Assembly: GCA_028289585.1 (NCBI GenBank)
Contig: JANQPI010000020.1
Location: 222,039-286,038 of the forward strand
Direction: 5' to 3'
Length of the DNA stretch: 64,000 nucleotides
Origin: Candidatus Zixiibacteriota bacterium
Lineage (GTDB): Bacteria; Zixibacteria; MSB-5A5; GN15; FEB-12
The notes below the pieces were generated by a model, which did not search any database, was not told where the DNA came from, and worked only from the letters and a program-made list of their open reading frames with translations. Each line of letters opens with the position of its first letter. Positions within the stretch are counted from its first letter, which is position 1. Of the stretch, positions 1-64,000 are shown in pieces. A program made the position numbers and the translations under genes.

Positions 1-1298
1 CAGCAGGAGCCAGTGTTGTTCGGATCAATCGTCTGCCAGTTTACGCAGCCATCGATTCCCCAAGAAGATAGGAACTGCGTGGTTCCGTTGACCGAAAACG
101 TAAGATCCCCCGAGCCATCGTCGAAGTAACGAGCGAGGATCACCTGGCCAAAAGCCGAATGGCGGAAAAATGTCCCCGGCTCATCGTCCAATTCACCCCA
201 GGAATACTCTACGAACTCACCTTCACCATTGTTAATCAACAAACTGCCACCGTAGGAATCGTTTCTTATGATCCCTTCAATGATCGGCGTGGTACCATCG
301 TACGGTGCGCAATCTGATGTCACTGCCCAGCGGTCCTGTATAGCGGAGAATTCGCAGTCGAAACAAACGTCACACGTACCACTTCCACCATCCGGAATCG
401 TTTCGCACTGGTTGCATTCTGCCGACGTAGCGAAAAAGGCCTGAAGATCAATCGAGGCTATAGCCTGTCCAAACAGCGCATAGGTAACGGTTTGCGCACA
501 GTTGCCATCGATGACACCGATGCTGGTCCACGGGAAAAACGGCTCGTCGTATGCAGGGCCGTCATCACCTTCCCAGTTCCCAATCGATCCATCGTCGTTG
601 TACGTTCCGTCACCGTTCGACGTCCAGTTTGCCGTATAGACCTGGGAACCGTTGACTGTTACCGTCACGGTACCGCTACCGAACGACGATACGGTTATAA
701 CCAGTTCACGATTGGCCATGACATCGCGGAATGTCCAGGTCGATGTAGTCGCCGTGATTGCCCAGAGTATTTCATAGTAGAGTTCATCGCCGGGTTGGGC
801 ATACCAGCGGATAGCACCGGTGTCGGCCTGTGTATCCTCAATCGCTTCGATCGACCAAACCGGAGAACCGGAGATCGACGCGGTCACAAGCCACTGGTGC
901 AGCGTGGAGTCATCAATGAACTGCCACGACACCGAATAATCGCCAACCGTATAAGTAGCCGTAAACGTATCGGCCAGAGCGAGCGGATTGCGATAGTTGC
1001 GCTGGGCAACCGGCGATGTTCCCGGATCGAGAAACGCCATCGACATTGCGATCGAAGCCTCGACTTCGGTGACCGCGTCGACCGCCTTGCTTGCGGAGGG
1101 GTTGGTTTGCGACGTTCGCGTCATTTCAGTCGGCAGACCGGGTGCCGCGAGGGTTGGCGTATTTTCCATCCCACCGCCGCCGCCACCGTTTCCGGGATCA
1201 GTCGGCGAATCATCATCACCGCAACTGAACATGACTGCAGCGGCCACGAGCGCAACAGCTGTCGCACTTGACCACCATTTAGAACGCGAATGCATCAT
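1..1298 (-). CDS. Secreted lipoprotein, 3' end outside window
   Basis: The reading frame is open on the minus strand from ATG-ATG at 1298 to the window edge, at least 432 codons with no stop. The N-terminus has a basic start, a hydrophobic stretch and a Cys (AAVMFSCGDDDSP, near residue 26) that fits a lipobox. A Gly-rich linker (GNGGGGGG) follows. The visible C-terminal part is Cys-rich (CNQCETIPDGG...CDVCFDCEF) and reads like a secreted surface domain. A GGAGGG Shine-Dalgarno lies about 8 nt before the start. No family is recognised. An outer-membrane or periplasmic lipoprotein is inferred from the signal peptide alone. Confidence 0.75.
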   Translation of the reverse strand, partial: MMHSRSKWWSSATAVALVAAAVMFSCGDDDSPTDPGNGGGGGGMENTPTLAAPGLPTEMTRTSQTNPSASKAVDAVTEVEASIAMSMAFLDPGTSPVAQRNYRNPLALADTFTATYTVGDYSVSWQFIDDSTLHQWLVTASISGSPVWSIEAIEDTQADTGAIRWYAQPGDELYYEILWAITATTSTWTFRDVMANRELVITVSSFGSGTVTVTVNGSQVYTANWTSNGDGTYNDDGSIGNWEGDDGPAYDEPFFPWTSIGVIDGNCAQTVTYALFGQAIASIDLQAFFATSAECNQCETIPDGGSGTCDVCFDCEFSAIQDRWAVTSDCAPYDGTTPIIEGIIRNDSYGGSLLINNGEGEFVEYSWGELDDEPGTFFRHSAFGQVILARYFDDGSGDLTFSVNGTTQFLSSWGIDGCVNWQTIDPNNTGSC

Positions 1299-1357
1299 GG
1301 GAGAAACCCTCCAGATCGAATCGATTCGTATCAGCGTATTTACGTTTTTCCACGACT

Positions 1358-1385
1358 AAGGTAGACAGTCCAATGCGGCTGTCAA
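1358..1385 (-). promoter_or_regulatory. Possible promoter of the lipoprotein gene
   Basis: On the minus strand a perfect TTGACA (1380-1385) is followed after 16 nt by TACCTT (1358-1363), a poor -10. It lies 60 nt upstream of the start at 1298. The -35 is convincing and the -10 is not. Confidence 0.3.
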
Positions 1386-1453
1386 TCGTCGACTTTTTTC
1401 CCAGGTGTTAGAATAAGATGAGAACAGAAATTCGAAGAGCCGGCAGTCGTCGG

Positions 1454-1726
1454 CTATTCCTGGCCGGACTTGTAGTTGCGAACGTACAGAATGTCGTCCC
1501 AGAGATAGTACCGCTTGTCGTCAGTCTCGGGAAATCCGTAGGCAGCGAGAGATACCCTTAGCGTGTCCTCGTTGGCAAGCTGGATATCATCGACCGAAAA
1601 CTCACTCAGATCACTACCATCGCCACGGAAGCGGATCGTCATGTCGGTACCCGGCGGCTTGCGCAACCGATCGCTGGACAGCCAACCCTTCTGGCGGAAC
1701 AGCTTCTTCCACTTCTCACCGGTCAT
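1454..1726 (-). CDS. Small hypothetical protein (90 aa)
   Basis: A 90-residue, charged, probably cytoplasmic protein with no signal peptide. It begins MTGEKWKKLFRQKGW and contains a beta-rich stretch (TIRFRGDGSDLSEFSVDDI). Its ATG overlaps the stop of the upstream VOC-like gene by 4 bp (ATGA, 1723-1726), so the two are almost certainly co-translated. No family is recognised. The overlap is the main evidence that it is a real gene. Confidence 0.6.
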   Translation of the reverse strand: MTGEKWKKLFRQKGWLSSDRLRKPPGTDMTIRFRGDGSDLSEFSVDDIQLANEDTLRVSLAAYGFPETDDKRYYLWDDILYVRNYKSGQE

Positions 1727-2079
1727 GAATCGGTTGCCCGTTCCTCAAGCCAGAAAACCCGTCCGTCGGGATCAGCCACGGGAATCAACGCTCGATTCCA
1801 GTCGGGCCGTCGGAGTCGCTGTTCGACGCGACGTGGCATCTCGGCGGCGAGATCGATATCTGATGACTGTCCATCGGCAGCCGCCAGATAGATCGCTTCG
1901 GTCAGCGGACTCGCGGTTTCGACAACGACAACTTCAAGCTCGGAGGAACCGAGCCGACAAGCTCGGCATCCCGCCTCCTGCCATTCGTCGATCGTGCGCA
2001 ATCCACGTCGTGACCAGAAACGACAGGTGGCATCAAAGGCTTCGGTTTCGAAATGAAGATGGTCGATGCAGTTACTCAT
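1723..2079 (-). CDS. VOC/glyoxalase-fold-like protein
   Basis: A 118-residue protein whose order of elements resembles one vicinal-oxygen-chelate (glyoxalase/bleomycin-resistance) domain: an N-terminal strand with His (CIDHLHFETE), a helix, a strand pair (SSELEVVVVETA) and a closing strand (VADPDGRVFWLEE). Candidate metal ligands are His6 or His8 and the Glu near the C-terminus. The substrate cannot be inferred. It overlaps the next gene by 4 bp and follows the prenyltransferase stop by 41 nt, so it may be the distal part of the exosortase operon. Confidence 0.5.
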   Translation of the reverse strand: MSNCIDHLHFETEAFDATCRFWSRRGLRTIDEWQEAGCRACRLGSSELEVVVVETASPLTEAIYLAAADGQSSDIDLAAEMPRRVEQRLRRPDWNRALIPVADPDGRVFWLEERATDS

Positions 2080-2120
2080 GCACCCGGAAGATAGCGCACC
2101 GAGAACGTTGCGCCAGTGTT

Positions 2121-3032
2121 TTAGTTGGGGACCACGTAGAGGATAATGGCCGAAGTGGCAAGCCAGAGAACAACAGCCGCCAGAATTGGTCGGTCCGTCA
2201 GCATGATGCGTGTTGGTGAGCCGCCTCGTTCCTCGCGGTGAATCAGATAGAGGTAACGGAAGATACCGTAGATCACGAACGGGATCGTCAGGTACAGGTA
2301 TTCGGTCTGCAACTTTTCCTCAACTTCGCTCGAAAACGAATACAGCATGTACATGACGACGACCGAAGGTGTCGTTACCGCGATCAACTGATCGAGGAGA
2401 TATGGCGAGTAACGCGATAGCGTCGCTCGGTGTTCGGTAGCCTTCTCGTTGAGGCCGGTCAATTCAGCTCGACGTTTTCCAAATCCAAGGAAAAGGGCCA
2501 ACAACAGTGTATTGATCAACATCCAGGTTGAAGCCTCGACCGATATCGCAACGGCCCCGGCGAAGGCTCGTAGCACAAACGAGAGGCCAATCGCCATGAC
2601 ATCGATGATGACGACATGCTTGAGAACCAACGAGTACAACAGATTCAAGGCGACGAAGATGGCGACCGTCAGCGCAAACATCTGAGAAAGCCATAGGGCA
2701 CCGGTGATACCGAACGCCATGAGCACCGCGGCAAACGCCACGGCCGCTCCCGGTGATACTTGTCCGGATGCCAGTGGACGATCTTTCTTGCGAGGATGAG
2801 CGCGATCGTTCTTGATGTCAGCAAGGTCATTGATGGTATACATCGCCGACGAAATAAGACAGAATATGACAGTTGCCAGTAAGGCGAATTCGATCTTGTT
2901 GATGTGACCTGCCTCGCCGGCAAAGATCAAAGGGATCAGAACGATGCCGTTCTTAACCCATTGATGGGGACGCGCAAGTCTCAGAAGTGCGAGCATCACC
3001 GCCACGGTATCGGTACCCCGTTCCCGGTTCAA
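2121..3032 (-). CDS. UbiA-family decaprenyl-phosphate phosphoribosyltransferase-like protein
   Basis: A polytopic membrane protein of about 300 residues with the UbiA-superfamily aspartate motif NDLADIKNDRAHPRKKDRP near residues 67-85. The HPxKxxRP continuation is typical of 5-phosphoribosyl-1-diphosphate:decaprenyl-phosphate transferases, which make polyprenyl-phosphate-ribose. About eight hydrophobic segments are visible. The frame begins with TTG at 3032 inside a TTGA overlap with the EpsI stop; an in-frame ATG at 2996 (MLALLRLARPHQW) is an alternative, and neither has a clear Shine-Dalgarno. It is the third gene after exosortase and EpsI, suggesting a lipid-linked sugar used in surface glycosylation or anchoring (inference). 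Confidence 0.8.
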   Translation of the reverse strand: MNRERGTDTVAVMLALLRLARPHQWVKNGIVLIPLIFAGEAGHINKIEFALLATVIFCLISSAMYTINDLADIKNDRAHPRKKDRPLASGQVSPGAAVAFAAVLMAFGITGALWLSQMFALTVAIFVALNLLYSLVLKHVVIIDVMAIGLSFVLRAFAGAVAISVEASTWMLINTLLLALFLGFGKRRAELTGLNEKATEHRATLSRYSPYLLDQLIAVTTPSVVVMYMLYSFSSEVEEKLQTEYLYLTIPFVIYGIFRYLYLIHREERGGSPTRIMLTDRPILAAVVLWLATSAIILYVVPN

Positions 3033-3670
3033 GCAGAAAACGGCAGGGCGTTGACGATATGAGGATGGAATGCAGTGAGATAGGACAGCGCCCGCTCGGT
3101 GGCGGCGTCAATGTCACCGTCAGCCGGAACAGGAACTGTCAGTCGAACAAAGGCGGCATCGGTCGGACGAAGCAACAAGGCATTCTTCATCAAGTCGAAC
3201 TTGAGTCCGAATTCGGAGCGAATTGCGCCGCCCCGCGTTTCAAACCAATAAAGCATGATCTGTCGCTGTCGCCGCTCGCCGATCACGAGCCGGTTAATCT
3301 CCTTAGCGGTACCGTCGCTAAGATGAAAGGTATAGGGTTCAATCGTCTCGATTGACCATCCGCCGCCGGGCAAACAGTGTTTGGGGGAGTGAATCTGACT
3401 TCCCTGTTTCTGCGAGGAGAAATAGGCGACAAACAACCAATACGGCACGCCGTTGGCATCCCGGTAGAGCCGCAGCGTCGTCGTATCGGCATTCAACACG
3501 TCATACGATGCTTCCGCGAACCGTCGCTCATCACCATAGTACCCGTACGATTCCAAAGGTATCGTGGCAAACTCGGCCGGCCGATTCGGTTCGCGATCAA
3601 CAAACCGGAGGTAATTGCCGAACAAACCACCGCACAGTATCACGATCAGGGCAATCAGTGACGCTTTCAT
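3029..3670 (-). CDS. EpsI-like exosortase-associated protein (DUF3485)
   Basis: A 213-residue protein with an N-terminal membrane anchor (MKASLIALIVILCGGLFGNY) and a periplasmic domain carrying the EpsI signature SQKQGSQIHSPKHCLPGGGW. EpsI proteins accompany exosortases and are thought to act in exopolysaccharide or surface-protein processing. The start at 3670 is chosen because it forms an ATGA overlap with the exosortase stop, has an AGGTGA Shine-Dalgarno, and begins exactly at the membrane segment; a longer in-frame extension to 3757 would lie inside the exosortase gene. Confidence 0.88.
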   Translation of the reverse strand: MKASLIALIVILCGGLFGNYLRFVDREPNRPAEFATIPLESYGYYGDERRFAEASYDVLNADTTTLRLYRDANGVPYWLFVAYFSSQKQGSQIHSPKHCLPGGGWSIETIEPYTFHLSDGTAKEINRLVIGERRQRQIMLYWFETRGGAIRSEFGLKFDLMKNALLLRPTDAAFVRLTVPVPADGDIDAATERALSYLTAFHPHIVNALPFSA

Positions 3671-4509
3671 CGGGTCACCTGCCGCAACACAAGTCCACTG
3701 ATGAAGAGGCCAACGAAAGCAATGACAAACACGAGCATGCCCATGATCGAATGCCATGGCTCGACCAGGATCGAAGTCATCCCGCCCGACACCGCGATCG
3801 TCGTAAGGAAGACGCGAATAACATTGCCGATAACCGCGAGGGGAATCGTGATCAGAAAAAGTGTAGTCTGCGCCCAGAGTGTCTTCTGTGTCAGATAGGC
3901 GTACAGCGCTCCGAGGGCGAGCAGTGAAACCAGGGACCGAATGCCCGAACAGGCCTCGGCAACCTCAAGGGAGTGACCGCTGATGTGAATGATGTTCCCT
4001 TGCCGAACGACCGTCATGCCGATGATATCGAGTACCGTCACGGTGATATCGGTAGCCAACGCCTGGAGCGGGAACGAGATCATGTAGTAGATCACGTACG
4101 GAATTGGAATCATGAAGACGAGAAACGCGAACGCAAACCACAGAGTGCGGATGACCGCCCAGCCGAGGAGCCACCAGGTCAGTCCGACAACGGCGAGTAC
4201 GAACGAGAAGCGAATCGTGAAAAATTCCGACGCTCCGTTACCAACCACAAACAACGCCAGCGCCGCGACCAAAACAGCCAGCCCGCGCCAATCGATAGCT
4301 GTTTCCAGTCGGGCGAGTTCCGCTCGTTTCTGCCAGGCCAACCATCCGGCCACCAGCGGCACGAGGAAACCATGCGAATAATTGCTGTCCTCCGCCCAAT
4401 TGCTGACGAGATCGGCGAGCGCCGGCCCATAGACGGCAACCAGGGCCACAAGCGGGATCGCGAACCAGATTCGGTCGTTTCGGAGGCGAGTTAGCAGCAG
4501 GTCAGTCAT
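3667..4509 (-). CDS. xrt: Exosortase (transpeptidase-like sorting enzyme)
   Basis: A 280-residue protein with about eight transmembrane segments and all three exosortase catalytic residues: Cys187 in AEACSGIRSL, Arg232 in GNVIRV and His253 in WHSIMG. Exosortases are proposed to cleave C-terminal sorting signals (PEP-CTERM type) of exported proteins in the inner membrane. It leads an overlapping operon with EpsI and a UbiA-type transferase. A TATAAG -10-like element lies at 4548-4553 with no good -35, and no Shine-Dalgarno precedes the ATG. No PEP-CTERM protein is visible in this window, so the substrate is unknown. Confidence 0.93.
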   Translation of the reverse strand: MTDLLLTRLRNDRIWFAIPLVALVAVYGPALADLVSNWAEDSNYSHGFLVPLVAGWLAWQKRAELARLETAIDWRGLAVLVAALALFVVGNGASEFFTIRFSFVLAVVGLTWWLLGWAVIRTLWFAFAFLVFMIPIPYVIYYMISFPLQALATDITVTVLDIIGMTVVRQGNIIHISGHSLEVAEACSGIRSLVSLLALGALYAYLTQKTLWAQTTLFLITIPLAVIGNVIRVFLTTIAVSGGMTSILVEPWHSIMGMLVFVIAFVGLFISGLVLRQVTR

Positions 4510-4595
4510 CGTGGGTAATGTCGTGTTTCGGTTGAGATTCGGCCAGTCTTATACACCATCGACCATCCAAGGGCCCGACTCCAGTCTCTCGACAG

Positions 4596-4624
4596 TTGTA
4601 TCGGCCGGGATGGGCCGCTATACT
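4596..4624 (+). promoter_or_regulatory. Promoter of the DAGK-like gene, probably leaderless
   Basis: TTGTAT (4596-4601), 17 bp, TATACT (4619-4624). Transcription should start near 4631, essentially at the ATG at 4632. No Shine-Dalgarno precedes that ATG. Confidence 0.6.
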
Positions 4625-4631
4625 CCGGGCC

Positions 4632-5576
4632 ATGAGTCCCCGTCGCCTCCCCGGACAGCGCCGCCAGTTCGGAGTGATCGTCAACCCAACGGCCGGCCAG
4701 CATCGTCCGGCCTCAATTCGCCAACTCACTGAGGGCCTACTGGCGGCTGGCGTCAGCTACCATCTGGTCGAGCCATCAAGTGCTCAGGGAACGATACAGA
4801 CAGCTCGGGATCTCGCTCGCGCGTCACGTCTGGAGCTAACGACCAAGGACGGAACCCGACGCGGCAAGCTGACCGGTCTGATTGCCGTAGGTGGCGACGG
4901 CACCGCCAATCTCGCCGCCCGGGCCGCTCTTGAGGCGGAGCTGCCCATCGGTTTCTGGCCAACCGGACGCTGTAACAACCTCGCCCGGTCAATTTACGAC
5001 GATCTTGATGGACCGGCTGTGATCAAGCAACTCACCACGGGATCGATGCGCAGCATCGACACTGGCCTGGCAGGAGACCAACCATTTTGGGGAGCGATCG
5101 GAGTGGGCCTTTTACCGGAGTTGCTGGAATCGCTGGGGAACCGACCTATCCCGCGAGGAAACCTGGCCTGGTCCCGCCTGCTCGGTCCCACGGCTGCTCG
5201 GGTCTCGGCCGTCGAAACCGCAATTGGTATCGATGCCATCCGGCTGACGCTATCACCGCTCCTCGTGTCGATCCACCTCCAACCGTACGCTGCCGGAATC
5301 CCCTTTGTCCCGATGGCCCTCCCCGATGATGGCTGCGCCGAGCTGATTTGCGACTGCGAACCGCTGACCGGCGGCGTCGGACCGTTCGTTCGAAATCTGA
5401 TCAAAGGCACCGCCGAATACGGCGAGGCCACCCGAATGTATCGAGGACGGCGCTTTGTGATTCAGTCGGAAGCCGGTCGACCGCTCTATCTGGACGGTGA
5501 GATCATCAAACTTCCGTCCCGAGGTGTAGAAGTTTCCGTGGGTCCCAACCAGCTTAGCATCCTCGCTGCCGCATGA
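4632..5576 (+). CDS. Diacylglycerol kinase-like lipid kinase
   Basis: A 314-residue protein of the DAGK catalytic family. It has the entry motif FGVIVNPTAGQHRP, the nucleotide-binding GGDGTANLAAR and the following PIGFWPTGRCNNLARSI. Family members phosphorylate diacylglycerol, sphingoid bases or related lipids with ATP. The start at 4632 is preferred over a TTG at 4596 because a consensus promoter places the transcript start at 4631. The stop overlaps the next gene by 4 bp. The GTGNNLAR motif of typical members is GRCNNLARS here, a mild deviation. The exact lipid substrate is unknown. Confidence 0.85.
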   Translation: MSPRRLPGQRRQFGVIVNPTAGQHRPASIRQLTEGLLAAGVSYHLVEPSSAQGTIQTARDLARASRLELTTKDGTRRGKLTGLIAVGGDGTANLAARAALEAELPIGFWPTGRCNNLARSIYDDLDGPAVIKQLTTGSMRSIDTGLAGDQPFWGAIGVGLLPELLESLGNRPIPRGNLAWSRLLGPTAARVSAVETAIGIDAIRLTLSPLLVSIHLQPYAAGIPFVPMALPDDGCAELICDCEPLTGGVGPFVRNLIKGTAEYGEATRMYRGRRFVIQSEAGRPLYLDGEIIKLPSRGVEVSVGPNQLSILAAA

Positions 5577-6166
5577 AATGGCTGATCGTACTGATCGCGT
5601 TCATGGCGGGAATAACCGTTCAGGCCCAGAGCGATACGACTCAGCCCGTTCGTGACAGCCTCACTGAGGAACGATTAGACACCTTGGTGTTTCGACCACA
5701 GCGCGGAGGCTCTTTTGCCGAATCAATTACCAACCCAACCGACTACGAGGAACGCCTGACGCAGAACCCAACGTTGGCGCTCTTCAAGTCAATGGCTGTT
5801 CCGGGTTGGGGGCAGATCGGCAACCGGTCGTATGTCAAGGCTGGTGTCATTATCGGTCTGCAAGCGTGGTTTATCGGTTCGGCAATTCATTTTGGTCGCC
5901 AGGCGAGTGGTTTTCGTGACGATTGGGAAGCGTCGACGGACATTTCACAGCGCAACGAGCTCTACGATCTCTACGACGACCGCCGGGGTCGACGTAATGC
6001 GTTTATCTGGTACGCGGTACTGACAACTTTCGTTTCGATGTTCGATGCCTACGTCGATGCCCACCTCTCGGGACGACCAACCGCCGAACGTCATCGCGAT
6101 ATCGCCTGGGATATTGTGCCCGATACCGAGGGGACAGTGTGGGCGACGGTATCAATCAGCTTCTAG
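5573..6166 (+). CDS. DUF5683-type exported membrane protein
   Basis: A 197-residue protein with an N-terminal signal peptide (MKWLIVLIAFMAGITVQAQ) and the DUF5683 core ALFKSMAVPGWGQIGNRSY followed by two hydrophobic segments. The family is common in FCB bacteria and its function is unknown; cell-envelope localisation is inferred. The start overlaps the DAGK stop (ATGA). Its stop overlaps the stop of the convergent HD-GYP gene in a CTAG tetramer, leaving no room for a terminator between the two genes. Confidence 0.8.
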   Translation: MKWLIVLIAFMAGITVQAQSDTTQPVRDSLTEERLDTLVFRPQRGGSFAESITNPTDYEERLTQNPTLALFKSMAVPGWGQIGNRSYVKAGVIIGLQAWFIGSAIHFGRQASGFRDDWEASTDISQRNELYDLYDDRRGRRNAFIWYAVLTTFVSMFDAYVDAHLSGRPTAERHRDIAWDIVPDTEGTVWATVSISF

Positions 6167-7626
6167 ACATCATCCTCAGCGAGAATGAAATCCTCGGCCG
6201 AAAGTCCGTAACGGGTCGGATCGACTTGACGGACAATCCCCCGATCGGAAAACGCCTCGGTTGAAAGATCGGCCCAGATCGGCGCTTCGAACAGACCACT
6301 CTGATTGCCGACGATCTTGACATACGGACGCGCTGTGTCCGTTGTTGTGTTGGCTAAAACAAGGGCCAGTTCTTCGGTCGTAAGCAGAACCAGCGTGCCG
6401 GGAGGATAAATACCGACAACATCGGTAAAGAGATTCAGAAGGAACGGGTCGAATTTCACCCGCATCTGGCCTCTCATCTTCTTGAGCACTTTGTCCGGCA
6501 TGATCTGCTTCTTCAAATAGACACGACCGGATGAAAGGGCGTCAAACGTATCAGCAATCGAGATAATCTTACTAAACAGCGTCGGGATCCGTCGCTCATG
6601 TCGCAGCATCGGATACCCGGTGAAATCAGCATTGATATGGTGCTCGAAGGCGCCCCGTGCGGCGCGGGCGGAGTGAATATCCAGCGGCAGATTCTTCAGA
6701 ATCGTTTTAGCTCCCAAGAGCGGGTGACGCTGCATCTGAACCCAATCGTCTTCATCAAAGGCATCCGGCTTGGTAATCAAATCCTTGGGTAGTTTGACCT
6801 TGCCGATATCGTGAAAGAGCGCTGAGAAACCGAGCTGCGAGAGCCGAGCCCGATCAAACCCGAGCCGAACACCGATCACCAGCGAATAGATGCAGACATT
6901 GGTAGAATGAGCGAAGGTGTAGTCATCGAAGTCGCGAATTGCGGTCAGTTCGAGAAGCGATGATTCGTCACGCACCACATGATCGATCAACGAATGGACG
7001 ACACGTCGTGTTTTCGCCGCGTTAATCTGCTTGTCCTCCGTGGCCGCAACGACAACCTCCTGCACCGTCGTCAGCGCCTGACCAAAACAGCGGCGGGCAA
7101 TCTTGCGATACCGCTGGCGAATTCGCTCCGGAGCTTCATCGACTCCCGAAGAAACCTCTTCGACCGATAGCCAGTCGATCCCGGGAAACTTCATCTCACT
7201 AATCTGGGTCGCAATCTGCTCCCGATTGTCATTGTCAATCCGTAGCTGTGCCACGAACACAAAGAAATCAGATAACGCGGTACGCTCGACATCGTTGCGC
7301 AACGTGCATCCACCGATGCCGAGCTGTGACCAGTCATCGAGAATCGTACGAAAGATCGACGCTTCATCGGCCGTAAACTTCACGAGCTGATCATCGACGA
7401 AGAGTCGACCTTCGAGCACTTTCAGTGTGAGATCATCATGGTCAGCCAGTAGTTTTGTGAACCGATCCCACACCGTCGTTAGGTGCTTGATAAACGTCGC
7501 GTTGTTGGCATCAACCAAACGCGCAATCTTGTACATTGCAAAGAACGATGACACGAAGCGCTGCTCTGCTTCACCCGCGATCAGTCGTTGCTTGATGTCG
7601 GTCTCGGCTGCGGGCACGTTACTCAT
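6163..7626 (-). CDS. HD-GYP domain protein (c-di-GMP phosphodiesterase family)
   Basis: A 487-residue protein. The N-terminal ~130 residues form a helical/beta sensory-like domain (VLEGRLFVDDQLVKF). The HD-GYP domain spans roughly 225-400 with HSTN, LFHDIGK, QRHPLLGA, HHINADFTGYP and ADTFDALSS. HD-GYP domains hydrolyse cyclic di-GMP; the metal-binding residues look intact and the GYP triad is present. The start at 7626 overlaps the upstream HEAT gene by 8 bp (ATGAGTAA); in-frame ATGs at 7635 and 7641 are alternatives. It forms a two-gene signalling operon with the HEAT protein. Confidence 0.88.
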   Translation of the reverse strand: MSNVPAAETDIKQRLIAGEAEQRFVSSFFAMYKIARLVDANNATFIKHLTTVWDRFTKLLADHDDLTLKVLEGRLFVDDQLVKFTADEASIFRTILDDWSQLGIGGCTLRNDVERTALSDFFVFVAQLRIDNDNREQIATQISEMKFPGIDWLSVEEVSSGVDEAPERIRQRYRKIARRCFGQALTTVQEVVVAATEDKQINAAKTRRVVHSLIDHVVRDESSLLELTAIRDFDDYTFAHSTNVCIYSLVIGVRLGFDRARLSQLGFSALFHDIGKVKLPKDLITKPDAFDEDDWVQMQRHPLLGAKTILKNLPLDIHSARAARGAFEHHINADFTGYPMLRHERRIPTLFSKIISIADTFDALSSGRVYLKKQIMPDKVLKKMRGQMRVKFDPFLLNLFTDVVGIYPPGTLVLLTTEELALVLANTTTDTARPYVKIVGNQSGLFEAPIWADLSTEAFSDRGIVRQVDPTRYGLSAEDFILAEDDV

Positions 7627-9625
7627 CGTTCTCATCCCCATAGCGAATCTGGCGCCGGCGATCGACCGCGTCGTGAGCCTGACGTTTGATCGATGGTCGC
7701 CATGCTCGCGTCAGCTTGAGCAGGAGCGATTCGGCTCGCTGCCCCTGATTCTGGGCCAGGGCCTCGAACGCCGCAGAACGCAGTTGCGCCGCCTGGCGAT
7801 CGCCGAAGAGATTGACCCGAACAACGAACGTGCGTAGCAGTCCCACCGCTTCGTCGCTGCCCAACACCGAGTAGGCAACCAGCATGGCCTGCTGTTCGGC
7901 GTAATCGAGCTTGATGAATTGCTCATCACGTACCAGGTCGCCCATCGCCTCGAATGCGAGTGGTCCACGGCGCAAGACAATGGAGTTGATGGCCAACAGA
8001 CGAATGTCCGCGACATCGTCATAGACCAACTGACGCAGCAGATTGATCGCATCCTCGTGCGGCGTATCGACCAGAGATCGAACGAGTGCCTCGCGCACCG
8101 AATCGTCGGCGTGGTCCACACAGCGCTTGAGCAATCCGAGGGACTCATCCGTACCGATACTCGACAAGACCGAAATCGTCTGAATGACAACTTGGGGATC
8201 GCGATCGGTTACGCCCCGGGCAATGAGCGCGAGATTGTTTTGTCCCAACCCGGCAAGATGATCAGACAACGCAACTCGATGATCCTGATGTGTCAGATGA
8301 CGTCCGAGCTCGGAGATCTTCAGGAGCGCCTGCGGTCCGAATGCCGACAGATACCGGCGGACGACGTCGCCGCCGATCTCCTCATGGTCGTTCAGGGCTG
8401 CAGCCAGACGCTCGACCGCATCTCCGGCGATCACCTGCTGCTGCGCCATCCGCAACCGTTCGGTCCATCGCGGCCGTTCCGGACCCACCCGTGATTCCAT
8501 CTCCACAAGAAACGTCAACAGACGACCAGCCTCGCGTACCTGCCCCAGACCGATAAGATCGTGGTGGACCTTCTCGCAGATGTCGACCGTCTCCGAGAAC
8601 AGCGGCAGAGTATCCTCCTGGTAGAGCATCTCCTTACACAGCTCGACGGTCGACTCCCAGGGATCGAAATCGGCGTCTTGGCGAACCAACGATTGGACGG
8701 TCTCTTCCTGTTCAGCGGAGAGCTTATGTTCGCTGTTCAGGATCAACGTTGTGTCGGGTGCGGGTCGCGACGGCGAGCTGCTCTCGACACCGAAACCAAA
8801 CGCTGCCTCGGCCGCCGCGAGGCTCGATGAATCCGGAGCATCGACACCGAGGACATCACCGAACAGCGAGTTCGATACGACGTCGAGTTGGTCGGACACG
8901 CCTCGCTGTCGGCTATCTGTCGACGACCGATCCTTGGATGACATCGGTACCTCGCCAGAGTCCACTTCATGGCCAATCGGCGACATGCCAGTACCACTCG
9001 CGGGCGTCTCGCCCGGTTCGTCGGTGAATTCACCATCACTTTCCGAATCGTCGAGCTCGACGACATCGTCATCGAGGAAGAGCTTCTGATAGCCGGGAAT
9101 CTTGCCGCTATCGTCGGCGGATCCGGCTCGCGACGCCGCCGGAGTCGCGAGATAGTCGCCTCGATAGTCGGCGAGTGAAACGTCCTCAACCGTGGCGTAC
9201 GTTAACCCCGGGAGCTGCCGCTCCCAGAGAAGAGCGACTAAATCGGCACCATTGCGGCTCGATTGGAAGTCGCGGACGAGATCGAGAAATCGATGAACGA
9301 CATCGAAGTCGAATGCCTCATCAAAGCCCAGCCGATTGATCCCGGCTTCGAAAAAGAGGCCGGCCAGACACTCCTCTTTGCCTGCATCCTGGTAGACCAG
9401 TTCGCCGTCCCAGCGAATTTCCTCAGGACCGATTTTGAAGCTCAGACAGCCGTAATCTTCAATCAGGTCGACCAGTCGCTCGGCGAACGACCGACGCAGC
9501 GAGTTCGGCAGCGGGTTATCCGAGGGATAGAGGGTGACGACCTTGATCGTCTTCAACAGATCCTTCAGAATCCGCCCGACCGCCTCGACCCGAAGCCGGT
9601 TCTGTTTGTCATTATCGAGTGTCAT
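7619..9625 (-). CDS. HEAT-repeat protein partnered with HD-GYP protein
   Basis: A 668-residue soluble protein. The first ~150 residues resemble the N-terminal domain of the downstream HD-GYP protein (SFKIGPEEIRWDGELVYQD followed by GINRLGFDEAFDFDVVHRFL). Residues ~170-300 are an acidic, Ser/Thr/Pro-rich linker. Residues ~420-660 are HEAT-like repeats (NNLALIARGVTDRDPQVV, ESLGLLKRCVDHADDSV, DAINLLRQLVYDDVADIR). HEAT arrays bind proteins, so a scaffold or regulator of the HD-GYP enzyme is inferred. The start is ATG at 9625; no clear Shine-Dalgarno was seen. Confidence 0.75.
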   Translation of the reverse strand: MTLDNDKQNRLRVEAVGRILKDLLKTIKVVTLYPSDNPLPNSLRRSFAERLVDLIEDYGCLSFKIGPEEIRWDGELVYQDAGKEECLAGLFFEAGINRLGFDEAFDFDVVHRFLDLVRDFQSSRNGADLVALLWERQLPGLTYATVEDVSLADYRGDYLATPAASRAGSADDSGKIPGYQKLFLDDDVVELDDSESDGEFTDEPGETPASGTGMSPIGHEVDSGEVPMSSKDRSSTDSRQRGVSDQLDVVSNSLFGDVLGVDAPDSSSLAAAEAAFGFGVESSSPSRPAPDTTLILNSEHKLSAEQEETVQSLVRQDADFDPWESTVELCKEMLYQEDTLPLFSETVDICEKVHHDLIGLGQVREAGRLLTFLVEMESRVGPERPRWTERLRMAQQQVIAGDAVERLAAALNDHEEIGGDVVRRYLSAFGPQALLKISELGRHLTHQDHRVALSDHLAGLGQNNLALIARGVTDRDPQVVIQTISVLSSIGTDESLGLLKRCVDHADDSVREALVRSLVDTPHEDAINLLRQLVYDDVADIRLLAINSIVLRRGPLAFEAMGDLVRDEQFIKLDYAEQQAMLVAYSVLGSDEAVGLLRTFVVRVNLFGDRQAAQLRSAAFEALAQNQGQRAESLLLKLTRAWRPSIKRQAHDAVDRRRQIRYGDENDE

Positions 9626-9682
9626 AACGCCTGATCCAGTAGATCGGCAGCTGGGCCAGATTCGCTTAGCCTTGACGACAAC

Positions 9683-9700
9683 GGGGTCCCGAAGGACCCC
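9683..9700 (-). terminator. UUCG hairpin after the nucleotide-sugar operon
   Basis: On the minus strand GGGGTCC-TTCG-GGACCCC forms a 7-bp stem closed by the very stable C(UUCG)G tetraloop, 34-51 nt after the dehydrogenase stop. There is no T-tract, so it may be a 3'-end stabiliser or a factor-dependent stop site. Confidence 0.5.
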
Positions 9701-9733
9701 GCCGAAATGAGTGCAGCTTGGTAGGAGTTCGGC

Positions 9734-11161
9734 CTAAAGAATGGCCACCCGATTGCGCCCTTTGGTAACGCTCTTGGTCGCATTTCGGGTATCGAAGACC
9801 GCCTTGGCGTTGTCGACGATCCATTGGTAATCATAGCGCGAGTGATCGGTGAGGATCACCACCAGGTCCGCTTTGGCCAGGACTGCCTTGGTGAGGCGAA
9901 CCGATTTCAACTGTTTCCCCTTCCACTCGAAGACGGGAACATGCGGATCATTGTACTGAACCCGTGCGCCACGGTCCTCCAGCAGTTTCAGGACATCCAG
10001 GGCGGGTGACTCGCGAATGTCCTGAATATCCCGCTTGTAAGCGAGCCCCAGGATCAGGATGTTCGACTTGTTGATCGCTCGAGCGAATTCCTCATTGAGA
10101 AATCGACTGATCCGAGCGACAACGTACTCCGGCATCGCCGAGTTGATCTCACCGGCAAGTTCGATAAATCGCGCGTAGTAGTTGAGTGATTTCAGTTTCC
10201 ACGACAGATAGTGCGGGTCGATCGGGATACAATGACCGCCTAAGCCGGGACCAGGATAGAACGGCATGAAACCGAACGGTTTGGTCGCGGCGGCATCAAT
10301 AATTTCCCAAACATCGATTCCGAGCCGCTCGCACATGAGTGCAACCTCATTGACCAATCCGATGTTGACCGAACGGAACGTGTTCTCCAGCAACTTGACC
10401 ATCTCAGCAGCTTTGGTCGAGGAGACCGGGTGAACCGCTGAAATCGTCGTGAGGTAGAACTCGGTTGCCACTTTCGTACACTTCGGAGTCACTCCGCCGA
10501 CGACACGCGGTGTATTCTGCGTCGTGAATTTCTGATTGCCCGGATCAACGCGTTCGGGAGAGAAGGCGAGGAAGAAATCCCGCCCGACCTGGCGTGTCTC
10601 TGATTGCAGCAACGGCAGAATCAGATCCTCGGTTGTACCGGGATAGGTCGTCGATTCGAGAACAACCAGGACACCGTCACCGATATGTCGTTTGACATTG
10701 TCCATTGCCGACAGGATGTAGCTGACGTCGGGATCCTTCGTCTTCGATAGTGGCGTCGGAACACAGATCGAAATGATATCCGCTCGCGCGAGTTGCTTCG
10801 GATCGGTAGTGACAATAAGTGACTTTGAACCGATCGCGCTGGCCACATCGTCGTCGGAGATGTCATCAATATCCGACCGCCCCGAACCTAGGAGCTTGAC
10901 CTTACGCTCGGAGATATCGAAACCGACAACCGTAAAACCGGCGCGTACAAGTGACACGGCGAGGGGAAGTCCAACGTAGCCGAGCCCGACAATGCCAATC
11001 ACCGCCGAGCGATCGTCGATCTTCCCCATCAGGCGACTAAAGTTATCGGCTCCCTGAGATTGCGAGGTACGACCACCACGCGCCCGTCCCGAACTCCGTT
11101 TCGCCCCCCCACGCCGCGACCGGCTCGAGCGCCGTCGGTTGCTTGATGATTCGTCTGCCAT
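9734..11161 (-). CDS. UDP-sugar 6-dehydrogenase (WbpA/WecC-like)
   Basis: A 475-residue NAD-dependent nucleotide-sugar dehydrogenase. It has the Rossmann motif IGIVGLGYVGLPLA, FSPERVDPGN, the central helix TKAAEMVKLLENTFRSVNI and the catalytic Cys in GPGLGGHCIPIDP. It oxidises a UDP-hexose or UDP-N-acetylhexosamine to the uronic acid; the FSPERVDPG form favours the HexNAc branch. The start at 11161 has a GGAGAG Shine-Dalgarno 14 nt after the rmd stop. Residues 1-37 are an unusual Arg/Ser/Gly-rich basic tail absent from typical members. It is the last gene of the gmd-rmd operon, which points to surface glycan synthesis. Confidence 0.92.
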   Translation of the reverse strand: MADESSSNRRRSSRSRRGGAKRSSGRARGGRTSQSQGADNFSRLMGKIDDRSAVIGIVGLGYVGLPLAVSLVRAGFTVVGFDISERKVKLLGSGRSDIDDISDDDVASAIGSKSLIVTTDPKQLARADIISICVPTPLSKTKDPDVSYILSAMDNVKRHIGDGVLVVLESTTYPGTTEDLILPLLQSETRQVGRDFFLAFSPERVDPGNQKFTTQNTPRVVGGVTPKCTKVATEFYLTTISAVHPVSSTKAAEMVKLLENTFRSVNIGLVNEVALMCERLGIDVWEIIDAAATKPFGFMPFYPGPGLGGHCIPIDPHYLSWKLKSLNYYARFIELAGEINSAMPEYVVARISRFLNEEFARAINKSNILILGLAYKRDIQDIRESPALDVLKLLEDRGARVQYNDPHVPVFEWKGKQLKSVRLTKAVLAKADLVVILTDHSRYDYQWIVDNAKAVFDTRNATKSVTKGRNRVAIL

Positions 11162-11175
11162 TTCGCTCTCTCCCG

Positions 11176-12135
11176 TCATCGCCGAAGCATGTCGCGCCAA
11201 TACTGGAGCGTGTCGGCGAGCGTTTGTGTCAGTGGTATGGTCGGCTCATAGTCAAGCCGACGGGCGGCTTTACGCCCATCCCCGCGGAGCACCGGAATAT
11301 CCGACTTGCGCAGCCGCGAAGGATCAGTCTGGTGTTCAATCGGCACGGTCGCCAGTTTGATCAAGCGACTCAAGACATTTCCCATCGCCACCGCGCGTCC
11401 GGAACAGAGGTGATACACCTCCCCCGGCTCGCCGCGTTCCACGGCCAGGCGGTAGCCACGAACGATATCACGAACATCGGAAAGGTCACGCCGGGCGGTT
11501 AGGTCACCGGTCCGGATAACCCGTCGACCCCGCTTCGATTCCAACTCGGCGATCTGCCGCGCAAACGACGGCACCGCGAATCGATCGGTCTGACGGGGAC
11601 CGTTATGATTAAACGCTCGGACGACAACGACCGGGAGGTCGTGCTGCGTTCCGAAGTAGCGAACCGCCCGCTCGGCTGCGGCCTTGGCAATGCCGTAAGG
11701 TGATACCGGATTGAGCAGTTGATCCTCGGCCAGGACTTTGTTGCGCGGCGTAAACTGACCGAAACAGTCTGGAGAACTCACGAACAGGAGGCGCTCGAGG
11801 CGAGTAACTCGCCGGGCTGCCACCAGCACATTGAGGGTGCCGGTCAGATTGACGGCAAACGTTCGCTGTTCCGCGTTAAACGAATCCCCGACGGAAGCAA
11901 TCGCTGCCAGATGGAAGATAACGTTCGGGCGTGCGGTGTGGATCACCTCGGCCGTGCGAACCGGATCGGTGATGTCGAGACGGTAGGAGGTAACGTGATC
12001 GGCTATCTCCGCCAGGTGGTCGTCCGGCTCCTCACCGTACGTCGTGCCACTGACGGTATAGCCATGGGCCAGGAGTTCTTCGGCCAGCCACGAGCCGGCG
12101 AAGCCGCCCATTCCGGTGATGAAGGCTCGTGGCAT
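11176..12135 (-). CDS. rmd: GDP-6-deoxy-D-mannose reductase-like SDR
   Basis: A 319-residue extended short-chain dehydrogenase. It has an N-terminal TGMGGFAGSWLAEELL nucleotide-binding loop, the catalytic YGIAK tetrad pair, and RAFNHNGPRQTDRFAVPSFA, a motif typical of GDP-4-keto-6-deoxymannose reductases. With Gmd immediately upstream it would complete GDP-D-rhamnose synthesis from GDP-mannose. The gap to gmd is 9 nt and to the dehydrogenase 14 nt, so the three are one operon. A 6-deoxytalose reductase or a plain epimerase is a less likely alternative. Confidence 0.85.
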   Translation of the reverse strand: MPRAFITGMGGFAGSWLAEELLAHGYTVSGTTYGEEPDDHLAEIADHVTSYRLDITDPVRTAEVIHTARPNVIFHLAAIASVGDSFNAEQRTFAVNLTGTLNVLVAARRVTRLERLLFVSSPDCFGQFTPRNKVLAEDQLLNPVSPYGIAKAAAERAVRYFGTQHDLPVVVVRAFNHNGPRQTDRFAVPSFARQIAELESKRGRRVIRTGDLTARRDLSDVRDIVRGYRLAVERGEPGEVYHLCSGRAVAMGNVLSRLIKLATVPIEHQTDPSRLRKSDIPVLRGDGRKAARRLDYEPTIPLTQTLADTLQYWRDMLRR

Positions 12136-12144
12136 GACGATCGG

Positions 12145-13284
<1,140 letters not shown>

Positions 13285-13297
13285 CGCCTCACAACTG

Positions 13298-14314
13298 ATG
13301 ACGACGACGATTCGAATATTAATCGGACTGTTGATTATCGCTCCGGTAACCACCAGTTCGGCGATCGACCGGCGTTCGCCGGCCAACCGGGTGACCTACG
13401 TGGGACAAGAAACCGACCTGACGATCTCTGCCGATACGCTGCTCCGCCGCGCCGATGCGCTCCATCAGAAACGCGATTATGTCGCCGCTCTGGCAACCTA
13501 TACCGAAGCTTATGAGGCTGCCGGCAAGGAATTCAACAAACCGGTTCAGACTGAGGCACTCGCCATGATGGCCCGCATGAATCTCGTGCTGGGCGAACTC
13601 GAATCGGGGCGCGCGCTCCTTGACAAAGCCGCCGATCTGGCCGACCAGAGCGATCCCCTCGGCTGGTCACGCTATCTGTCGGTCCGCGGCCGCTATGAAT
13701 GGAAAGAGGACTCCCTCGCGAGGTCCCGCAAGACGTTTTCCGACCTCTTCGAATTCTGTCGGGCCAACGCTCTCCCCGGTCGGGCGGTCGATGCCGCCAA
13801 TATGCTCTCGATCGTGCACACTGCGCCGAACGATCAGATTGAGTGGCTGCGGCAGGGGATCGAGATTGCCGAGGCAAATCAGGAAGAGCGGTGGCTCGGT
13901 CCCCTCTACAACAACCTCGCCACGACCTATTTCGAGATGAACGAATTCGATTCGGCACTGGGTGGCTATCTCACCGCCCGCGAGTACCATTGGCGCCATT
14001 CCGGCGAGGTCGCCAAGCTGTTCGCGGATTATCACGTCGGCATGACCTACCGTCGCCTGAATGACTACGACTCCGCAGCGGCATGGCTTCGACCCACGAT
14101 CGCCTGGGCCGAACGGCTCGGTAATCATGGAGCCTACGGTCAGGCGTGCGAAGATTTGGGCGAGGTGCTGCTGGCCCAGGGAAATCGCGACGCCGGACTT
14201 AATCTTCTCCACACCGCGCTAGCCGCCTATCGAGAAGCCGGCTACGAGGAACGCCGTCCGGATATCTGGGAGGCGATAACATCGCGCCTCGCACAGGTCG
14301 AAGCCGGTGAGTAG
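13298..14314 (+). CDS. Exported TPR-repeat protein
   Basis: A 338-residue protein with a signal peptide (TIRILIGLLIIAPVTTSSA) followed by tandem tetratricopeptide-like helices, for example RADALHQKRDYVAALATYTEAYEAA, split here as HQKRDYVAALATY, then PLYNNLATTYFEMNEFDSAL and ACEDLGEVLLAQGNRDAGL. TPR arrays mediate protein binding; a periplasmic role is inferred. Its stop lies within an 8-bp overlap with the next gene's GTG start. Confidence 0.75.
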   Translation: MTTTIRILIGLLIIAPVTTSSAIDRRSPANRVTYVGQETDLTISADTLLRRADALHQKRDYVAALATYTEAYEAAGKEFNKPVQTEALAMMARMNLVLGELESGRALLDKAADLADQSDPLGWSRYLSVRGRYEWKEDSLARSRKTFSDLFEFCRANALPGRAVDAANMLSIVHTAPNDQIEWLRQGIEIAEANQEERWLGPLYNNLATTYFEMNEFDSALGGYLTAREYHWRHSGEVAKLFADYHVGMTYRRLNDYDSAAAWLRPTIAWAERLGNHGAYGQACEDLGEVLLAQGNRDAGLNLLHTALAAYREAGYEERRPDIWEAITSRLAQVEAGE

Positions 14315-15629
14315 CCCGACTCGACCAATCAACTGCCCCAATTGTGGTCACGAATTCGACGTTTCCGCCTCACTCGCCCAGCAGATCGAAACGGATCTCC
14401 GCGCCGAGCTCGCAGAGCAACGCCAGGCCGAAGAGAAACGCCTGGCAGCTCGCGAATCAGCTCTGGCCGAACAGCAAGCCCGGATTGAGGCCGATGCTGC
14501 CCGGCAGGAACAGACGGTGCAGACAGAAGTCACCAAGCGCCTTGAGGTCGAACGCGTTCAGACCGAAACGAAACTGCGCGAGGAGATTTCCTCCCAACTC
14601 GCGGATGAACTCACAGCGCAGCAGCAGCAGATCACCGAACTGACCGACAAAGTCACGGCAGCCCGGGAGACCGAACTCGCACTCCGCAAGCGTGAGCGCG
14701 AACTCAATGACCGCTCGAAAGATCTCGAGCTGGAAGTCGAACGTAAACTCGCTGAGAAGAGCGACGAGATCGAAACGCAGACTGCGAAACGGCTCGAAGA
14801 GAAATACCAGCTCACCGTTTCCGAGAAAAATCAGAAGCTCGAATCACTGACCAAACAGGTCGATGATCTGAAACGCAAACTTGAGCAGGGTTCCCAGCAG
14901 ACCCAGGGCGAGGTACTGGAGTTGGAGCTGGAGCGGCGCCTCGCCGAAGCGTTTCGCTACGATGAACTCCAACCGGTTCCCAAAGGTGTCGAGGGTGGCG
15001 ATTGCGTCCAGGTTGTGCGCAACGAGTCGGGCGTGGTCTGTGGTCGGATCTTGTGGGAGGCGAAGCGGACCAAGCACTGGTCGGACAAGTGGATCGCCAA
15101 ACTCAAGCGCGACGCCACCCGGGCCAAAGCACAGCTCGCAGTCATCTGCTCAACCGCTCTTCCCGATGGTTTCGTGACGGTCGAAAACATCGACGGCATC
15201 TGGGTTACCGATTTCACCGGCGCCATCGGTATCGCCCGGGTCCTGCGGCAGCAATTGATCTTGTTGCAGAGCGTGCAGCGTGCCAATGAGGATCGCTCGG
15301 ACAAAGTCGCCCGCGTCTATGACTATCTCTACAGTGACGAGTTTAAACAAAAAGTCGAGATGATCGTGGCGTCGTTTGAAACCCTGCAGAATGAAATCGC
15401 CGCCGAACGCAACGCCATGAATCGGATTTGGTCGAGACGCGAGCAGCATCTCCGCACCGTGATCGAATCGACCACCGGAATGATCGGCGACATTCAGGGA
15501 ATCACCCACGGCAGCGAAAAGCTGCCGCTTTTTGACGATCTCCTGCCGCTCGACAGCGACACTGAAGATGTCGCGCGTCCCCAGGTCCGTCTCACGTTGA
15601 CCGACAGCCGTAACGAGGACGAAGTATGA
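14307..15629 (+). CDS. DUF2130 coiled-coil protein
   Basis: A 440-residue protein. It starts with a short zinc-ribbon-like CPNCGHEFDVS, then has a long Glu/Arg/Gln-rich coiled coil (~25-205), and then the DUF2130 core (GDCVQVVRNESGVVCGRILWEAKRTKHWSDKW, of which GRILWEAKRTKHW is most characteristic). The E-x-K motif in LWEAKRTK resembles PD-(D/E)XK nuclease cores, so nuclease ancestry is often suspected. The GTG start at 14307 overlaps the TPR stop by 8 bp, and its own stop overlaps the next start (ATGA). Function is not established. Confidence 0.82.
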   Translation: MSSPTRPINCPNCGHEFDVSASLAQQIETDLRAELAEQRQAEEKRLAARESALAEQQARIEADAARQEQTVQTEVTKRLEVERVQTETKLREEISSQLADELTAQQQQITELTDKVTAARETELALRKRERELNDRSKDLELEVERKLAEKSDEIETQTAKRLEEKYQLTVSEKNQKLESLTKQVDDLKRKLEQGSQQTQGEVLELELERRLAEAFRYDELQPVPKGVEGGDCVQVVRNESGVVCGRILWEAKRTKHWSDKWIAKLKRDATRAKAQLAVICSTALPDGFVTVENIDGIWVTDFTGAIGIARVLRQQLILLQSVQRANEDRSDKVARVYDYLYSDEFKQKVEMIVASFETLQNEIAAERNAMNRIWSRREQHLRTVIESTTGMIGDIQGITHGSEKLPLFDDLLPLDSDTEDVARPQVRLTLTDSRNEDEV

Positions 15630-16588
15630 ACTACCGCCGCGTTGGCCGAACCGGCCTCAAGATTTCAGAGATATCACTCGGCGCCTGGCTGACGTTCGGT
15701 CGCGACATCGACGTCGCCAAGACCGACGCCATCATCTCAACCGCGCTCGACCACGGCGTCAATTTCATCGACATGGCCGATATCTACACCAAAGGCGAGG
15801 CGGAACGAGTGGTCGGTGAAGTCATCAAAGACCGCAATCGATCGCACCTGGTGCTTTCGTCCAAAGTCTTCTGGCCAATGTCGGATGACGTCAACGATCG
15901 TGGCTTATCGCGGAAACATATCCACGAGTCGATCGATCAGACGTTGCGACGCATCGGCACCGACTATCTCGATCTCTATTTCTGCCACCGCTTCGACCCG
16001 GAAACCGAGGTCGACGAGGTCGTGCGGGCAATGGATGATCTCGTTCGCGCCGGCAAGATCCTCTACTGGGGTACGTCGGTCTGGTCTGAGGCGCAGATCG
16101 AACGCGCTGTTGGCGAAGCCGACCGCTTCACCGCCTACCGTCCGGTCGTCGAACAACCACGTTACCATATGCTCGATCGCCATATCGAAACGGAACTGCT
16201 ACCGATCTGCCGACGCTACGGCATTGGCCTCACCGTCTGGTCTCCGCTCGCCCAGGGAATTCTGACCGGCAAGTACAACGATGGTCCGCCGGCGGAGTCG
16301 TATCGCAAAGATACCGACTGGCTAACGCAGGATCTGACCGAGGACAATCTCGACAAAGTCCGTCGACTTACCCGACTGGCGATAGAGTTGGGTGTGACAA
16401 TGAGTCAGCTCGCCCTCGCCTGGGTATTGCGCCTGCCCGAAATCAGCTGTGCCATCACCGGCGCAACGCGGCCCGATCAGGTGATCGATAATGTCAAAGC
16501 TTCGGAGATCGAGCTGTCTGCCGATCTGCAGGAGCAGATTGAGGATATCCTGACCGACGACGGCAGAGTGAAGGTGAATATCACCTAG
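15626..16588 (+). CDS. Aldo/keto reductase, Kv-beta-like
   Basis: A 320-residue (beta/alpha)8 oxidoreductase with the complete catalytic tetrad: Asp49 and Tyr54 in FIDMADIY, Lys80 in LSSK and His121 in YFCHRFD. The N-terminal YRRVGRTGLKISEISLG and the C-terminal NADPH-binding ITGATRPDQV are typical of the voltage-gated channel beta-subunit-like group. It reduces carbonyls with NADPH; the substrate is unknown. The start overlaps the DUF2130 stop by 4 bp. Confidence 0.9.
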   Translation: MNYRRVGRTGLKISEISLGAWLTFGRDIDVAKTDAIISTALDHGVNFIDMADIYTKGEAERVVGEVIKDRNRSHLVLSSKVFWPMSDDVNDRGLSRKHIHESIDQTLRRIGTDYLDLYFCHRFDPETEVDEVVRAMDDLVRAGKILYWGTSVWSEAQIERAVGEADRFTAYRPVVEQPRYHMLDRHIETELLPICRRYGIGLTVWSPLAQGILTGKYNDGPPAESYRKDTDWLTQDLTEDNLDKVRRLTRLAIELGVTMSQLALAWVLRLPEISCAITGATRPDQVIDNVKASEIELSADLQEQIEDILTDDGRVKVNIT

Positions 16589-16677
16589 TCTCATCCTTTC
16601 GCTAAGGCACTGGCGTTCGCTGTCACTGACAGAGAGTATTTTGGTCTGCTAGGTGAACACGCGGTGCGGGGGAGGGC

Positions 16678-17064
16678 ATGTCGCGACGCACACTCAACGA
16701 CTGGTTCGGATTCACCCGCGCGCAGATTCGCGGACTGGCTCTGCTGACTGCCATCGCGATCGGTCTCGCTGTCTACAACGGGGTTCGCCTGTTGACCGTC
16801 CCGACTCCCGATCAACCTCCGCTGCCGGTGCTTATCGGCAATGAACGCCCGGCCCCACTCGTGGGTACGTTTCGTATCGATCCCAACACCGCTCCCGCCG
16901 ACTCCCTGGAGTTACTTCCCGGAATCGGTCGGGTCGTCGCCGATGCAATCGTCGCCGCCCGCGACACGCTTCCGTTCGCCCGCATCCCCGACCTGGTGCG
17001 AGTTCGCGGGATCGGACCGGCCACCCTTGACCGGATTACCCCCTATCTGATCCTCCACCGCTAA
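16678..17064 (+). CDS. ComEA-like membrane-anchored HhH protein
   Basis: A 128-residue protein with one N-terminal membrane segment (GLALLTAIAIGLAVYNGV), a proline-rich linker and two helix-hairpin-helix motifs (LELLPGIGRVVADAIVAAR and LVRVRGIGPATLDRI). The IDPNTAPADSLELLPGIG opening matches ComEA, the DNA-binding protein of competence systems, which suggests extracytoplasmic DNA binding. Other ComE genes are not nearby. GGGGGAGGG directly precedes the ATG. Confidence 0.8.
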   Translation: MSRRTLNDWFGFTRAQIRGLALLTAIAIGLAVYNGVRLLTVPTPDQPPLPVLIGNERPAPLVGTFRIDPNTAPADSLELLPGIGRVVADAIVAARDTLPFARIPDLVRVRGIGPATLDRITPYLILHR

Positions 17065-17084
17065 CCCGCACTGTGGGATACCCT

Positions 17085-17113
17085 TTGACGATGTCCGACG
17101 TCGCCCCTATGTT
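17085..17113 (+). promoter_or_regulatory. Promoter of coaD
   Basis: TTGACG (17085-17090), 17 bp, TATGTT (17108-17113). Predicted start near 17120, about 29 nt before the proposed CTG start and upstream of its Shine-Dalgarno. Confidence 0.7.
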
Positions 17114-17148
17114 GGCGCGAGTCAGTCGTTTAGCCAAAGGAGTCCGGT

Positions 17149-17649
17149 CTGGTTCGCCGCCTAGTCTACCCGGGGACATTCGATCCGGTAACAAACGGTC
17201 ACGTCTCGTTAATCGAGCGCGGGTTGCAGCTGTTCGATGAGTTAATCGTCGCCATCGCGCCGTCGGAAGCCAAACATCCGCTCTTTCCGTTCGACGAACG
17301 CATCACCCTCATGCAGCGTTCCGTTGATCTCATCGCCAATACCGAGGGTCGGGTGCGCGTCATCGGCTTCGAGGGCCTCCTGGCCGACCTGATTCGTCGG
17401 GAAAACGCCCACGCGATCCTGCGTGGCCTGCGCGCTGTCTCCGATTTTGAGTTCGAGTTTCAAATGGCGCTCATGAATCGTCGTCTCGTTCACGAGGCGG
17501 AGACGGTCTTTCTGATGCCGGCGCTTTCCTGGGTCTATTTGTCGTCATCGATCGTGAAGAATGTCGCTCGTCACGGCGGCGATATCACCGGACTCGTGCC
17601 CGATCATGTTCGTGATGCGATCTATGCACGAGTCGGGCGGGACAGTTAA
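17149..17649 (+). CDS. coaD: Phosphopantetheine adenylyltransferase, apparent CTG start
   Basis: A 166-residue enzyme that transfers AMP from ATP to 4'-phosphopantetheine in coenzyme A synthesis. The N-terminal nucleotidyltransferase motif YPGTFDPVTNGH and the C-terminal LSSSIVKNVARHGGDI are intact, and the length fits the family (~160 aa). The frame is closed by a TAG at 17131, and there is no ATG, GTG or TTG before the catalytic motif. CTG at 17149 lies 6 nt after a strong AAGGAG (17137-17142), so it is taken as the start. The first ATG-type alternative (TTG 17224) would delete the active site. The stop overlaps the next ATG (TAATG). Confidence 0.9.
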   Translation: MVRRLVYPGTFDPVTNGHVSLIERGLQLFDELIVAIAPSEAKHPLFPFDERITLMQRSVDLIANTEGRVRVIGFEGLLADLIRRENAHAILRGLRAVSDFEFEFQMALMNRRLVHEAETVFLMPALSWVYLSSSIVKNVARHGGDITGLVPDHVRDAIYARVGRDS

Positions 17650-18944
17650 TGAAACTGCTTCGCTCTGCCATCATGTTGGCTGGTGTTGCGATACTGGTCG
17701 CCTGCTCCACCGACACACATGTCGAGGAAGTCGACATGCTGATTGCCGAGGCCGATTCAGCCCTGGCTAACGGTCAGCCGGAGGCGGCGTACAGTCGGTA
17801 TCGCAACGCGCTGACGACCGAACCGCATCGAGCGATCATCCACTGGCATGTCGCGCGAACCGCTGCTCGCATCGGGCGCGACTCGATTGCGCTTGCCCAT
17901 CTCGAAATCCTCGCTCGTGGCCGGGCTCCGTATGACCCCGCTGGCGATACCCTCTTTGCCTCACTGGTCGGCACCGCCGACTTCATGTCACTCAACGCTC
18001 GGTTTACCGAAAATCGCACTCCCGTCGGCGCTTCGGGATCGATCGATAGCCTCCTTGGCCAACCGATCGAATCGATCGTGCACTATCCGCGACCCCGGCT
18101 GTCTGGTGGTGAGATCGTCACCGTCCCGACAATGGTCGCGGGATGTGCCAATCATGGCCGATTCTACCGACGGGTCGGTGACAGCGAAGCGTGGCGCCTC
18201 GACAGCCGGATCCATGATAATCACTACGGGATGTTTGGAGGGCTGACCACGAGCGACAGTTCTGCCTATTACTTCTGTATGACACTGATGGATTTCGAAT
18301 CGATACGACCGGGTGAGTATGGCCGTTCTCGTCTCTATCGTCAGCGGCTAACGACCGAAACGTCGACGGGTGTACTCCCCCCGCCAGAGATGATAGCCCC
18401 GATCGACACGACCGCTCGGCTCTACTTCAATGACCTGATCGAGCTGCCCGACGGCCGGTTGCTGATAACGGCCTTTGAAGACCATTCGCTCTGGCAATTC
18501 GATCCGACTTCCGATTCGCTTACTCCGTTTGACCTCCAGGGCCGCATTGTCCATCCGAATGGAATCACGCTCGGACCTGACGGTCGTACCGTATATGTCA
18601 GCGCCTATTTCGACGGGCTGTATCAATTCACCTTGGACGAGCGAATCTCGCGGCCGATGGAGATTGAACCCTGGCTCCTGGCTACCGGAATTGACGGGCT
18701 CCACTACCACGATGGTGGGTTGATTGCGATTCAGAACATCGACCGCTTGAATCGCGTCGTGAAATATCATTTCACCAGTGACCAGTCGACGATCGACTCG
18801 CTGACGGTCCTGGCGGCCAATCTTGACTACATCGGTGTCCCGACCACCGGTACGATCGTTGGTGACACCTTGATCTATGTGGCAAATCGAGCCTGGCGCG
18901 GCGAATCAACACCCGCAATCATTGCCCGTGTAGCGCTCAACTAA
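17649..18944 (+). CDS. Lipoprotein with TPR and SMP-30-like propeller
   Basis: A 431-residue lipoprotein: signal peptide ending in AGVAILVAC with lipobox Cys19, a short TPR-like region (~30-90), then a beta-propeller resembling SMP-30/gluconolactonase proteins (YFNDLIELPDGRLLIT, HPNGITLGPDGRTVYVS). These motifs carry the acidic and Asn residues that bind a divalent metal in SMP-30 enzymes. A lactonase or a sugar/peptidoglycan-binding role is possible but unproven. The ATG overlaps the coaD stop by one base. Confidence 0.72.
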   Translation: MKLLRSAIMLAGVAILVACSTDTHVEEVDMLIAEADSALANGQPEAAYSRYRNALTTEPHRAIIHWHVARTAARIGRDSIALAHLEILARGRAPYDPAGDTLFASLVGTADFMSLNARFTENRTPVGASGSIDSLLGQPIESIVHYPRPRLSGGEIVTVPTMVAGCANHGRFYRRVGDSEAWRLDSRIHDNHYGMFGGLTTSDSSAYYFCMTLMDFESIRPGEYGRSRLYRQRLTTETSTGVLPPPEMIAPIDTTARLYFNDLIELPDGRLLITAFEDHSLWQFDPTSDSLTPFDLQGRIVHPNGITLGPDGRTVYVSAYFDGLYQFTLDERISRPMEIEPWLLATGIDGLHYHDGGLIAIQNIDRLNRVVKYHFTSDQSTIDSLTVLAANLDYIGVPTTGTIVGDTLIYVANRAWRGESTPAIIARVALN

Positions 18945-18968
18945 GACGTTCCGTTCGACGAGAGGATT

Positions 18969-20903
18969 ATGACCGACGAACAGCACTCCGGCACCGACGA
19001 CGCTCGGCTGCCCATTGAAAAACTGATCCGAACGCGGCATGAAAAGGCCGAGGCCTTGCGTGCGAGCGGTATCGATCCGTTTCCGTATCGTTTTGAGCGC
19101 AGTCACACCGTGGCGTCGGTAGTCGCTTCGTTTGAGTCATTATCGTCAGACGAATCAGATGTGGCTATCGCCGGACGGGTAATGACAATCCGCAAGATGG
19201 GTAAGGTCTATTTCGCTGACATTGCTGACATGACGGGGCGGATTCAGATCTACCTTCGCAAAGAGGATGTTGGCGCGGAGGCATTCGAACGCTTCAGCCT
19301 GATCGATATGGGTGACATCCTCGGCGTTCACGGAACGGTGTTCATAACCAAGACCGGCGAGCAGACCATCGCGGTGCAGACATTTGAACTCCTGACCAAA
19401 GCCTACCACCCGCTTCCCGACAAACACGCCGGACTGACCGACAAGGAGATGCGGTACCGCCGTCGCTACGTTGACCTGATCGCCAATCCCGAAGTGCGCG
19501 AGACGTTTATCAAGCGCAGCCGCATCATTCAGGCGATTCGCGAATTCCTGAATGACAACGGCTTTCTCGAAGTCGAAACGCCGATCCTGCAGCCGCTCTA
19601 TGGCGGAGCCGCGGCGCGCCCGTTTGTGACGCACCATAACACACTCGATATCGAGATGTACCTTCGCATAGCCGACGAGCTTTATCTTAAGCGACTCGTG
19701 GTTGGTGGCTACGACAAAGTCTGGGAACTGTGCAAAGACTTCCGCAACGAGGGTATGGATCGCCTGCACAACCCTGAGTTCACCATGATCGAACTGTACT
19801 GGGCGTATGCCGATTACCGTGACATGGCTGCCCTCTTTGAGCGACTGCTCCGCTATACCGTTCATGATCTCTACGGCCGCTATACGGTCACCTATGGCGA
19901 TCACGAAATCGATTTTGAACCGCCCTTCCGCTGGGTCTCGATGATCGATTCGATCCGTGAGACTACGAACATCGACTTCACTGATCTCGAATTTGACGAC
20001 GCTCTTACAGAGGCGCGACGGCTCGATATCGAGACCGACGGATTGATCAATCGCGGCAAAGTGATCGAGGCGGTATGGGAAACCAAAGTCGAACCGACGC
20101 TCATTCAGCCAACGTTCATCACCGACTTTCCGGTCGAGATCTCTCCCTTAGCCAAGCGGCATCGCGATGATCCCCGATTGACCGAGCGTTTCGAACTGTT
20201 CATCGCCGGACAGGAGACCGGTAACGCCTTTTCCGAGTTAAATGATCCCCTCGATCAGCTCGGCCGTTTCCTGCAGCAGGGCAAGGCAATGGAGGCTGGC
20301 GACGAGGAGGCACAACCGCTCGACGACGATTTCATTACGGCCCTCGCGTACGGTATGCCGCCAACCGCGGGGCTTGGCTTCGGTGTCGATCGTTTGGTGA
20401 TGCTCTTGACTAACCAGCACTCGATCCGCGATGTCCTCTTCTTTCCGCAGATGAAAGAGATGAAAGAAGGAACGACACCGGTGTCGCAGATGCTCTCACC
20501 GTTGCTGGAAGACAGTCAAAATCGAGAGGTGCAAACCGATGGTGTTCCAGCGGATTTCCTAGAGAACCTGACCTTGCTAGCACTAGCCCGTGCGGGTACC
20601 AAAGTGCATCCAACAGTACTGCGTGATTTTTGGGACTCTCAGGCGGTGCAATTGTTACGCGAAGAAGGTCACGGAAATCTTCTCGATGACCTCGGCAATA
20701 TCGTGAAAACGGCAGCAGATGACTCAGCCGGCAAAAAGCAGAAGAAAGCCGTCGCCAAACTCCCTAAACTGTTTCAGTTACTGACTGAACTGCTACAGGT
20801 GACGACCGATCCGGATCAGTTACTGGTCGCCTGGCGTGCGGGTAAGGATGCGTTGCCAAATCTTGAAGCGGCAGTGGCCCGAGCAAGAGAGGCTCTCGGT
20901 TAG
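18969..20903 (+). CDS. lysS: Lysyl-tRNA synthetase (class II) with C-terminal extension
   Basis: A 644-residue class II LysRS. The N-terminal OB-fold (VAIAGRVMTIRKMGKVYFADI) binds the anticodon. Motif 2 is FRNEGMD and motif 3 is GLGFGVDRLVMLL. Canonical enzymes end shortly after the DVLFFPQMK element (here ~residues 488-496), at about 500 aa. This protein continues for ~145 residues of predicted alpha-helix (LENLTLLALARAGTKVHP, KLPKLFQLLTELLQVT), joined by a Lys-rich AGKKQKKAVAK. A GAGAGG Shine-Dalgarno precedes the ATG. The extension's function is unknown. Confidence 0.95.
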   Translation: MTDEQHSGTDDARLPIEKLIRTRHEKAEALRASGIDPFPYRFERSHTVASVVASFESLSSDESDVAIAGRVMTIRKMGKVYFADIADMTGRIQIYLRKEDVGAEAFERFSLIDMGDILGVHGTVFITKTGEQTIAVQTFELLTKAYHPLPDKHAGLTDKEMRYRRRYVDLIANPEVRETFIKRSRIIQAIREFLNDNGFLEVETPILQPLYGGAAARPFVTHHNTLDIEMYLRIADELYLKRLVVGGYDKVWELCKDFRNEGMDRLHNPEFTMIELYWAYADYRDMAALFERLLRYTVHDLYGRYTVTYGDHEIDFEPPFRWVSMIDSIRETTNIDFTDLEFDDALTEARRLDIETDGLINRGKVIEAVWETKVEPTLIQPTFITDFPVEISPLAKRHRDDPRLTERFELFIAGQETGNAFSELNDPLDQLGRFLQQGKAMEAGDEEAQPLDDDFITALAYGMPPTAGLGFGVDRLVMLLTNQHSIRDVLFFPQMKEMKEGTTPVSQMLSPLLEDSQNREVQTDGVPADFLENLTLLALARAGTKVHPTVLRDFWDSQAVQLLREEGHGNLLDDLGNIVKTAADDSAGKKQKKAVAKLPKLFQLLTELLQVTTDPDQLLVAWRAGKDALPNLEAAVARAREALG

Positions 20904-20913
20904 CGCTAACCGG
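20898..20913. repeat. 16-bp perfect palindrome at the lysS stop
   Basis: CGGTTAGCGCTAACCG is a perfect palindrome that includes the lysS TAG codon. There is no T-tract. It could be a transcript-end hairpin or a protein-binding site. Confidence 0.5.
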
Positions 20914-20962
20914 TCATCGAATTCTAATTGAGCTGACCGGCGCGGCGAGTCATGTTTCGTCC

Positions 20963-22021
20963 ATGCGACGCTATCATCATGAAGTTGGTCGAGCCCCCGG
21001 CGAACTCAGTTATCACGGGACACGACCCGACGCAACTCCTCGTATCACCGTACGTTCATTCGACCACACCAACCTCAACACTCGGACAATTACCGACCTG
21101 TCCGAATTGCCTCGTAACTTCCGAAATGGTCATGTGGAATGGGCTCATGTCGAAGGGTTAGCCGATGTCGGACTTGTCCAGTTGATCGGAGATCACTTCG
21201 GGATTGGATCGCTCTTTCTTGAGGATGTCCTGGCTCGCGATCTACGACCGACGATCGCCATCGAACCCGATTACGGATTTGTCACAATCCGCCTGCTCGA
21301 CACGACTGATGCATCGCAAGTCGGGGAGCATCTTGCTATCGCCTGGGGAACCGGCTGGATTGTCAGTTTCTCCGATCTGCCAATCGCTGATCTGGAACCG
21401 GTTATCGCTCGGCTGGCTCGCACGGTGCCGCGGGAGCGAATGATTCACAGTGACTATCTGGCCTACGCCATGATGGATGCGCTGGTCGACCGGTATCTGG
21501 CCGAAACCGAAGCGCTCATGGTTGCCGCCGATCACCTCGACGATCCAGAGTCGATTGAGCAGGGGAATCCAATGCCGGCGATTGCTGATCTTAAGCAGCA
21601 TACCGCCTCGCTCCGCCGTATCAGTCTACCCCTACGGGAGGTCATCCACACGCTCCAACGTGAAGACAGTGCTCTGGTCAGCCAGATTACCCGCCCGTAC
21701 CTGGACGATCTCCTCGACCACACCCACGCTGTTCTCGACTACTGCGAAGCGACTCGGGACACGTTGACCGCAGCTCAGGAACTCTATCAGGCCCACCTGA
21801 GTCAGCGCATGAATGAGGTCATGAAAGTGCTCACGATCATCGCGACCATCTTCATTCCGCTCTCATTTTTAGCGGGGGTGTTTGGAATGAATTTCGATTC
21901 GTCGTTACCGGGCAATATGCCGGAACTACGAATTCCGTATGGCTATGTGGGATTCTGGATCGTTGCGCTGCTTATGGCCGTGGCGATGCTGTTAATCTTC
22001 AGGCGCAAGCGCTGGCTATAA
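20963..22021 (+). CDS. corA: CorA-family divalent cation transporter
   Basis: A 352-residue member of the CorA/MIT family. It has a long cytoplasmic domain with helical stalk, then two C-terminal transmembrane helices bracketing the signature GMNF (GVFGMNFDSSLPGNMPEL), ending in a basic tail (RRKRW). It conducts Mg2+ or related ions. It starts 59 nt after lysS with no strong promoter seen. Its stop overlaps the stop of the convergent downstream gene by 6 bp. Confidence 0.88.
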   Translation: MRRYHHEVGRAPGELSYHGTRPDATPRITVRSFDHTNLNTRTITDLSELPRNFRNGHVEWAHVEGLADVGLVQLIGDHFGIGSLFLEDVLARDLRPTIAIEPDYGFVTIRLLDTTDASQVGEHLAIAWGTGWIVSFSDLPIADLEPVIARLARTVPRERMIHSDYLAYAMMDALVDRYLAETEALMVAADHLDDPESIEQGNPMPAIADLKQHTASLRRISLPLREVIHTLQREDSALVSQITRPYLDDLLDHTHAVLDYCEATRDTLTAAQELYQAHLSQRMNEVMKVLTIIATIFIPLSFLAGVFGMNFDSSLPGNMPELRIPYGYVGFWIVALLMAVAMLLIFRRKRWL

Positions 22022-22273
22022 CGACCAGAAGTGCTGCTCGAGGGTCCTCGCAATATCGTCGAGCGACGGATACGACCGCTTGGTGTCGGTCCGAGACTTG
22101 GTTCGCCGATCGGACAGCTCCTGACCATTGATGACGAGACGTGGCGAGGGAACGGTTGAGTCAATTTCATTGATTCGCGCACAAAGCCCGCGCTCACGGA
22201 CGAACTTCAGGATGAAATCCCGTGTCTTGAGATGCTTTGGATCCCGTTTTGAGTAGATCAGATCGATATCCAT
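22016..22273 (-). CDS. Small thioredoxin-fold-like protein lacking CxxC
   Basis: An 85-residue protein beginning MDIDLIYSKRDPKHLKTRD, with TVPSPRLVINGQEL, which resembles the cis-Pro strand of glutaredoxin/ArsC-type folds. The only Cys is Cys31, so a classical redox CxxC is absent. The start at 22273 is preferred over an in-frame start at 22348 because a GGGAG lies upstream and the fold begins there. It lies next to selD on the same strand but is not in its operon, because selD ends at 22606. Confidence 0.55.
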   Translation of the reverse strand: MDIDLIYSKRDPKHLKTRDFILKFVRERGLCARINEIDSTVPSPRLVINGQELSDRRTKSRTDTKRSYPSLDDIARTLEQHFWSL

Positions 22274-22348
22274 CGTCCGACTCCCGTTTTCTCCATCCTT
22301 GCGCCGACGAGTAGCCGGATCAACAAGAAGTGCCCTATCCTTGGGCAA

Positions 22349-22605
22349 TACGCTAGTGCTAACCGGGAGGTGCCCCCTCCGAATTCTACGCTCTGCAAGT
22401 GTATACGCCCGAACGAGGGTCGGCGACTAAAAACTCCGACTCCCGATCAGCGCTGACAACACGTTCTTAAGATGTTGTCGTATAAAGATATATCGGCAAC
22501 AATCGAGCCCCTCTTCAGCCTCTAAAACGATCTTCACGCTCGTCTTGAGTCGAGTTATTGCCTAAGAGATTTCAAATTACCGCCCAACAACTACTTATGA
22601 GCAGG
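22349..22605. other. Noncoding stretch with inverted repeat
   Basis: About 257 bp without a convincing gene. It contains a 7-bp inverted repeat GACAACA ... TGTTGTC (22455-22479, 11-nt loop) and an AT-rich patch. I looked for a tRNA-Sec here because of selD and did not find a tRNA-like fold or T-loop sequence. Confidence 0.4.
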
Positions 22606-23655
22606 TCACCGTAACCGTATTTCCGGCTCTCCCGCCACCACCCGGGCGATTTCTGCCGACGTCAGTCCCGCCGCGGCCAACGCCCGGCCACACGCCTGCG
22701 CTGATTCAGTCGGCACGGCGATGAGCAACCCACCGGATGTCTGGGGATCGATCAGGACCTCCAGCATCGCTGTCGCGATCACGTCGTGACCTCTCAACTG
22801 CGGCTCGACAACGCGGTGCGTTTCTTTGCTCCCCCCTGTGACAACCCCGCGGTCCGCCAAAGTGAGAGCGCCATCCAAAACCGGAATCGACGACGTGTCG
22901 ACATCGATCGCGACTCCCGATCCGAGCACCATTTCGCGAAGGTGCCCGAGAAAGCCAAACCCGGTGACGTCGGTCGCGGCGGTCGCCCCGTGGGCTGTCA
23001 TGATCTCGGCGGCAGCACGGTTGAGCGTGGCCATCTGCTCGACCACCGGTTGCATCGCGGCAGCATCAATCAATTCCCGCTTGAGAGCGGTTGACATGAT
23101 TCCCGTACCCAGTGGCTTTGTCAGAAACAGTCGGTCACCAATCTGCGCTCCGGTGTTTGCAACGACCCGGTTCGGGTTCACAATCCCCGTCGCGGCAACA
23201 CCAAACTTCAGCTCGGTATCTTTGACCGAATGTCCACCGACCACCACCGCGCCGGCGGCTGTCACAACATCTGCGCCCCCCCGAAGCACCTCGGTCAGCA
23301 CCCAGGTCGGCATGCTCATCGGAAACCCGACGATGTTAAGAGCCGTAAGCGGTCTGCCGCCCATGGCGTAGATGTCAGACAGAGCGTTGGCCGCCGCAAT
23401 GCGTCCAAAATCATACGGATCGTCAACAATCGGCGGAAAGAAGTCGACTGTCTGGACCAAGGCGGTCTCGTCGTCCAAACGGTAGACACCGGCATCATCA
23501 GCGGTCGACATGTCGACCAGCAGATTGGGGTGACTGCTCTTCGGGAGCGATTCAAGTACGTCGGCCAGCACCGCTGGCCCGAGTTTGGACGCTCAACCCG
23601 CGCAGGCGACTTCCGCCGTAAGTTTGATTTCTCGGTCACGTCGTTGGTCAGTCAT
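22606..23655 (-). CDS. selD: Selenophosphate synthetase, selenocysteine-containing
   Basis: SelD makes selenophosphate from selenide and ATP, the Se donor for selenocysteine. The obvious ORF starts at GTG 23571, but the frame continues upstream through one in-frame TGA (23593-23595) to an ATG at 23655. The added sequence (KLTAEVACAG-U-ASKLGPAVLADVL) is the conserved SelD N-terminus. UGA falls at the catalytic Cys/Sec position, and Lys24 three residues on matches the essential Lys of E. coli SelD (Cys17/Lys20). A SECIS-like hairpin follows. Full length is 349 residues. C-terminal features include GGHSVKDTELKFG and TDVTGFGFLGHLREM. Confidence 0.93.
23563..23579 (-). promoter_or_regulatory. Bacterial SECIS-like hairpin of selD
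   Basis: On the mRNA strand GGCCAGC-GGT-GCTGGCC forms a perfect 7-bp stem with a GGU loop, starting 13 nt after the in-frame UGA. Bacterial SECIS elements lie directly 3' of the UGA and carry G and U in the small apical loop for SelB binding. Confidence 0.75.
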
Positions 23656-23661
23656 GGAGCC

Positions 23662-23690
23662 AGGGTACAGCTCCGGCGGCGGCGGCGCAA
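23662..23690 (-). promoter_or_regulatory. Possible selD promoter, leaderless type
   Basis: TTGCGC (23685-23690), 17 bp, TACCCT (23662-23667) on the minus strand. Only 6 nt separate the -10 from the ATG, and no Shine-Dalgarno is present. The -10 is weak (3/6). Confidence 0.4.
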
Positions 23691-23813
23691 TCCATTCGGA
23701 TTCTTGGGGTTTGCAGTGAAGCGGTATGGCCGCTGGCCGATACTCTACATCAAGGGGTCTCCCGCCGCCGCGGCCGTCGTCGACCGCGCAACCGGACCGA
23801 TCCCAAAGGAGCT

Positions 23814-25922
23814 ATGGGAGAGCATTCGTCCACCGTCAGAATCGATCAGTTGCTGCTGTGGGAAGGTCTCGTAACTGAGCGCGCCATCAAAGACGCCCTC
23901 AAGTACCAGAAAGAATACGGCGGGAAAATCGGTTCACACCTGATGCGCCTCGGACACGTCTCCGAAGAGGGACTCGTTCGGGCGCTCGCCAAGCAGCATA
24001 ACTCCGACGGCGTTGTTCTGGGGAACATCGAGATCCCCGATGCGGTCATTGGATTGCTCCCCGCGAAAGTCGTTCGCGCCCGCCTTGTCGTTCCCTTCGA
24101 TTTTGTCTCAGAAGAGAACCTCCTCAAAGTCGCCTGCGAGGATCCGGGTCTGGCGGAATTGGCCGACGAACTGCGGTTTATCACCAGCGGCAAAGACGTT
24201 CGCCTCTATATCGCCGCTGAACTTGCGCTCAAATCGTCGATCATGAAGTACTACCCGCTGGCGCCGGAGACTGATCAGTCGGGTCCAATGTCGGTAGCAA
24301 ATGAATCCGCATCAGCCGGCATGGAGATCGATCCGCAGACAGGTGGAGTGGTCGCCCGACCATCCCGAGGCACAATGCTGATTGTAACCGACGAACCGGA
24401 ACTCGACCAACCGCTCACGCAGGCGCTTGCGAATGACAACTACTCCGTGGAGTTAGTCGATTCAGCCGATGCCGCCATCGATCGTGTCTCCCAGGATGTC
24501 TACAAGACGGTCTTCGTGCGCGACTCGGTACAGGGTGATTACATCGACCTGATCGATCGGGTACGCAAACGCTCGCCGGGTACGTTGGTGCGCTACTATG
24601 AATCGGCCGGGCGACTGTTGACTACCGAGATGCCGATGGAAACTGCCGACTCGGCGGTGAAGAATCTCGAATTGTTTACGTCGCTGTTGGCATCGAAAGA
24701 CAATCAGCCGAACAACCATGCTGGCACGGTTGGTATGTACTCCGACAAACTTTGCCGCCGTCTCGACATTCCGGCGAAAGAACGGCTGATGATCGTCACC
24801 GCCGCGTATCTTCACGATCTGGCAAAGACATACTACGGAACTACCGACGTAACCGATGATCGTGAAGTCGTCAAACTGACCGTTAAGCTCCTCGATTCGC
24901 TCAACTTCTCTCCCCTACTCGTTGGCATTCTCAGCAAGATGTACATCAACCTGCATGGTAAATACACCAAGCGTCTGCCGATTGAGGCGCTAGGTGGCAA
25001 CATCGTGACGATCTGCGACATCTTCTGTACCAATATGTCGACCGAGAAAAAGATATCACTCGACCGTTTCGAAGTTCTCCGGCAGAAGTTTGTCGATCTG
25101 ACCGGCAAACTCTTCTTGACTGAAGTTGTCGAAGCGTTCGTTGACATGATTCAGGATGATCTCCTTGAAGTTCCGCCACGGGGTCGGTTCAATCAGGTCA
25201 TGCTGTACTGTGCGGATGATGCCGACGCAGTGTCGTTCGAGCAGCGGCTGCGCAAGGAAGGCTTCCGAGTCGTAGCGCAATCATCGCTCGACCGCTTTGT
25301 TGAACTCTGTCATCGCGGCGAACCTGATATGATGATTCTCGTGCAAAAGGGTGAGCCGCCGCAGGTCAACGAACTGATCGACACGATCAACAACGAGCAG
25401 CTTATCAACGATGGTCTCCCTGTCTTTCTCTTGGTCGATGCCTGGGTCACACAGCATCTGACAACGATCTTTGAACGAGGTATTGAAGACCTGCTCCCGA
25501 TCGATCAGAACCTTGAGTTACTAGTCGCCAAAATGAAGAAAGTACAGGCCCGCCTGGAAAGCCGCGCACCGTCGGAAGACTACCACGAAACAACCGGCGC
25601 TGTCGGATCGATCGAAAACATGAATCTGATCGATCTGCTCCAGGCGATGGGCCCCGGCCGCAAGACCGCCCGACTGGTTGTCTCTCAGGATCAGCGGGAA
25701 CTTGAGATGTACCTGCACGAGGGACAGATCGTCTACGCTCGACTCGGCGAGCTCACTGGTCCGGACGCTGTCTACGAGGGAATCTCGTGGGCGAGCGGGC
25801 ATTGGACGACGCAACCCGTCGACGCATCAGCGATTCCTGAACCGAACAACGACCTCCCCAATGAGTCACTGCTGATGGAAGGCTGTCGACTCCTCGACGA
25901 AAAGGGTCATCAGGGCGCTTAG
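23814..25922 (+). CDS. Multidomain signalling protein: MshEN, receiver-like, HD-GYP-like, DUF4388
   Basis: A 702-residue soluble protein. Residues ~8-145 resemble the MshEN/GspE N-terminal domain (RIDQLLLWEGLVTERAIKDA, LLPAKVVRARLVVPF). ~180-285 are receiver-like (TMLIVTDEPELDQPL). ~300-450 resemble an HD-GYP domain (NNHAGTVGMYSDKLC, YLHDLAK, GNIVTICDIFC) without a clear GYP. ~460-575 are a second receiver-like region. ~580-690 are DUF4388 (GSIENMNLIDLLQAMG, GQIVYARLG). MshEN domains bind c-di-GMP, so a regulatory scaffold, perhaps for pili or motility, is inferred. An AAGGAG precedes the ATG. The stop abuts the stop of the convergent gene. Confidence 0.78.
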   Translation: MGEHSSTVRIDQLLLWEGLVTERAIKDALKYQKEYGGKIGSHLMRLGHVSEEGLVRALAKQHNSDGVVLGNIEIPDAVIGLLPAKVVRARLVVPFDFVSEENLLKVACEDPGLAELADELRFITSGKDVRLYIAAELALKSSIMKYYPLAPETDQSGPMSVANESASAGMEIDPQTGGVVARPSRGTMLIVTDEPELDQPLTQALANDNYSVELVDSADAAIDRVSQDVYKTVFVRDSVQGDYIDLIDRVRKRSPGTLVRYYESAGRLLTTEMPMETADSAVKNLELFTSLLASKDNQPNNHAGTVGMYSDKLCRRLDIPAKERLMIVTAAYLHDLAKTYYGTTDVTDDREVVKLTVKLLDSLNFSPLLVGILSKMYINLHGKYTKRLPIEALGGNIVTICDIFCTNMSTEKKISLDRFEVLRQKFVDLTGKLFLTEVVEAFVDMIQDDLLEVPPRGRFNQVMLYCADDADAVSFEQRLRKEGFRVVAQSSLDRFVELCHRGEPDMMILVQKGEPPQVNELIDTINNEQLINDGLPVFLLVDAWVTQHLTTIFERGIEDLLPIDQNLELLVAKMKKVQARLESRAPSEDYHETTGAVGSIENMNLIDLLQAMGPGRKTARLVVSQDQRELEMYLHEGQIVYARLGELTGPDAVYEGISWASGHWTTQPVDASAIPEPNNDLPNESLLMEGCRLLDEKGHQGA

Positions 25923-27050
25923 CTAATCGGTCGTGTCGGTTTCCGCCACCGGGAGTGGTTCCGGAGAACGAACATCATACCGATCCACCCAACGATTCAA
26001 ATCGTGAATGGTGTCTTCCTGACGGTCACGTGTCCGCTCCGGGATAAGATCGCGGTAGGTGAGATAGGTCGCCAGAATCGCCCGGAGATTCGTCATGTCC
26101 TCGCCGAGCCGATACAGATCCGCAAGATGCCAGTCGCACTCCAGCAAATTGAAGTAGTTGCCTGGATCAGCAGCGACATGGGTGCGTAGTTCGGTCCACG
26201 TTTTGATGGCGGGGTCAACGAGCGTATCCTGGTAATAGATTTCTGCCAGCGGCCAGAGGAACGTGCGCCCCTCCGGATAGTGTTCGTACATATCCAGGGC
26301 GATTGCCAGTGCGCTGTCGGTCTGTTTCTCATTGATCAGTACATAGATCAGCGAACTGCGGGCTCCCTCTCGCGACACGTACGACTCGGCAGCGGCCCGG
26401 TGTAGTTCGGCAAGCCCCTTATCGATTTCATTCTTAAGGATGCCGAACCAACGAAGAATCCCTGCTTTGGCGCTCTTCCAATAATGATAAGTCCCCAGAC
26501 CGACGTAGTGATCGATGATGGTCGAATCGAATTCAAGACCGCGTTCGTAATCACGAACCGCATCACGAATCAGGTTGAACGCTTTTAGCTGCGATCCGAA
26601 GCGAGCACGATGCAGTGCCTGGTACGCTTTGGCATGCCCTCGCCAGAGATACATCCAACTCATCCGATTGCTGTCAACTGGCGACATTAAAGCCGATGCA
26701 ACTGCACGTACTGAGTCGAAAAGGGCGTGGTACGCCTCGCCATAGAGGTCTTCCTCGGCAATCGACATCTGTGCCATCATTTTCATCCCGGTGATCATGG
26801 GAACGACCGGATCGGCGGAGTCGTGCCGGATATAGGCTAGGCGCAGACTGTCGACCGCGTCGAAGTCCTCACGAAAGATCGCCCGACTGACTTCGCGAAG
26901 GATCTCCGCCCGCACCGAGTCCATATACGTTCCGGCGTTGGGGGATTGAATAGAGATTGACGCTGTGGCCGGGAGACCGGTCGCAACAATCAGGGCCAAA
27001 AGAAAACCGGCTGGGCGAACCATACCGGTTGTATGCTGTAGACCGCGCAT
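25923..27050 (-). CDS. Exported TPR-like protein downstream of anti-sigma
   Basis: A 375-residue protein with a signal peptide (GFLLALIVATGLPATASI) and alpha-helical repeats of TPR character (AVRDYERGLEFDSTIIDHYVG is one such unit; LLECDWHLADLYRLGED another). No catalytic motif is seen. It is the third gene after sigma and anti-sigma, with a 19-nt gap, and may be a target or accessory of that system (inference). ATG at 27050 and an in-frame ATG at 27023 are both possible starts, neither with a clear Shine-Dalgarno. Confidence 0.65.
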   Translation of the reverse strand: MRGLQHTTGMVRPAGFLLALIVATGLPATASISIQSPNAGTYMDSVRAEILREVSRAIFREDFDAVDSLRLAYIRHDSADPVVPMITGMKMMAQMSIAEEDLYGEAYHALFDSVRAVASALMSPVDSNRMSWMYLWRGHAKAYQALHRARFGSQLKAFNLIRDAVRDYERGLEFDSTIIDHYVGLGTYHYWKSAKAGILRWFGILKNEIDKGLAELHRAAAESYVSREGARSSLIYVLINEKQTDSALAIALDMYEHYPEGRTFLWPLAEIYYQDTLVDPAIKTWTELRTHVAADPGNYFNLLECDWHLADLYRLGEDMTNLRAILATYLTYRDLIPERTRDRQEDTIHDLNRWVDRYDVRSPEPLPVAETDTTD

Positions 27051-27069
27051 CGCGGCAAATAGAACTTAG

Positions 27070-27882
27070 TTAAATCGAACCGAGCGGATTGAAGTCAAGT
27101 AACTCCATCTCTCGATCGGTTGTCGCCGTAATGATCACGATATCGCCCGTGCGCTGATAGACGAGACGGCAGCCACGACAGTGATGATCAAACAATGTGC
27201 GATCACCGCGAACGACCGGCTGGCCGATTAACTCATCGGGAATCGAAAACTCGCCGGCTGGAGCGATAAAGACTGATACGACCTTTTCGTTATTGGAAAA
27301 CACAAAGTGGGTCATATCGACGCCACCGATCGACTCAATCGAGCCACCGGAGAGCTCGAAACCACCAACCATGTTCGACAACGTCATTGCGTAATTGTCG
27401 GCTACATTTGTCAACGCCATCGACGTCAACTGGGCATCAAAGTTATCTACGTTCGATGCTGCCTCCCAATGGGCAAGTTGCAGCGGTGCTGATTCAAGAT
27501 AGTACTGGTAGAGGTGCGAACCGAGGAAGCCGGCGCCAATCAACAGGAACATCGACGCCGCGATCGCAAACCCTCGGGCGATCTTCATGACCGGCGTGAC
27601 AACCGTCGCTTCGGCCACCGCGGGCTGCTGCAGTGCCTCTTCTTCATCAATCTTATCGAGCTCGGCAAAAATGGAGTCGCGTAGGTTGCTCGACGCCGTG
27701 TCGTTGCCATAGGCGCGCTTGACCGCCGAGCGAAGGGCATCGTCAAACTGCTCTGCCTTTTCGGCGACATGCGCCGCTTCCGGCGATTCCTCGCACTCCT
27801 TGCGAAGTGCCCCCGTCTCCTGTTCGTTTGCTTCGCCGTCGATCTTGCTATAGATCGCGCGAAGGAGTTCATCTCGGTGCAT
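27070..27882 (-). CDS. Putative membrane anti-sigma factor
   Basis: A 270-residue single-span membrane protein. The N-terminal ~85 residues are an acidic helical cytoplasmic region (RDELLRAIYSKIDGEANEQE) as in anti-sigma domains, lacking the HxxxCxxC zinc motif. The transmembrane segment lies at ~105-125 (GFAIAASMFLLIGAGFLG). The outer domain carries an unusual HHCRGC motif near residue 230. Its ATG overlaps the ECF sigma stop (TAATG), which is the strongest sign that it regulates that sigma factor. Confidence 0.78.
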   Translation of the reverse strand: MHRDELLRAIYSKIDGEANEQETGALRKECEESPEAAHVAEKAEQFDDALRSAVKRAYGNDTASSNLRDSIFAELDKIDEEEALQQPAVAEATVVTPVMKIARGFAIAASMFLLIGAGFLGSHLYQYYLESAPLQLAHWEAASNVDNFDAQLTSMALTNVADNYAMTLSNMVGGFELSGGSIESIGGVDMTHFVFSNNEKVVSVFIAPAGEFSIPDELIGQPVVRGDRTLFDHHCRGCRLVYQRTGDIVIITATTDREMELLDFNPLGSI

Positions 27883-28499
27883 TAGTGGGCCGTACCTTTG
27901 ATGTAACCGTTTTTCACGGCATACTCGAACAGTTGTTTCTGTAACAGTTTCCTACCACGATGGAGGCGCGACTTCACCGTCCCCAATTGAAGTCCCGCAA
28001 TCTCCGCAATCTCCTGGTACGAGAAATCCTCTAAGAAGGATAGCACGACCACGGTTCGGAAATCTTCGGGCAGCTCCTCGATCGCATTTTTCACGTCATC
28101 ATCGAAAATCTTCGCAAACAACTCCGTCTCCGGCGTTTCCGACGGCGCCATTTCGGCGAGCTGACCATACACGAAGTTATCATCAATCTCATCAGTCGAT
28201 ACCGACTGTGGCGCCCGGGTCTTGGAGCGGTAGTTGTTAATGAAGATGTTCGTCATAATTTTGAACAGCCATGCCCGGCAGTTAGACCCCGGCTCGAACT
28301 TATCCCAAAAGCGGTAGGCCTTGACCATCGCTTCCTGGACGAGATCATCGGCATCACCCTCGTTCTTCGTCATCCGAAGCGCGGTGCGCCGCAGGGCGTC
28401 AAGATGTGGAATTGCCTCAGCCTCGAAACTAGAGCGTTTCCGTGAGACCTCAGCGGCTTGTTCGGCCATGATAGGCAGAGTCTGTACAGCTACGGACAT
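27882..28499 (-). CDS. ECF RNA polymerase sigma factor
   Basis: A 205-residue sigma-70 family ECF factor. Region 2 contains TKNEGDADDLVQEAMVKAYR and WLFKIMTNIFINNYRSK; region 4 contains VVLSFLEDFSYQEIAEIAG and GTVKSRLHRGRKLL. It resembles the SigR/RpoE-like groups. The start at 28499 has an AAGGGA Shine-Dalgarno; an in-frame extension to 28556 is unlikely. Upstream, TGAAACTT ... CGTGTC is an ECF-like element, but its 18-nt spacing is long for an autoregulated promoter. It is translationally coupled to the anti-sigma gene. Confidence 0.93.
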   Translation of the reverse strand: MSVAVQTLPIMAEQAAEVSRKRSSFEAEAIPHLDALRRTALRMTKNEGDADDLVQEAMVKAYRFWDKFEPGSNCRAWLFKIMTNIFINNYRSKTRAPQSVSTDEIDDNFVYGQLAEMAPSETPETELFAKIFDDDVKNAIEELPEDFRTVVVLSFLEDFSYQEIAEIAGLQLGTVKSRLHRGRKLLQKQLFEYAVKNGYIKGTAH

Positions 28500-28670
28500 A
28501 GTCTTCCCTTCGTGTTGCCCAGAAAACCGGCCGGCAGGGGGGAGAGTTCCCTGCAATTCGGGTTTTTTTATCCGATTTCGACACGGGGGGAAGCGAGCCC
28601 GCTAAGTTTCACCTAACTCCCAGCGAGCTAACAAGATAGTTGGGGACCCTCAGACCGGCAAGCGGAATAG

Positions 28671-28811
28671 CTAAGATGTTGCCCCGCAGCGGTTAAGGGG
28701 GACAAACCGACTGCCCTGGCTAGGCCCGTCCGCGCACGGCGCCGTGGCGTTGGTCGTATGACTCGCCGCTGCAAGTGACATCGCAAGCAGTAGCAGCAGG
28801 CTTCTTTGCAT
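28671..28811 (-). CDS. 46-residue putative secreted peptide
   Basis: A short ORF starting MQRSLLLLLAMSLAAASH, a textbook small signal peptide, with a mature part of about 28 residues holding two Cys (26 and 42) and ending CGATS. An AGAGG Shine-Dalgarno lies 6 nt before the ATG. It starts 14 nt after the TonB_C gene stop and is on the same strand, so co-transcription is likely. No homologue is recognised. It could be a chance ORF, but the signal peptide, ribosome site and position together favour a real gene. Confidence 0.5.
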   Translation of the reverse strand: MQRSLLLLLAMSLAAASHTTNATAPCADGPSQGSRFVPLNRCGATS

Positions 28812-28825
28812 GTTGCGCCTCTTGG

Positions 28826-30247
28826 TTAGTCCCCGTTGAGAACGAAGTCATACGTCCAGACGACCCACGAATAGACCGGCTGGCCGTCGATTACTCCCGG
28901 CTTGAATATACACCTCAGTGCGGCGGCTTCAGCGGCGGCATCGAGCGATTCATCTCCTGATGAGTTTGCGATGATCACCCGCTGCACCTGACCACGGGGA
29001 TTGACAAGTCCCTGCACCTCAACCGACCCAGTAATGCTGTCTTGCCTTGCAGCTTGGGGATACTCAGGCGTCTCTCGATGCAGCATCTCCGGCTGCATTT
29101 CTAACGGTACGAAATCCTCCGGCTCGGGAATCACAATCGAGTAGTCAGGGAGCGGTTCGCTTTCCGATTCGCCTTCCTCTCTGTCGTCATCTCGCTCATC
29201 ATCCCGATCAGCCTCCTCGGCGGCGCGACGTGCACTCTCCTGCATCCGCTCGGTCGCCATCGCCAGAAACCGCGAATAGGTGAACAGCAGCCGCACCGTA
29301 TCCGCCGCCGGCAGACCGCGAATATCGGCCGGCGCAAACGTCGATGCCCGCGCGGCGCGCACCGCCTCCTCGTTGAACGGTTGGCTGGTCGACGGGTCAA
29401 TCACCGCCGCCCAGGTCGGGTCACCGTTACGATCAACACCCACTGCCACGACCACTGCACCTGTCGATGCCGCCGAATCATCCCAGACCGACAGATCCGG
29501 ACGTTCGCGCGTGACTACCTCCGCCGGCGTTTTGTCCGGATTCGGGGGACCGGTCGGGAGCACGAGGTCGGGGAGAATCTCCGGTCGGGCCGGCGGCGGT
29601 TCGATGGTGTCGGTAGTTGTCGTATCGACAGCCAGCGTATCGACCGCGGCCGGGTCGTTGAGATTTGCGGTGAGTGTGTCGACACCAATCGTGTCAACGG
29701 TGTCGGCTGTATCCGGACGCATCGGTTCGGCGAGTTCGGCCAGGATCGCGGGATCGATCAGCCCGGGCAGCTTATCCCCCGCCTCGTTGGTTACCGTTGA
29801 CGGTGGCGACACCGGCGTGTCGATACCGACTCCCTGCCAGTTGGCAGTAGCAGTGCCGACCCAACGGTCACCGGCGGAAGCGATGACAACGGCGATGAGC
29901 ACGGTGATGTCGCACGGAGCGCCGGGTATTGTCGACCTGTCGATCTGTAGCGCCCGGGCAGCATCGAGTGCCAACGCATAAAGCGAAAGATACGAAAACG
30001 TTGGGTCAGGAGTCGCCGAGGCATCGACGATCGTCCCGGCCGAGTCGATGGAGATGACGACGGCGATTGTCGTGTCGATATTTCGGTCAATATCGGTCAG
30101 CTCGCGACTGATCGGTGATGATGTGTACTCGATTGTCGAGGGGTTGCACTGAGCGGGGGTTGACGGAACGGTGAGCAGCATGCCGCACGCGAACCACGCT
30201 ATCGCGGTGAACAATCTTTGAATACGAATCAAGCGAACTCCTGGCAT
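28826..30247 (-). CDS. Secreted protein with three TonB_C-like domains
   Basis: A 473-residue protein with an N-terminal hydrophobic signal (FTAIAWFACGMLLTVPSTPA). Three regions have the TonB C-terminal pattern (V...I...G.V.....S.......AL.A.R): ~45-105 (AVVISIDSAGTIVDAS), ~270-335 (VVAVGVDRNGDPTWAAV) and ~400-473 (VQGLVNPRGQVQRVIIA ... LDAAAEAAALRCIFKPG). A Pro/Thr/Asp-rich linker and a highly charged segment (~345-375) separate them. The start at 30247 has a CGGGAG Shine-Dalgarno. Outer-membrane energy coupling or a periplasmic adaptor is inferred; three such domains in one protein is unusual. Confidence 0.7.
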   Translation of the reverse strand: MPGVRLIRIQRLFTAIAWFACGMLLTVPSTPAQCNPSTIEYTSSPISRELTDIDRNIDTTIAVVISIDSAGTIVDASATPDPTFSYLSLYALALDAARALQIDRSTIPGAPCDITVLIAVVIASAGDRWVGTATANWQGVGIDTPVSPPSTVTNEAGDKLPGLIDPAILAELAEPMRPDTADTVDTIGVDTLTANLNDPAAVDTLAVDTTTTDTIEPPPARPEILPDLVLPTGPPNPDKTPAEVVTRERPDLSVWDDSAASTGAVVVAVGVDRNGDPTWAAVIDPSTSQPFNEEAVRAARASTFAPADIRGLPAADTVRLLFTYSRFLAMATERMQESARRAAEEADRDDERDDDREEGESESEPLPDYSIVIPEPEDFVPLEMQPEMLHRETPEYPQAARQDSITGSVEVQGLVNPRGQVQRVIIANSSGDESLDAAAEAAALRCIFKPGVIDGQPVYSWVVWTYDFVLNGD

Positions 30248-30315
30248 AGAAAACTCCCGAATGGAAGATACCATCCGGGAGCAAATCGTTGCAAGCCAGC
30301 GGCGCGAAAAAGCGA

Positions 30316-31383
30316 CTACTTCGTCTCGGCTGCCTCCGGTTCCGGAGCGTTGCCGTTCTCGACCGGCTCGACTGTCACCGACGCCGGATCGAGCTCGGCT
30401 TTGATCCGATGCATGATATCAGCCATCGCATCGGGATTCTCCTCGAGGAATGTCCGGGCTGCCTCACGCCCCTGACCCAGACGATCGCCGCCGTAGCTGA
30501 ACCACGAACCGGACTTTTCAATGATCCCGAAATTGACTGCGAGATCGAGCACTTCGCCGGAACGCGAAATCCCCTTGCCGTAGATGATATCAAACTCCGT
30601 CTCCCGGAACGGCGGAGCGACTTTGTTCTTCACGACCCGCACTCGCGTGCGGTTGCCGATCACCTCGGCACCGTCTTTGATCGCCGCAATACGACGAATA
30701 TCGAGGCGGACCGACGAATAGAACTTGAGCGCGTTGCCACCAGTCGTCGTCTCCGGATTGCCGAACATGACGCCGATCTTGAGGCGGATCTGATTGATGA
30801 AGCAGATGACTGTATGTGACTTGCTGGTGATCGCGGTTAGTTTACGCAACGCCTGGGACATCAGGCGGGCGTGGAGACCAACGTGCGAGTCCCCCATTTC
30901 TCCCTCGATCTCCGACTTCGGTGTCAGTGCCGCGACCGAATCGACTACGATCAGATCGACCGCACCGGAGCGAACGAGCGTTTCGGTAATATCAAGCGCC
31001 TGCTCGCCATTATCCGGCTGCGAGATCAAGAGCTGCTCGGTATCGACCCCGAGGTTGCGGGCATAGGCCGGGTCGAACGCATGCTCGGCGTCGATAAACG
31101 CCGCCACCCCACCGGCTTTCTGAGCCTCGGCGATCATGTGGAGCGTGAGCGTCGTCTTACCCGATGCTTCCGGACCGTAGATTTCGACAATCCGGCCGCG
31201 CGGGACACCCCAGACGCCGAGGGCGTTGTCGAGCCCAAACGACCCGGTCGAGATGACATTAACCTCGCGGGCGACCTCGGCGCCGAGGCGCATAATCGCC
31301 CCTTTACCGAACGAGCGTTCAATCTGCGAGATGGCGGCATCGAGCGCCTTCTTCCGGTCGGTTGTCTGATTCGAGGCAGCCAT
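30316..31383 (-). CDS. recA: Recombinase A
   Basis: A 355-residue RecA with Walker A GPEASGKT (70-77), Walker [11 protein letters not shown], the L1 region [12 protein letters not shown] and the L2 region [20 protein letters not shown]. It forms filaments on single-stranded DNA, catalyses strand exchange and promotes LexA-type self-cleavage. The C-terminus is acidic as usual. The start at 31383 follows an AAAGGA and a good promoter. No recognised SOS box was seen in the promoter. The pgsA-pgpA-cinA-thpR operon lies upstream, a neighbourhood often linked to recA. Confidence 0.98.
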
Positions 31384-31422
31384 AAGGCGGGTTCCTTTCC
31401 GGGCAATCACCGTTTTGCCTTG

Positions 31423-31450
31423 AGTATAGGGGGCAAACGGACCGTTTCAA
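31423..31450 (-). promoter_or_regulatory. recA promoter
   Basis: On the minus strand TTGAAA (31445-31450), 16 bp, TATACT (31423-31428). Predicted start ~31416 gives a ~33-nt leader. Confidence 0.8.
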
Positions 31451-31818
31451 TTAGTATCACATCACATTTATGGGCTGCGACGCCACACCGTCACGATGCA
31501 ACGCCCGTGCGACAGAGCCGGTCAGGGGAAAAGCCGAAATGGTCTTTCCGACCGATGAGCGTGGCAATGCCACCCACTGTGTGTAGGTTTTGCGCAGTCA
31601 GTTGCAAACTGCGTTGCTGTCTAAAGTTGTGTGACGTCCGGCATATACCGTCCAAGCGCTTGCCTTACAGAAAGTTAACGGAACATAACCAAAACCGGCC
31701 GCAATTCTCGTTTACGGCCCGCTGTTTGCTTTTTGGACAGGCGTGCGAAGCGTCATGTGTGTGGGGCGCAACGCATGTGGGTTTTCCATTCCCCTCTTTT
31801 TTTTCAATACCCTTACGG
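31451..31818. other. Noncoding region between recA and thpR
   Basis: About 370 bp without a supported gene. Small inverted repeats occur, including CGCAGT...ACTGCG near 31600, GTGGC-AAT-GCCAC near 31563 and CCAAAA...TTTTGG around a CGGCCG/CGGCC pair at about 31688-31736. A structured RNA is possible, but none of the riboswitch or RNA families I know is matched. Confidence 0.35.
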
Positions 31819-31849
31819 AAAAGGCGGCTTTTCCCCAAAGCCGCTTTTT
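31819..31849. terminator. Bidirectional intrinsic terminator
   Basis: GCGGCTTT (31824-31831) and AAAGCCGC (31837-31844) form an 8-bp stem with a 5-nt loop. TTTTT follows on the plus strand, and CTTTT follows on the minus strand. It ends the pgsA-pgpA-cinA-thpR operon, 30 nt after the thpR stop. Confidence 0.85.
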
Positions 31850-31879
31850 CTATGCGTCGTCGCAGCACCGAGGTAAGTC

Positions 31880-32437
31880 TCAACTCAGCGGCGTCTCGGC
31901 AAGCATCCGATAAATCGGGCCGCGGGGAGTTAACTCCGACTCGTACAACGACACCCGATCAAACCTCACCGCCACAGGCGGTACCTTCACTGATTCCAGC
32001 AATGCTGCAAAGTCAGGCTCCGGATGAAATCCGTCGCGGACACGGCCGATCGTCAGATGCGGACGAAACGGCTTGGTCTCCGGCTTAAATCCAAGATCGC
32101 GAACACCCGATTCCAGCGCCCGAGCGACCGACGCCAACCGTTCTGTCTCCCCGGTGAGTCCGGCCCAGATCACCCGTGGCCGACGAGCATTCGGAAAGAC
32201 GCTCAATGGCGCCAGCTGACAGGCGATTGCCCGCTCTGTCAACGTAGCCGTTTCGATTAGTTGGGTTAAAGAGGTCACGAGTGACGCTTGCGTCTCGCCG
32301 AGAAAACGGAGGGTGAGATGCATGTTTTCAGTGCGGACCCATTTTACATTCCAGTCATGCTGACGCAACTGCCGAATCGAGTCAGCGAGCGCCGCTTTGG
32401 TGTCTTCGGGAATATCGAGGGCGATGAAGAGTCTCAC
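31880..32437 (-). CDS. thpR: RNA 2',3'-cyclic phosphodiesterase
   Basis: A 185-residue 2H phosphoesterase with both catalytic HxTx motifs: His40 in MHLTLRFLGE and His127 in PHLTIGR. It opens 2',3'-cyclic phosphates on RNA and was formerly called LigT. The start overlaps the cinA stop by 4 bp. It is the last gene of the operon before a bidirectional terminator. Confidence 0.93.
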   Translation of the reverse strand: MRLFIALDIPEDTKAALADSIRQLRQHDWNVKWVRTENMHLTLRFLGETQASLVTSLTQLIETATLTERAIACQLAPLSVFPNARRPRVIWAGLTGETERLASVARALESGVRDLGFKPETKPFRPHLTIGRVRDGFHPEPDFAALLESVKVPPVAVRFDRVSLYESELTPRGPIYRMLAETPLS

Positions 32438-33678
32438 GACGGGATATCAAGAATCTCGCGGCGCAACAGCTCAAGTGCGGCCGAGGTTGCCCGCTCGCGG
32501 ATGATCTCCCGATCGGTGCCGAGATGGTAGACCTGGGCGCGCGTCGCCTGCGGCGTTGCAATCCCGATCCAGACCGTGCCGACCGGTTTCTGATCACTTC
32601 CCCCACCCGGTCCCGCGATGCCGGTTAACGACAGTCCGTACGTCGCGCCAAACCGCTGTCGCGCCCCGGCTGCCATCGCCTCCGCGACCGGCTGCGACAC
32701 CGCGCCGTGTTGCTCGATCAGGTCCGATCGGACTCCGAGCAGCTGGCTCTTTGCCTCGTTGCTGTACGAAACAACGCCGCCGAGGAAATAGGCCGACGAT
32801 CCTGCAACTGACGTCACCCGCTCGCCAACCAGTCCACCGGTGCAGCTTTCGGCCAGTGCAAGGGTGCGATCGTTGTCGGCAAGTAACTGACCGACGACGC
32901 TTTCAAGCGTGTCCAGATCCGTACCGTAGGCATACGGTGCGACCAGTCGTTCGAGTTGGTTGATCAACGTCATGGCTTTGTTGGTCGCTTCATCGCGCGT
33001 TGAGCCCTTGGCAATCACCCGAAGATCGACCCCGCGATAGTTGGGCAAGTAGGCCAGCTTAACGCCCGGCTCAACCGTAACTTCGGGTTGAATGATTTCG
33101 TGCAGTTGCGATTCGACGATGCCGGTCGTGCGAAGTTTGATCACGCGGACCGCGCGGTCTTTAGTCCGCTCCTGAATGTAGGGAATGACCGAATCGGTCA
33201 CGATCTGTTTCATCTCGCGCGGCACACCGGGGAGCGCCACAAGCGTGCGGTTGTTTTCGGTCAGGCAGATCCCGACTGCCGAGCCGAACGCGTTGGGGAA
33301 GAACGTCGCCCCCTGCGGAAGCAACGCCTGATTGTGATTGATCGGCGGCATCTCGATACCGCGTTTGGCAAAGCGGGCCTGGATATCGTCGAAGACATCC
33401 TCGTGGAAGATCAGGTTGCGCTGAAAGACTTTGACCAACGCTCGCTTGGTGAGATCGTCGTCGGTCGGCCCAAGTCCGCCGGTCGTCAGAACCAGGTCAG
33501 ATCGCTTAAGCGCGTGCGTCATCGCCGCAATCATCGCATCGATGTTGTCTCCAATCGACTGACGCCAGGCGAGGTCGACGCCAAGGTCGGTCAGCTGCTC
33601 GGCGATCCAGGCGGCGTTCGTATCGACCGTGTGACCGGTCATCACCTCGTCGCCGATCGTAATCAGCTCAATGATCAC
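32434..33678 (-). CDS. cinA: CinA-family nicotinamide-nucleotide amidase
   Basis: A 414-residue two-domain protein. The N-terminal MoCF-like/COG1058 domain has TIGDEVMTGHTVDTNAAW and TTGGLGPTDDDLTK. The C-terminal deamidase domain has LAESCTGGLVGERVT, the site of NMN deamidation in pyridine nucleotide salvage. In other bacteria cinA is competence-associated and lies beside recA, as here. It has 4-bp overlaps with pgpA and thpR. Confidence 0.95.
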   Translation of the reverse strand: MIIELITIGDEVMTGHTVDTNAAWIAEQLTDLGVDLAWRQSIGDNIDAMIAAMTHALKRSDLVLTTGGLGPTDDDLTKRALVKVFQRNLIFHEDVFDDIQARFAKRGIEMPPINHNQALLPQGATFFPNAFGSAVGICLTENNRTLVALPGVPREMKQIVTDSVIPYIQERTKDRAVRVIKLRTTGIVESQLHEIIQPEVTVEPGVKLAYLPNYRGVDLRVIAKGSTRDEATNKAMTLINQLERLVAPYAYGTDLDTLESVVGQLLADNDRTLALAESCTGGLVGERVTSVAGSSAYFLGGVVSYSNEAKSQLLGVRSDLIEQHGAVSQPVAEAMAAGARQRFGATYGLSLTGIAGPGGGSDQKPVGTVWIGIATPQATRAQVYHLGTDREIIRERATSAALELLRREILDIPS

Positions 33679-34154
33679 GCGAGGACTCCATACAGGTACA
33701 ACCCGGCCTGTAAAAGCAAGTTCGCCTGGATACCCGCGACGACGTCATCGGCGGTCACGCCCCAGCCACCGGGGAGGCGTTCGGCGACATTGGCCGGCCA
33801 GAGTTTGACGACATCGGTGATCCGAAAGAGCACGAACGCGATCAGGTAGTTGGTCAGAGAAAAGGGTACGAAGATCACCGCGCAGAAATAGCCGGCCCAT
33901 TCGTCGGAAACGATCGACTTGTTGTCGTGCCCCATGAACTTTTCCGCTTCGCCCGCGATAATGCCGCTCGCAATGATCGTAACAATTGTCACTACACCCA
34001 GCCATACCTGATCGCCACCGATCAGCCAGGCGATCAGCACTGGTGGAACTGATCCCGACGTTCCGGTCCACGGTGGCACGAGCCCGGAATACACCCCCGT
34101 CGCGAGGAAATGAATCACGCGTTGGTAGAGCGTCAGGCGATGCGCGACCGTCAC
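33675..34154 (-). CDS. pgpA: Phosphatidylglycerophosphatase A
   Basis: A 159-residue membrane enzyme that dephosphorylates phosphatidylglycerophosphate to phosphatidylglycerol. Family motifs visible are FLATGVYSGLVPPWTGTSGS, DNKSIVSDEWAGYF, FRITDVVKLWP and GGWGVTADDVVAG. It lies directly after pgsA with a 4-bp overlap, so the operon carries two consecutive steps of phosphatidylglycerol synthesis. Confidence 0.92.
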   Translation of the reverse strand: MTVAHRLTLYQRVIHFLATGVYSGLVPPWTGTSGSVPPVLIAWLIGGDQVWLGVVTIVTIIASGIIAGEAEKFMGHDNKSIVSDEWAGYFCAVIFVPFSLTNYLIAFVLFRITDVVKLWPANVAERLPGGWGVTADDVVAGIQANLLLQAGLYLYGVLA

Positions 34155-34738
34155 TTAAGAACACTCCGAATCATGCCAAAGTATTTCACCACGTAGTCAA
34201 TCCCGGTTGCGACCGTAATCGCCGCGGTGATCCAGAGGAGCCACGCAAAGATCGTATCGACGAGCGTCGGGTCAATTAAAGGAAACGGCCGGTCGAAGGC
34301 GTTGAACCCGGCCAACGCGGTGAGATACGCCATGCCGACCGAGACGATGACCATCTGGAGGAATGTCTTTGTTTTGCCGCCCCACGACGGCGGGATCACC
34401 TGGCCGCGATAGGCAACCAGCAACCGAAGGCCGGTGATGCCGAATTCACGCGCCACGATCAACACAACCGGCAGTGGATCGAGAAAGCCGAGGGCGACGA
34501 AGACAATCAGCGCCGACGACACGAGGATCTTGTCGGCGAGGGGGTCCATGAACTTGCCGAAACCGGTCTGGATGTTATAGCGGCGGGCGAGGTAGCCGTC
34601 GAAGAAATCAGTCAACGATGCGACCACGAAGAGCAGCAAGGCGGCGAGTTTTGACCAGAACGATTCGAGGGTGAAGAGGAGCATGAAGATCGGAACGAGG
34701 GCGATGCGGGTGAGGGTCAGCGCGTTCGGGAGGTTCAT
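34151..34738 (-). CDS. pgsA: CDP-diacylglycerol--glycerol-3-phosphate 3-phosphatidyltransferase
   Basis: A 195-residue polytopic membrane enzyme with the full CDP-alcohol phosphotransferase motif D-G-x2-A-R-x8-G-x3-D-x3-D (FDGYLARRYNIQTGFGKFMD, then PLAD). It makes phosphatidylglycerophosphate from CDP-diacylglycerol and glycerol-3-phosphate. It heads the pgsA-pgpA-cinA-thpR operon. No convincing promoter was found between it and the repeat cluster upstream. Confidence 0.93.
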   Translation of the reverse strand: MNLPNALTLTRIALVPIFMLLFTLESFWSKLAALLLFVVASLTDFFDGYLARRYNIQTGFGKFMDPLADKILVSSALIVFVALGFLDPLPVVLIVAREFGITGLRLLVAYRGQVIPPSWGGKTKTFLQMVIVSVGMAYLTALAGFNAFDRPFPLIDPTLVDTIFAWLLWITAAITVATGIDYVVKYFGMIRSVLK

Positions 34739-34809
34739 GCCGGAGCCAAGATCAGCTCGCTGATTCGTGATAGCAAGTACGGTGTCACCCAGGTCATGCT
34801 TGATTTAGC

Positions 34810-34883
34810 CGTCATTCCGACGAACGTCGGAATCCAGTCTGAAAGGACATGAACTCTGGTTCCCGGCTTACGCCGGGATGACG
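34810..34883. repeat. 74-bp nested palindromic intergenic repeat
   Basis: The ends CGTCATTCC and GGGATGACG are near-perfect inverted repeats. Inside are two hairpins, CCGACGAACGTCGG and CCGGCTTACGCCGG, and an AATCCAG/CTGGTT pair. The layout matches the widespread CGTCATTCC...GGAATGACG class of extragenic repeats. Confidence 0.75.
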
Positions 34884-34898
34884 AACATCTGCGTGCGC

Positions 34899-34941
34899 GG
34901 CAGGTGTCCCTTCGGCAAGCTCAGGACAGGCCCTACCTGCC
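34899..34941. repeat. Second intergenic inverted repeat
   Basis: GGCAGGT...ACCTGCC encloses TGTCC...GGACA, forming a nested hairpin with the core TTCGGCAAGCTCAGGACAGG, a core I have seen in dispersed intergenic repeats of other bacteria. It lies 15 bp from the 74-bp repeat. Confidence 0.6.
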
Positions 34942-35021
34942 CGACACTCGCAATCAGCCATGGCGAGATACGCTAGCCTGTCCCCCCTCGACTCATGTGA
35001 AAAGGCAGATTGATACTACGT

Positions 35022-35049
35022 GTCATGTCGAGCTCAGTCGAGACATGAC
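35022..35049. repeat. 28-bp palindromic repeat, copy A
   Basis: GTCATGTC (35022-35029), 12 bp, GACATGAC (35042-35049). It lies just after the GIY-YIG gene stop. Compared with the reverse complement of copy B it matches at 24 of 28 positions, so the two flank the gene as inverted copies. Confidence 0.75.
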
Positions 35050-35065
35050 CCCAATCAGCTAGCTG

Positions 35066-35347
35066 TTATCGTTTTCTTGCTAGTCGCCTCAGAAGATCGA
35101 AGTCGCCGGCGATCAATGCCTGCTTCTTCGCTCTTGACCATCGTTTGACTTGTCGCTCAGCCTCAATGGCTGAGTGGATCTCGGCGAATTCCTGAGAGAA
35201 TACGCAGACAACAGGTAATCGCGATTTCGTGTATCCGCCGTAATAGCCGGATTGGTGTTGGGCGATTCGCTGCGGGAGATTACTGGATGAGCCAACGTAG
35301 AGAGAATCGTCGGAACACCGTAGGATGTACATCCAACCAGGTCGCAA
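35066..35347 (-). CDS. Small GIY-YIG nuclease-domain protein
   Basis: A 93-residue protein consisting only of a GIY-YIG domain: MYILRCSDDSLYVGSSSNL supplies the GIY/YIG strands (as MYI and LYVG), followed by Arg27 (PQRIAQHQSG) and a conserved Glu in AIEAERQVKRWSR. The start is TTG at 35347 with GAGAGG upstream, or ATG at 35332. These small proteins are usually solitary and their DNA target is unknown. Here the gene lies exactly between two inverted copies of a 28-bp palindrome, suggesting a repeat-associated unit. Confidence 0.85.
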   Translation of the reverse strand: MRPGWMYILRCSDDSLYVGSSSNLPQRIAQHQSGYYGGYTKSRLPVVCVFSQEFAEIHSAIEAERQVKRWSRAKKQALIAGDFDLLRRLARKR

Positions 35348-35364
35348 CTTATTGCCCTCTCGGC

Positions 35365-35392
35365 GTCACGTCTCGACCGGGCTCGACGTGAC
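35365..35392. repeat. 28-bp palindromic repeat, copy B (inverted)
   Basis: GTCACGTC (35365-35372), 12 bp, GACGTGAC (35385-35392). The reverse complement aligns with copy A at 24 of 28 positions; two of the four changes are compensatory and keep the stem paired. It lies 18 bp upstream of the GIY-YIG start. Confidence 0.75.
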
Positions 35393-35410
35393 AAGTAGCA
35401 GACTAGCGTG

Positions 35411-35734
35411 CTAGTTGGCGATGACGTTATATGTCTTGAAATCTGACGTCATCGGTGGGGTGCGGCCCTCTTTGCGTGCCTGGGCGACGTCTTCAAAGCC
35501 GCGTTTGTGACCTTCGATAAACGCCTCGCTCTTGGTCCAAGCTTTGAAGTTCTCCTCGGACTCCCATTGCGAGACGACGAGATACGGATCATCGGGTGAC
35601 GTCTGCGGCTTAAGCACCTGCATCGAGATGAAGCCCGGCATTTTATCGATCGCGCCGGCGCGGGACTGGAAAAGCGTTTCGAATCGGTCGGTGTAATCGG
35701 GTTGGCAGCTGATATAGTTGATGGCGACGAACAT
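35411..35734 (-). CDS. ABM-fold monooxygenase, IsdG/HmoA-like
   Basis: A 107-residue antibiotic-biosynthesis-monooxygenase (dimeric ferredoxin-like) protein. Asn6 (VAINY), Trp66 (FKAWTKS) and His76 (EGHKRG) occupy positions one residue off the catalytic Asn7/Trp67/His77 triad of staphylococcal IsdG, so heme degradation is a reasonable prediction. The start at 35734 is preceded by GGGAGGGG; a 7-codon in-frame extension to 35755 would overlap that site. A terminator and a possible attenuator lie about 225 nt upstream on the same strand. Confidence 0.82.
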   Translation of the reverse strand: MFVAINYISCQPDYTDRFETLFQSRAGAIDKMPGFISMQVLKPQTSPDDPYLVVSQWESEENFKAWTKSEAFIEGHKRGFEDVAQARKEGRTPPMTSDFKTYNVIAN

Positions 35735-35958
35735 TTCGCCCCTCCCTAGGGTCAAGTCCTTAATGAAAATGCTTTCAGTGAAGCCTCTGTCTCGGGCGAT
35801 AAAAGGGGATGAATACTATCCGCGCAAGCGATTCATGGCTGGAGTCGTCGGAATCGCAGGGCAAGCGGCCTAGATTAGGCCTAACCCATTGTAGAGATGG
35901 GAGTTGACCCCAGCGGGGCTCGTCGATTCGTTGGGGAGGGAAGGTCGCTTGCGACCAT

Positions 35959-35993
35959 AAAAAATCCCGGTTAGGCTGGTCAACCTAACCGGG
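35959..35993 (-). terminator. Intrinsic terminator
   Basis: On the minus strand CCCGGTTAGG, 8-nt loop, CCTAACCGGG (35966-35993) gives a perfect 10-bp stem followed by A and six T (35959-35964). Confidence 0.9.
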
Positions 35994-36040
35994 TGGACGA
36001 TATTAGGTAATCCACAGAAAGAGTAACACTTTCCGATTGC
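35959..36040 (-). ncRNA. Candidate ~80-nt small RNA or attenuated leader
   Basis: A predicted transcript from a strong promoter to an intrinsic terminator. It contains a GAAAG...CTTTC hairpin, then ACCTAA, then the terminator stem. ACCTAA can pair with TTAGGT in the 5' arm of the terminator, so two mutually exclusive folds exist. It may be a free small RNA, or the leader of the IsdG-like gene whose ATG is 225 nt beyond the terminator. Confidence 0.5.
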
Positions 36041-36046
36041 AACGAT

Positions 36047-36106
36047 AATTTAACATTTCTCTCTAGGCTGTCAAGGTGATTTAAGGAGATTTTTCAAGAT
36101 TTTTCA
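36047..36106 (-). promoter_or_regulatory. Strong promoter with phased A-tracts
   Basis: On the minus strand TTGACA (36069-36074), 16 bp, TAAATT (36047-36052). Upstream, two perfect tandem copies of a 10-bp unit (36087-36106) place A5 tracts exactly one helical turn apart, as in UP elements or curved DNA before strong promoters. Confidence 0.7.
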
Positions 36107-36240
36107 ACAGTGGTTGCTTTCAGCTAAACGATTTTCTGGCAGTAGGTTAGGCGACTCATGGCACCACTCCAACGAGGGTGCTTGGAAAGGTCAGGAAGGG
36201 CGCAAAATCTGCCCCGGGAGATAGGCTCGATTCGGCCCCG

Positions 36241-36260
36241 GTGGATAACTCGGTGGATAA
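36241..36260. repeat. Pair of DnaA-box-like direct repeats
   Basis: Two copies of GTGGATAA (36241-36248, 36253-36260), each preceded by CG, read on the minus strand as TTATCCACC, one mismatch from the DnaA box TTATCCACA. They are 12 bp apart. A third one-mismatch site lies at 36008-36016. Confidence 0.4.
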
Positions 36261-36266
36261 GAATTT

Positions 36267-36295
36267 GGCCGGGACGATGTGGGGTCGCCCCGGCC
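36267..36295 (-). terminator. GC-rich hairpin downstream of nrdJ
   Basis: GGCCGGG...CCCGGCC, extended inside by CGA/TCG after one mismatch, forms a strong stem 37 nt after the nrdJ stop. On the minus strand it is followed by AAATTCTT, so it is not a canonical intrinsic terminator. Confidence 0.4.
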
Positions 36296-36331
36296 AGGTC
36301 TCACGAAAAAGACAAGAGAGATAGAGGCAGG

Positions 36332-39300
36332 TTAGCTACACCCACTTGTGGCACCGCAGGTGTCGCATTTGAGGCAAGTTCCATTGCGGACCATCGTGAA
36401 CGAACCACAATCGCCGCACATATCGCCCGTGTAGCCTATCGAACGCGCTTGTTCGTAGCTTTGGGCGACGACGCCACTTCCGGCCGCGGCAGTCGCCGCG
36501 CCGTTCGCCGTCGATTTGTCTGTTGTTGCAGCACCAGCCGCAACCGCCACCGTCGTACCATCACCAATCCCTTCCTGAGTGCTGAGAGATGAGCGGGCAT
36601 CCCCCGTCGCTCCCTGACCGCTCCCGTTTGTGTCATCCGTTACCGTCTCCGAGGTCACACGCGGTTTCGCCCCGTTCTGCCGACTGTCGGCCGGCGCATG
36701 ACCGTTCAGGCTGCCGTTGGTCGACGGTTCATGTCCCGCGGGATAAACCAACCGATCGGAATCGATCGCCTCTGTCCGTCGCTGACCGGTCAGCGTCTGG
36801 CTGACCTGCGGCGCGACGATCTCCTCGGCCTCAACCGCGCCCTCTTCGATTGGATCACCGAGCGTGTCACCGCGAAGATCCTCAGCCTGGACATGGGCGA
36901 GATCAGTGCGACCGAGGTAGGTGATTGCGAGTTCGCGGAAGATGTAGTCGATGATCGAGGTCGTCATCTTGATCGACTTGTTCCCCTCGACCATCCCGCT
37001 CGGCTCGAAGCGACTGAACAGGAACGCGTCGACATACTCCTCAAGCGGCACGCCATGCTGGAGGCCGAGCGAAATCGCGATCGCGAAACTATTCATGAGC
37101 GAGCGGAACGCCGCCCCCTCACGATGCATGTCGAGAAAGATTTCGCCGAGGGTACCGTCGGTGTACTCACCAGTGTGCAGGTAGACTTTGTGACCGGCGA
37201 TCGTCGCTTTCTGGGTGTAGCCGCCGCGACGGTTCGGCATCTTGCGACGCTTGGCGAGATACCGGTAGACAACACGCTCGGCCGCTTTCTCCGCCGCCGT
37301 GGCAATATCAAGGCCGTCGCCGTCGAGCTGCTCCATCTCTTCGTCAGACAACAGCGACGTCGAGAGCGGCTGTGAGAGCTTGGAGCCATCGCGATAGAGC
37401 GCGACCGCTTTTGTCATCAGTTCCCAGGAGAGATGGTAGGCACGCTTGACATCGTCGATCGATGCTTCGGCTGGCATGTTGATCGTTTTGGAGATCGCTC
37501 CCGAGATAAATGACTGTGCGGCCGCCATCGTACGGATATGCGCTTCGAACGCAATGTAACGGGTACCGATCTTACCACACTTGTTGGCGCAGTCGAAGAT
37601 CGGCAGGTGCTCGTCATTGAGATGCGGCGCACTCTCGATCGTCATTGTCCCGCAGACATACTGATTAGCTTTCTCAATCTGTTCCCGCGTAAAGCCGAGT
37701 TCGGTAAGCAGGTTGAAGTCGGGTGCGTTGAACATCTTGGGATCGATACCGAGGGTGTCGGTCAGGAACTCCTCGCCAAGCGTGAACTTGTTGAACGCAA
37801 AGGTGAGATCGAAGATCGTCGGCAGTGACGCCTCGATTGTTGCCAGTTCGGCATCGGTGAAGCCCTTCGCCTTCAGCGTCTCATGATTAACGAACGGTGC
37901 ACCTTTGATCGTCTTGTGACCGGTCGCGTACTTGATGATGTCATCGATCTGGGTGTCATCGTAGCCGAGCTTGGCCAACGCGACGGGAACCGACTGATTG
38001 ATGATCTTGAAATAGCCGCCGCCAGCGAGCTTCTTATACTTCACCAGTGCGAAATCAGGTTCGATACCCGTCGTGTCACAATCCATCACCAGACCAATGG
38101 TACCGGTCGGCGCGATAACAGTCGCCTGCGCGTTGCGGTAGCCGTGCACCTCACCGAGTTCCAGTGCCTCATCCCAGGCTTTGCGAGCCGCGGTGACCAT
38201 CGTTTCGGGGAGATACTCCGCCGCGAGCCCCATCGGTTTGATCGTCAGCTCTTCGTATTCCGACTTATCCGCATTGTAGGCGGCCCGGCGGTGATTCCGG
38301 ATAACACGGAGCATATGCTCCCGGTTGCGGAAGTATCCCGGGAAGGGACCAAGCTCACGAGCTATTTCGGCCGACGTCCGGTACGAGTGTCCGGTCAACA
38401 GCGCCGTAAGCGCCGAACACCAGGCCCGTCCGCGCGGTGAATCGTAGGCAATCCCCATGCGCATGAGCAGCGTGCCGAGATTGGCGTAGCCAAGACCAAG
38501 CGTGCGGTACTCGTAGGACCGGCGGGCTATCTCTTCCGACGGAAACTGCGCCATCAGCACCGAGACTTCGAGCACGATTGTCCAGAGCCGAACGGCGTGC
38601 TTGTAACCGGCAATGTCGAACGATCCGTCTTCGCGGAGGAATTTGACGAGATTGATCGACGCCAGATTGCAGGCGGTATCGTCGAGGAACATGTACTCCG
38701 AGCACGGATTCGACGCATTGATGCGGCCGTCCTCGGGACAGGTGTGCCATTCGTTGATCGTTGAGTCGTACTGAACACCGGGATCAGCACACGCCCAGGC
38801 GGCGTATGAAATCTTGTCCCACATCTCGGTGGCAGGAATGGAGCGGGCCACTTCGTTGCTCGTGCGATGCTTCAGTTGCCACTCGGCCTTCTTGCTGAGC
38901 GCCTCGAAGAACTCATTCGGAATACGAACGGAGTTGTTCGAGTTCTGACCCGATACGGTCAGGTACGCCTCCGAGTCCCAGTTCGTGTCAAGCTGGACAA
39001 ACTCGATTTCGGTCACGCCCTGGTCGGCGAGATCGAGAACCTTCTTGATGTAATTTTCAGGAACGGCGAACCGGCGGGCGGTTTTAAGTGCTGTTTTCAG
39101 CTTGTCGTTCGACTTCGGGTTGGTATCGACCGCACGGCTGCCGTTGGTGCCAACGACGGTCGCGGCGAGGATTTCCTGCAACCGGGTGTTGATAATCTTC
39201 GACCCGGCAACAAGGGAGGCAACCTTCTGCTCCTCGACAACTTTCCAATCGATGAAATCGATGACATCCGGGTGGTCGAGATCGAGACAGACCATTTTGG

Positions 39301-40084
39301 CCGCCCGACGTGTGGTTCCTCCCGACTTGATCGCACCGGCGGCGCGATCGCCGATCTTAAGAAACGACATCAGACCCGAGGACTTGCCACCACCCGAGAG
39401 TTTTTCGCCAGCGCCACGGAGGTTCGAAAAGTTGGTCCCGGTACCGGATCCGAATTTGAATAGGCGCGCTTCACGGACCCACAAGTCCATGATTCCCCCG
39501 TCGTTAACAAGATCGTCTGAGATCGACTGAATAAAACAGGCGTGCGGCTGCGGATGTTCGTAGGCATTTGTCGCTCGCACCATTTGATGCGTTGTCGGGT
39601 CGACATAATGATGACCCTGAGCCGGACCGGTGATGCCGTAGGCGAAATGAAGGCCGGTGTTGAACCATTGCGGCGAATTGGGCGCGGCAATTTGCGTCGC
39701 CAGCATATAGGAAAGCTCATCATAGAACACCTGAGCATCCTGAGCCGAATCGAAATACCCGTGCTCTTCGCCCCAGTGCCGCCAGCAACCGGCGAGGCGA
39801 TGGAAGACCTGACGGGCGTCGGTTTCACCACCCATGGTCGGGTTGCCATCGACATCGGTCTTCGGATTTCCGTCGGCATCGAGCTGCGGCACTCCGGCTT
39901 TGCGGAAATACTTCTGCGCCAGAATATCAACGGCGACTTGGGACCAGGCCTGGGGTGCTTGAACTTCGTCGTTCTTAAAGACCACCGAGCCGTCGGGATT
40001 CCGAATTTCCGACGAGCGGGTTTCAAACGGGATAGAATCGTAGGGAGACTTGCCCGCCTCGGTGAAATAGCGATTAACCTTCAC
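36332..40084 (-). CDS. nrdJ: Vitamin B12-dependent (class II) ribonucleotide reductase
   Basis: A 1250-residue adenosylcobalamin-dependent reductase that makes deoxyribonucleotides without oxygen. Visible are [33 protein letters not shown] ([13 protein letters not shown]), [19 protein letters not shown] and [19 protein letters not shown]. The C-terminus is the typical Cys cluster [18 protein letters not shown] followed by [10 protein letters not shown] Pro/Gly/Thr-rich linker (~1100-1210) precedes it. The GTG start at 40084 lies 6 nt after a perfect AGGAGG; an in-frame extension to 40249 would include the promoter region. NrdR-like boxes lie upstream. No intein was seen. Confidence 0.96.
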
Positions 40085-40245
40085 GAATGACCTCCTGTCG
40101 ACACCGGTGCAAATAGGGGTGGTGCCGCGCGATCTCTCTTTCCTCATCCTCTGGTGATGCGACCGACCCTTCCTAGCCCCCGGCGAGAGACGCTGGGATT
40201 CCGGGTCAAAATGGCGGCCGTCCCTGGCCCTTCCATCCGCGTGGG

Positions 40246-40292
40246 GCACAAGATATTGTGTTCAACGGTGCAACCACCACAAAACCTAGTGG
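40246..40292 (-). promoter_or_regulatory. Tandem NrdR-like boxes over the nrdJ promoter
   Basis: Box 1 GCACAAGATATTGTGT (40246-40261) matches 14 of 16 positions of the NrdR consensus as I recall it; box 2 CCACAAAACCTAGTGG (40277-40292) matches about 11. They are 31 bp apart, the usual three-turn NrdR spacing. On the minus strand TTGTGG (40277-40282), 16 bp, CACAAT (40255-40260) is a promoter covered by both boxes. Confidence 0.7.
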
Positions 40293-40395
40293 CATATTGC
40301 GCTTTTGCGTATTCCGTTGAGCGACAAAAACGTAGCTCATTGACCCCGGCGAGCTGCTGAGGCTTATACGGGAAGCTATGCTCGATAAGAAAAAA

Positions 40396-40424
40396 TTAAC
40401 AAATGTAAGTAGTTGATATAAAAT
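40396..40424 (+). promoter_or_regulatory. Strong plus-strand promoter in AT-rich tract
   Basis: TTAACA (40396-40401), 17 bp, TAAAAT (40419-40424). It lies in the most AT-rich part of the window (about 29% GC, 40381-40500). The next plus-strand gene starts at 40751, so the leader would be ~320 nt. Confidence 0.65.
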
Positions 40425-40750
40425 GTCTTAGAACTCTATGACTTCTTAAGATAAATTACCCACAAGTCTCGTATCAAAAACTCACAATCTGAATTGTTGC
40501 GTTGCATTAAGTTACCAAGCCCAACTTGAGTTATACACCGAGAATCCCACGCAATGTGGACAGTTATGGGGAAAGGACGACCCTATTTGCCTCACTTTCG
40601 ACTCTCGCCAGGACAGTGGGGAGCGAACAGACGACACCTCGCGAGCGGTTCTAACGAGCATCAAGATCATCCCGGAATCGCAACTGCCCACTTGCCGAAA
40701 CGTACCGGTCAGCCGATGCTGCCCGGGGGCAGAACAGAAGGAGTCACCAC
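40425..40750 (+). other. Long leader of the CDGSH gene
   Basis: About 325 bp without a supported ORF. It contains DnaA-box-like TTACCCACA (40456-40464) and a CTGCCC-GG-GGGCAG inverted repeat (40719-40732) just before the Shine-Dalgarno. No known riboswitch is recognised. A 90-codon ORF at 40554-40826 lacks protein-like features. Confidence 0.4.
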
Positions 40751-40945
40751 ATGTCGGAGTCGACCGTCCGCATCACCGTCAACAAAGGAGCATCCGCTAA
40801 GATCGAAGCGGATATCATCGAAGTAACGCTTCCCGACGGAACCGTAGAACAAAAGAACGGCAAAGCGTTCCTGTGCCGCTGTAGCGAGTCAAAGAATCAG
40901 CCGTTCTGCGACGGTTCGCACAAAGAGTGTGAGTTTGACGCCTGA
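40751..40945 (+). CDS. CDGSH-type iron-sulfur protein
   Basis: A 64-residue protein with the CDGSH 2Fe-2S motif C-x-C-x2-S-x5-F-C-D-G-S-H: Cys42, Cys44, Cys53 and His57 (FLCRCSESKNQPFCDGSH). The 3Cys-1His cluster is redox-active and labile; bacterial members act in iron/redox handling, but the partner is unknown. An AAGGAG precedes the ATG. The next gene starts inside its 3' end. Confidence 0.92.
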   Translation: MSESTVRITVNKGASAKIEADIIEVTLPDGTVEQKNGKAFLCRCSESKNQPFCDGSHKECEFDA

Positions 40946-41288
40946 TTCACCAACCTGGCTCTACCTGATGGCACCGGCGACCGGCCTGATCATCTTGACA
41001 GCAGGTGTCATTATGACAATCTGGCCGCCGCGCTCGATCAACCCGTGGTACGGTCATCGAACGGCGCGTTCGATGCAATCGTCCGAGCACTGGGAAATCG
41101 CGCAACGTCTGTCCGCTCAGTCGATGATTAGAAACGGTGCGATTGCGACCGGAATCGGCGCGATCGCCTGTATCTTTCCGCTTGCCACGGCGATCCTGAT
41201 TGGTACGGGATCCGGATTAGTGCTGCTGTTCTTCGGATTGTTTCGCGTTGAGCGAACGCTTCGTATCCGCTTTCCCGACGCCGAGTAA
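40929..41288 (+). CDS. SdpI-family membrane protein
   Basis: A 119-residue protein with three hydrophobic segments and the SdpI/YhfL-type signature WPPRSINPWYGHRTARSMQS. SdpI confers immunity to the SdpC toxin in Bacillus, but most family members have no known function. The GTG start at 40929 overlaps the CDGSH gene by 17 bp in another frame, so translation is probably coupled. Confidence 0.8.
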   Translation: MSLTPDSPTWLYLMAPATGLIILTAGVIMTIWPPRSINPWYGHRTARSMQSSEHWEIAQRLSAQSMIRNGAIATGIGAIACIFPLATAILIGTGSGLVLLFFGLFRVERTLRIRFPDAE

Positions 41289-41296
41289 CTGTCGGG

Positions 41297-41845
41297 CTAA
41301 GGGCTCGTACGCTGACTGCGCGCGTAGATAGCTACGAGCGGTGGGATGGTGACAAGCTGCACCAGGAGACCTGGCCACGACGTATCCGCGAAACCGAGCC
41401 GCGCGAAGAACTCAACTGCCCCGTAGGGCATCTTCCAAATCAGATTAAGTAGGGCGAGCGATACCCCAAACAGGAGCCGCCCGGCGATCATCGCCAGGAC
41501 GAGTGACAGAACGACATTGAGCCCCAGCCGTGCGTACGCCATCCCTGCGACCAATCCGTAGATCGCCAGTTCGACCGTCATGAGCGGCACCGCATACGTC
41601 GGCGGCATACCCGTGATGAGATGCGAAATCAGTGGTGCGCCGAGGCCAACGAGCAATCCGCTGACAGGCCCCCCAAGAAAGCCGGCCAGGAGAACCGGAA
41701 GATGCATGGGAAGCCAGATGCGGCCGGCGAGAGAAAACTGATGGAACGCAATTGGAAGTGTGACCGCCAATGCGATCCCGATTACGATCATTGCCGTCAG
41801 TGTCAATGGACGGGGAGTCAATCTCGTTAGTGCTGCGGTAGACAT
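41297..41845 (-). CDS. ECF transporter S component-like protein
   Basis: A 182-residue protein with about five or six transmembrane helices. LPMHLPVLLAGFLGGPVSG, then GLGAPLISHLITGMPP and LMTVELAIYGLVAG, resembles vitamin-uptake ECF S components. The ligand is not evident; the ATPase and T-subunit genes are not in the window. Its stop is 8 bp from the convergent SdpI-like stop. Confidence 0.75.
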   Translation of the reverse strand: MSTAALTRLTPRPLTLTAMIVIGIALAVTLPIAFHQFSLAGRIWLPMHLPVLLAGFLGGPVSGLLVGLGAPLISHLITGMPPTYAVPLMTVELAIYGLVAGMAYARLGLNVVLSLVLAMIAGRLLFGVSLALLNLIWKMPYGAVEFFARLGFADTSWPGLLVQLVTIPPLVAIYARSQRTSP

Positions 41846-41910
41846 ACGCGGTTACCAATCCCTCACGAGAAACGCTGAGCTACATGACAATCGAACAATG
41901 GTGGTTCTGT

Positions 41911-42108
41911 TCACTGCTGGTTACGCCAGTCATCCGTCAACTTTCCGGCGTATCCCCAATTCTCTTCGGCCACTTCATCGAGAACAACATGAATATACTC
42001 AGGCTTCTTACCGAGGACTCGAACGAGTGACTCGGTGACATCGCGTACCAGCTCTTCTTTCTGTGCACGCGTGACACCGGCGATAACTTTGATATTAACG
42101 TATGGCAC
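41911..42108 (-). CDS. 4-oxalocrotonate tautomerase-like protein
   Basis: A 65-residue tautomerase superfamily protein. After Met removal the N-terminal Pro (MPYVNIKVIAG) is the catalytic base. The sequence TRAQKEELVRDVTESLVRVLGK forms the helix and EYIHVVLDEVAEENWG the second strand. The substrate is unknown. It starts 11 nt after the ettA stop, on the same strand. Confidence 0.9.
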   Translation of the reverse strand: MPYVNIKVIAGVTRAQKEELVRDVTESLVRVLGKKPEYIHVVLDEVAEENWGYAGKLTDDWRNQQ

Positions 42109-42119
42109 AATGTTCTCTC

Positions 42120-43793
42120 CTAAGCCCGTACCAAACGGCGATAGCGGTTACGGCGATTCTCAAACAGACCGGTGCCGATCTCCTTCTTACGCCATTCCTC
42201 ATACGCCGCGAAGTTCCCGGTGAAAAACCGTACGTTGCTTTCTCCTTCGAACACGAGGAGATGCGTGCAGACGCGATCGAGAAAGAAGCGATCGTGCGAA
42301 ATCACCATGATGTTTCCAGCGAAAGCGTGGATCGCCTCTTCGAGCAGGCGGAGCGTGTTGACATCAAGATCATTCGTTGGTTCGTCGAGCAGCAGCAGGT
42401 TACCGCCAATTTTCAACATCTTGGCCAGGTACGCGCGATTGTGCTCGCCACCCGAGAGTTGACCGATTGTCTTCTGCTGCGAGTCACCCTTGAAATCGAA
42501 CAGGGCAAGATACTTGCGAATTGGAATCTCTTGCCCCCCAATTTCGACGTCGTCGCGCCCCTCACCGATTTCCGCAAGCAACGTTTGATTGGGATCAGAG
42601 CTGTCACGCAGCTGATCGACGTGCGAGGTGACAACGGTCGAACCCAGCGTCACCGTTCCTTCGTCGGGCTGCTCATCTCCAGTCACGAGTTTAAACAGCG
42701 TTGTCTTTCCGGCTCCGTTCGGACCAACTAAACCAACGACCGCGCCTTTGGGCAGGGAGAAGGAAAGGTCGTCAAAGAGCGGCGATCCACCGTACCCCTT
42801 ACTGACTTTGTCAAACACGACGACCTGCTCCCCAAGCGGGGGACCTGGATTGATCGTCAGGACCTGCGATGAATCCCGGTTCTTCTCCTGGGCGACCAAC
42901 TGTTCAAACTCGATCAGTCGGATTCGAGACAGATCGTTGCGATCCTGATTGGACATCTTGATCCAGTTGAGTTCGCGCTGCAAAAATTTCGCGCGGGGAG
43001 ACTTATCCTTTGCTTCCTGCGACAGTTGCCCCAGCTTCTGCTCGATCCAACTGGAGTAATTGCCTTCCCACGGAATGCCACGGCCACTATCGAGTTCCAG
43101 AATCCACTTGGTCACGTTGTCGAGGAAGTAGCGATCGTGCGTGACGATAATCACCGTACCGGGATACTCGCGAAGCTGCCCCTCGAGCCAGTCAACCGTC
43201 TCGGCATCAAGATGGTTCGTGGGCTCATCCAACAGCAGGAGGTCCGGTTGTTCGAGGAGGACACGGCAGAGCGCCACCCGGCGCTTCTCACCCCCCGACA
43301 GCGTTCCGACCGCGCGGTCGTCCTCGGGCAGCACCATCGCGTCCGAGGCAACGTCGAGTTTCTGATCCAAGTTCCAGGCATCCACGGCGTCCAGACGATC
43401 CTGAAGGACCGCCATGCGATCCATCGTCTTCTGCATCTCCTCGTCCGACAGGGATTCACCGAGCTTCGCTGTGACCTCATCGTATTCCCGGAGCATCTTT
43501 TGGATCTCCCCAAACGCATCTTCAAGCGTCTGACGAACCGTCCGGTCCGGATCGAGCCGTGGTTCCTGCTCGACAATACCCGCCGTATAGCCGGGGGTAA
43601 TCTCGGCGACGCCATCGAAGTCATCGTCGAGACCCGCCATGATGCGTAGTACCGTCGACTTACCCGCACCGTTGGAACCGACGATCCCAATCTTGGCACC
43701 GGGGAAAAAGGAGAGATTGATGTCTTTAAGCACCTGCCGCGTTCCGTAGTGCTTGTTCATGCGCAGCATGGTGAAGATGAATTTGTCAGCCAT
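42120..43793 (-). CDS. ettA: Energy-dependent translational throttle protein
   Basis: A 557-residue ABC-F protein with two ATPase domains: Walker A GSNGAGKST and GPNGAGKTT, signatures TLSGGEKRRVALCR and QLSGGEHNRAYLAK, and Walker B LLLLDEPTNHLD and LLLLDEPTNDLD. The EttA-type linker lies between them (EAKDKSPRAKFLQRELNWI). EttA binds the ribosomal E site and gates initiation by energy state. The C-terminal ENRRNRYRRLVRA is typical. A good promoter precedes it. Confidence 0.95.
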   Translation of the reverse strand: MADKFIFTMLRMNKHYGTRQVLKDINLSFFPGAKIGIVGSNGAGKSTVLRIMAGLDDDFDGVAEITPGYTAGIVEQEPRLDPDRTVRQTLEDAFGEIQKMLREYDEVTAKLGESLSDEEMQKTMDRMAVLQDRLDAVDAWNLDQKLDVASDAMVLPEDDRAVGTLSGGEKRRVALCRVLLEQPDLLLLDEPTNHLDAETVDWLEGQLREYPGTVIIVTHDRYFLDNVTKWILELDSGRGIPWEGNYSSWIEQKLGQLSQEAKDKSPRAKFLQRELNWIKMSNQDRNDLSRIRLIEFEQLVAQEKNRDSSQVLTINPGPPLGEQVVVFDKVSKGYGGSPLFDDLSFSLPKGAVVGLVGPNGAGKTTLFKLVTGDEQPDEGTVTLGSTVVTSHVDQLRDSSDPNQTLLAEIGEGRDDVEIGGQEIPIRKYLALFDFKGDSQQKTIGQLSGGEHNRAYLAKMLKIGGNLLLLDEPTNDLDVNTLRLLEEAIHAFAGNIMVISHDRFFLDRVCTHLLVFEGESNVRFFTGNFAAYEEWRKKEIGTGLFENRRNRYRRLVRA

Positions 43794-43825
43794 GAAACGT
43801 ATCGCCCTCGCTTTCCGTGCGATCG

Positions 43826-43854
43826 AAAGTAGGTTGCGATTGGGCGTCTGGCAA
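43826..43854 (-). promoter_or_regulatory. ettA promoter
   Basis: On the minus strand TTGCCA (43849-43854), 17 bp, TACTTT (43826-43831), giving a leader of about 25 nt. Confidence 0.6.
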
Positions 43855-43870
43855 GGTCGGGAATGAGCGT

Positions 43871-44668
43871 CTACGTTCGAGCGAAGCGCGCTTCCCAGTA
43901 TTCGTGTGTGACGCCAAATCCGAGTTTAGCATAGACCCGAATGGCGGGCTGGTTATCGGCTTTCACATTCAGACCCACCGTCATTTCCGGATCGTCCTCG
44001 CGGATGACGCTCACGAGTGCGGAGGTAACGAGCGTCCCGATCCCGTCATCACGATACCCCGGATCGACCGCGATCCCCCCGAGCATAGCGATCTGTTCGT
44101 CAGGAGCGAAGACATGTGTCCCGGCGACGGCGATAATCCTGTCATTGACGCGAATTGCGACAAAGCGACCGACATCAAGCAGTGAGACATCCCAGTACGA
44201 ACTCGGAAACGCGAGGCCATAGAATTCGGTCAGTTCCTCCGCGTGTTCTCCGTTCAACCGTTCCACATTGGCAGCGAATGGGTGATCAGCGGACGGCCGG
44301 AAGTCGTCGAGGCCCATCTTGAGGTAGCGACCCGGCGAGTGGCAGACATACGTTGCTTCCAATTGCGCGGCTATCGCAGGATCGTTGTAGTGGCAGTAGA
44401 ATTCCGGCGGAGCCAGCGGTAGCCATTCGTCGATCAGTGTCCGCATATGTTCGGTCCGCTGAAAAAGGAGCCAGGTTGGGATCCCCCCGGGATCGTACAT
44501 CATCCCCAAATCCTGCATGTGCCGCTCGCCGGCGTATGTCGCGCCATACTGACAACGATCAAAGTAGATGTCGTTCAGATCGCCGAGATGGTAGCCAAAG
44601 AGAATCTTGTCGCGAAGACAGAAACGGCGGATACGGGTCTTATCGTGGGTGAAGACCAGTCCGGCCAT
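43871..44668 (-). CDS. GNAT-family acetyltransferase
   Basis: A 265-residue protein. The C-terminal half is a GNAT domain with acetyl-CoA motif A AMLGGIAVDPGYRDDGIGTL (Q/RxxGxG/A as RDDGIGT) and motif B NQPAIRVYAKLGF. The N-terminal ~120 residues form a separate domain with HLGDLNDIYFDRCQYGA. The substrate is unknown. It starts 6 nt after the PC4-like gene. Confidence 0.82.
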   Translation of the reverse strand: MAGLVFTHDKTRIRRFCLRDKILFGYHLGDLNDIYFDRCQYGATYAGERHMQDLGMMYDPGGIPTWLLFQRTEHMRTLIDEWLPLAPPEFYCHYNDPAIAAQLEATYVCHSPGRYLKMGLDDFRPSADHPFAANVERLNGEHAEELTEFYGLAFPSSYWDVSLLDVGRFVAIRVNDRIIAVAGTHVFAPDEQIAMLGGIAVDPGYRDDGIGTLVTSALVSVIREDDPEMTVGLNVKADNQPAIRVYAKLGFGVTHEYWEARFART

Positions 44669-44674
44669 AATCGG

Positions 44675-44896
44675 TTAGTCGTTCGCTTCGACCGGACCGG
44701 CTTCATGCAACTGCTGGAGAAAGCCGATCACCTCTTCGAGTTGGTCACGACGAAACGTGACGCCCTTCTTTGTCGGCAACCACTCCTCGTCAGATGACAG
44801 ATAGTAGATGCGGAGATTGATCAGCTGCCGACCTTTGAATTCAGATGCTTCGATGAAGATTTTCTCGGTGGGATTACGTTCTAATTCAAAACGCAC
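44675..44896 (-). CDS. PC4/p15-like single-strand DNA-binding protein
   Basis: A 73-residue protein matching the transcriptional coactivator PC4 fold: EASEFKGRQLINLRIYY, LPTKKGVTFRRDQLEEVIGFL. Bacterial homologues bind single-stranded nucleic acid as dimers. The GTG start at 44896 is 6 nt after AAGGAG. It is co-transcribed with the GNAT gene. Confidence 0.85.
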   Translation of the reverse strand: MRFELERNPTEKIFIEASEFKGRQLINLRIYYLSSDEEWLPTKKGVTFRRDQLEEVIGFLQQLHEAGPVEAND

Positions 44897-44928
44897 GGAG
44901 GGCTCCTTGCTGTCAGTGAATGCGAGTA

Positions 44929-45666
44929 CTAGCGCAGATAATAGCCGAGGAGCACGCCGAAGGCGCGATTGCGGCTATTGAGACTACGCATCGGGTCATC
45001 GAGCCAGTCATCAAACATCAATTGATACCGCGCGTCGAGAGAAAAGTGCTGGCGACCTATAAATAGATCAAGGGCGGCGCCGATAATCAGACCCGTTTCC
45101 TGTTCCCGCACGCGAACGACGTCCGGCGGCGGCAGACTATCAATAAACACCGGCGCTTTGCCATCGGTGAAGCTGCGATCCTGATCGATCAACCAACTGA
45201 AGACCGGTCCAATGTACACCGACGGTTTTGTGTCGCCTCGTGAAGGAATTTTGAATTTGGCGAGAATCGGAACGTCAATGTAGGTCAGGTTGTAATTCAA
45301 CCCCGCTACCGCTGTTGTCTGGTAGTTCGCACCGCGCTGCACCAGCGAACCTTCAATCTGCAACGCGAACAATGGATGGAAATTCCAGGTAACGAACAGT
45401 CCGCCCCGCGGGACGACGCGTGTTGACGGCGTCACAAGGATCGTGTCGTCCTCAATCTCGATCGTGGAATCGGTGAAGATTCGTTCGATACGATTGATGA
45501 AGATAATGGTTTCATCATCGCCATTGAACGACGCCAGGTTGATTCCTCCCCGGATACCGAACTCAAACGTCCGGCGCTCGAAATCCGACGGGGCCGATTG
45601 CTCCTGGGCTACAAGCGTGGTCGGCCAAGCCAAAAACAGAAGGAGGAGTAAGCGATTGATCGGCAT
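44929..45666 (-). CDS. PorT-like outer-membrane beta-barrel protein
   Basis: A 245-residue protein with a signal peptide (LLLLLFLAWPTTLVAQ) and alternating strands of a small beta-barrel: FEFGIRGGINLASFNGDD, FALQIEGSLVQRGANY, LNYNLTYIDVPILAKFKIP, and a C-terminal aromatic strand (GVLLGYYLR). This is the PorT family outer-membrane pattern. It is the last of three genes after the HEAT-cyclophilin gene. Confidence 0.8.
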   Translation of the reverse strand: MPINRLLLLLFLAWPTTLVAQEQSAPSDFERRTFEFGIRGGINLASFNGDDETIIFINRIERIFTDSTIEIEDDTILVTPSTRVVPRGGLFVTWNFHPLFALQIEGSLVQRGANYQTTAVAGLNYNLTYIDVPILAKFKIPSRGDTKPSVYIGPVFSWLIDQDRSFTDGKAPVFIDSLPPPDVVRVREQETGLIIGAALDLFIGRQHFSLDARYQLMFDDWLDDPMRSLNSRNRAFGVLLGYYLR

Positions 45667-45687
45667 ACGAAGACTTATCCGATTTCC

Positions 45688-46536
45688 TTAACGAGACGGA
45701 AGCGTATCCTGAGCCGTGGCCGCAGAGTTATTGAAACTGAGGAAGACCGAATCAGCCGCGGGGTCATTGATAAGCGGACGACGGAAGAATTCCGTGCTCG
45801 CGAAGGAAACACCAAATAACCAAACTCGTTTCCCTCCGCCCCGTATGTCCAAACGTTCCGGCAGCCAGTAGCCCGTATCATAGGGAGCATAGACGAGTGT
45901 CATATCGAGTCTGTTCAGTCGATAGAACAGACTGCCGCCAAGTTCAGACGGCGCAAGTTCAACACGCGCCAACGCAAATGACTCGGCTTCAAAGAAGTAT
46001 TCGCCCGCATAAAGTGAATCGGCCGGCTCAATCGGTTCGACCAAAAAACGGTGACATGTCCAGATACCGTTGATGCCCTCAACGATACCAAGATAGGAGA
46101 TCGAATAGCTGGTGCGAGAATCGTCCTCGAATGGCTGGAGGATGGGAACAGTTAGATCGATTGCGGCCGGGTGTGTCTTGGCGAGAGCACGAGCGTGCCC
46201 CTCGCTGTCGAGGTTGGCAAATGAAACCGTGTCCCGCTCGTCCTTAATAACGGTCAGTACTTGCTGGTTGAGCCAGGTCGTGTCGGGCAGATGCTTAACC
46301 GTAACGATTTTGTCGACCTCAAGCTTCGGTCGTAGCTCACCATCCTTCATTTTGCCGCGCAGGTATTCTGACTCCCAACTAACCGTCGACATCCGGTCCC
46401 GCTGTTCGTGATAGACCTGCAACACCTTCTCAATCAGCGCTTCCGGATCGATCGCGTCATTACTCGCCAGCGCCGAGAGTGTCGTTCCACAAAGTAAAGT
46501 GCAGAGCGTGGCTACGCTCCACCATCGTCGAGTCAT
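45688..46536 (-). CDS. LolA-like exported protein
   Basis: A 282-residue protein with a signal peptide (WWSVATLCTLLCGTTLSALA) and a beta-rich body. It follows the outline of outer-membrane lipoprotein-sorting (LolA-like) proteins: an opening helix (DPEALIEKVLQVYHEQ), long strands and a late LDMTLVYAPYDTGYWLPERLDI strand pair. Envelope biogenesis is inferred only. It overlaps the upstream gene by 4 bp. Confidence 0.6.
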   Translation of the reverse strand: MTRRWWSVATLCTLLCGTTLSALASNDAIDPEALIEKVLQVYHEQRDRMSTVSWESEYLRGKMKDGELRPKLEVDKIVTVKHLPDTTWLNQQVLTVIKDERDTVSFANLDSEGHARALAKTHPAAIDLTVPILQPFEDDSRTSYSISYLGIVEGINGIWTCHRFLVEPIEPADSLYAGEYFFEAESFALARVELAPSELGGSLFYRLNRLDMTLVYAPYDTGYWLPERLDIRGGGKRVWLFGVSFASTEFFRRPLINDPAADSVFLSFNNSAATAQDTLPSR

Positions 46537-48554
46537 AGACTCCCCTCAATAATCTCAATCTCAAGCATACGGTCTCCGGCAACCAGTTGTGTCACGACGT
46601 CCATGCCGTGCGTAACCTGACCAAAGATCGTGTAACGGGCGTCGAGATGCGGTTGTGGTGTATGCGTGATAAACCACTGCGAGCCGCCGGTATCCTTGCC
46701 CGATGTCGCAATCCCGACGGTTCCCGTGCCATAGTGTACAGCCGAATACTCATCCCGAATCATGAAATCGGGCCCACCCCAACCGTCGCCGCGAGGATCT
46801 CCCCCCTGGCTCACAAAACCGGGGACAATGCGATGAAAGACGAGGTCGTCGTAGAAACCGCGTTCGGCTAACTCAATGAAAGTCAATACCGTCCTCGGTG
46901 CCGTATCGAAATACAACTCCATTTCGATCTCGCCGCGTGCGGTAATCACACGGGCAGTCGGATTAACCGGATACCGCCCCAGTGCATTCGCAAGCTCCCG
47001 GCGACTGAATCGTTCGATCGCTGGGGGGACAGCCGACATCCGATCGGTTCCGGTATGCTCAAGATAGGCCTCGGCCGCTTCGCGGCGAACGATGTAATCC
47101 GAATCGAGCGTGCCGCGAATGAGAAGCTTGATCGCCGTTGTGTCGTTGGGCGAGGATTCCATCCATTGATTCGCGACGTCAATAACTGACCGACGAATAT
47201 CGACATCAGCCGGAGGCAGCGAATCGCTGCCGGCAAGAAGTTGTTCCAGTTCCGAAGCGTACGTTTGGTCAGTCCGCTCGGCAATCGCCCCGAGGGCATA
47301 GACGACCGGGACAGCGTCGGAATCCGACAACCCGGTGCGGATGTAGAGATCAGTGTTGGCCGAATCGATCGTCAGTAAACCCGACAACGCTGTCCCACGG
47401 ACAATCCCCGCCGGATCATTGAGCATCTGATTAAGCCTCGGGATTGCGGCATTGACCGGGAGTTCGGTGTAGGCCGCTGCCGCAGCCGACCGAACGATCA
47501 CACCCGGGTCATTCGCCAGCAGCGAATCGATCAACCGGACCGCGCGATCCCCGGAAATCGTCGCCAGATAACTCAACGCCGCCGCCTGCACCGGCTCCTC
47601 CGGAAAGAGCCCAATGATGCGATCAACTTCGTCAAGTCCCTCCGGTGCCGACATCAAACCGAGCGCGTTGAACAGCAGAACAACGTGATTCGGATCATCG
47701 GTCCGCTGTAGTTTCTGGAGCAAACGATTCGCGGCTCCCGCCCCCCCGAGTCGTCGTAACGCACCAATCGCTTCGGCGATGACCGATGGATCGGAATCGT
47801 TCAACCCCTGGCCAACAAAACGCTCCGCGTCTGGATCGGTCGAATATCCCAAACCACGGATCGCAAGCAGCCGTAACCACGGGTCGGCGTCGCCGACATG
47901 ATCTTTGTATATTGCCGTCCCCGCATCACGTCCCAACCGGGCCAGTGCATACAGCCGGGCGGTGATGACACTCAGGTCCGCCTCCCCGGCCAGAATTTCC
48001 ACCAACCGGTTAGCAGCAGTTCGCGCTCCGGCAAAGACCAGCGCATAGCAGGCTGCCTCACGAACATCAGGGGCCGGGTGTGTCAGCAGGGCTAGAATCT
48101 GTTCGTGAACGGCGGTCATGCCGGAGTCGGCCAGCCGCCCAACCGTTGCGACCAATGGAGCAGCGACCGAAGTCGGCAGATCGAACGCTCGATCGGCCAA
48201 CCCACCGGCGTACGACGACTCCCCGGTCAGGCCAATCGCAAACGCGGCGGCCGCGGCGACATCAAACGACGCGTCATTCAAAAGAGGCAGAAGCGCCTCG
48301 GTCGCTTCCCGACCACCGATCCGACCGACCGCCAGCGCCGCCTCGATTCGGATAATGGTGGAATCATGTTGGAGGTAAGCGAGCAGATCGGACGAGAGAT
48401 CACGCTTGTCGGCAAGCCAGATGACCTCGGCGCGCTGATCGGCAAGCGTCGGTGGACGCAACATGTCGTAGACAACCCAGATCAAAGCGGCGACCAGGAT
48501 GATCGCGACCCAGAGGAACGGCCGCCCGGAGGAGCGTTTGGTCGATTCTGCCAT
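46533..48554 (-). CDS. Membrane-anchored HEAT-repeat cyclophilin
   Basis: A 673-residue protein: one N-terminal membrane anchor (~13-32, FLWVAIILVAALIWVVYDML), about ten HEAT/PBS-lyase-like repeats (~40-510; for example IRIEAALAVGRIGG and DPWLRLLAIRGLGY), and a C-terminal cyclophilin peptidyl-prolyl isomerase (~525-673) with FHRIVPGFVSQGGDPRGDG, GTVGIATSG and SQWFITHTPQPHLD. The Arg and Phe of FHRIVPGF and the QWFI motif suggest an active enzyme. It likely folds envelope proteins; its operon also encodes LolA-like and PorT-like proteins. The promoter places the transcript start at the ATG. Confidence 0.88.
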   Translation of the reverse strand: MAESTKRSSGRPFLWVAIILVAALIWVVYDMLRPPTLADQRAEVIWLADKRDLSSDLLAYLQHDSTIIRIEAALAVGRIGGREATEALLPLLNDASFDVAAAAAFAIGLTGESSYAGGLADRAFDLPTSVAAPLVATVGRLADSGMTAVHEQILALLTHPAPDVREAACYALVFAGARTAANRLVEILAGEADLSVITARLYALARLGRDAGTAIYKDHVGDADPWLRLLAIRGLGYSTDPDAERFVGQGLNDSDPSVIAEAIGALRRLGGAGAANRLLQKLQRTDDPNHVVLLFNALGLMSAPEGLDEVDRIIGLFPEEPVQAAALSYLATISGDRAVRLIDSLLANDPGVIVRSAAAAAYTELPVNAAIPRLNQMLNDPAGIVRGTALSGLLTIDSANTDLYIRTGLSDSDAVPVVYALGAIAERTDQTYASELEQLLAGSDSLPPADVDIRRSVIDVANQWMESSPNDTTAIKLLIRGTLDSDYIVRREAAEAYLEHTGTDRMSAVPPAIERFSRRELANALGRYPVNPTARVITARGEIEMELYFDTAPRTVLTFIELAERGFYDDLVFHRIVPGFVSQGGDPRGDGWGGPDFMIRDEYSAVHYGTGTVGIATSGKDTGGSQWFITHTPQPHLDARYTIFGQVTHGMDVVTQLVAGDRMLEIEIIEGSL

Positions 48555-48562
48555 AGCGCGGG

Positions 48563-48591
48563 AAGCTAGACGTCGGGCGTGGGGTGGTCAA
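48563..48591 (-). promoter_or_regulatory. Promoter of HEAT-cyclophilin operon, leaderless type
   Basis: On the minus strand TTGACC (48586-48591), 17 bp, TAGCTT (48563-48568). Only 8 nt separate the -10 from the ATG at 48554, so the mRNA would be leaderless or nearly so. Confidence 0.6.
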
Positions 48592-48606
48592 GAGAATGTG
48601 GGCGGG

Positions 48607-48638
48607 CAAAAATAAACGCCCCGATGGTCAGTCGGGGC
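48607..48638 (-). terminator. Intrinsic terminator after the subtilase gene
   Basis: On the minus strand CGCCCCGA, 7-nt loop, TCGGGGCG (48616-48638) forms a perfect 8-bp stem followed by TTTATTTTT. It is about 200 nt after the subtilase stop. Confidence 0.88.
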
Positions 48639-48665
48639 GCCGTATCTAACGTCTCGGACGCGTTA

Positions 48666-48836
48666 CTACACTTCCGATAGAGGGTCAGAGAGCAACGCCT
48701 GTGCCTCCGCCAGCACCAAGTTGTTGTCACTATAAACACAAGTAGTGCTGATGGTTACAGATCGCGTATACATTCTGTTAGCCGTCACTATGCAACCCTG
48801 TTCATCTTCTGCACAGCGTTTCCAGGACAGGATCCC
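48666..48836 (-). other. In-frame 56-codon continuation after the subtilase TAG
   Basis: The frame of the subtilase continues open past its TAG for 56 codons to a second TAG at 48666-48668, reading protein-like sequence (KRCAEDEQGCIVTANRMYT, SDNNLVLAEAQALLSD). Sibling proteins end just where this one does (PLPACQ), so the first stop looks genuine. It may be a remnant, a readthrough tail or chance. Confidence 0.3.
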
Positions 48837-51800
48837 CTACTGACATGCCGGTAATGGACTAAGCGTTACGAACAGGTGATCAATGAGCGCCGAGAGGTCG
48901 GACAGGCCGATCAGGCTCGCCGGATCGCCGTCGCAGTTCGCCTCAGCCGGACATGGCAACGGCGTAAAGGAGATGAAAAGGTGATCGTACAATGCTGAAA
49001 GGTCAGCGAGATTTGCACTTTCACCACCGATACCGTTGACGTTTCCGACTAGTCCAACGCAGCACTGCGCTGGCGGAAAACCGGTGCCACAAGCGGCTGC
49101 AAACGCACCGATATCGATTGAACACGAATTGTTCGCTGCCGCACATAGAGATTGTGCGGCGATCGCGTAGTTCCCGATGGTCGGATTGCAGTAGAGGGGA
49201 TTCGTAAAGATTGTCGATCCATCCAAGTCACCGACTTGAATCGCACTCAACGGATTGAATTGGCCACCGGTATTGCTCCACAAGTTACAGCAGGTGATGC
49301 TCACATTTGCTGAGGTGTAACAATCCAGACCGTACGTCGAATTGTTGGTCACACTTAATCCGAAGAGTTTCGCCGAATCGGCGGAGGCGGCGATCGTTAT
49401 TGCAGCAGTTCGTGATGCGGACGAAGTGCTACCAACAAACGTATTCCGACTGAGATTGGCGTAGCTACCAACATAGATCGCGCCTCCTTCTCCCGATGCC
49501 CCGTTATTGACGAACAAGCTCGATTGAATATCGGCGGAAACGTCGATGCTGTCCTGCACCCAGATCGCCCCGCCATTGCCGATCGCCTGATTATCCTCAA
49601 ACACGCAATTCTGAACTCGCGGTTGCGCCCGAGCTCCAAGGAAGATCGCACCGCCGCCGCCAACAGTCGATTGGCAACTCGCAAACGTGCAATTTTCGAT
49701 GGTTGGAGAGGTAATCCGCACTTCATTCTTGACGCAGATTGCACCTCCGACGGGGGCAACGCAGGAGTCGAACCGACAGTTGATGATCGATACGTCGGAA
49801 TCCTGAATCAGAATGCCACCACCTCCATTGGTAGCGTTGCCATTGCGAATGACGAGATCACGGATCTCAACGGCGGCAGGCTCAAAATTGTCGACCGTGA
49901 ACGCGCGTCCCTGTCCTTCGCAATCGATAATCGCCAATCCTTCGGCCCCCGGGGTTGTACGAATGACAATTCGTTTGCCATCGAGACGGACATTGCGATT
50001 GTCCGGTCCGGTATGCGTACCGGCTTCGACCATAATCGTGTCGCCATCTTTAGCCCGGGCGACCGCCGCAGCGATCGTCTGTTCTTCGATCGGAACGTTG
50101 ATCGCCTGAGGCTCATGAGGAACTACGAGCGTAACCGCGACTTCGATTTCAGGCGATGAACAGTTCGATGTGTTACAGGGAAACCAATCGCCATCGAGTC
50201 GATATGCGTAGGTCTCTAACTCACAGTAGGTGGAAGTAACGTTCACAACTTCCGCATCGGGAAAGAAATCGAACGGCTGCAGAATTTGCGATTTGCCGTA
50301 ACCGGCGGTCTCTCGAGTGCGAACGATGACTTTCGGCGGTTGGGTCAGTCCCAAGTGTGCGTAGTTCACCGTTGCCAGTATCGGGCGACGCAGGATGTTG
50401 TATTGGGCCTTAGGAACCGGAATCGGCACCTCCTTCGCCTCGACAACTTCCACATACGGTTGATCGATTCCATCCTGGACGGCGTTGGTCGACGTTAGTC
50501 GTACGAAATCATGCGTCCGAACGAGGTCTACTGCCGCCGCCGCATCGACCGCTCCCCAACCAAACAGGACATCGTAGCCGAGTGCTCCGATGTCCTTTGC
50601 GGTGAGCTCCAGTACGCCGGTTATCTCATCCATCGTCAGGGTCGTATCTGCAGCTTGGATCAGTGACAGGCAGCCGGCAGCGATCGGTGACGAAAACGAC
50701 GTTCCATTCCACTTTCCGTTCGCATTGTTGATGCTGGTCGTTAGAACTTCGACGCCTAGGGCGGTGCAATCAACACCAAAGAAGCTAGAAGGTCCCCATA
50801 GCGTACCAACCGAATTCAAAGCAGAGACACTGTAGACTGACTTGTGTGACGCCGGGTAGACAGCATCGCTGCCCTGAAAGTTGCCGCGCGCCGCAACCAA
50901 CTGCTGACCCACTAGCCACATGTTGCCGCTGACCATCGCCGTCGCAGCCGCGTCTACCCCACCCAAGCTCGCGTTGGTTATCGAAAGACCCTCAGCCGTA
51001 CACCGCTCGATGGCCGCCACCACTTGCTCAGGGCTCAAGTACGAACGGATAGTGTCGCCGAACGCGCCGATCAGATGAAACAACTCAAGGTTCGCACCAA
51101 ACCCTTGCGCATACCAGTTGATTCCGGCTGTGCCAAAACCGTTGTTGGTGCTCGAGAGAATGACACCGCTTACCGCGGTACCGTGTCCCGCGCGTGGTTC
51201 ACTGTTTTCGAACCACGGTTCGGAGCTATAGGAAACGCCATCGTAAAACCGATTCAATAGGTCGGTGTGCGTGCCTTCGAATCCGTCATCAATTATGCCA
51301 ATGCGCTGACTCGGCAATCCACGCGTTCGCTCCCACGCGCCGGTAAATCCGGCCGTTATCGATGACGAATCTTGCTGTAGATGAATCTGACTATCGAACA
51401 GCGGGTCATCCGGAATGACGCTCATCGACACTCGATCGGCGATCGTGTTAACAATCGCCGTAGAGTCGATCGCGGAGTATAGCGAGTTAAACATGTCCGT
51501 ATCGATTGCCGTGTGGAAGTAGACCACGCAAAGCCGCGACAGGTCGTTCAACTGCACAATTCTGCCACCAGGAAGCGACTGTAACGTATCAGCGGGATTG
51601 AAAGCAGGTACGATCTGAACAATCGAGTCAGTGTTGAGGCTATCGAGCAGAACCAAGAGCGTGGGGTCGACAGTTGTTGGCCCAGGAATGATCCGGCGGC
51701 CCGATGAAAAGTCGAACAGGTTCGCTTGATCAAAAACAAGCATCCGGCTCGAATCACTCGATGGCAAAGAAGAAGCACCAGGTTGTCCGGACGGTGAACC

Positions 51801-51863
51801 GGCAGTTGGTTCGACAAAGTTGATACCAAATGTCAGAATTGCCGCACAGAGAATTCCGCGCAT
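48837..51863 (-). CDS. Secreted subtilase with beta-helix and dockerin
   Basis: A 1008-residue exported protein. The signal peptide is ~1-20. The S8 peptidase domain (~180-450) has the catalytic triad Asp192 (IGIIDDGFEGTH), His227 (RAGHGTAVSG) and Ser389 (NGTSFSSPIAAG). A right-handed beta-helix with repeated GGAI motifs (~600-880: GGGGILIQDSDVSIINC, VGGAICVKNEVRI, GGAIWVQDSIDV) follows. The C-terminal dockerin-type doublet (~935-1008) has NLADLSALYDHLFISF and GLSDLSALIDHLFVTL. It is likely surface-displayed and may degrade or process proteins. Confidence 0.92.
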   Translation of the reverse strand: MRGILCAAILTFGINFVEPTAGSPSGQPGASSLPSSDSSRMLVFDQANLFDFSSGRRIIPGPTTVDPTLLVLLDSLNTDSIVQIVPAFNPADTLQSLPGGRIVQLNDLSRLCVVYFHTAIDTDMFNSLYSAIDSTAIVNTIADRVSMSVIPDDPLFDSQIHLQQDSSSITAGFTGAWERTRGLPSQRIGIIDDGFEGTHTDLLNRFYDGVSYSSEPWFENSEPRAGHGTAVSGVILSSTNNGFGTAGINWYAQGFGANLELFHLIGAFGDTIRSYLSPEQVVAAIERCTAEGLSITNASLGGVDAAATAMVSGNMWLVGQQLVAARGNFQGSDAVYPASHKSVYSVSALNSVGTLWGPSSFFGVDCTALGVEVLTTSINNANGKWNGTSFSSPIAAGCLSLIQAADTTLTMDEITGVLELTAKDIGALGYDVLFGWGAVDAAAAVDLVRTHDFVRLTSTNAVQDGIDQPYVEVVEAKEVPIPVPKAQYNILRRPILATVNYAHLGLTQPPKVIVRTRETAGYGKSQILQPFDFFPDAEVVNVTSTYCELETYAYRLDGDWFPCNTSNCSSPEIEVAVTLVVPHEPQAINVPIEEQTIAAAVARAKDGDTIMVEAGTHTGPDNRNVRLDGKRIVIRTTPGAEGLAIIDCEGQGRAFTVDNFEPAAVEIRDLVIRNGNATNGGGGILIQDSDVSIINCRFDSCVAPVGGAICVKNEVRITSPTIENCTFASCQSTVGGGGAIFLGARAQPRVQNCVFEDNQAIGNGGAIWVQDSIDVSADIQSSLFVNNGASGEGGAIYVGSYANLSRNTFVGSTSSASRTAAITIAASADSAKLFGLSVTNNSTYGLDCYTSANVSITCCNLWSNTGGQFNPLSAIQVGDLDGSTIFTNPLYCNPTIGNYAIAAQSLCAAANNSCSIDIGAFAAACGTGFPPAQCCVGLVGNVNGIGGESANLADLSALYDHLFISFTPLPCPAEANCDGDPASLIGLSDLSALIDHLFVTLSPLPACQ

Positions 51864-51922
51864 GATAAGCCTCCCCCTCCCGCGTTGCGGAAGTGCTTAA
51901 GTTTCGATTCTTTGCGTAGTCG

Positions 51923-52879
51923 TTAGAAGGTCACCTGTCGTTGGTTGCGGCCGTCGTAGTCCATCATCCAGAGTCTCGAGTCTTCCAGACTGTCACCTCG
52001 CATGAACATCAGCCGATCGACATGCGGATGCGCAACCATCGGTCCAGCTCCCCAGTCGGTCAGTAGAATCTCTCGACCTGTCTCCATATCGTAGCGAGCG
52101 ATTCCCGAGCCATGATGTCCGAAAAAGACATATCGCCCGTCCCGCGACCACACCGGAAAGTGATACGGTTTGTCTATTCCACTGATACGAATGAAGCTCG
52201 AATCGGTCAGGTCTTTCACCCAGATCGAGTAGGGAAGGTTGTTCAATACCACCCTCTGTCCGTCTGGGCTCGGCTGGCCCGACATGCCACCGACAATCGG
52301 TTCACTCTGTCCGGTCTCCATGTCGTAGCGAAAGATACCCGTGGCATACGACGAGTCGATGAAACCGCCGGTGTAAATGAAGCTGTTATCCTTCCCGTTC
52401 GACCACACACCCCCAACCGTCGTCTCAATGTCGAGCACCCGAATACTCTCGCCACCCGGACTAGCCAGATAGGTTGTAAACTGTGGGAAGAATGGATAGA
52501 TGCCGGTGTTCGTCACGATGAGCGAGTCACCCGGTAGCCACGTCGATGAGACTCCCGGTATCCCGGTGCGGTGCTTGTAGGTAAAGGAGGTGTCGGAAAG
52601 ATAAGTACTCGGCGAGAAGTTGCCGATCGAATCGTAAGCGCTGAAGTAACTGAATCGCGATCCGTCGTTCGAAAAGGCTGGACCCCAATCGGTAGTAGAA
52701 TAGAAAATACCCCACGGGGGGCGGTCATCCGGAACACGGTCAGGTAGTCCGACCGAACTCGTCGACTGCTCTCGGTCGCAGGCAATGAAAAGGATAGCTA
52801 GACTGTAAATGAGATAGATGCAGGTGCGTCGCCACTGAGTGAACAACGAGCGATCCGATGCCCCGGCAGCGCTAGGCAT
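51923..52879 (-). CDS. Lipoprotein with TolB-like beta-propeller repeats
   Basis: A 318-residue protein with a hydrophobic signal ending in Cys (YSLAILFIACDREQS, Cys34), consistent with a lipoprotein. The rest has WD40-like/PD40 repeats (GPAFSNDGSRFSYFS, GQPSPDGQRVVLNN, FPVWSRDGRYVFFG, DSRLWMMDYDGRNQRQV) as in TolB propellers. A GGGGGAGGG Shine-Dalgarno lies 3 nt before the ATG. It is on the same strand as the subtilase, 59 nt upstream of it. Confidence 0.78.
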   Translation of the reverse strand: MPSAAGASDRSLFTQWRRTCIYLIYSLAILFIACDREQSTSSVGLPDRVPDDRPPWGIFYSTTDWGPAFSNDGSRFSYFSAYDSIGNFSPSTYLSDTSFTYKHRTGIPGVSSTWLPGDSLIVTNTGIYPFFPQFTTYLASPGGESIRVLDIETTVGGVWSNGKDNSFIYTGGFIDSSYATGIFRYDMETGQSEPIVGGMSGQPSPDGQRVVLNNLPYSIWVKDLTDSSFIRISGIDKPYHFPVWSRDGRYVFFGHHGSGIARYDMETGREILLTDWGAGPMVAHPHVDRLMFMRGDSLEDSRLWMMDYDGRNQRQVTF

Positions 52880-52982
52880 AAGCCCTCCCCCATATCACTG
52901 ACTCCTACTACCCACGGAACCAACGTAGTCCGGGGAATGTCGGGCAATCGGAGCGCGCTTGGTCCCCCCCGGAATACTCGTG

Positions 52983-53011
52983 AAGTTAGACCCAACAATC
53001 CCTCTTGTCAA
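52983..53011 (-). promoter_or_regulatory. Promoter of the propeller lipoprotein
   Basis: On the minus strand a perfect TTGACA (53006-53011), 17 bp, TAACTT (52983-52988). The leader is ~97 nt. Confidence 0.7.
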
Positions 53012-53067
53012 TCCCCAGAATGGACATCAGCGCTGAAGACTGACAGCTTTAGTCGTGATTGTTCCAG

Positions 53068-54210
53068 TCACTGACATCCGATGCCGACGGCCAAACTGCG
53101 GCCTTCGGTAATGATAAGCTGTCGAGTCACGTCGTCGAAAGTCGGAAGACAGGTTGGATTGTTCGCAGGCGCACGACTGGATCTCGGTTTCCGCCGAATC
53201 TTGCTCGCCGACTCAAGCGCAATGCCGATCCGACGGCAATATTCAACCTGCTCTCGTGTCAGGTTGACGAACTTCCGATCGTTATCGCCGGTATGGACGG
53301 GAACGTCTACAGCTCCGATCCTGAGAACAGTACCGGAATAGCCAATCGCAAGGACGTACTGGGATTTGGCGGGTTCCCCGGGACGAAATCGTGGTGCCGG
53401 CACAAACAAATACTCACCCTCGCAGCGCAAGAATACGGTGTCGCCAACGTAGATCGACTGAGTGGTCGCACCCTCGAACGGGAACATCTGCAACGAATCA
53501 CGCCTGGCTTGCTGGCGACGAATCTCGGCTTCCCGTAATTCCCGAAGTCGTTCGTCGCGATCGTAGACTTTGAACTCGCCGTCCGGCTGGGCGATGATCT
53601 TTCTGCCATCCAATTCCGGTAGGTTCGTTCGAGGGGTAACTTGATATGATTCAATCCGGACATTCTGTCGCTTCAATTCGAGTTCGTGTAACCGTTCCTC
53701 GGGATTTGGTCTACGTACGACCGAGTCTTGCTGTCGTTGATATCTACTCGCGTTACGAATGTCCCAACCCACATAGAAGTTTGTCGAATCGCCGTCACGC
53801 GCCCAGAAGATCCAATCACTCAAGAGGCGGCCGACGGCGTTGGTGATGGTGACATGCACGCCGGCCGTGTCGGCCTCATCCTCAAGGAAAACACGCAGTT
53901 GGAAGCTGAAGTCAACGCCTCCCTGGTCCTGCGGCTTAACGGAAAACCACATAGGTCCCTCGTAGGTGAGGTTGTACGGGGTGCCGATCATAACGAAACA
54001 GGAGTCACTAGGCTCGTTCTCCCGCCACGAACAGGTCAGTGTTGCTTCTCCGGCGACGATGAGGTCAGCCGATGGAACCGCAACGAATCGCGGTGGCTTC
54101 GGCGATTCCGTGGGATCGGCGTCGGCCCAGGCCGAAACGCCGAACCCAAGAACGACGAGAAGAATAAAGCCTCGAAAGAAGGCGATTAATCGAGAACAAC
54201 GTGCATACAT
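53068..54210 (-). CDS. Exported protein of unknown function
   Basis: A 380-residue protein with a signal peptide (FFRGFILLVVLGFGVSAWA). After it comes an Ig-like beta domain (LIVAGEATLTCSWRENEPSD), a charged helical middle (ERLHELELKRQNVRI, RLRELREAEIRRQQARRD) and a beta-rich C-terminal part (TQSIYVGDTVFLRCEGEYL). No family is recognised. ATG at 54210 begins at the signal peptide; an in-frame GTG-type extension to 54294 is possible. It lies 87 nt after the frameshifted dockerin gene. Confidence 0.6.
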   Translation of the reverse strand: MYARCSRLIAFFRGFILLVVLGFGVSAWADADPTESPKPPRFVAVPSADLIVAGEATLTCSWRENEPSDSCFVMIGTPYNLTYEGPMWFSVKPQDQGGVDFSFQLRVFLEDEADTAGVHVTITNAVGRLLSDWIFWARDGDSTNFYVGWDIRNASRYQRQQDSVVRRPNPEERLHELELKRQNVRIESYQVTPRTNLPELDGRKIIAQPDGEFKVYDRDERLRELREAEIRRQQARRDSLQMFPFEGATTQSIYVGDTVFLRCEGEYLFVPAPRFRPGEPAKSQYVLAIGYSGTVLRIGAVDVPVHTGDNDRKFVNLTREQVEYCRRIGIALESASKIRRKPRSSRAPANNPTCLPTFDDVTRQLIITEGRSLAVGIGCQ

Positions 54211-54297
54211 TCCTAGTCTCGCTTTCTGATTGGACAGACGTCCACGTGCAAGCACTACCAACACCCTGCGCAAGAACTCGTTTGTTCTCACCACATC

Positions 54298-55112
54298 CTA
54301 TTGACAGGATGGAAGAGGATTTTGGTTAATGAAGAGGTGGTCGATCATAATCGAGAGGTCGACCAGAGACATCAGCCCGTCGGCAGACAGATCAAGGTTA
54401 GCCTCATCGGGACAGCGCGCCGGTGGGCCACCTAGAAACAGATAATCGATCATCTTTGTGAAATCGGGAAAGTTCACGAAGTCGTAAATGTCGCCGTCGA
54501 CGTTACCTCGCCGCGCAACGCAGCAATCCACTGCGGCGTCACGGATGCGCATCGACCCATTCCAGCGCACCGGAGGCGTAAAAGATACGGAGTCAGGACG
54601 AATGACAAGGTCGAGTGATTGGACGGGACCTACGCTGATCGTATCAAAGACAGCTGAATCAGCAATTGACCATTGAGATGCTGTGAAGTAGTAGCGAGCC
54701 AACTCAACGGGGTTTCCGTTCGACATCAGCGAAGAACCTAGAGGTTGAGCCGAGACCGCATTGAAAGATATCTGGTCATACGCATTCGAACTATCTCGCG
54801 AATTGGATCGATACGCACTCAGATAACTGTTGAATGCTGACTGTACGTCCGATGGCAAGACCGCACTGTCGAGGGTGAAGTACGGATTCGACCATGCGAA
54901 AGAGGCTGATGCAGCCCGAATCTCGGAACTGTCAATGGCTACTCGAAGCAACAGCACCAATTGATAGTCGGGTATCCCACTGCTTGGTAAGAGCAGCGGA
55001 ATGAGATCGAACCTCGCCGTATCAGAAGCCTTGGCGTCTTTCACGGCCCCAGCGCTCAGTCCAAACGCCAGGAGCAAGCCCCGACAACCGTCACGAACGT
55101 GGATTTAGTCAT
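54298..55112 (-). CDS. Dockerin-type secreted protein, frameshift in signal peptide
   Basis: The main frame (259 codons from TTG 55077) encodes a cohesin-like/beta domain and a C-terminal dockerin doublet (FVNFPDFTKMIDYLF, LMSLVDLSIMIDHLF, ending PLPSCQ). It lacks a good start. Upstream, AGAGG and ATG at 55112 open another frame, MTKSTFVTVVGA. One extra G in the GGGG tract (55079-55082) would join them into a perfect signal peptide (MTKSTFVTVVGGLLLAFGL). So this is either an assembly error, a phase-variable tract or a recent mutation. A good promoter lies upstream. Confidence 0.75.
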
Positions 55113-55249
55113 AGTAAAACCTCTGTGGATTAGATGGATACGACGTGCTGAAGATTGAATTGACGGGGAGGAGCAGATTTCGATACGAAACCCGGCGATA
55201 ATGCAGACCACTAGCTATGGGTGGTCGCACAGCCCTCCTCACACGGTTT

Positions 55250-55265
55250 CAGTGATTACTCACTG
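55250..55265. promoter_or_regulatory. Palindrome at the dockerin-gene transcription start
   Basis: CAGTGA-TTAC-TCACTG (6-bp arms) spans the predicted start site of the 55112 gene. It may be an operator or a 5' hairpin. A second inverted repeat, GACCAC...GTGGTC, lies about 30 nt farther into the leader. Confidence 0.4.
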
Positions 55266-55267
55266 AC

Positions 55268-55296
55268 AATATATAACTTTCGCCAGAAAGCGGCAA
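55268..55296 (-). promoter_or_regulatory. Promoter of the frameshifted dockerin gene
   Basis: On the minus strand TTGCCG (55291-55296), 17 bp, TATATT (55268-55273). Predicted start ~55261, giving a ~150-nt leader. Confidence 0.7.
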
Positions 55297-55416
55297 TTCA
55301 CCGCGAACGGTTTTGAGGAAAATCGACGTCCTCGACGAGTCGTATCAGTTTGCGTGAAGGTTCGTCTAGATTCAGATATCGCTAGTGGGTGATTGAGACG
55401 AAATCGAACAGACTAC

Positions 55417-56193
55417 TCATAGCTGCGGGAGGTCGGTAGCGAGAGCGGCACCGATAATGCCGGCGTCGTTCCCCAACTGCGCGGGGCGAACCTCGGCGCG
55501 CGTATCGAGATACGCTTTGAAGTGATCGAAATTTTCCGAGACACCGCCGCCGAACACGATCAGTTCCGGCGAAAGCAGCATCTCCATCATCGCCAGATAC
55601 TCATGGACCCGGGCACCCCACTCCGACCAGGAGAGACCGAGTTTCGTTTTGATCGACGCCGCGGCGTAATCCTCAGCGTCGCCACCATTCAATTCCACGT
55701 GACCGAATTCAGTATTGGGAAAGAGCCGACCACGATGAAAGAACGCGGTCCCGATGCCTGTGCCAAATGTTGTCATAAGCACCGTCGCCCCGCTGTCACC
55801 GGCTTGATCGCGAGCGGCACCGAATCGGAGCTCCGCGAGGCCCGCAGCGTCGGCATCGTTCATGACTCGGACCGTTTGGTCAGTAAGGGCGCCGAAACGT
55901 TCGGCAATCGGGAAGTTTTTCCAGCCGTCATCGACGTTCGCCGCCGACCGGGCAATACCGTTTTTAACCACGCCGGGATAACCGATGCCGATCGGACCGG
56001 ACCAGCTGATGTCCCGAAGCAGCGTCGCGACGATGCCGAGGACGGCGTCGGGAGTCGCGGGGTTCGGGGTGGGGCGAATGATCGCCGCACCCCGAATCGT
56101 TCCACTAACACAATCGACAACCTCCGCTTTGATCCCGGTACCGCCAATGTCGATACCGAGTGCGGCGTGAGCGCCGGGGGCGCTCTCAGTCAT
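55417..56193 (-). CDS. ppgK: Polyphosphate glucokinase (ROK family)
   Basis: A 258-residue ROK-fold kinase with phosphate loop LGIDIGGTGIKAEVVD, catalytic Asp in VMNDADAAGLAE and TTFGTGIGTAFFHRGRLFPNTEFGH, which closely follows polyphosphate glucokinases. It phosphorylates glucose with polyphosphate or ATP. The ROK zinc motif (CxCGxxGC) is absent, as expected for this subgroup. The start overlaps the ferritin stop by 8 bp. Confidence 0.87.
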   Translation of the reverse strand: MTESAPGAHAALGIDIGGTGIKAEVVDCVSGTIRGAAIIRPTPNPATPDAVLGIVATLLRDISWSGPIGIGYPGVVKNGIARSAANVDDGWKNFPIAERFGALTDQTVRVMNDADAAGLAELRFGAARDQAGDSGATVLMTTFGTGIGTAFFHRGRLFPNTEFGHVELNGGDAEDYAAASIKTKLGLSWSEWGARVHEYLAMMEMLLSPELIVFGGGVSENFDHFKAYLDTRAEVRPAQLGNDAGIIGAALATDLPQL

Positions 56194-56689
56194 CGCTGTT
56201 TTGAATCATGTGCCAGAGGCGGTTTTCGAGCATGAGCAACTGACCCGGATTGTCGGTCATGTTGACCATCTGGAGCAGCTCCGACGCCGAGGCGACTTCC
56301 TCAACCTGCTCGGCAACCTTCCAATCGATGAATTCGCGGGTGGCGTAGTCCTCAAGATCGTAGGCAAGCTTGGTGATCTCGTGGACCTGCTTGGTCGTTA
56401 CCTCTTCGTGATGCAGGAACGACTTGACCGCGTCCTTCGCCGACTTGAAATCGGTTTCCGGTCCTTTGATCGTCGTGATTTTGACCTCGCCCCCCTGATC
56501 CAGCAGGTACTGGGCAATCTTCGCTGAATGCTCGCGTTCCTCGTCGGACTGCTTGAAAAAGAACTTCGCAAACACCTTGAGTCCCTGGGCCTCGAACCAG
56601 TAGGCCATCGAGAGGTACGACATCGCGTTATACAACTCGTTGTTGACCTGTTCGTTGAGCCGATCAGCCATCTTCTTGTCTATCATCAT
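56186..56689 (-). CDS. ftnA: Bacterial ferritin
   Basis: A 167-residue non-heme ferritin. Ferroxidase ligands are in place: Glu18 (NNELYNAMSY), Glu51 and His54 (SDEEREHSAKI), plus later Glu residues (DWKVAEQVEEV). It stores iron as ferric mineral in a 24-mer. It is coupled to ppgK downstream. Upstream TTGCGC with TTTAAT 15 nt later is a tentative promoter. A GGAGAG precedes the start. Confidence 0.95.
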   Translation of the reverse strand: MMIDKKMADRLNEQVNNELYNAMSYLSMAYWFEAQGLKVFAKFFFKQSDEEREHSAKIAQYLLDQGGEVKITTIKGPETDFKSAKDAVKSFLHHEEVTTKQVHEITKLAYDLEDYATREFIDWKVAEQVEEVASASELLQMVNMTDNPGQLLMLENRLWHMIQNSDD

Positions 56690-56820
56690 GAGTGTCTCTC
56701 CTTGTTACCAGGTGTACTATTAAAAGCGCACGGCGGGGGGCGCAAGTTCCCGCACGCGAAATAGAGGACAGAGCCCCGTTTGGTGCCATTAGAGAATTCG
56801 GGAGGATGGCCGAAACGGCC

Positions 56821-57762
56821 CTACGGGCAGGCGACGAGCGGATCGAACGCGATGAACAGATGCGAAATCAGGACCGAGAGATCCGGCAGGCCGATCAACC
56901 CGTCGGTGCTCCCATCGAGATTCGCCTCATCGGCACAGCAGAGTGGTGTGAACGTAATGAACAGGTGGTCGATCAGACGGCTGAGGTCAGGTAGGCCGAC
57001 ACCGTCATTGACATCGCAATCGACGTTCCCCACGCTACCAACGCAGCAGGGACCACCGGTATTGCACACCCCCGACGGTGCATTGAGACCGAGCGACCAG
57101 AGCGTAACGTTGCCCGGAAACGCATAGACCGACACCGCATCTTCCCAACTCCCCTGGAAGTCGACATAGGACGCGCAGACACGCCCATTGGTACCAGCAG
57201 AATCGAGGTTGATTCCCAAACGACCGATACCGAGCACCTGGGGAGCTTCGACACCCGCGAAGTACGGCCCCGAGACACAGACCGTGTCATTCAGCGGCAG
57301 CGTGTAGACAACCTGGGCGAACGGTGGAACCTCGAGTTGATACAGCGGGCCGGCAAATAGCACGTTGGCCGGGGTCGGGCAGGCTGGAAATTGGGGGTCG
57401 AGATTGTAGAGCATTGGCTGTACCGGAACCAGCAGTGTGCTGTCGGTCTGGTTGGTAACCCGCCAGACAACATCGGTGACGCCGAACGGATAGGTCGACA
57501 GGCAGCCAGTTTCGATTGGATCCTGATAGACAGCGAACCGTTCGTCGCCAACAAACCAGTTGGTCAGCCACCCGGCCGAAGCGGTCATCCACTCGCCGTC
57601 GCAGACAGCGGTAGCACCATTTGTCGGCCGGTCCCGGTCGCTTCCGGGCGTGACGGTGATTTCTGATCGGGGGGTGACATCGATGGTGGTCGTCCGTTCA
57701 GCGGCGGACGGCAGACCAACACCACAGATGAGCAATGCATAACAGATCCATTTGCGACGCAT
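56821..57762 (-). CDS. Dockerin-type secreted protein
   Basis: A 313-residue exported protein with a signal peptide (WICYALLICGVGLPSAA), a beta-rich domain (~25-235) with several Cys, and a C-terminal dockerin doublet (~240-313): GNVDCDVNDGVGLPDLSRL and GSTDGLIGLPDLSVLISHL, ending DPLVACP. No enzymatic motif is visible. GGCCG-TTT-CGGCC directly follows the stop and may form a small 3' hairpin. Confidence 0.82.
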   Translation of the reverse strand: MRRKWICYALLICGVGLPSAAERTTTIDVTPRSEITVTPGSDRDRPTNGATAVCDGEWMTASAGWLTNWFVGDERFAVYQDPIETGCLSTYPFGVTDVVWRVTNQTDSTLLVPVQPMLYNLDPQFPACPTPANVLFAGPLYQLEVPPFAQVVYTLPLNDTVCVSGPYFAGVEAPQVLGIGRLGINLDSAGTNGRVCASYVDFQGSWEDAVSVYAFPGNVTLWSLGLNAPSGVCNTGGPCCVGSVGNVDCDVNDGVGLPDLSRLIDHLFITFTPLCCADEANLDGSTDGLIGLPDLSVLISHLFIAFDPLVACP

Positions 57763-57853
57763 GTTGTCAAAATAGGCAAGTCGCGGGCCGAGACAAAAAG
57801 AAATCGTCCCCCAAGTCGGTCAAAAAACCGAAAACTCACAGTTGGACAACGAT

Positions 57854-58591
57854 TTAGATGGTGACGTCGCGGCGGGTTAGCCAAATCCCACCAATCGTAG
57901 CCACCGTAACAGCGAGGATCAGGCTGGCCCAGATTGCGGTTTCGGGCCAATCGCCGGTACCGTTGGTGCTGCTGAGCGGCCATTGCCAGGGGAACCACTT
58001 GCCATATTTCGAACCGGTTTGGAAGAGACCACCGAACGTACCGGCAATCGCGACACCGATGGCGACAGCGAAACTCGACCAGCGCCAGGCGACGACGAAG
58101 TGAATGGCGACTAGCGCCAAGCTGGCGACAAACATCTTCCCAAACCCGAGCAGATAGTCTTGCCAGAGCATCGGTCCGGGCGGCATCTCGACCCCCAGAG
58201 AGGTGAGAACGGTCGGCAGGAGCAGCATCCCCGCGTACATCACAACGTAACTGACGAAAAGCAGCAAAATGACAGTCGCGAGTTTAGCGGTATACACCAC
58301 CCCGCGTGTTACCGGTTGGGCGAACAGATGCTTCCATCCCCCGTTGGCATGCTCAAGACCGGCGATCAGCGCGGTTTGCGTAGCAATGAGCATCGGCACC
58401 ATAAACAGAGCCCAGAGGACGACATAGCGAAAGCCGTAGGCGACCCAATTGGGTATCGCCACATTCCCCGCAGTGATAGCAAGGATATTCAATACGAACA
58501 CCGTAGCCGGTGCTGCGACCGCGAGTAGTAACGCGACTGTTCTGCGCAACTTGACGACTTCACAGGTGAGTGCGGCAGCAAACCCGGTCAC
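57854..58591 (-). CDS. ABC-2 type transporter permease
   Basis: A 245-residue membrane protein with six hydrophobic segments and the layout of BcrB-like ABC-2 permeases (AALTCEVVKLRRTVALLLA at the N-terminus, NGGWKHLFAQPVTRG in the first cytoplasmic loop). It partners the ATPase encoded just upstream (4-bp ATGA overlap). The substrate is unknown; the family often exports peptides or lipids. Confidence 0.85.
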   Translation of the reverse strand: MTGFAAALTCEVVKLRRTVALLLAVAAPATVFVLNILAITAGNVAIPNWVAYGFRYVVLWALFMVPMLIATQTALIAGLEHANGGWKHLFAQPVTRGVVYTAKLATVILLLFVSYVVMYAGMLLLPTVLTSLGVEMPPGPMLWQDYLLGFGKMFVASLALVAIHFVVAWRWSSFAVAIGVAIAGTFGGLFQTGSKYGKWFPWQWPLSSTNGTGDWPETAIWASLILAVTVATIGGIWLTRRDVTI

Positions 58592-59508
58592 GAGATCCGC
58601 TCCGTTTTGGTATCGGCGGTCAGCGCCAGAAATGACTCCTCGACACTTGGTCGGACGATGGAGAGATGGGCAACATCGATTCCCCGCTCCACTAAACGGC
58701 GGTTGATAGCCGCGGCATCGACCGCGCTTGTTACCACTGCCTGAATTTGTCCCTGATCGTTGAGGTGCGCCTCAAGATTCTGACTCCGCAAAATCTCCAT
58801 CGTTACCGTTGGTTGGTTCGTCACCAGAACGAGACGCGGTTCCATTTGCGCGTGTAGATCGGCCTTGCTCCCCTCAAACACAAGACGACCACGATGAATG
58901 ATACCAACGGTCGTCGCAATTTGCTCGACCTCTGCCAGCAGGTGACTCGAGATCAGTACGGTCGTCCCAAAGCGCTCGGGCAGTGATCGAATGAACGTCC
59001 GCATCTGCTCGATACCACGGGGGTCGAGCCCATTCGTCGGTTCGTCGAGGATCACCAAATCAGGTTCACCAAGCAGTGCGGCCGCCAATCCCAGCCGCTG
59101 TTTCATGCCAAGCGAGTAGCCACCAGCGCGGCGATCGGCTGCGGCAGTCAGCTCCAGCATGTCCAGAAGCAGAGCAATCTGCTTGGTATCCGAACGGCGA
59201 AGCCGCGCCGTCAGGCGAAGGTTCTCTCTCCCGGTTAGATGCGGATAGACCGACGGTCCCTCAATGAGCGCACCAATTCGAGACCGGGCGGCACGTGACA
59301 CACCCGATTGCCCAAAGAGCGATACTGATCCGCTGTCCGGTCGAAGGAGCCCGAGAAACAGGCGCAATGTCGTGGTCTTGCCGGCACCATTGGCGCCCAG
59401 AAAGGCATAGACCGAGCGCACCGGAATCGACAGGGAGAGGTTGTCGACGGCTATCGTACGGCCAAACGAGCGGTACAGACGATGGGTTGCGGCGATCGCG
59501 TCGGGCAT
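58588..59508 (-). CDS. ABC transporter ATP-binding protein (BcrA-like)
   Basis: A 306-residue ATPase with Walker A LGANGAGKTTTL, signature GYSLGMKQRLGLA, Walker B LVILDEPTNGLDP and H-loop ISSHLLAEVEQ. The C-terminal ~90-residue extension is typical of drug/peptide ABC-2 exporters. It forms an exporter with the downstream permease. Confidence 0.92.
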   Translation of the reverse strand: MPDAIAATHRLYRSFGRTIAVDNLSLSIPVRSVYAFLGANGAGKTTTLRLFLGLLRPDSGSVSLFGQSGVSRAARSRIGALIEGPSVYPHLTGRENLRLTARLRRSDTKQIALLLDMLELTAAADRRAGGYSLGMKQRLGLAAALLGEPDLVILDEPTNGLDPRGIEQMRTFIRSLPERFGTTVLISSHLLAEVEQIATTVGIIHRGRLVFEGSKADLHAQMEPRLVLVTNQPTVTMEILRSQNLEAHLNDQGQIQAVVTSAVDAAAINRRLVERGIDVAHLSIVRPSVEESFLALTADTKTERIS

Positions 59509-59541
59509 TACCGACTGGACGGTTTTGCGTTAGCTATTGTT

Positions 59542-60051
59542 TCAGCTTTCGACTCGGGGAGTGCGGACAACGCGACTCTTATGTCCGGTCTTGACATTGA
59601 GATCGACGTAGTTAGCGATGCAGATATCCCAGTCGAGAAATCGCGAGATATCCGACAGTTCTCGGGCGACAACGGCGGCTTGCCTGAGAGCCCGAACCTC
59701 CTCATTGAGGTTTTCAATCGTCAACCAGTCGGGCTGACCGGTCAGCCGTTTGATCGATGCAATGATGTAGCGATCAATGTACCGCGCGTGGTCGTAGAAG
59801 CGTTGGCTGCGCACGAGGCGTCGTGTCTTGTCTATTGCGCGAAGGAGCTGGGCCTTGTAATCATGACGGACTTTGAAGATAACCCCGAATTGTTCCTGGC
59901 CCAGCGGTTCGACTCGCTCCTCCCGCATCGCCGGAAACAACCGGCGCGCCTTGAGAAGCGCGAGATCGGCGGTTGAGGCCTCCAGCAGGGCTTTTCCGGC
60001 ATTCCCCTCGAAAACGAGGAGCGCCTCAGGATAGCGAAGCTTGTAACGCAT
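59542..60051 (-). CDS. Hypothetical protein (169 aa)
   Basis: A soluble, mostly helical protein beginning MRYKLRYPEALLVFEGNAGKALLEA with a short beta hairpin (split here: RYKLRYPEALLVF), then basic helices (QLLRAIDKTRRLVRSQRFY, NLNEEVRALRQAAVVAREL). It has no signal peptide and no recognised family. It is divergent from the lipoprotein at 60072 with about 20 bp between the starts. Confidence 0.55.
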   Translation of the reverse strand: MRYKLRYPEALLVFEGNAGKALLEASTADLALLKARRLFPAMREERVEPLGQEQFGVIFKVRHDYKAQLLRAIDKTRRLVRSQRFYDHARYIDRYIIASIKRLTGQPDWLTIENLNEEVRALRQAAVVARELSDISRFLDWDICIANYVDLNVKTGHKSRVVRTPRVES

Positions 60052-60071
60052 GGTATAGTATGGTATCGGCG

Positions 60072-60683
60072 ATGTTGAGACGTGATTTCACCCGAGTCTG
60101 TCCCGTGATCCTGTTTCTGACGATCGGACTGGGTGCCTGCGGCGATCAGTCCGCCAAGGAGACCGACGCCCCGGGTATCTCGGTGGCGGTTGGCCAACCA
60201 AGCCCGCAATCGGCCCTGCTCCAGCTTTCGGCAGGCGGCCTGGGCAAGGTTGGCTCGGAAACCCCCTTCGATTCTGCGACGATCGCCGGAATGATTCCTG
60301 AGATCACGATTACGGTACCAACGACCCTGCCCCACCGCTTTGAACTCAGGCGTAACGATCATCTCGTTGCGGTTATGCTGCCGAATCGAGACCGCAACAC
60401 GGTCGGGACGATCGACGTCTTCCACTCCTCCCTCCTTGAGGGCCTGGGCGTCGGCATCGGCATGATGAACGCAACGATTCAAGTCACCAAAGGGACCGAC
60501 TCCCTCACCTGCGGAGTTCCGCCAGGGACGCCGACCGGCGAATTCGCCTGTTTCTTTGATCCCGCTCCCACCCTCTGGTACTTCTATCGCGTGGAAAGCT
60601 GGAGTGCACCCACGCTGCCGCCGGATTCGCTTCGGTTACGAGCCCCTCTGGTCCGGGTCCGCTGGCTCCATCAGCCGTTCTAG
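60072..60683 (+). CDS. Lipoprotein of unknown function
   Basis: A 203-residue protein with a lipobox (VILFLTIGLGAC, Cys23), then a beta-rich domain (GMIPEITITVPTTLPHRFEL, VGIGMMNATIQVTKG). ATG at 60072 begins at the basic signal-peptide start; ATG at 60060 is an alternative. A TATAGT -10-like element at 60054-60059, with no clear -35, would place the transcript start about 6 nt before 60072. No family is recognised. Confidence 0.68.
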   Translation: MLRRDFTRVCPVILFLTIGLGACGDQSAKETDAPGISVAVGQPSPQSALLQLSAGGLGKVGSETPFDSATIAGMIPEITITVPTTLPHRFELRRNDHLVAVMLPNRDRNTVGTIDVFHSSLLEGLGVGIGMMNATIQVTKGTDSLTCGVPPGTPTGEFACFFDPAPTLWYFYRVESWSAPTLPPDSLRLRAPLVRVRWLHQPF

Positions 60684-60701
60684 TCGCGAGTAAAATGAGA
60701 A

Positions 60702-60729
60702 GGCCGCCCGGGGAGTGTCCCAAGCGGCC
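60702..60729. terminator. Hairpin between convergent genes
   Basis: GGCCGC (60702-60707) and GCGGCC (60724-60729) pair, with an inner GGG/CCC. It lies between the convergent lipoprotein and M1 peptidase stops and could serve both strands. No strong T-tract is present. Confidence 0.5.
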
Positions 60730-60753
60730 CAATTCACTTGATGGATCGACGAA

Positions 60754-63012
60754 CTACGGCGCGCAGCCGACGTTGAGCGGTCCAAATGTGACGAACAGGT
60801 GATCAATGAGGAGACTGAGATCGGGAAGTCCGACAGTGCAGTCACCCGTGACATCGGCGGCGGCGTTTGGTGCCGGAAACGCCTGACCGGGATTGATAAA
60901 CAGATAGTTGATTAGCAGAGAAAGATCCGGCAAACCAACCGATCCATTCAGATCGAGATCACCCGGGATAACTGTCGAAGGGCTCACGGTCAGCGTAAAC
61001 GGCTCCGTATCAGTGTAACCGTCGGTCATATCGGCGGCGGTAACCGTAAAGGCGAAGTCGCCGGTTTGGGTTGTTACACCCGAGAGAACACCGCCCGAAC
61101 TCAACGTGATGCCGGTCGGCAGCGCGCCGCCGGTGATCGAGAACTGTTTGACTCCCGATCCTCCCCGGACACCAAGCGTGTCAGTATACGCGTAGTACTG
61201 GGCGGCCGGTGCGATCGAGTCGACGGGTGTGACAATCTGCATCGTCCACGGGCTGGAGGACGTCGACATCAGCACCCACGACTGCGGATCAATCGTCACC
61301 GCACTAAGATCGGCCGGTCCGTTGAGCTCATACACATTCGTTCGGGCATTCGGTTGGATACGAATCGTCGTGTCCGGTCCGGAGGCGTAATTGAGAAAAA
61401 CATCGAACGGCATTGAAAAGATCTGCGGATTCGAGGTCTGCGTCTGATCGATCCGCAGGAAGACCTTGCGACCACCACCCCACTTCGGCTCCGACCAGAA
61501 GCTGTAGGAGTAACGTGGATAGTATTCACCGTAGATCCACTCCTGGAAGAACCAGTCGAGGTCTTGTCCGGTCGCCTGCTCAACGATGAACTGAAACTCT
61601 TCGGTCGTTGCCGAACCATGGCGATGTGGGGAGTTAACGTAGGCATTGATCGCGGCCGTAAAACCATCCTCACCAAGAACGCCGCGCAGCATGTGAACGA
61701 CCCACGCACCTTTATCGTAGACGCGGGAGCTAAAGATGTTCCAGACCTGCGACGTGTCGGCAACGTAGATCGTTCCACCGCCCGTGTACCGCATGCCGAG
61801 CATGTAGTTGCGGTACGCCGTCCAGCCATCTCGATTCAGCAGATAGAGTGCTTCTGAATACGTCGCAAAACCCTCGTTGAGCCAGATATGCCCCCAGTTG
61901 TTACAGGTGATCATGTCACCGAACCACTGGTGGCCAAGCTCGTGAACGACGACGGATTCCAGGAACCCAAACGACGAGCCACTCATCGAGGTCATCGTTT
62001 GATGCTCCATGCCGCCGCCCCATTCGAAATTCGCGTGACCGTATTTTTCGCGAAGGAACGGATACGGTCCCCAGTCCTCAGCAAGCAGATCAATCGCTTC
62101 GGGGATGATCCCCCAGCGAGGAAGCGAGTAGGTGTAGCGGTCCGGATAGACAGCGTGGACGATCGGCATCGTATCCGCTCCGCTGTTGTACACGTACTCC
62201 TGTGTCCAGACGGTGTAGTCGGAGATTGCCAGGGAGAAAAGATAGGTCGTCATCGGATACGTGACGCGATAATAGTACGTCGACACGTTCCCGGTGTTGA
62301 CCGTGGAATCGAGGATACCATTCGACGCACAGTAGAATCCGGTGTCGACGGTAATCGCCATGTGCATTGAATCCGGCTTGTCATCCATTCGATCTTTGCA
62401 CGGCCACCAGGAACGAGCGAAGTAGGGCTCTGATAGCGTCGAGATAACGTCGGTCCCCCCCCGCGTATCGAATGAAAAGCCCTGGAAGCCACCTTCGGTC
62501 GGATGCCCGTGATAGTGGATCGTGGCCGCAAACGGTTGTCCGGACGAATAGGCGCTGGCAAAATCGACAACGACCAGGTCACCCGGTCGCGTGTAGCTGA
62601 GGGCACCCCCACCCGATGAAGTAACCGAATCGACAACCATGTTGGCCAGAAGATCGAGTTCAATCGACGTGACCGTCCCGGCAACGGCGACCGCCTCCAC
62701 GGTTACCGATCCATAGATTATTTCTGTTGTATCGTTGACCCTCAAATCGACACGATAACATGTCACGTCGTAATCTGTCTGCGCTGTGGCCTGCGATACG
62801 CGTTCCCGCCGCTCCTCGGCCAGAGCAGCCGCGCGCAGACGCAACACTTTGTCATGCCACATCTTCTGGTGAATCATCGTCGGCGACGCCGCCTCCCAGT
62901 TCACCGTATCGGGGTCAAAGGTCAGGAGTCCGTCCTCGGCAAAGGGTGTCGGGGTAAGGGTGAGTACCAGAAGAGTTCCGGCCAGGAGGGAGAAGAATCG
63001 CCCGCGACGCAT
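60754..63012 (-). CDS. Secreted M1-family aminopeptidase with dockerin
   Basis: A 752-residue exported metallopeptidase. The signal peptide is ~1-25. The M1 N-terminal beta domain (~80-265) precedes the catalytic domain with GGMEHQTM (in place of GAMEN), the zinc site HELGHQWFGD (357-366) and Glu380 in NEGFATYSEALY. Residues ~610-680 resemble a putative-Ig/cadherin-like domain (GGALPTGITLSSGGVLSG). The C-terminal dockerin doublet (DLDLNGSVGLPDLSLLINY, VTGDCTVGLPDLSLLIDH) ends GPLNVGCAP. A CRP-like palindrome lies about 100 bp upstream. Confidence 0.93.
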   Translation of the reverse strand: MRRGRFFSLLAGTLLVLTLTPTPFAEDGLLTFDPDTVNWEAASPTMIHQKMWHDKVLRLRAAALAEERRERVSQATAQTDYDVTCYRVDLRVNDTTEIIYGSVTVEAVAVAGTVTSIELDLLANMVVDSVTSSGGGALSYTRPGDLVVVDFASAYSSGQPFAATIHYHGHPTEGGFQGFSFDTRGGTDVISTLSEPYFARSWWPCKDRMDDKPDSMHMAITVDTGFYCASNGILDSTVNTGNVSTYYYRVTYPMTTYLFSLAISDYTVWTQEYVYNSGADTMPIVHAVYPDRYTYSLPRWGIIPEAIDLLAEDWGPYPFLREKYGHANFEWGGGMEHQTMTSMSGSSFGFLESVVVHELGHQWFGDMITCNNWGHIWLNEGFATYSEALYLLNRDGWTAYRNYMLGMRYTGGGTIYVADTSQVWNIFSSRVYDKGAWVVHMLRGVLGEDGFTAAINAYVNSPHRHGSATTEEFQFIVEQATGQDLDWFFQEWIYGEYYPRYSYSFWSEPKWGGGRKVFLRIDQTQTSNPQIFSMPFDVFLNYASGPDTTIRIQPNARTNVYELNGPADLSAVTIDPQSWVLMSTSSSPWTMQIVTPVDSIAPAAQYYAYTDTLGVRGGSGVKQFSITGGALPTGITLSSGGVLSGVTTQTGDFAFTVTAADMTDGYTDTEPFTLTVSPSTVIPGDLDLNGSVGLPDLSLLINYLFINPGQAFPAPNAAADVTGDCTVGLPDLSLLIDHLFVTFGPLNVGCAP

Positions 63013-63110
63013 GTGCGCCTCCTTATCTCGATCCCGCTGACGGTCGTCCGGGATCTAGTGACCGGCTCGCCGAGGAGAGGACTGGCGAGTCCGTAGCGTT
63101 ACTGCAAGTT

Positions 63111-63126
63111 CGTGATAAAGATCACA
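63111..63126. promoter_or_regulatory. CRP/FNR-type palindrome upstream of the M1 peptidase
   Basis: CGTGA-N6-TCACA (read on the minus strand as TGTGA-TCTTTA-TCACG) is nine of ten bases of the E. coli CRP core and also resembles FNR/DNR sites. A TTGACG (63141-63146) lies just upstream on the minus strand. No CRP-family gene is in the window. Confidence 0.45.
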
Positions 63127-63285
63127 AATTTGGATGATATCGTCAAGACGTAAGCGACTGTAAGGCAAAGATTTGCTCAAAATCCTGACTTGTCCATAGA
63201 CGTTCTGTTGCAAAGATGAACAGAACCGAAGATTTGGTCAGCGTTTGTCTAGATTCGGTCGAAAGAGAGGGCGCCGGCGGTGATC

Positions 63286-64000
63286 TCAGACAGCGGTCCG
63301 CTCGGCGAGAAAGGCAACGACTTCGTCGACTGTCATCCGTGACTGCTCCATTGTGTCACGGTCACGAACTGTCATTGTGTTATCCTCAAGCGTCTGACCA
63401 TCAACCGTAATGCAGAAGGGGCAGCCTGCTTCATCCATCCGGGCATATCGTCGACCGACAGCGCCACTTTCGTCGTAGAAGACTTTGAAGCGCTTCTTGA
63501 GATCAGCATAGACGTTCTGCGCATACTCCGGCATGCCGTCCTTTTTCACCAGGGGGAAGATCGCCGCCTTGATCGGTGCAATTCGTGGAGAGATACGCAG
63601 GAAGACCCGCGTCTCTCCCTTGACTTCGACTTCATCGTACGCATCGACCAATACGGTCAGGAGTGTCCGATCGCAGCCGGCCGACGTTTCGATGATGTAG
63701 GGAATGAACTTCTCCTTGGTCGCTTCATCGAAATGTCGCAGGTCTTTTTTGGACGCCTCCATGTGGCGAGAGAGGTCGAAGTCGGTTCGGTTGTGGATGC
63801 CTTCAAGTTCCTGCCAGCCGAACGGGTACTCATACTCGATGTCGAACGCAGCTTTGGCATAGTGCGCCAGCTCGTCGTCTTTGTGTTCATGCCAGCGCAA
63901 TTTGGTCATCGTGATTCCCAGACGTTCATACCAGGACCAGCGCTGCTCTCGCCAGTATTCGAACCACGTTTCATCCTCTGCCGGCGGTACGAAATACTGC
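63286..64000 (-). CDS. glyS: Glycyl-tRNA synthetase (dimeric type), 5' end outside window
   Basis: The visible 237 codons are the C-terminal part of an alpha2 (GlyQS-type) glycyl-tRNA synthetase: QYFVPPAEDETWFEYW, RWSWYERLGI, the active-site region AFDIEYEYPFGWQELEGI, then the anticodon-binding domain (RVFLRISPRIAPIKAAIFPL, GAVGRRYARMDEAGCPFCIT). The frame is open from the window edge; an ATG at 63909 is internal. The stop is TGA at 63286. Confidence 0.95.
   Translation of the reverse strand, partial: QYFVPPAEDETWFEYWREQRWSWYERLGITMTKLRWHEHKDDELAHYAKAAFDIEYEYPFGWQELEGIHNRTDFDLSRHMEASKKDLRHFDEATKEKFIPYIIETSAGCDRTLLTVLVDAYDEVEVKGETRVFLRISPRIAPIKAAIFPLVKKDGMPEYAQNVYADLKKRFKVFYDESGAVGRRYARMDEAGCPFCITVDGQTLEDNTMTVRDRDTMEQSRMTVDEVVAFLAERTAV

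Follow-up and report, generated by a model that had tools for sequence, protein, structure and literature searches.

Selenophosphate synthetase of a Zixibacteria genome as a probable selenoprotein with an in-frame UGA at the catalytic position

Our analysis of a 64,000-nucleotide stretch of DNA from a Candidatus Zixiibacteriota bacterium (hereafter 'the window') suggests that selD, the gene for selenide, water dikinase (selenophosphate synthetase), is almost certainly itself a selenoprotein gene, in which the UGA at codon 21 would be read as selenocysteine (Sec) by way of a SECIS element and SelB. This had been proposed from the letters of the window, and it is now supported by (i) the alignment of the extended protein, (ii) a catalytic codon conserved as TGA, (iii) the covariation of a hairpin downstream of it, and (iv) the presence of the Sec machinery in the genome. 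From these data, which are all of sequence, we infer that Sec is inserted at residue 21 of an active enzyme.

The selD frame (22606–23655, minus strand; 349 residues) runs from ATG 23655 to TGA 22606 and holds a single internal in-frame TGA (23595–23593, minus strand), which is flanked by the residues VACAG-U-ASKLGPA. When the extended protein, translated through this codon, was compared with SelD families, as the original prediction had advised, it matched the equivalog model TIGR00476 with 388.2 bits (cut-off 125; residues 11–318) and aligned over its whole length with Escherichia coli SelD (PDB 3u0o; E = 5e-74). In an ungapped stretch of the latter alignment U21 falls on Cys17 and K24 on Lys20, which confirms the placement of the UGA at the SelD active site with a lysine three residues on. 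The protein is hence a member of the SelD family, and is predicted to synthesize selenophosphate. The open reading frame that conventional gene calling would report is a shorter one of 321 residues from GTG 23571 (22606–23571, minus strand); it starts inside the hairpin loop described below and lacks the active site together with the catalytic residue. Standard gene calling cuts selD short, so that its active site stays hidden.

Among 146 related genomes, 122 contain SelD. The full-length standalone copies of these relatives carry one TGA each, and the matches that lack a stop are either partial or part of long fused frames. At the catalytic codon, TGA is found in all 71 standalone Zixibacteria SelD genes checked, and the SelD genes of other phyla have TGA in 44, TGC in 25 and TGT in 10 of 79 cases; for all genes checked this amounts to TGA in 115/150 and TGC or TGT in 35/150, with no other alternative. 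An in-frame UGA at the Cys/Sec position is conserved in SelD homologues, and residues 1–20 as well as their spacing to the UGA are kept in the relatives.

Downstream of the UGA, the original prediction had described a 7-bp hairpin with a GGU loop, and this hairpin, GGCCAGC-GGU-GCUGGCC, is indeed present at 23579–23563 (minus strand): it begins 13 nt past the UGA and exposes its apical loop (23572–23570) at 20 nt. The published model of the bacterial SECIS (bSECIS) comprises a loop of 3–9 nt with a G in the first two loop positions, a stem of 4–16 bp, a UGA-to-loop spacing of 16–37 nt and a minimum free energy of −7.5 kcal/mol or below (PMC13188914). The selD hairpin lies within all of these limits (3-nt GGU loop, 7 bp, 20 nt, and −13.8 kcal/mol for the hairpin). 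At fixed position, the stem keeps on average 6.49 of 7 pairs in 71 relatives, compared with 3.87 ± 0.13 (maximum 4.30) in 500 control runs in which synonymous codons were exchanged; at the same position of Cys-type selD genes (n = 35), 2.89 of 7 pairs are formed, that is, the hairpin is absent there. Among the 68 distinct relatives, 92.4% of the cells of the stem alignment are paired, slid stem registers serving as control pair just 21–56%, and 68 cells are changed on both sides, as against 19.8 ± 3.3 in shuffles, none of 500 of which reached as high a count. RNAalifold likewise detects compensatory change in five of six predicted pairs. Taken alone, the window sequence forms a hairpin that is mildly more stable than its shuffles (z −1.63, weakly significant), and searches against Rfam, with the window as well as with 23480–23660 as query, gave no SECIS family above threshold, the best matches being chance ones. 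Support for the predicted hairpin is comparative, the fold of the single sequence not being striking, and points to an element acting as bacterial SECIS across the relatives. Based on the TIGR00476 score, the TGA in 71/71 Zixibacteria genes and the pairing of the relatives' stem relative to its controls, chance is excluded as the origin of the UGA-containing selD frame.

It had further been predicted that SelA, SelB and tRNA-Sec are encoded elsewhere in the organism. A search for selA, selB and selC located all three on a single contig (C18) of the window's genome, an assembly of 3.15 Mb in 55 contigs that is 99.6% complete and belongs to Zixibacteria: SelB (C18:161977–163836) and SelA (C18:163908–164990) are encoded by adjacent genes on one strand, and the tRNA-Sec with anticodon UCA lies at C18:175879–175971. 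Beyond this genome, tRNA-Sec was found in 114 of the 146 relatives. Six relatives that are 93–97% complete (G011, G024, G060, G065, G068 and G070) have a TGA-containing selD and no tRNA-Sec match, and some others (e.g., G025 and G044) have tRNA-Sec and no SelD match; such mismatches probably reflect gaps in the draft assemblies and the stricter search filter. Selenocysteine use appears to be widespread in Zixibacteria.

In the mechanism that we propose, SelB on the hairpin just past the UGA would deliver Sec-tRNA(Sec) to the translating ribosome, codon 21 would be read as selenocysteine and not as a stop, and the selenol of Sec21 would replace the catalytic cysteine of SelD. The enzyme would then make selenophosphate from selenide and ATP, and SelA would use the selenophosphate to make Sec-tRNA(Sec). 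Since selenophosphate is the selenium donor of SelA for Sec-tRNA(Sec), SelD would be needed for its own synthesis.

Several other explanations of the in-frame TGA have to be weighed. A single base separates TGA from TGC and TGT, and the gene might thus be a Cys-type selD whose codon was misread during sequencing or assembly; however, with the same TGA and hairpin present in 71/71 related genes from independent assemblies, and TGA present in many phyla, such an error would have to recur time and again, which makes this explanation exceedingly improbable. We see just as little chance that selD is a pseudogene, or that an N-terminally truncated protein is made from GTG 23571. Although the GTG frame is open over 321 residues, the short form would be devoid of both the catalytic residue and the equivalent of Lys20, and both the retention in the relatives of residues 1–20 and their spacing to the UGA and the covariation of the hairpin speak against this explanation.

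The frame by itself shows read-through and nothing more, so that the UGA could also stand for another amino acid, be it by a genome-wide change of the code or by near-cognate suppression. Many ordinary genes of the window end in TGA, however, and this possibility is very unlikely also in view of the conserved SelB-type hairpin and of a genome encoding tRNA-Sec, SelA and SelB. Hence, decoding of codon 21 as selenocysteine is the reading that we prefer.

Only one bacterial selenoprotein is more widespread than Sec-containing SelD. Because Sec-SelD is already well known from many bacteria, the gene of the window is an ordinary further case. It shares with bacterial Sec-SelD/SPS2 (PMC4561486, PMC1794560, PMC13188914) (i) the Sec at the catalytic position in the N-terminal loop, (ii) the conserved Lys three residues on, (iii) a bSECIS directly past the UGA, and (iv) selA, selB and tRNA-Sec in the genome. 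It differs from these systems in that its genome has no match to an FdhA selenoprotein, and in that the second Cys is located at −3 (CxxU), whereas many other SelDs have it at +2 (UxC). E. coli SelD (Cys17; PDB 3u0o) matches the window protein from end to end as a member of one enzyme family, but has Cys in place of Sec, no SECIS, and its second Cys at +2 (Cys19). The literature searched holds no report of selenoproteins in Zixibacteria, and co-mention is limited to a Zixibacteria genome in an assembly list.

The second cysteine follows a pattern of its own across the 150 SelD genes: it is found at either −3 or +2 of the catalytic Sec/Cys (residues 18 and 23 of the window protein; 23604–23587, minus strand), and in 0/150 at both positions together. 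Cys-type SelDs have it in 35/35 cases (32 at +2, three at −3), while 31 of the 115 Sec-type proteins have neither, and SelD of the window reads CAG-U-ASK, with the cysteine at −3. Only five Sec/Cys changes occurred on the tree, and the 3–5 independent pairs that they provide are too few for a tree-based test to reach significance; the pattern is a lead.

Fusions of NifS and SelD have been described for just two prokaryotic instances (PMC4561486). One relative (G074) possesses, beside its Sec-SelD, a second SelD copy that forms one protein with a NifS-like cysteine desulfurase (L250; G074:C1:2004500–2007500); this SelD copy is of Cys type (THGLG-C-ACK); the window's genome, by comparison, has the standalone Sec type alone. 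Open frames of similar length (735–766 residues) in about 20 other relatives may, judging from frame length alone, be NifS-SelD fusions as well.

More than 110 selenoprotein families are known (PMC13188914), and the original prediction had suggested that other genes of the window hide UGA codons. This was not borne out, in-frame TGA scans of the window giving no further gene that unites a coding signal, a SECIS and a redox motif. Genome-wide family searches found no TGA-bearing member of the FdhA, AhpC/TSA, AhpD-like or thioredoxin families, and neither SelW nor YbbB of any type. With a chimeric E. coli query (E 1e-3), the genome gave no YqeB, YqeC, glutaredoxin, OsmC, rhodanese, DsrE-type, DsbA or ArsC, and its MsrA, GPx-like and ErpA matches were all Cys-type. 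About 15 families were covered in this way, with BLAST-level queries that may miss distant homologues. A screen for in-frame TGA codons over 1.30 Mb (41% of the genome), requiring at least 15 codons past the UGA, recovered both of its controls, i.e., SelD and the HesB-like selenoprotein of the relative G056, and yielded nothing convincing besides SelD; C-terminal Sec (Uxx-stop) was covered by a separate scan of most of the sampled part. One GlpC-like match with two TGAs (C20:632657) was rejected, its alignment overrunning the end of an ordinary gene with two ferredoxin domains near a nuoG-like gene.

SelD as the single selenoprotein has been described for several species, all of which contain YbbB (PMC1794560). 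Since the roughly 15 families searched and the screen of 41% of the genome yielded no other selenoprotein, and since YbbB and YqeB both went undetected, one may speculate that SelD is the organism's sole selenoprotein, devoid of YbbB and YqeB/YqeC as users of selenophosphate, but we consider this rather doubtful. If true, the whole Sec machinery would be kept just for the enzyme that feeds it, or for some other use of selenium, and what maintains so costly a system would become directly testable.

Relatives have selenoproteins besides SelD, two of which were noted in G056, an order-level relative: the HesB-like protein used above as a control, with the motif GAG-U-SG (L249; G056:C1:930558) and a glutaredoxin-like protein of the Uxx-star type (L248; G056:C1:1737304), the latter scoring 111 bits against NF041212 (cut-off 66). 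YqeB belongs to the selenium-dependent molybdenum hydroxylase trait; YqeB-like matches occur in two relatives (G001:C99:4559–6123 and G054:C42:117329–118901), and none in the window's genome.

The gene next downstream of selD encodes a Cys-less protein of 85 residues (22019–22273, minus strand) with no match in Pfam or NCBIfam. Of about 30 relatives, at least 8 have a homologue (32–49% identity) close to selD, and no Cys is conserved among them. Its AlphaFold model (pLDDT 73) retrieves thioredoxin/SelW folds in Foldseek (probability 0.99–1.0; best E about 0.006–0.02). The protein may be a selenium or redox factor linked to selD. On the other side, divergent from selD, lies a gene for an MshEN/DUF4388 protein (23814–25922, plus strand); of about 30 relatives, at least 12 keep this gene beside selD.
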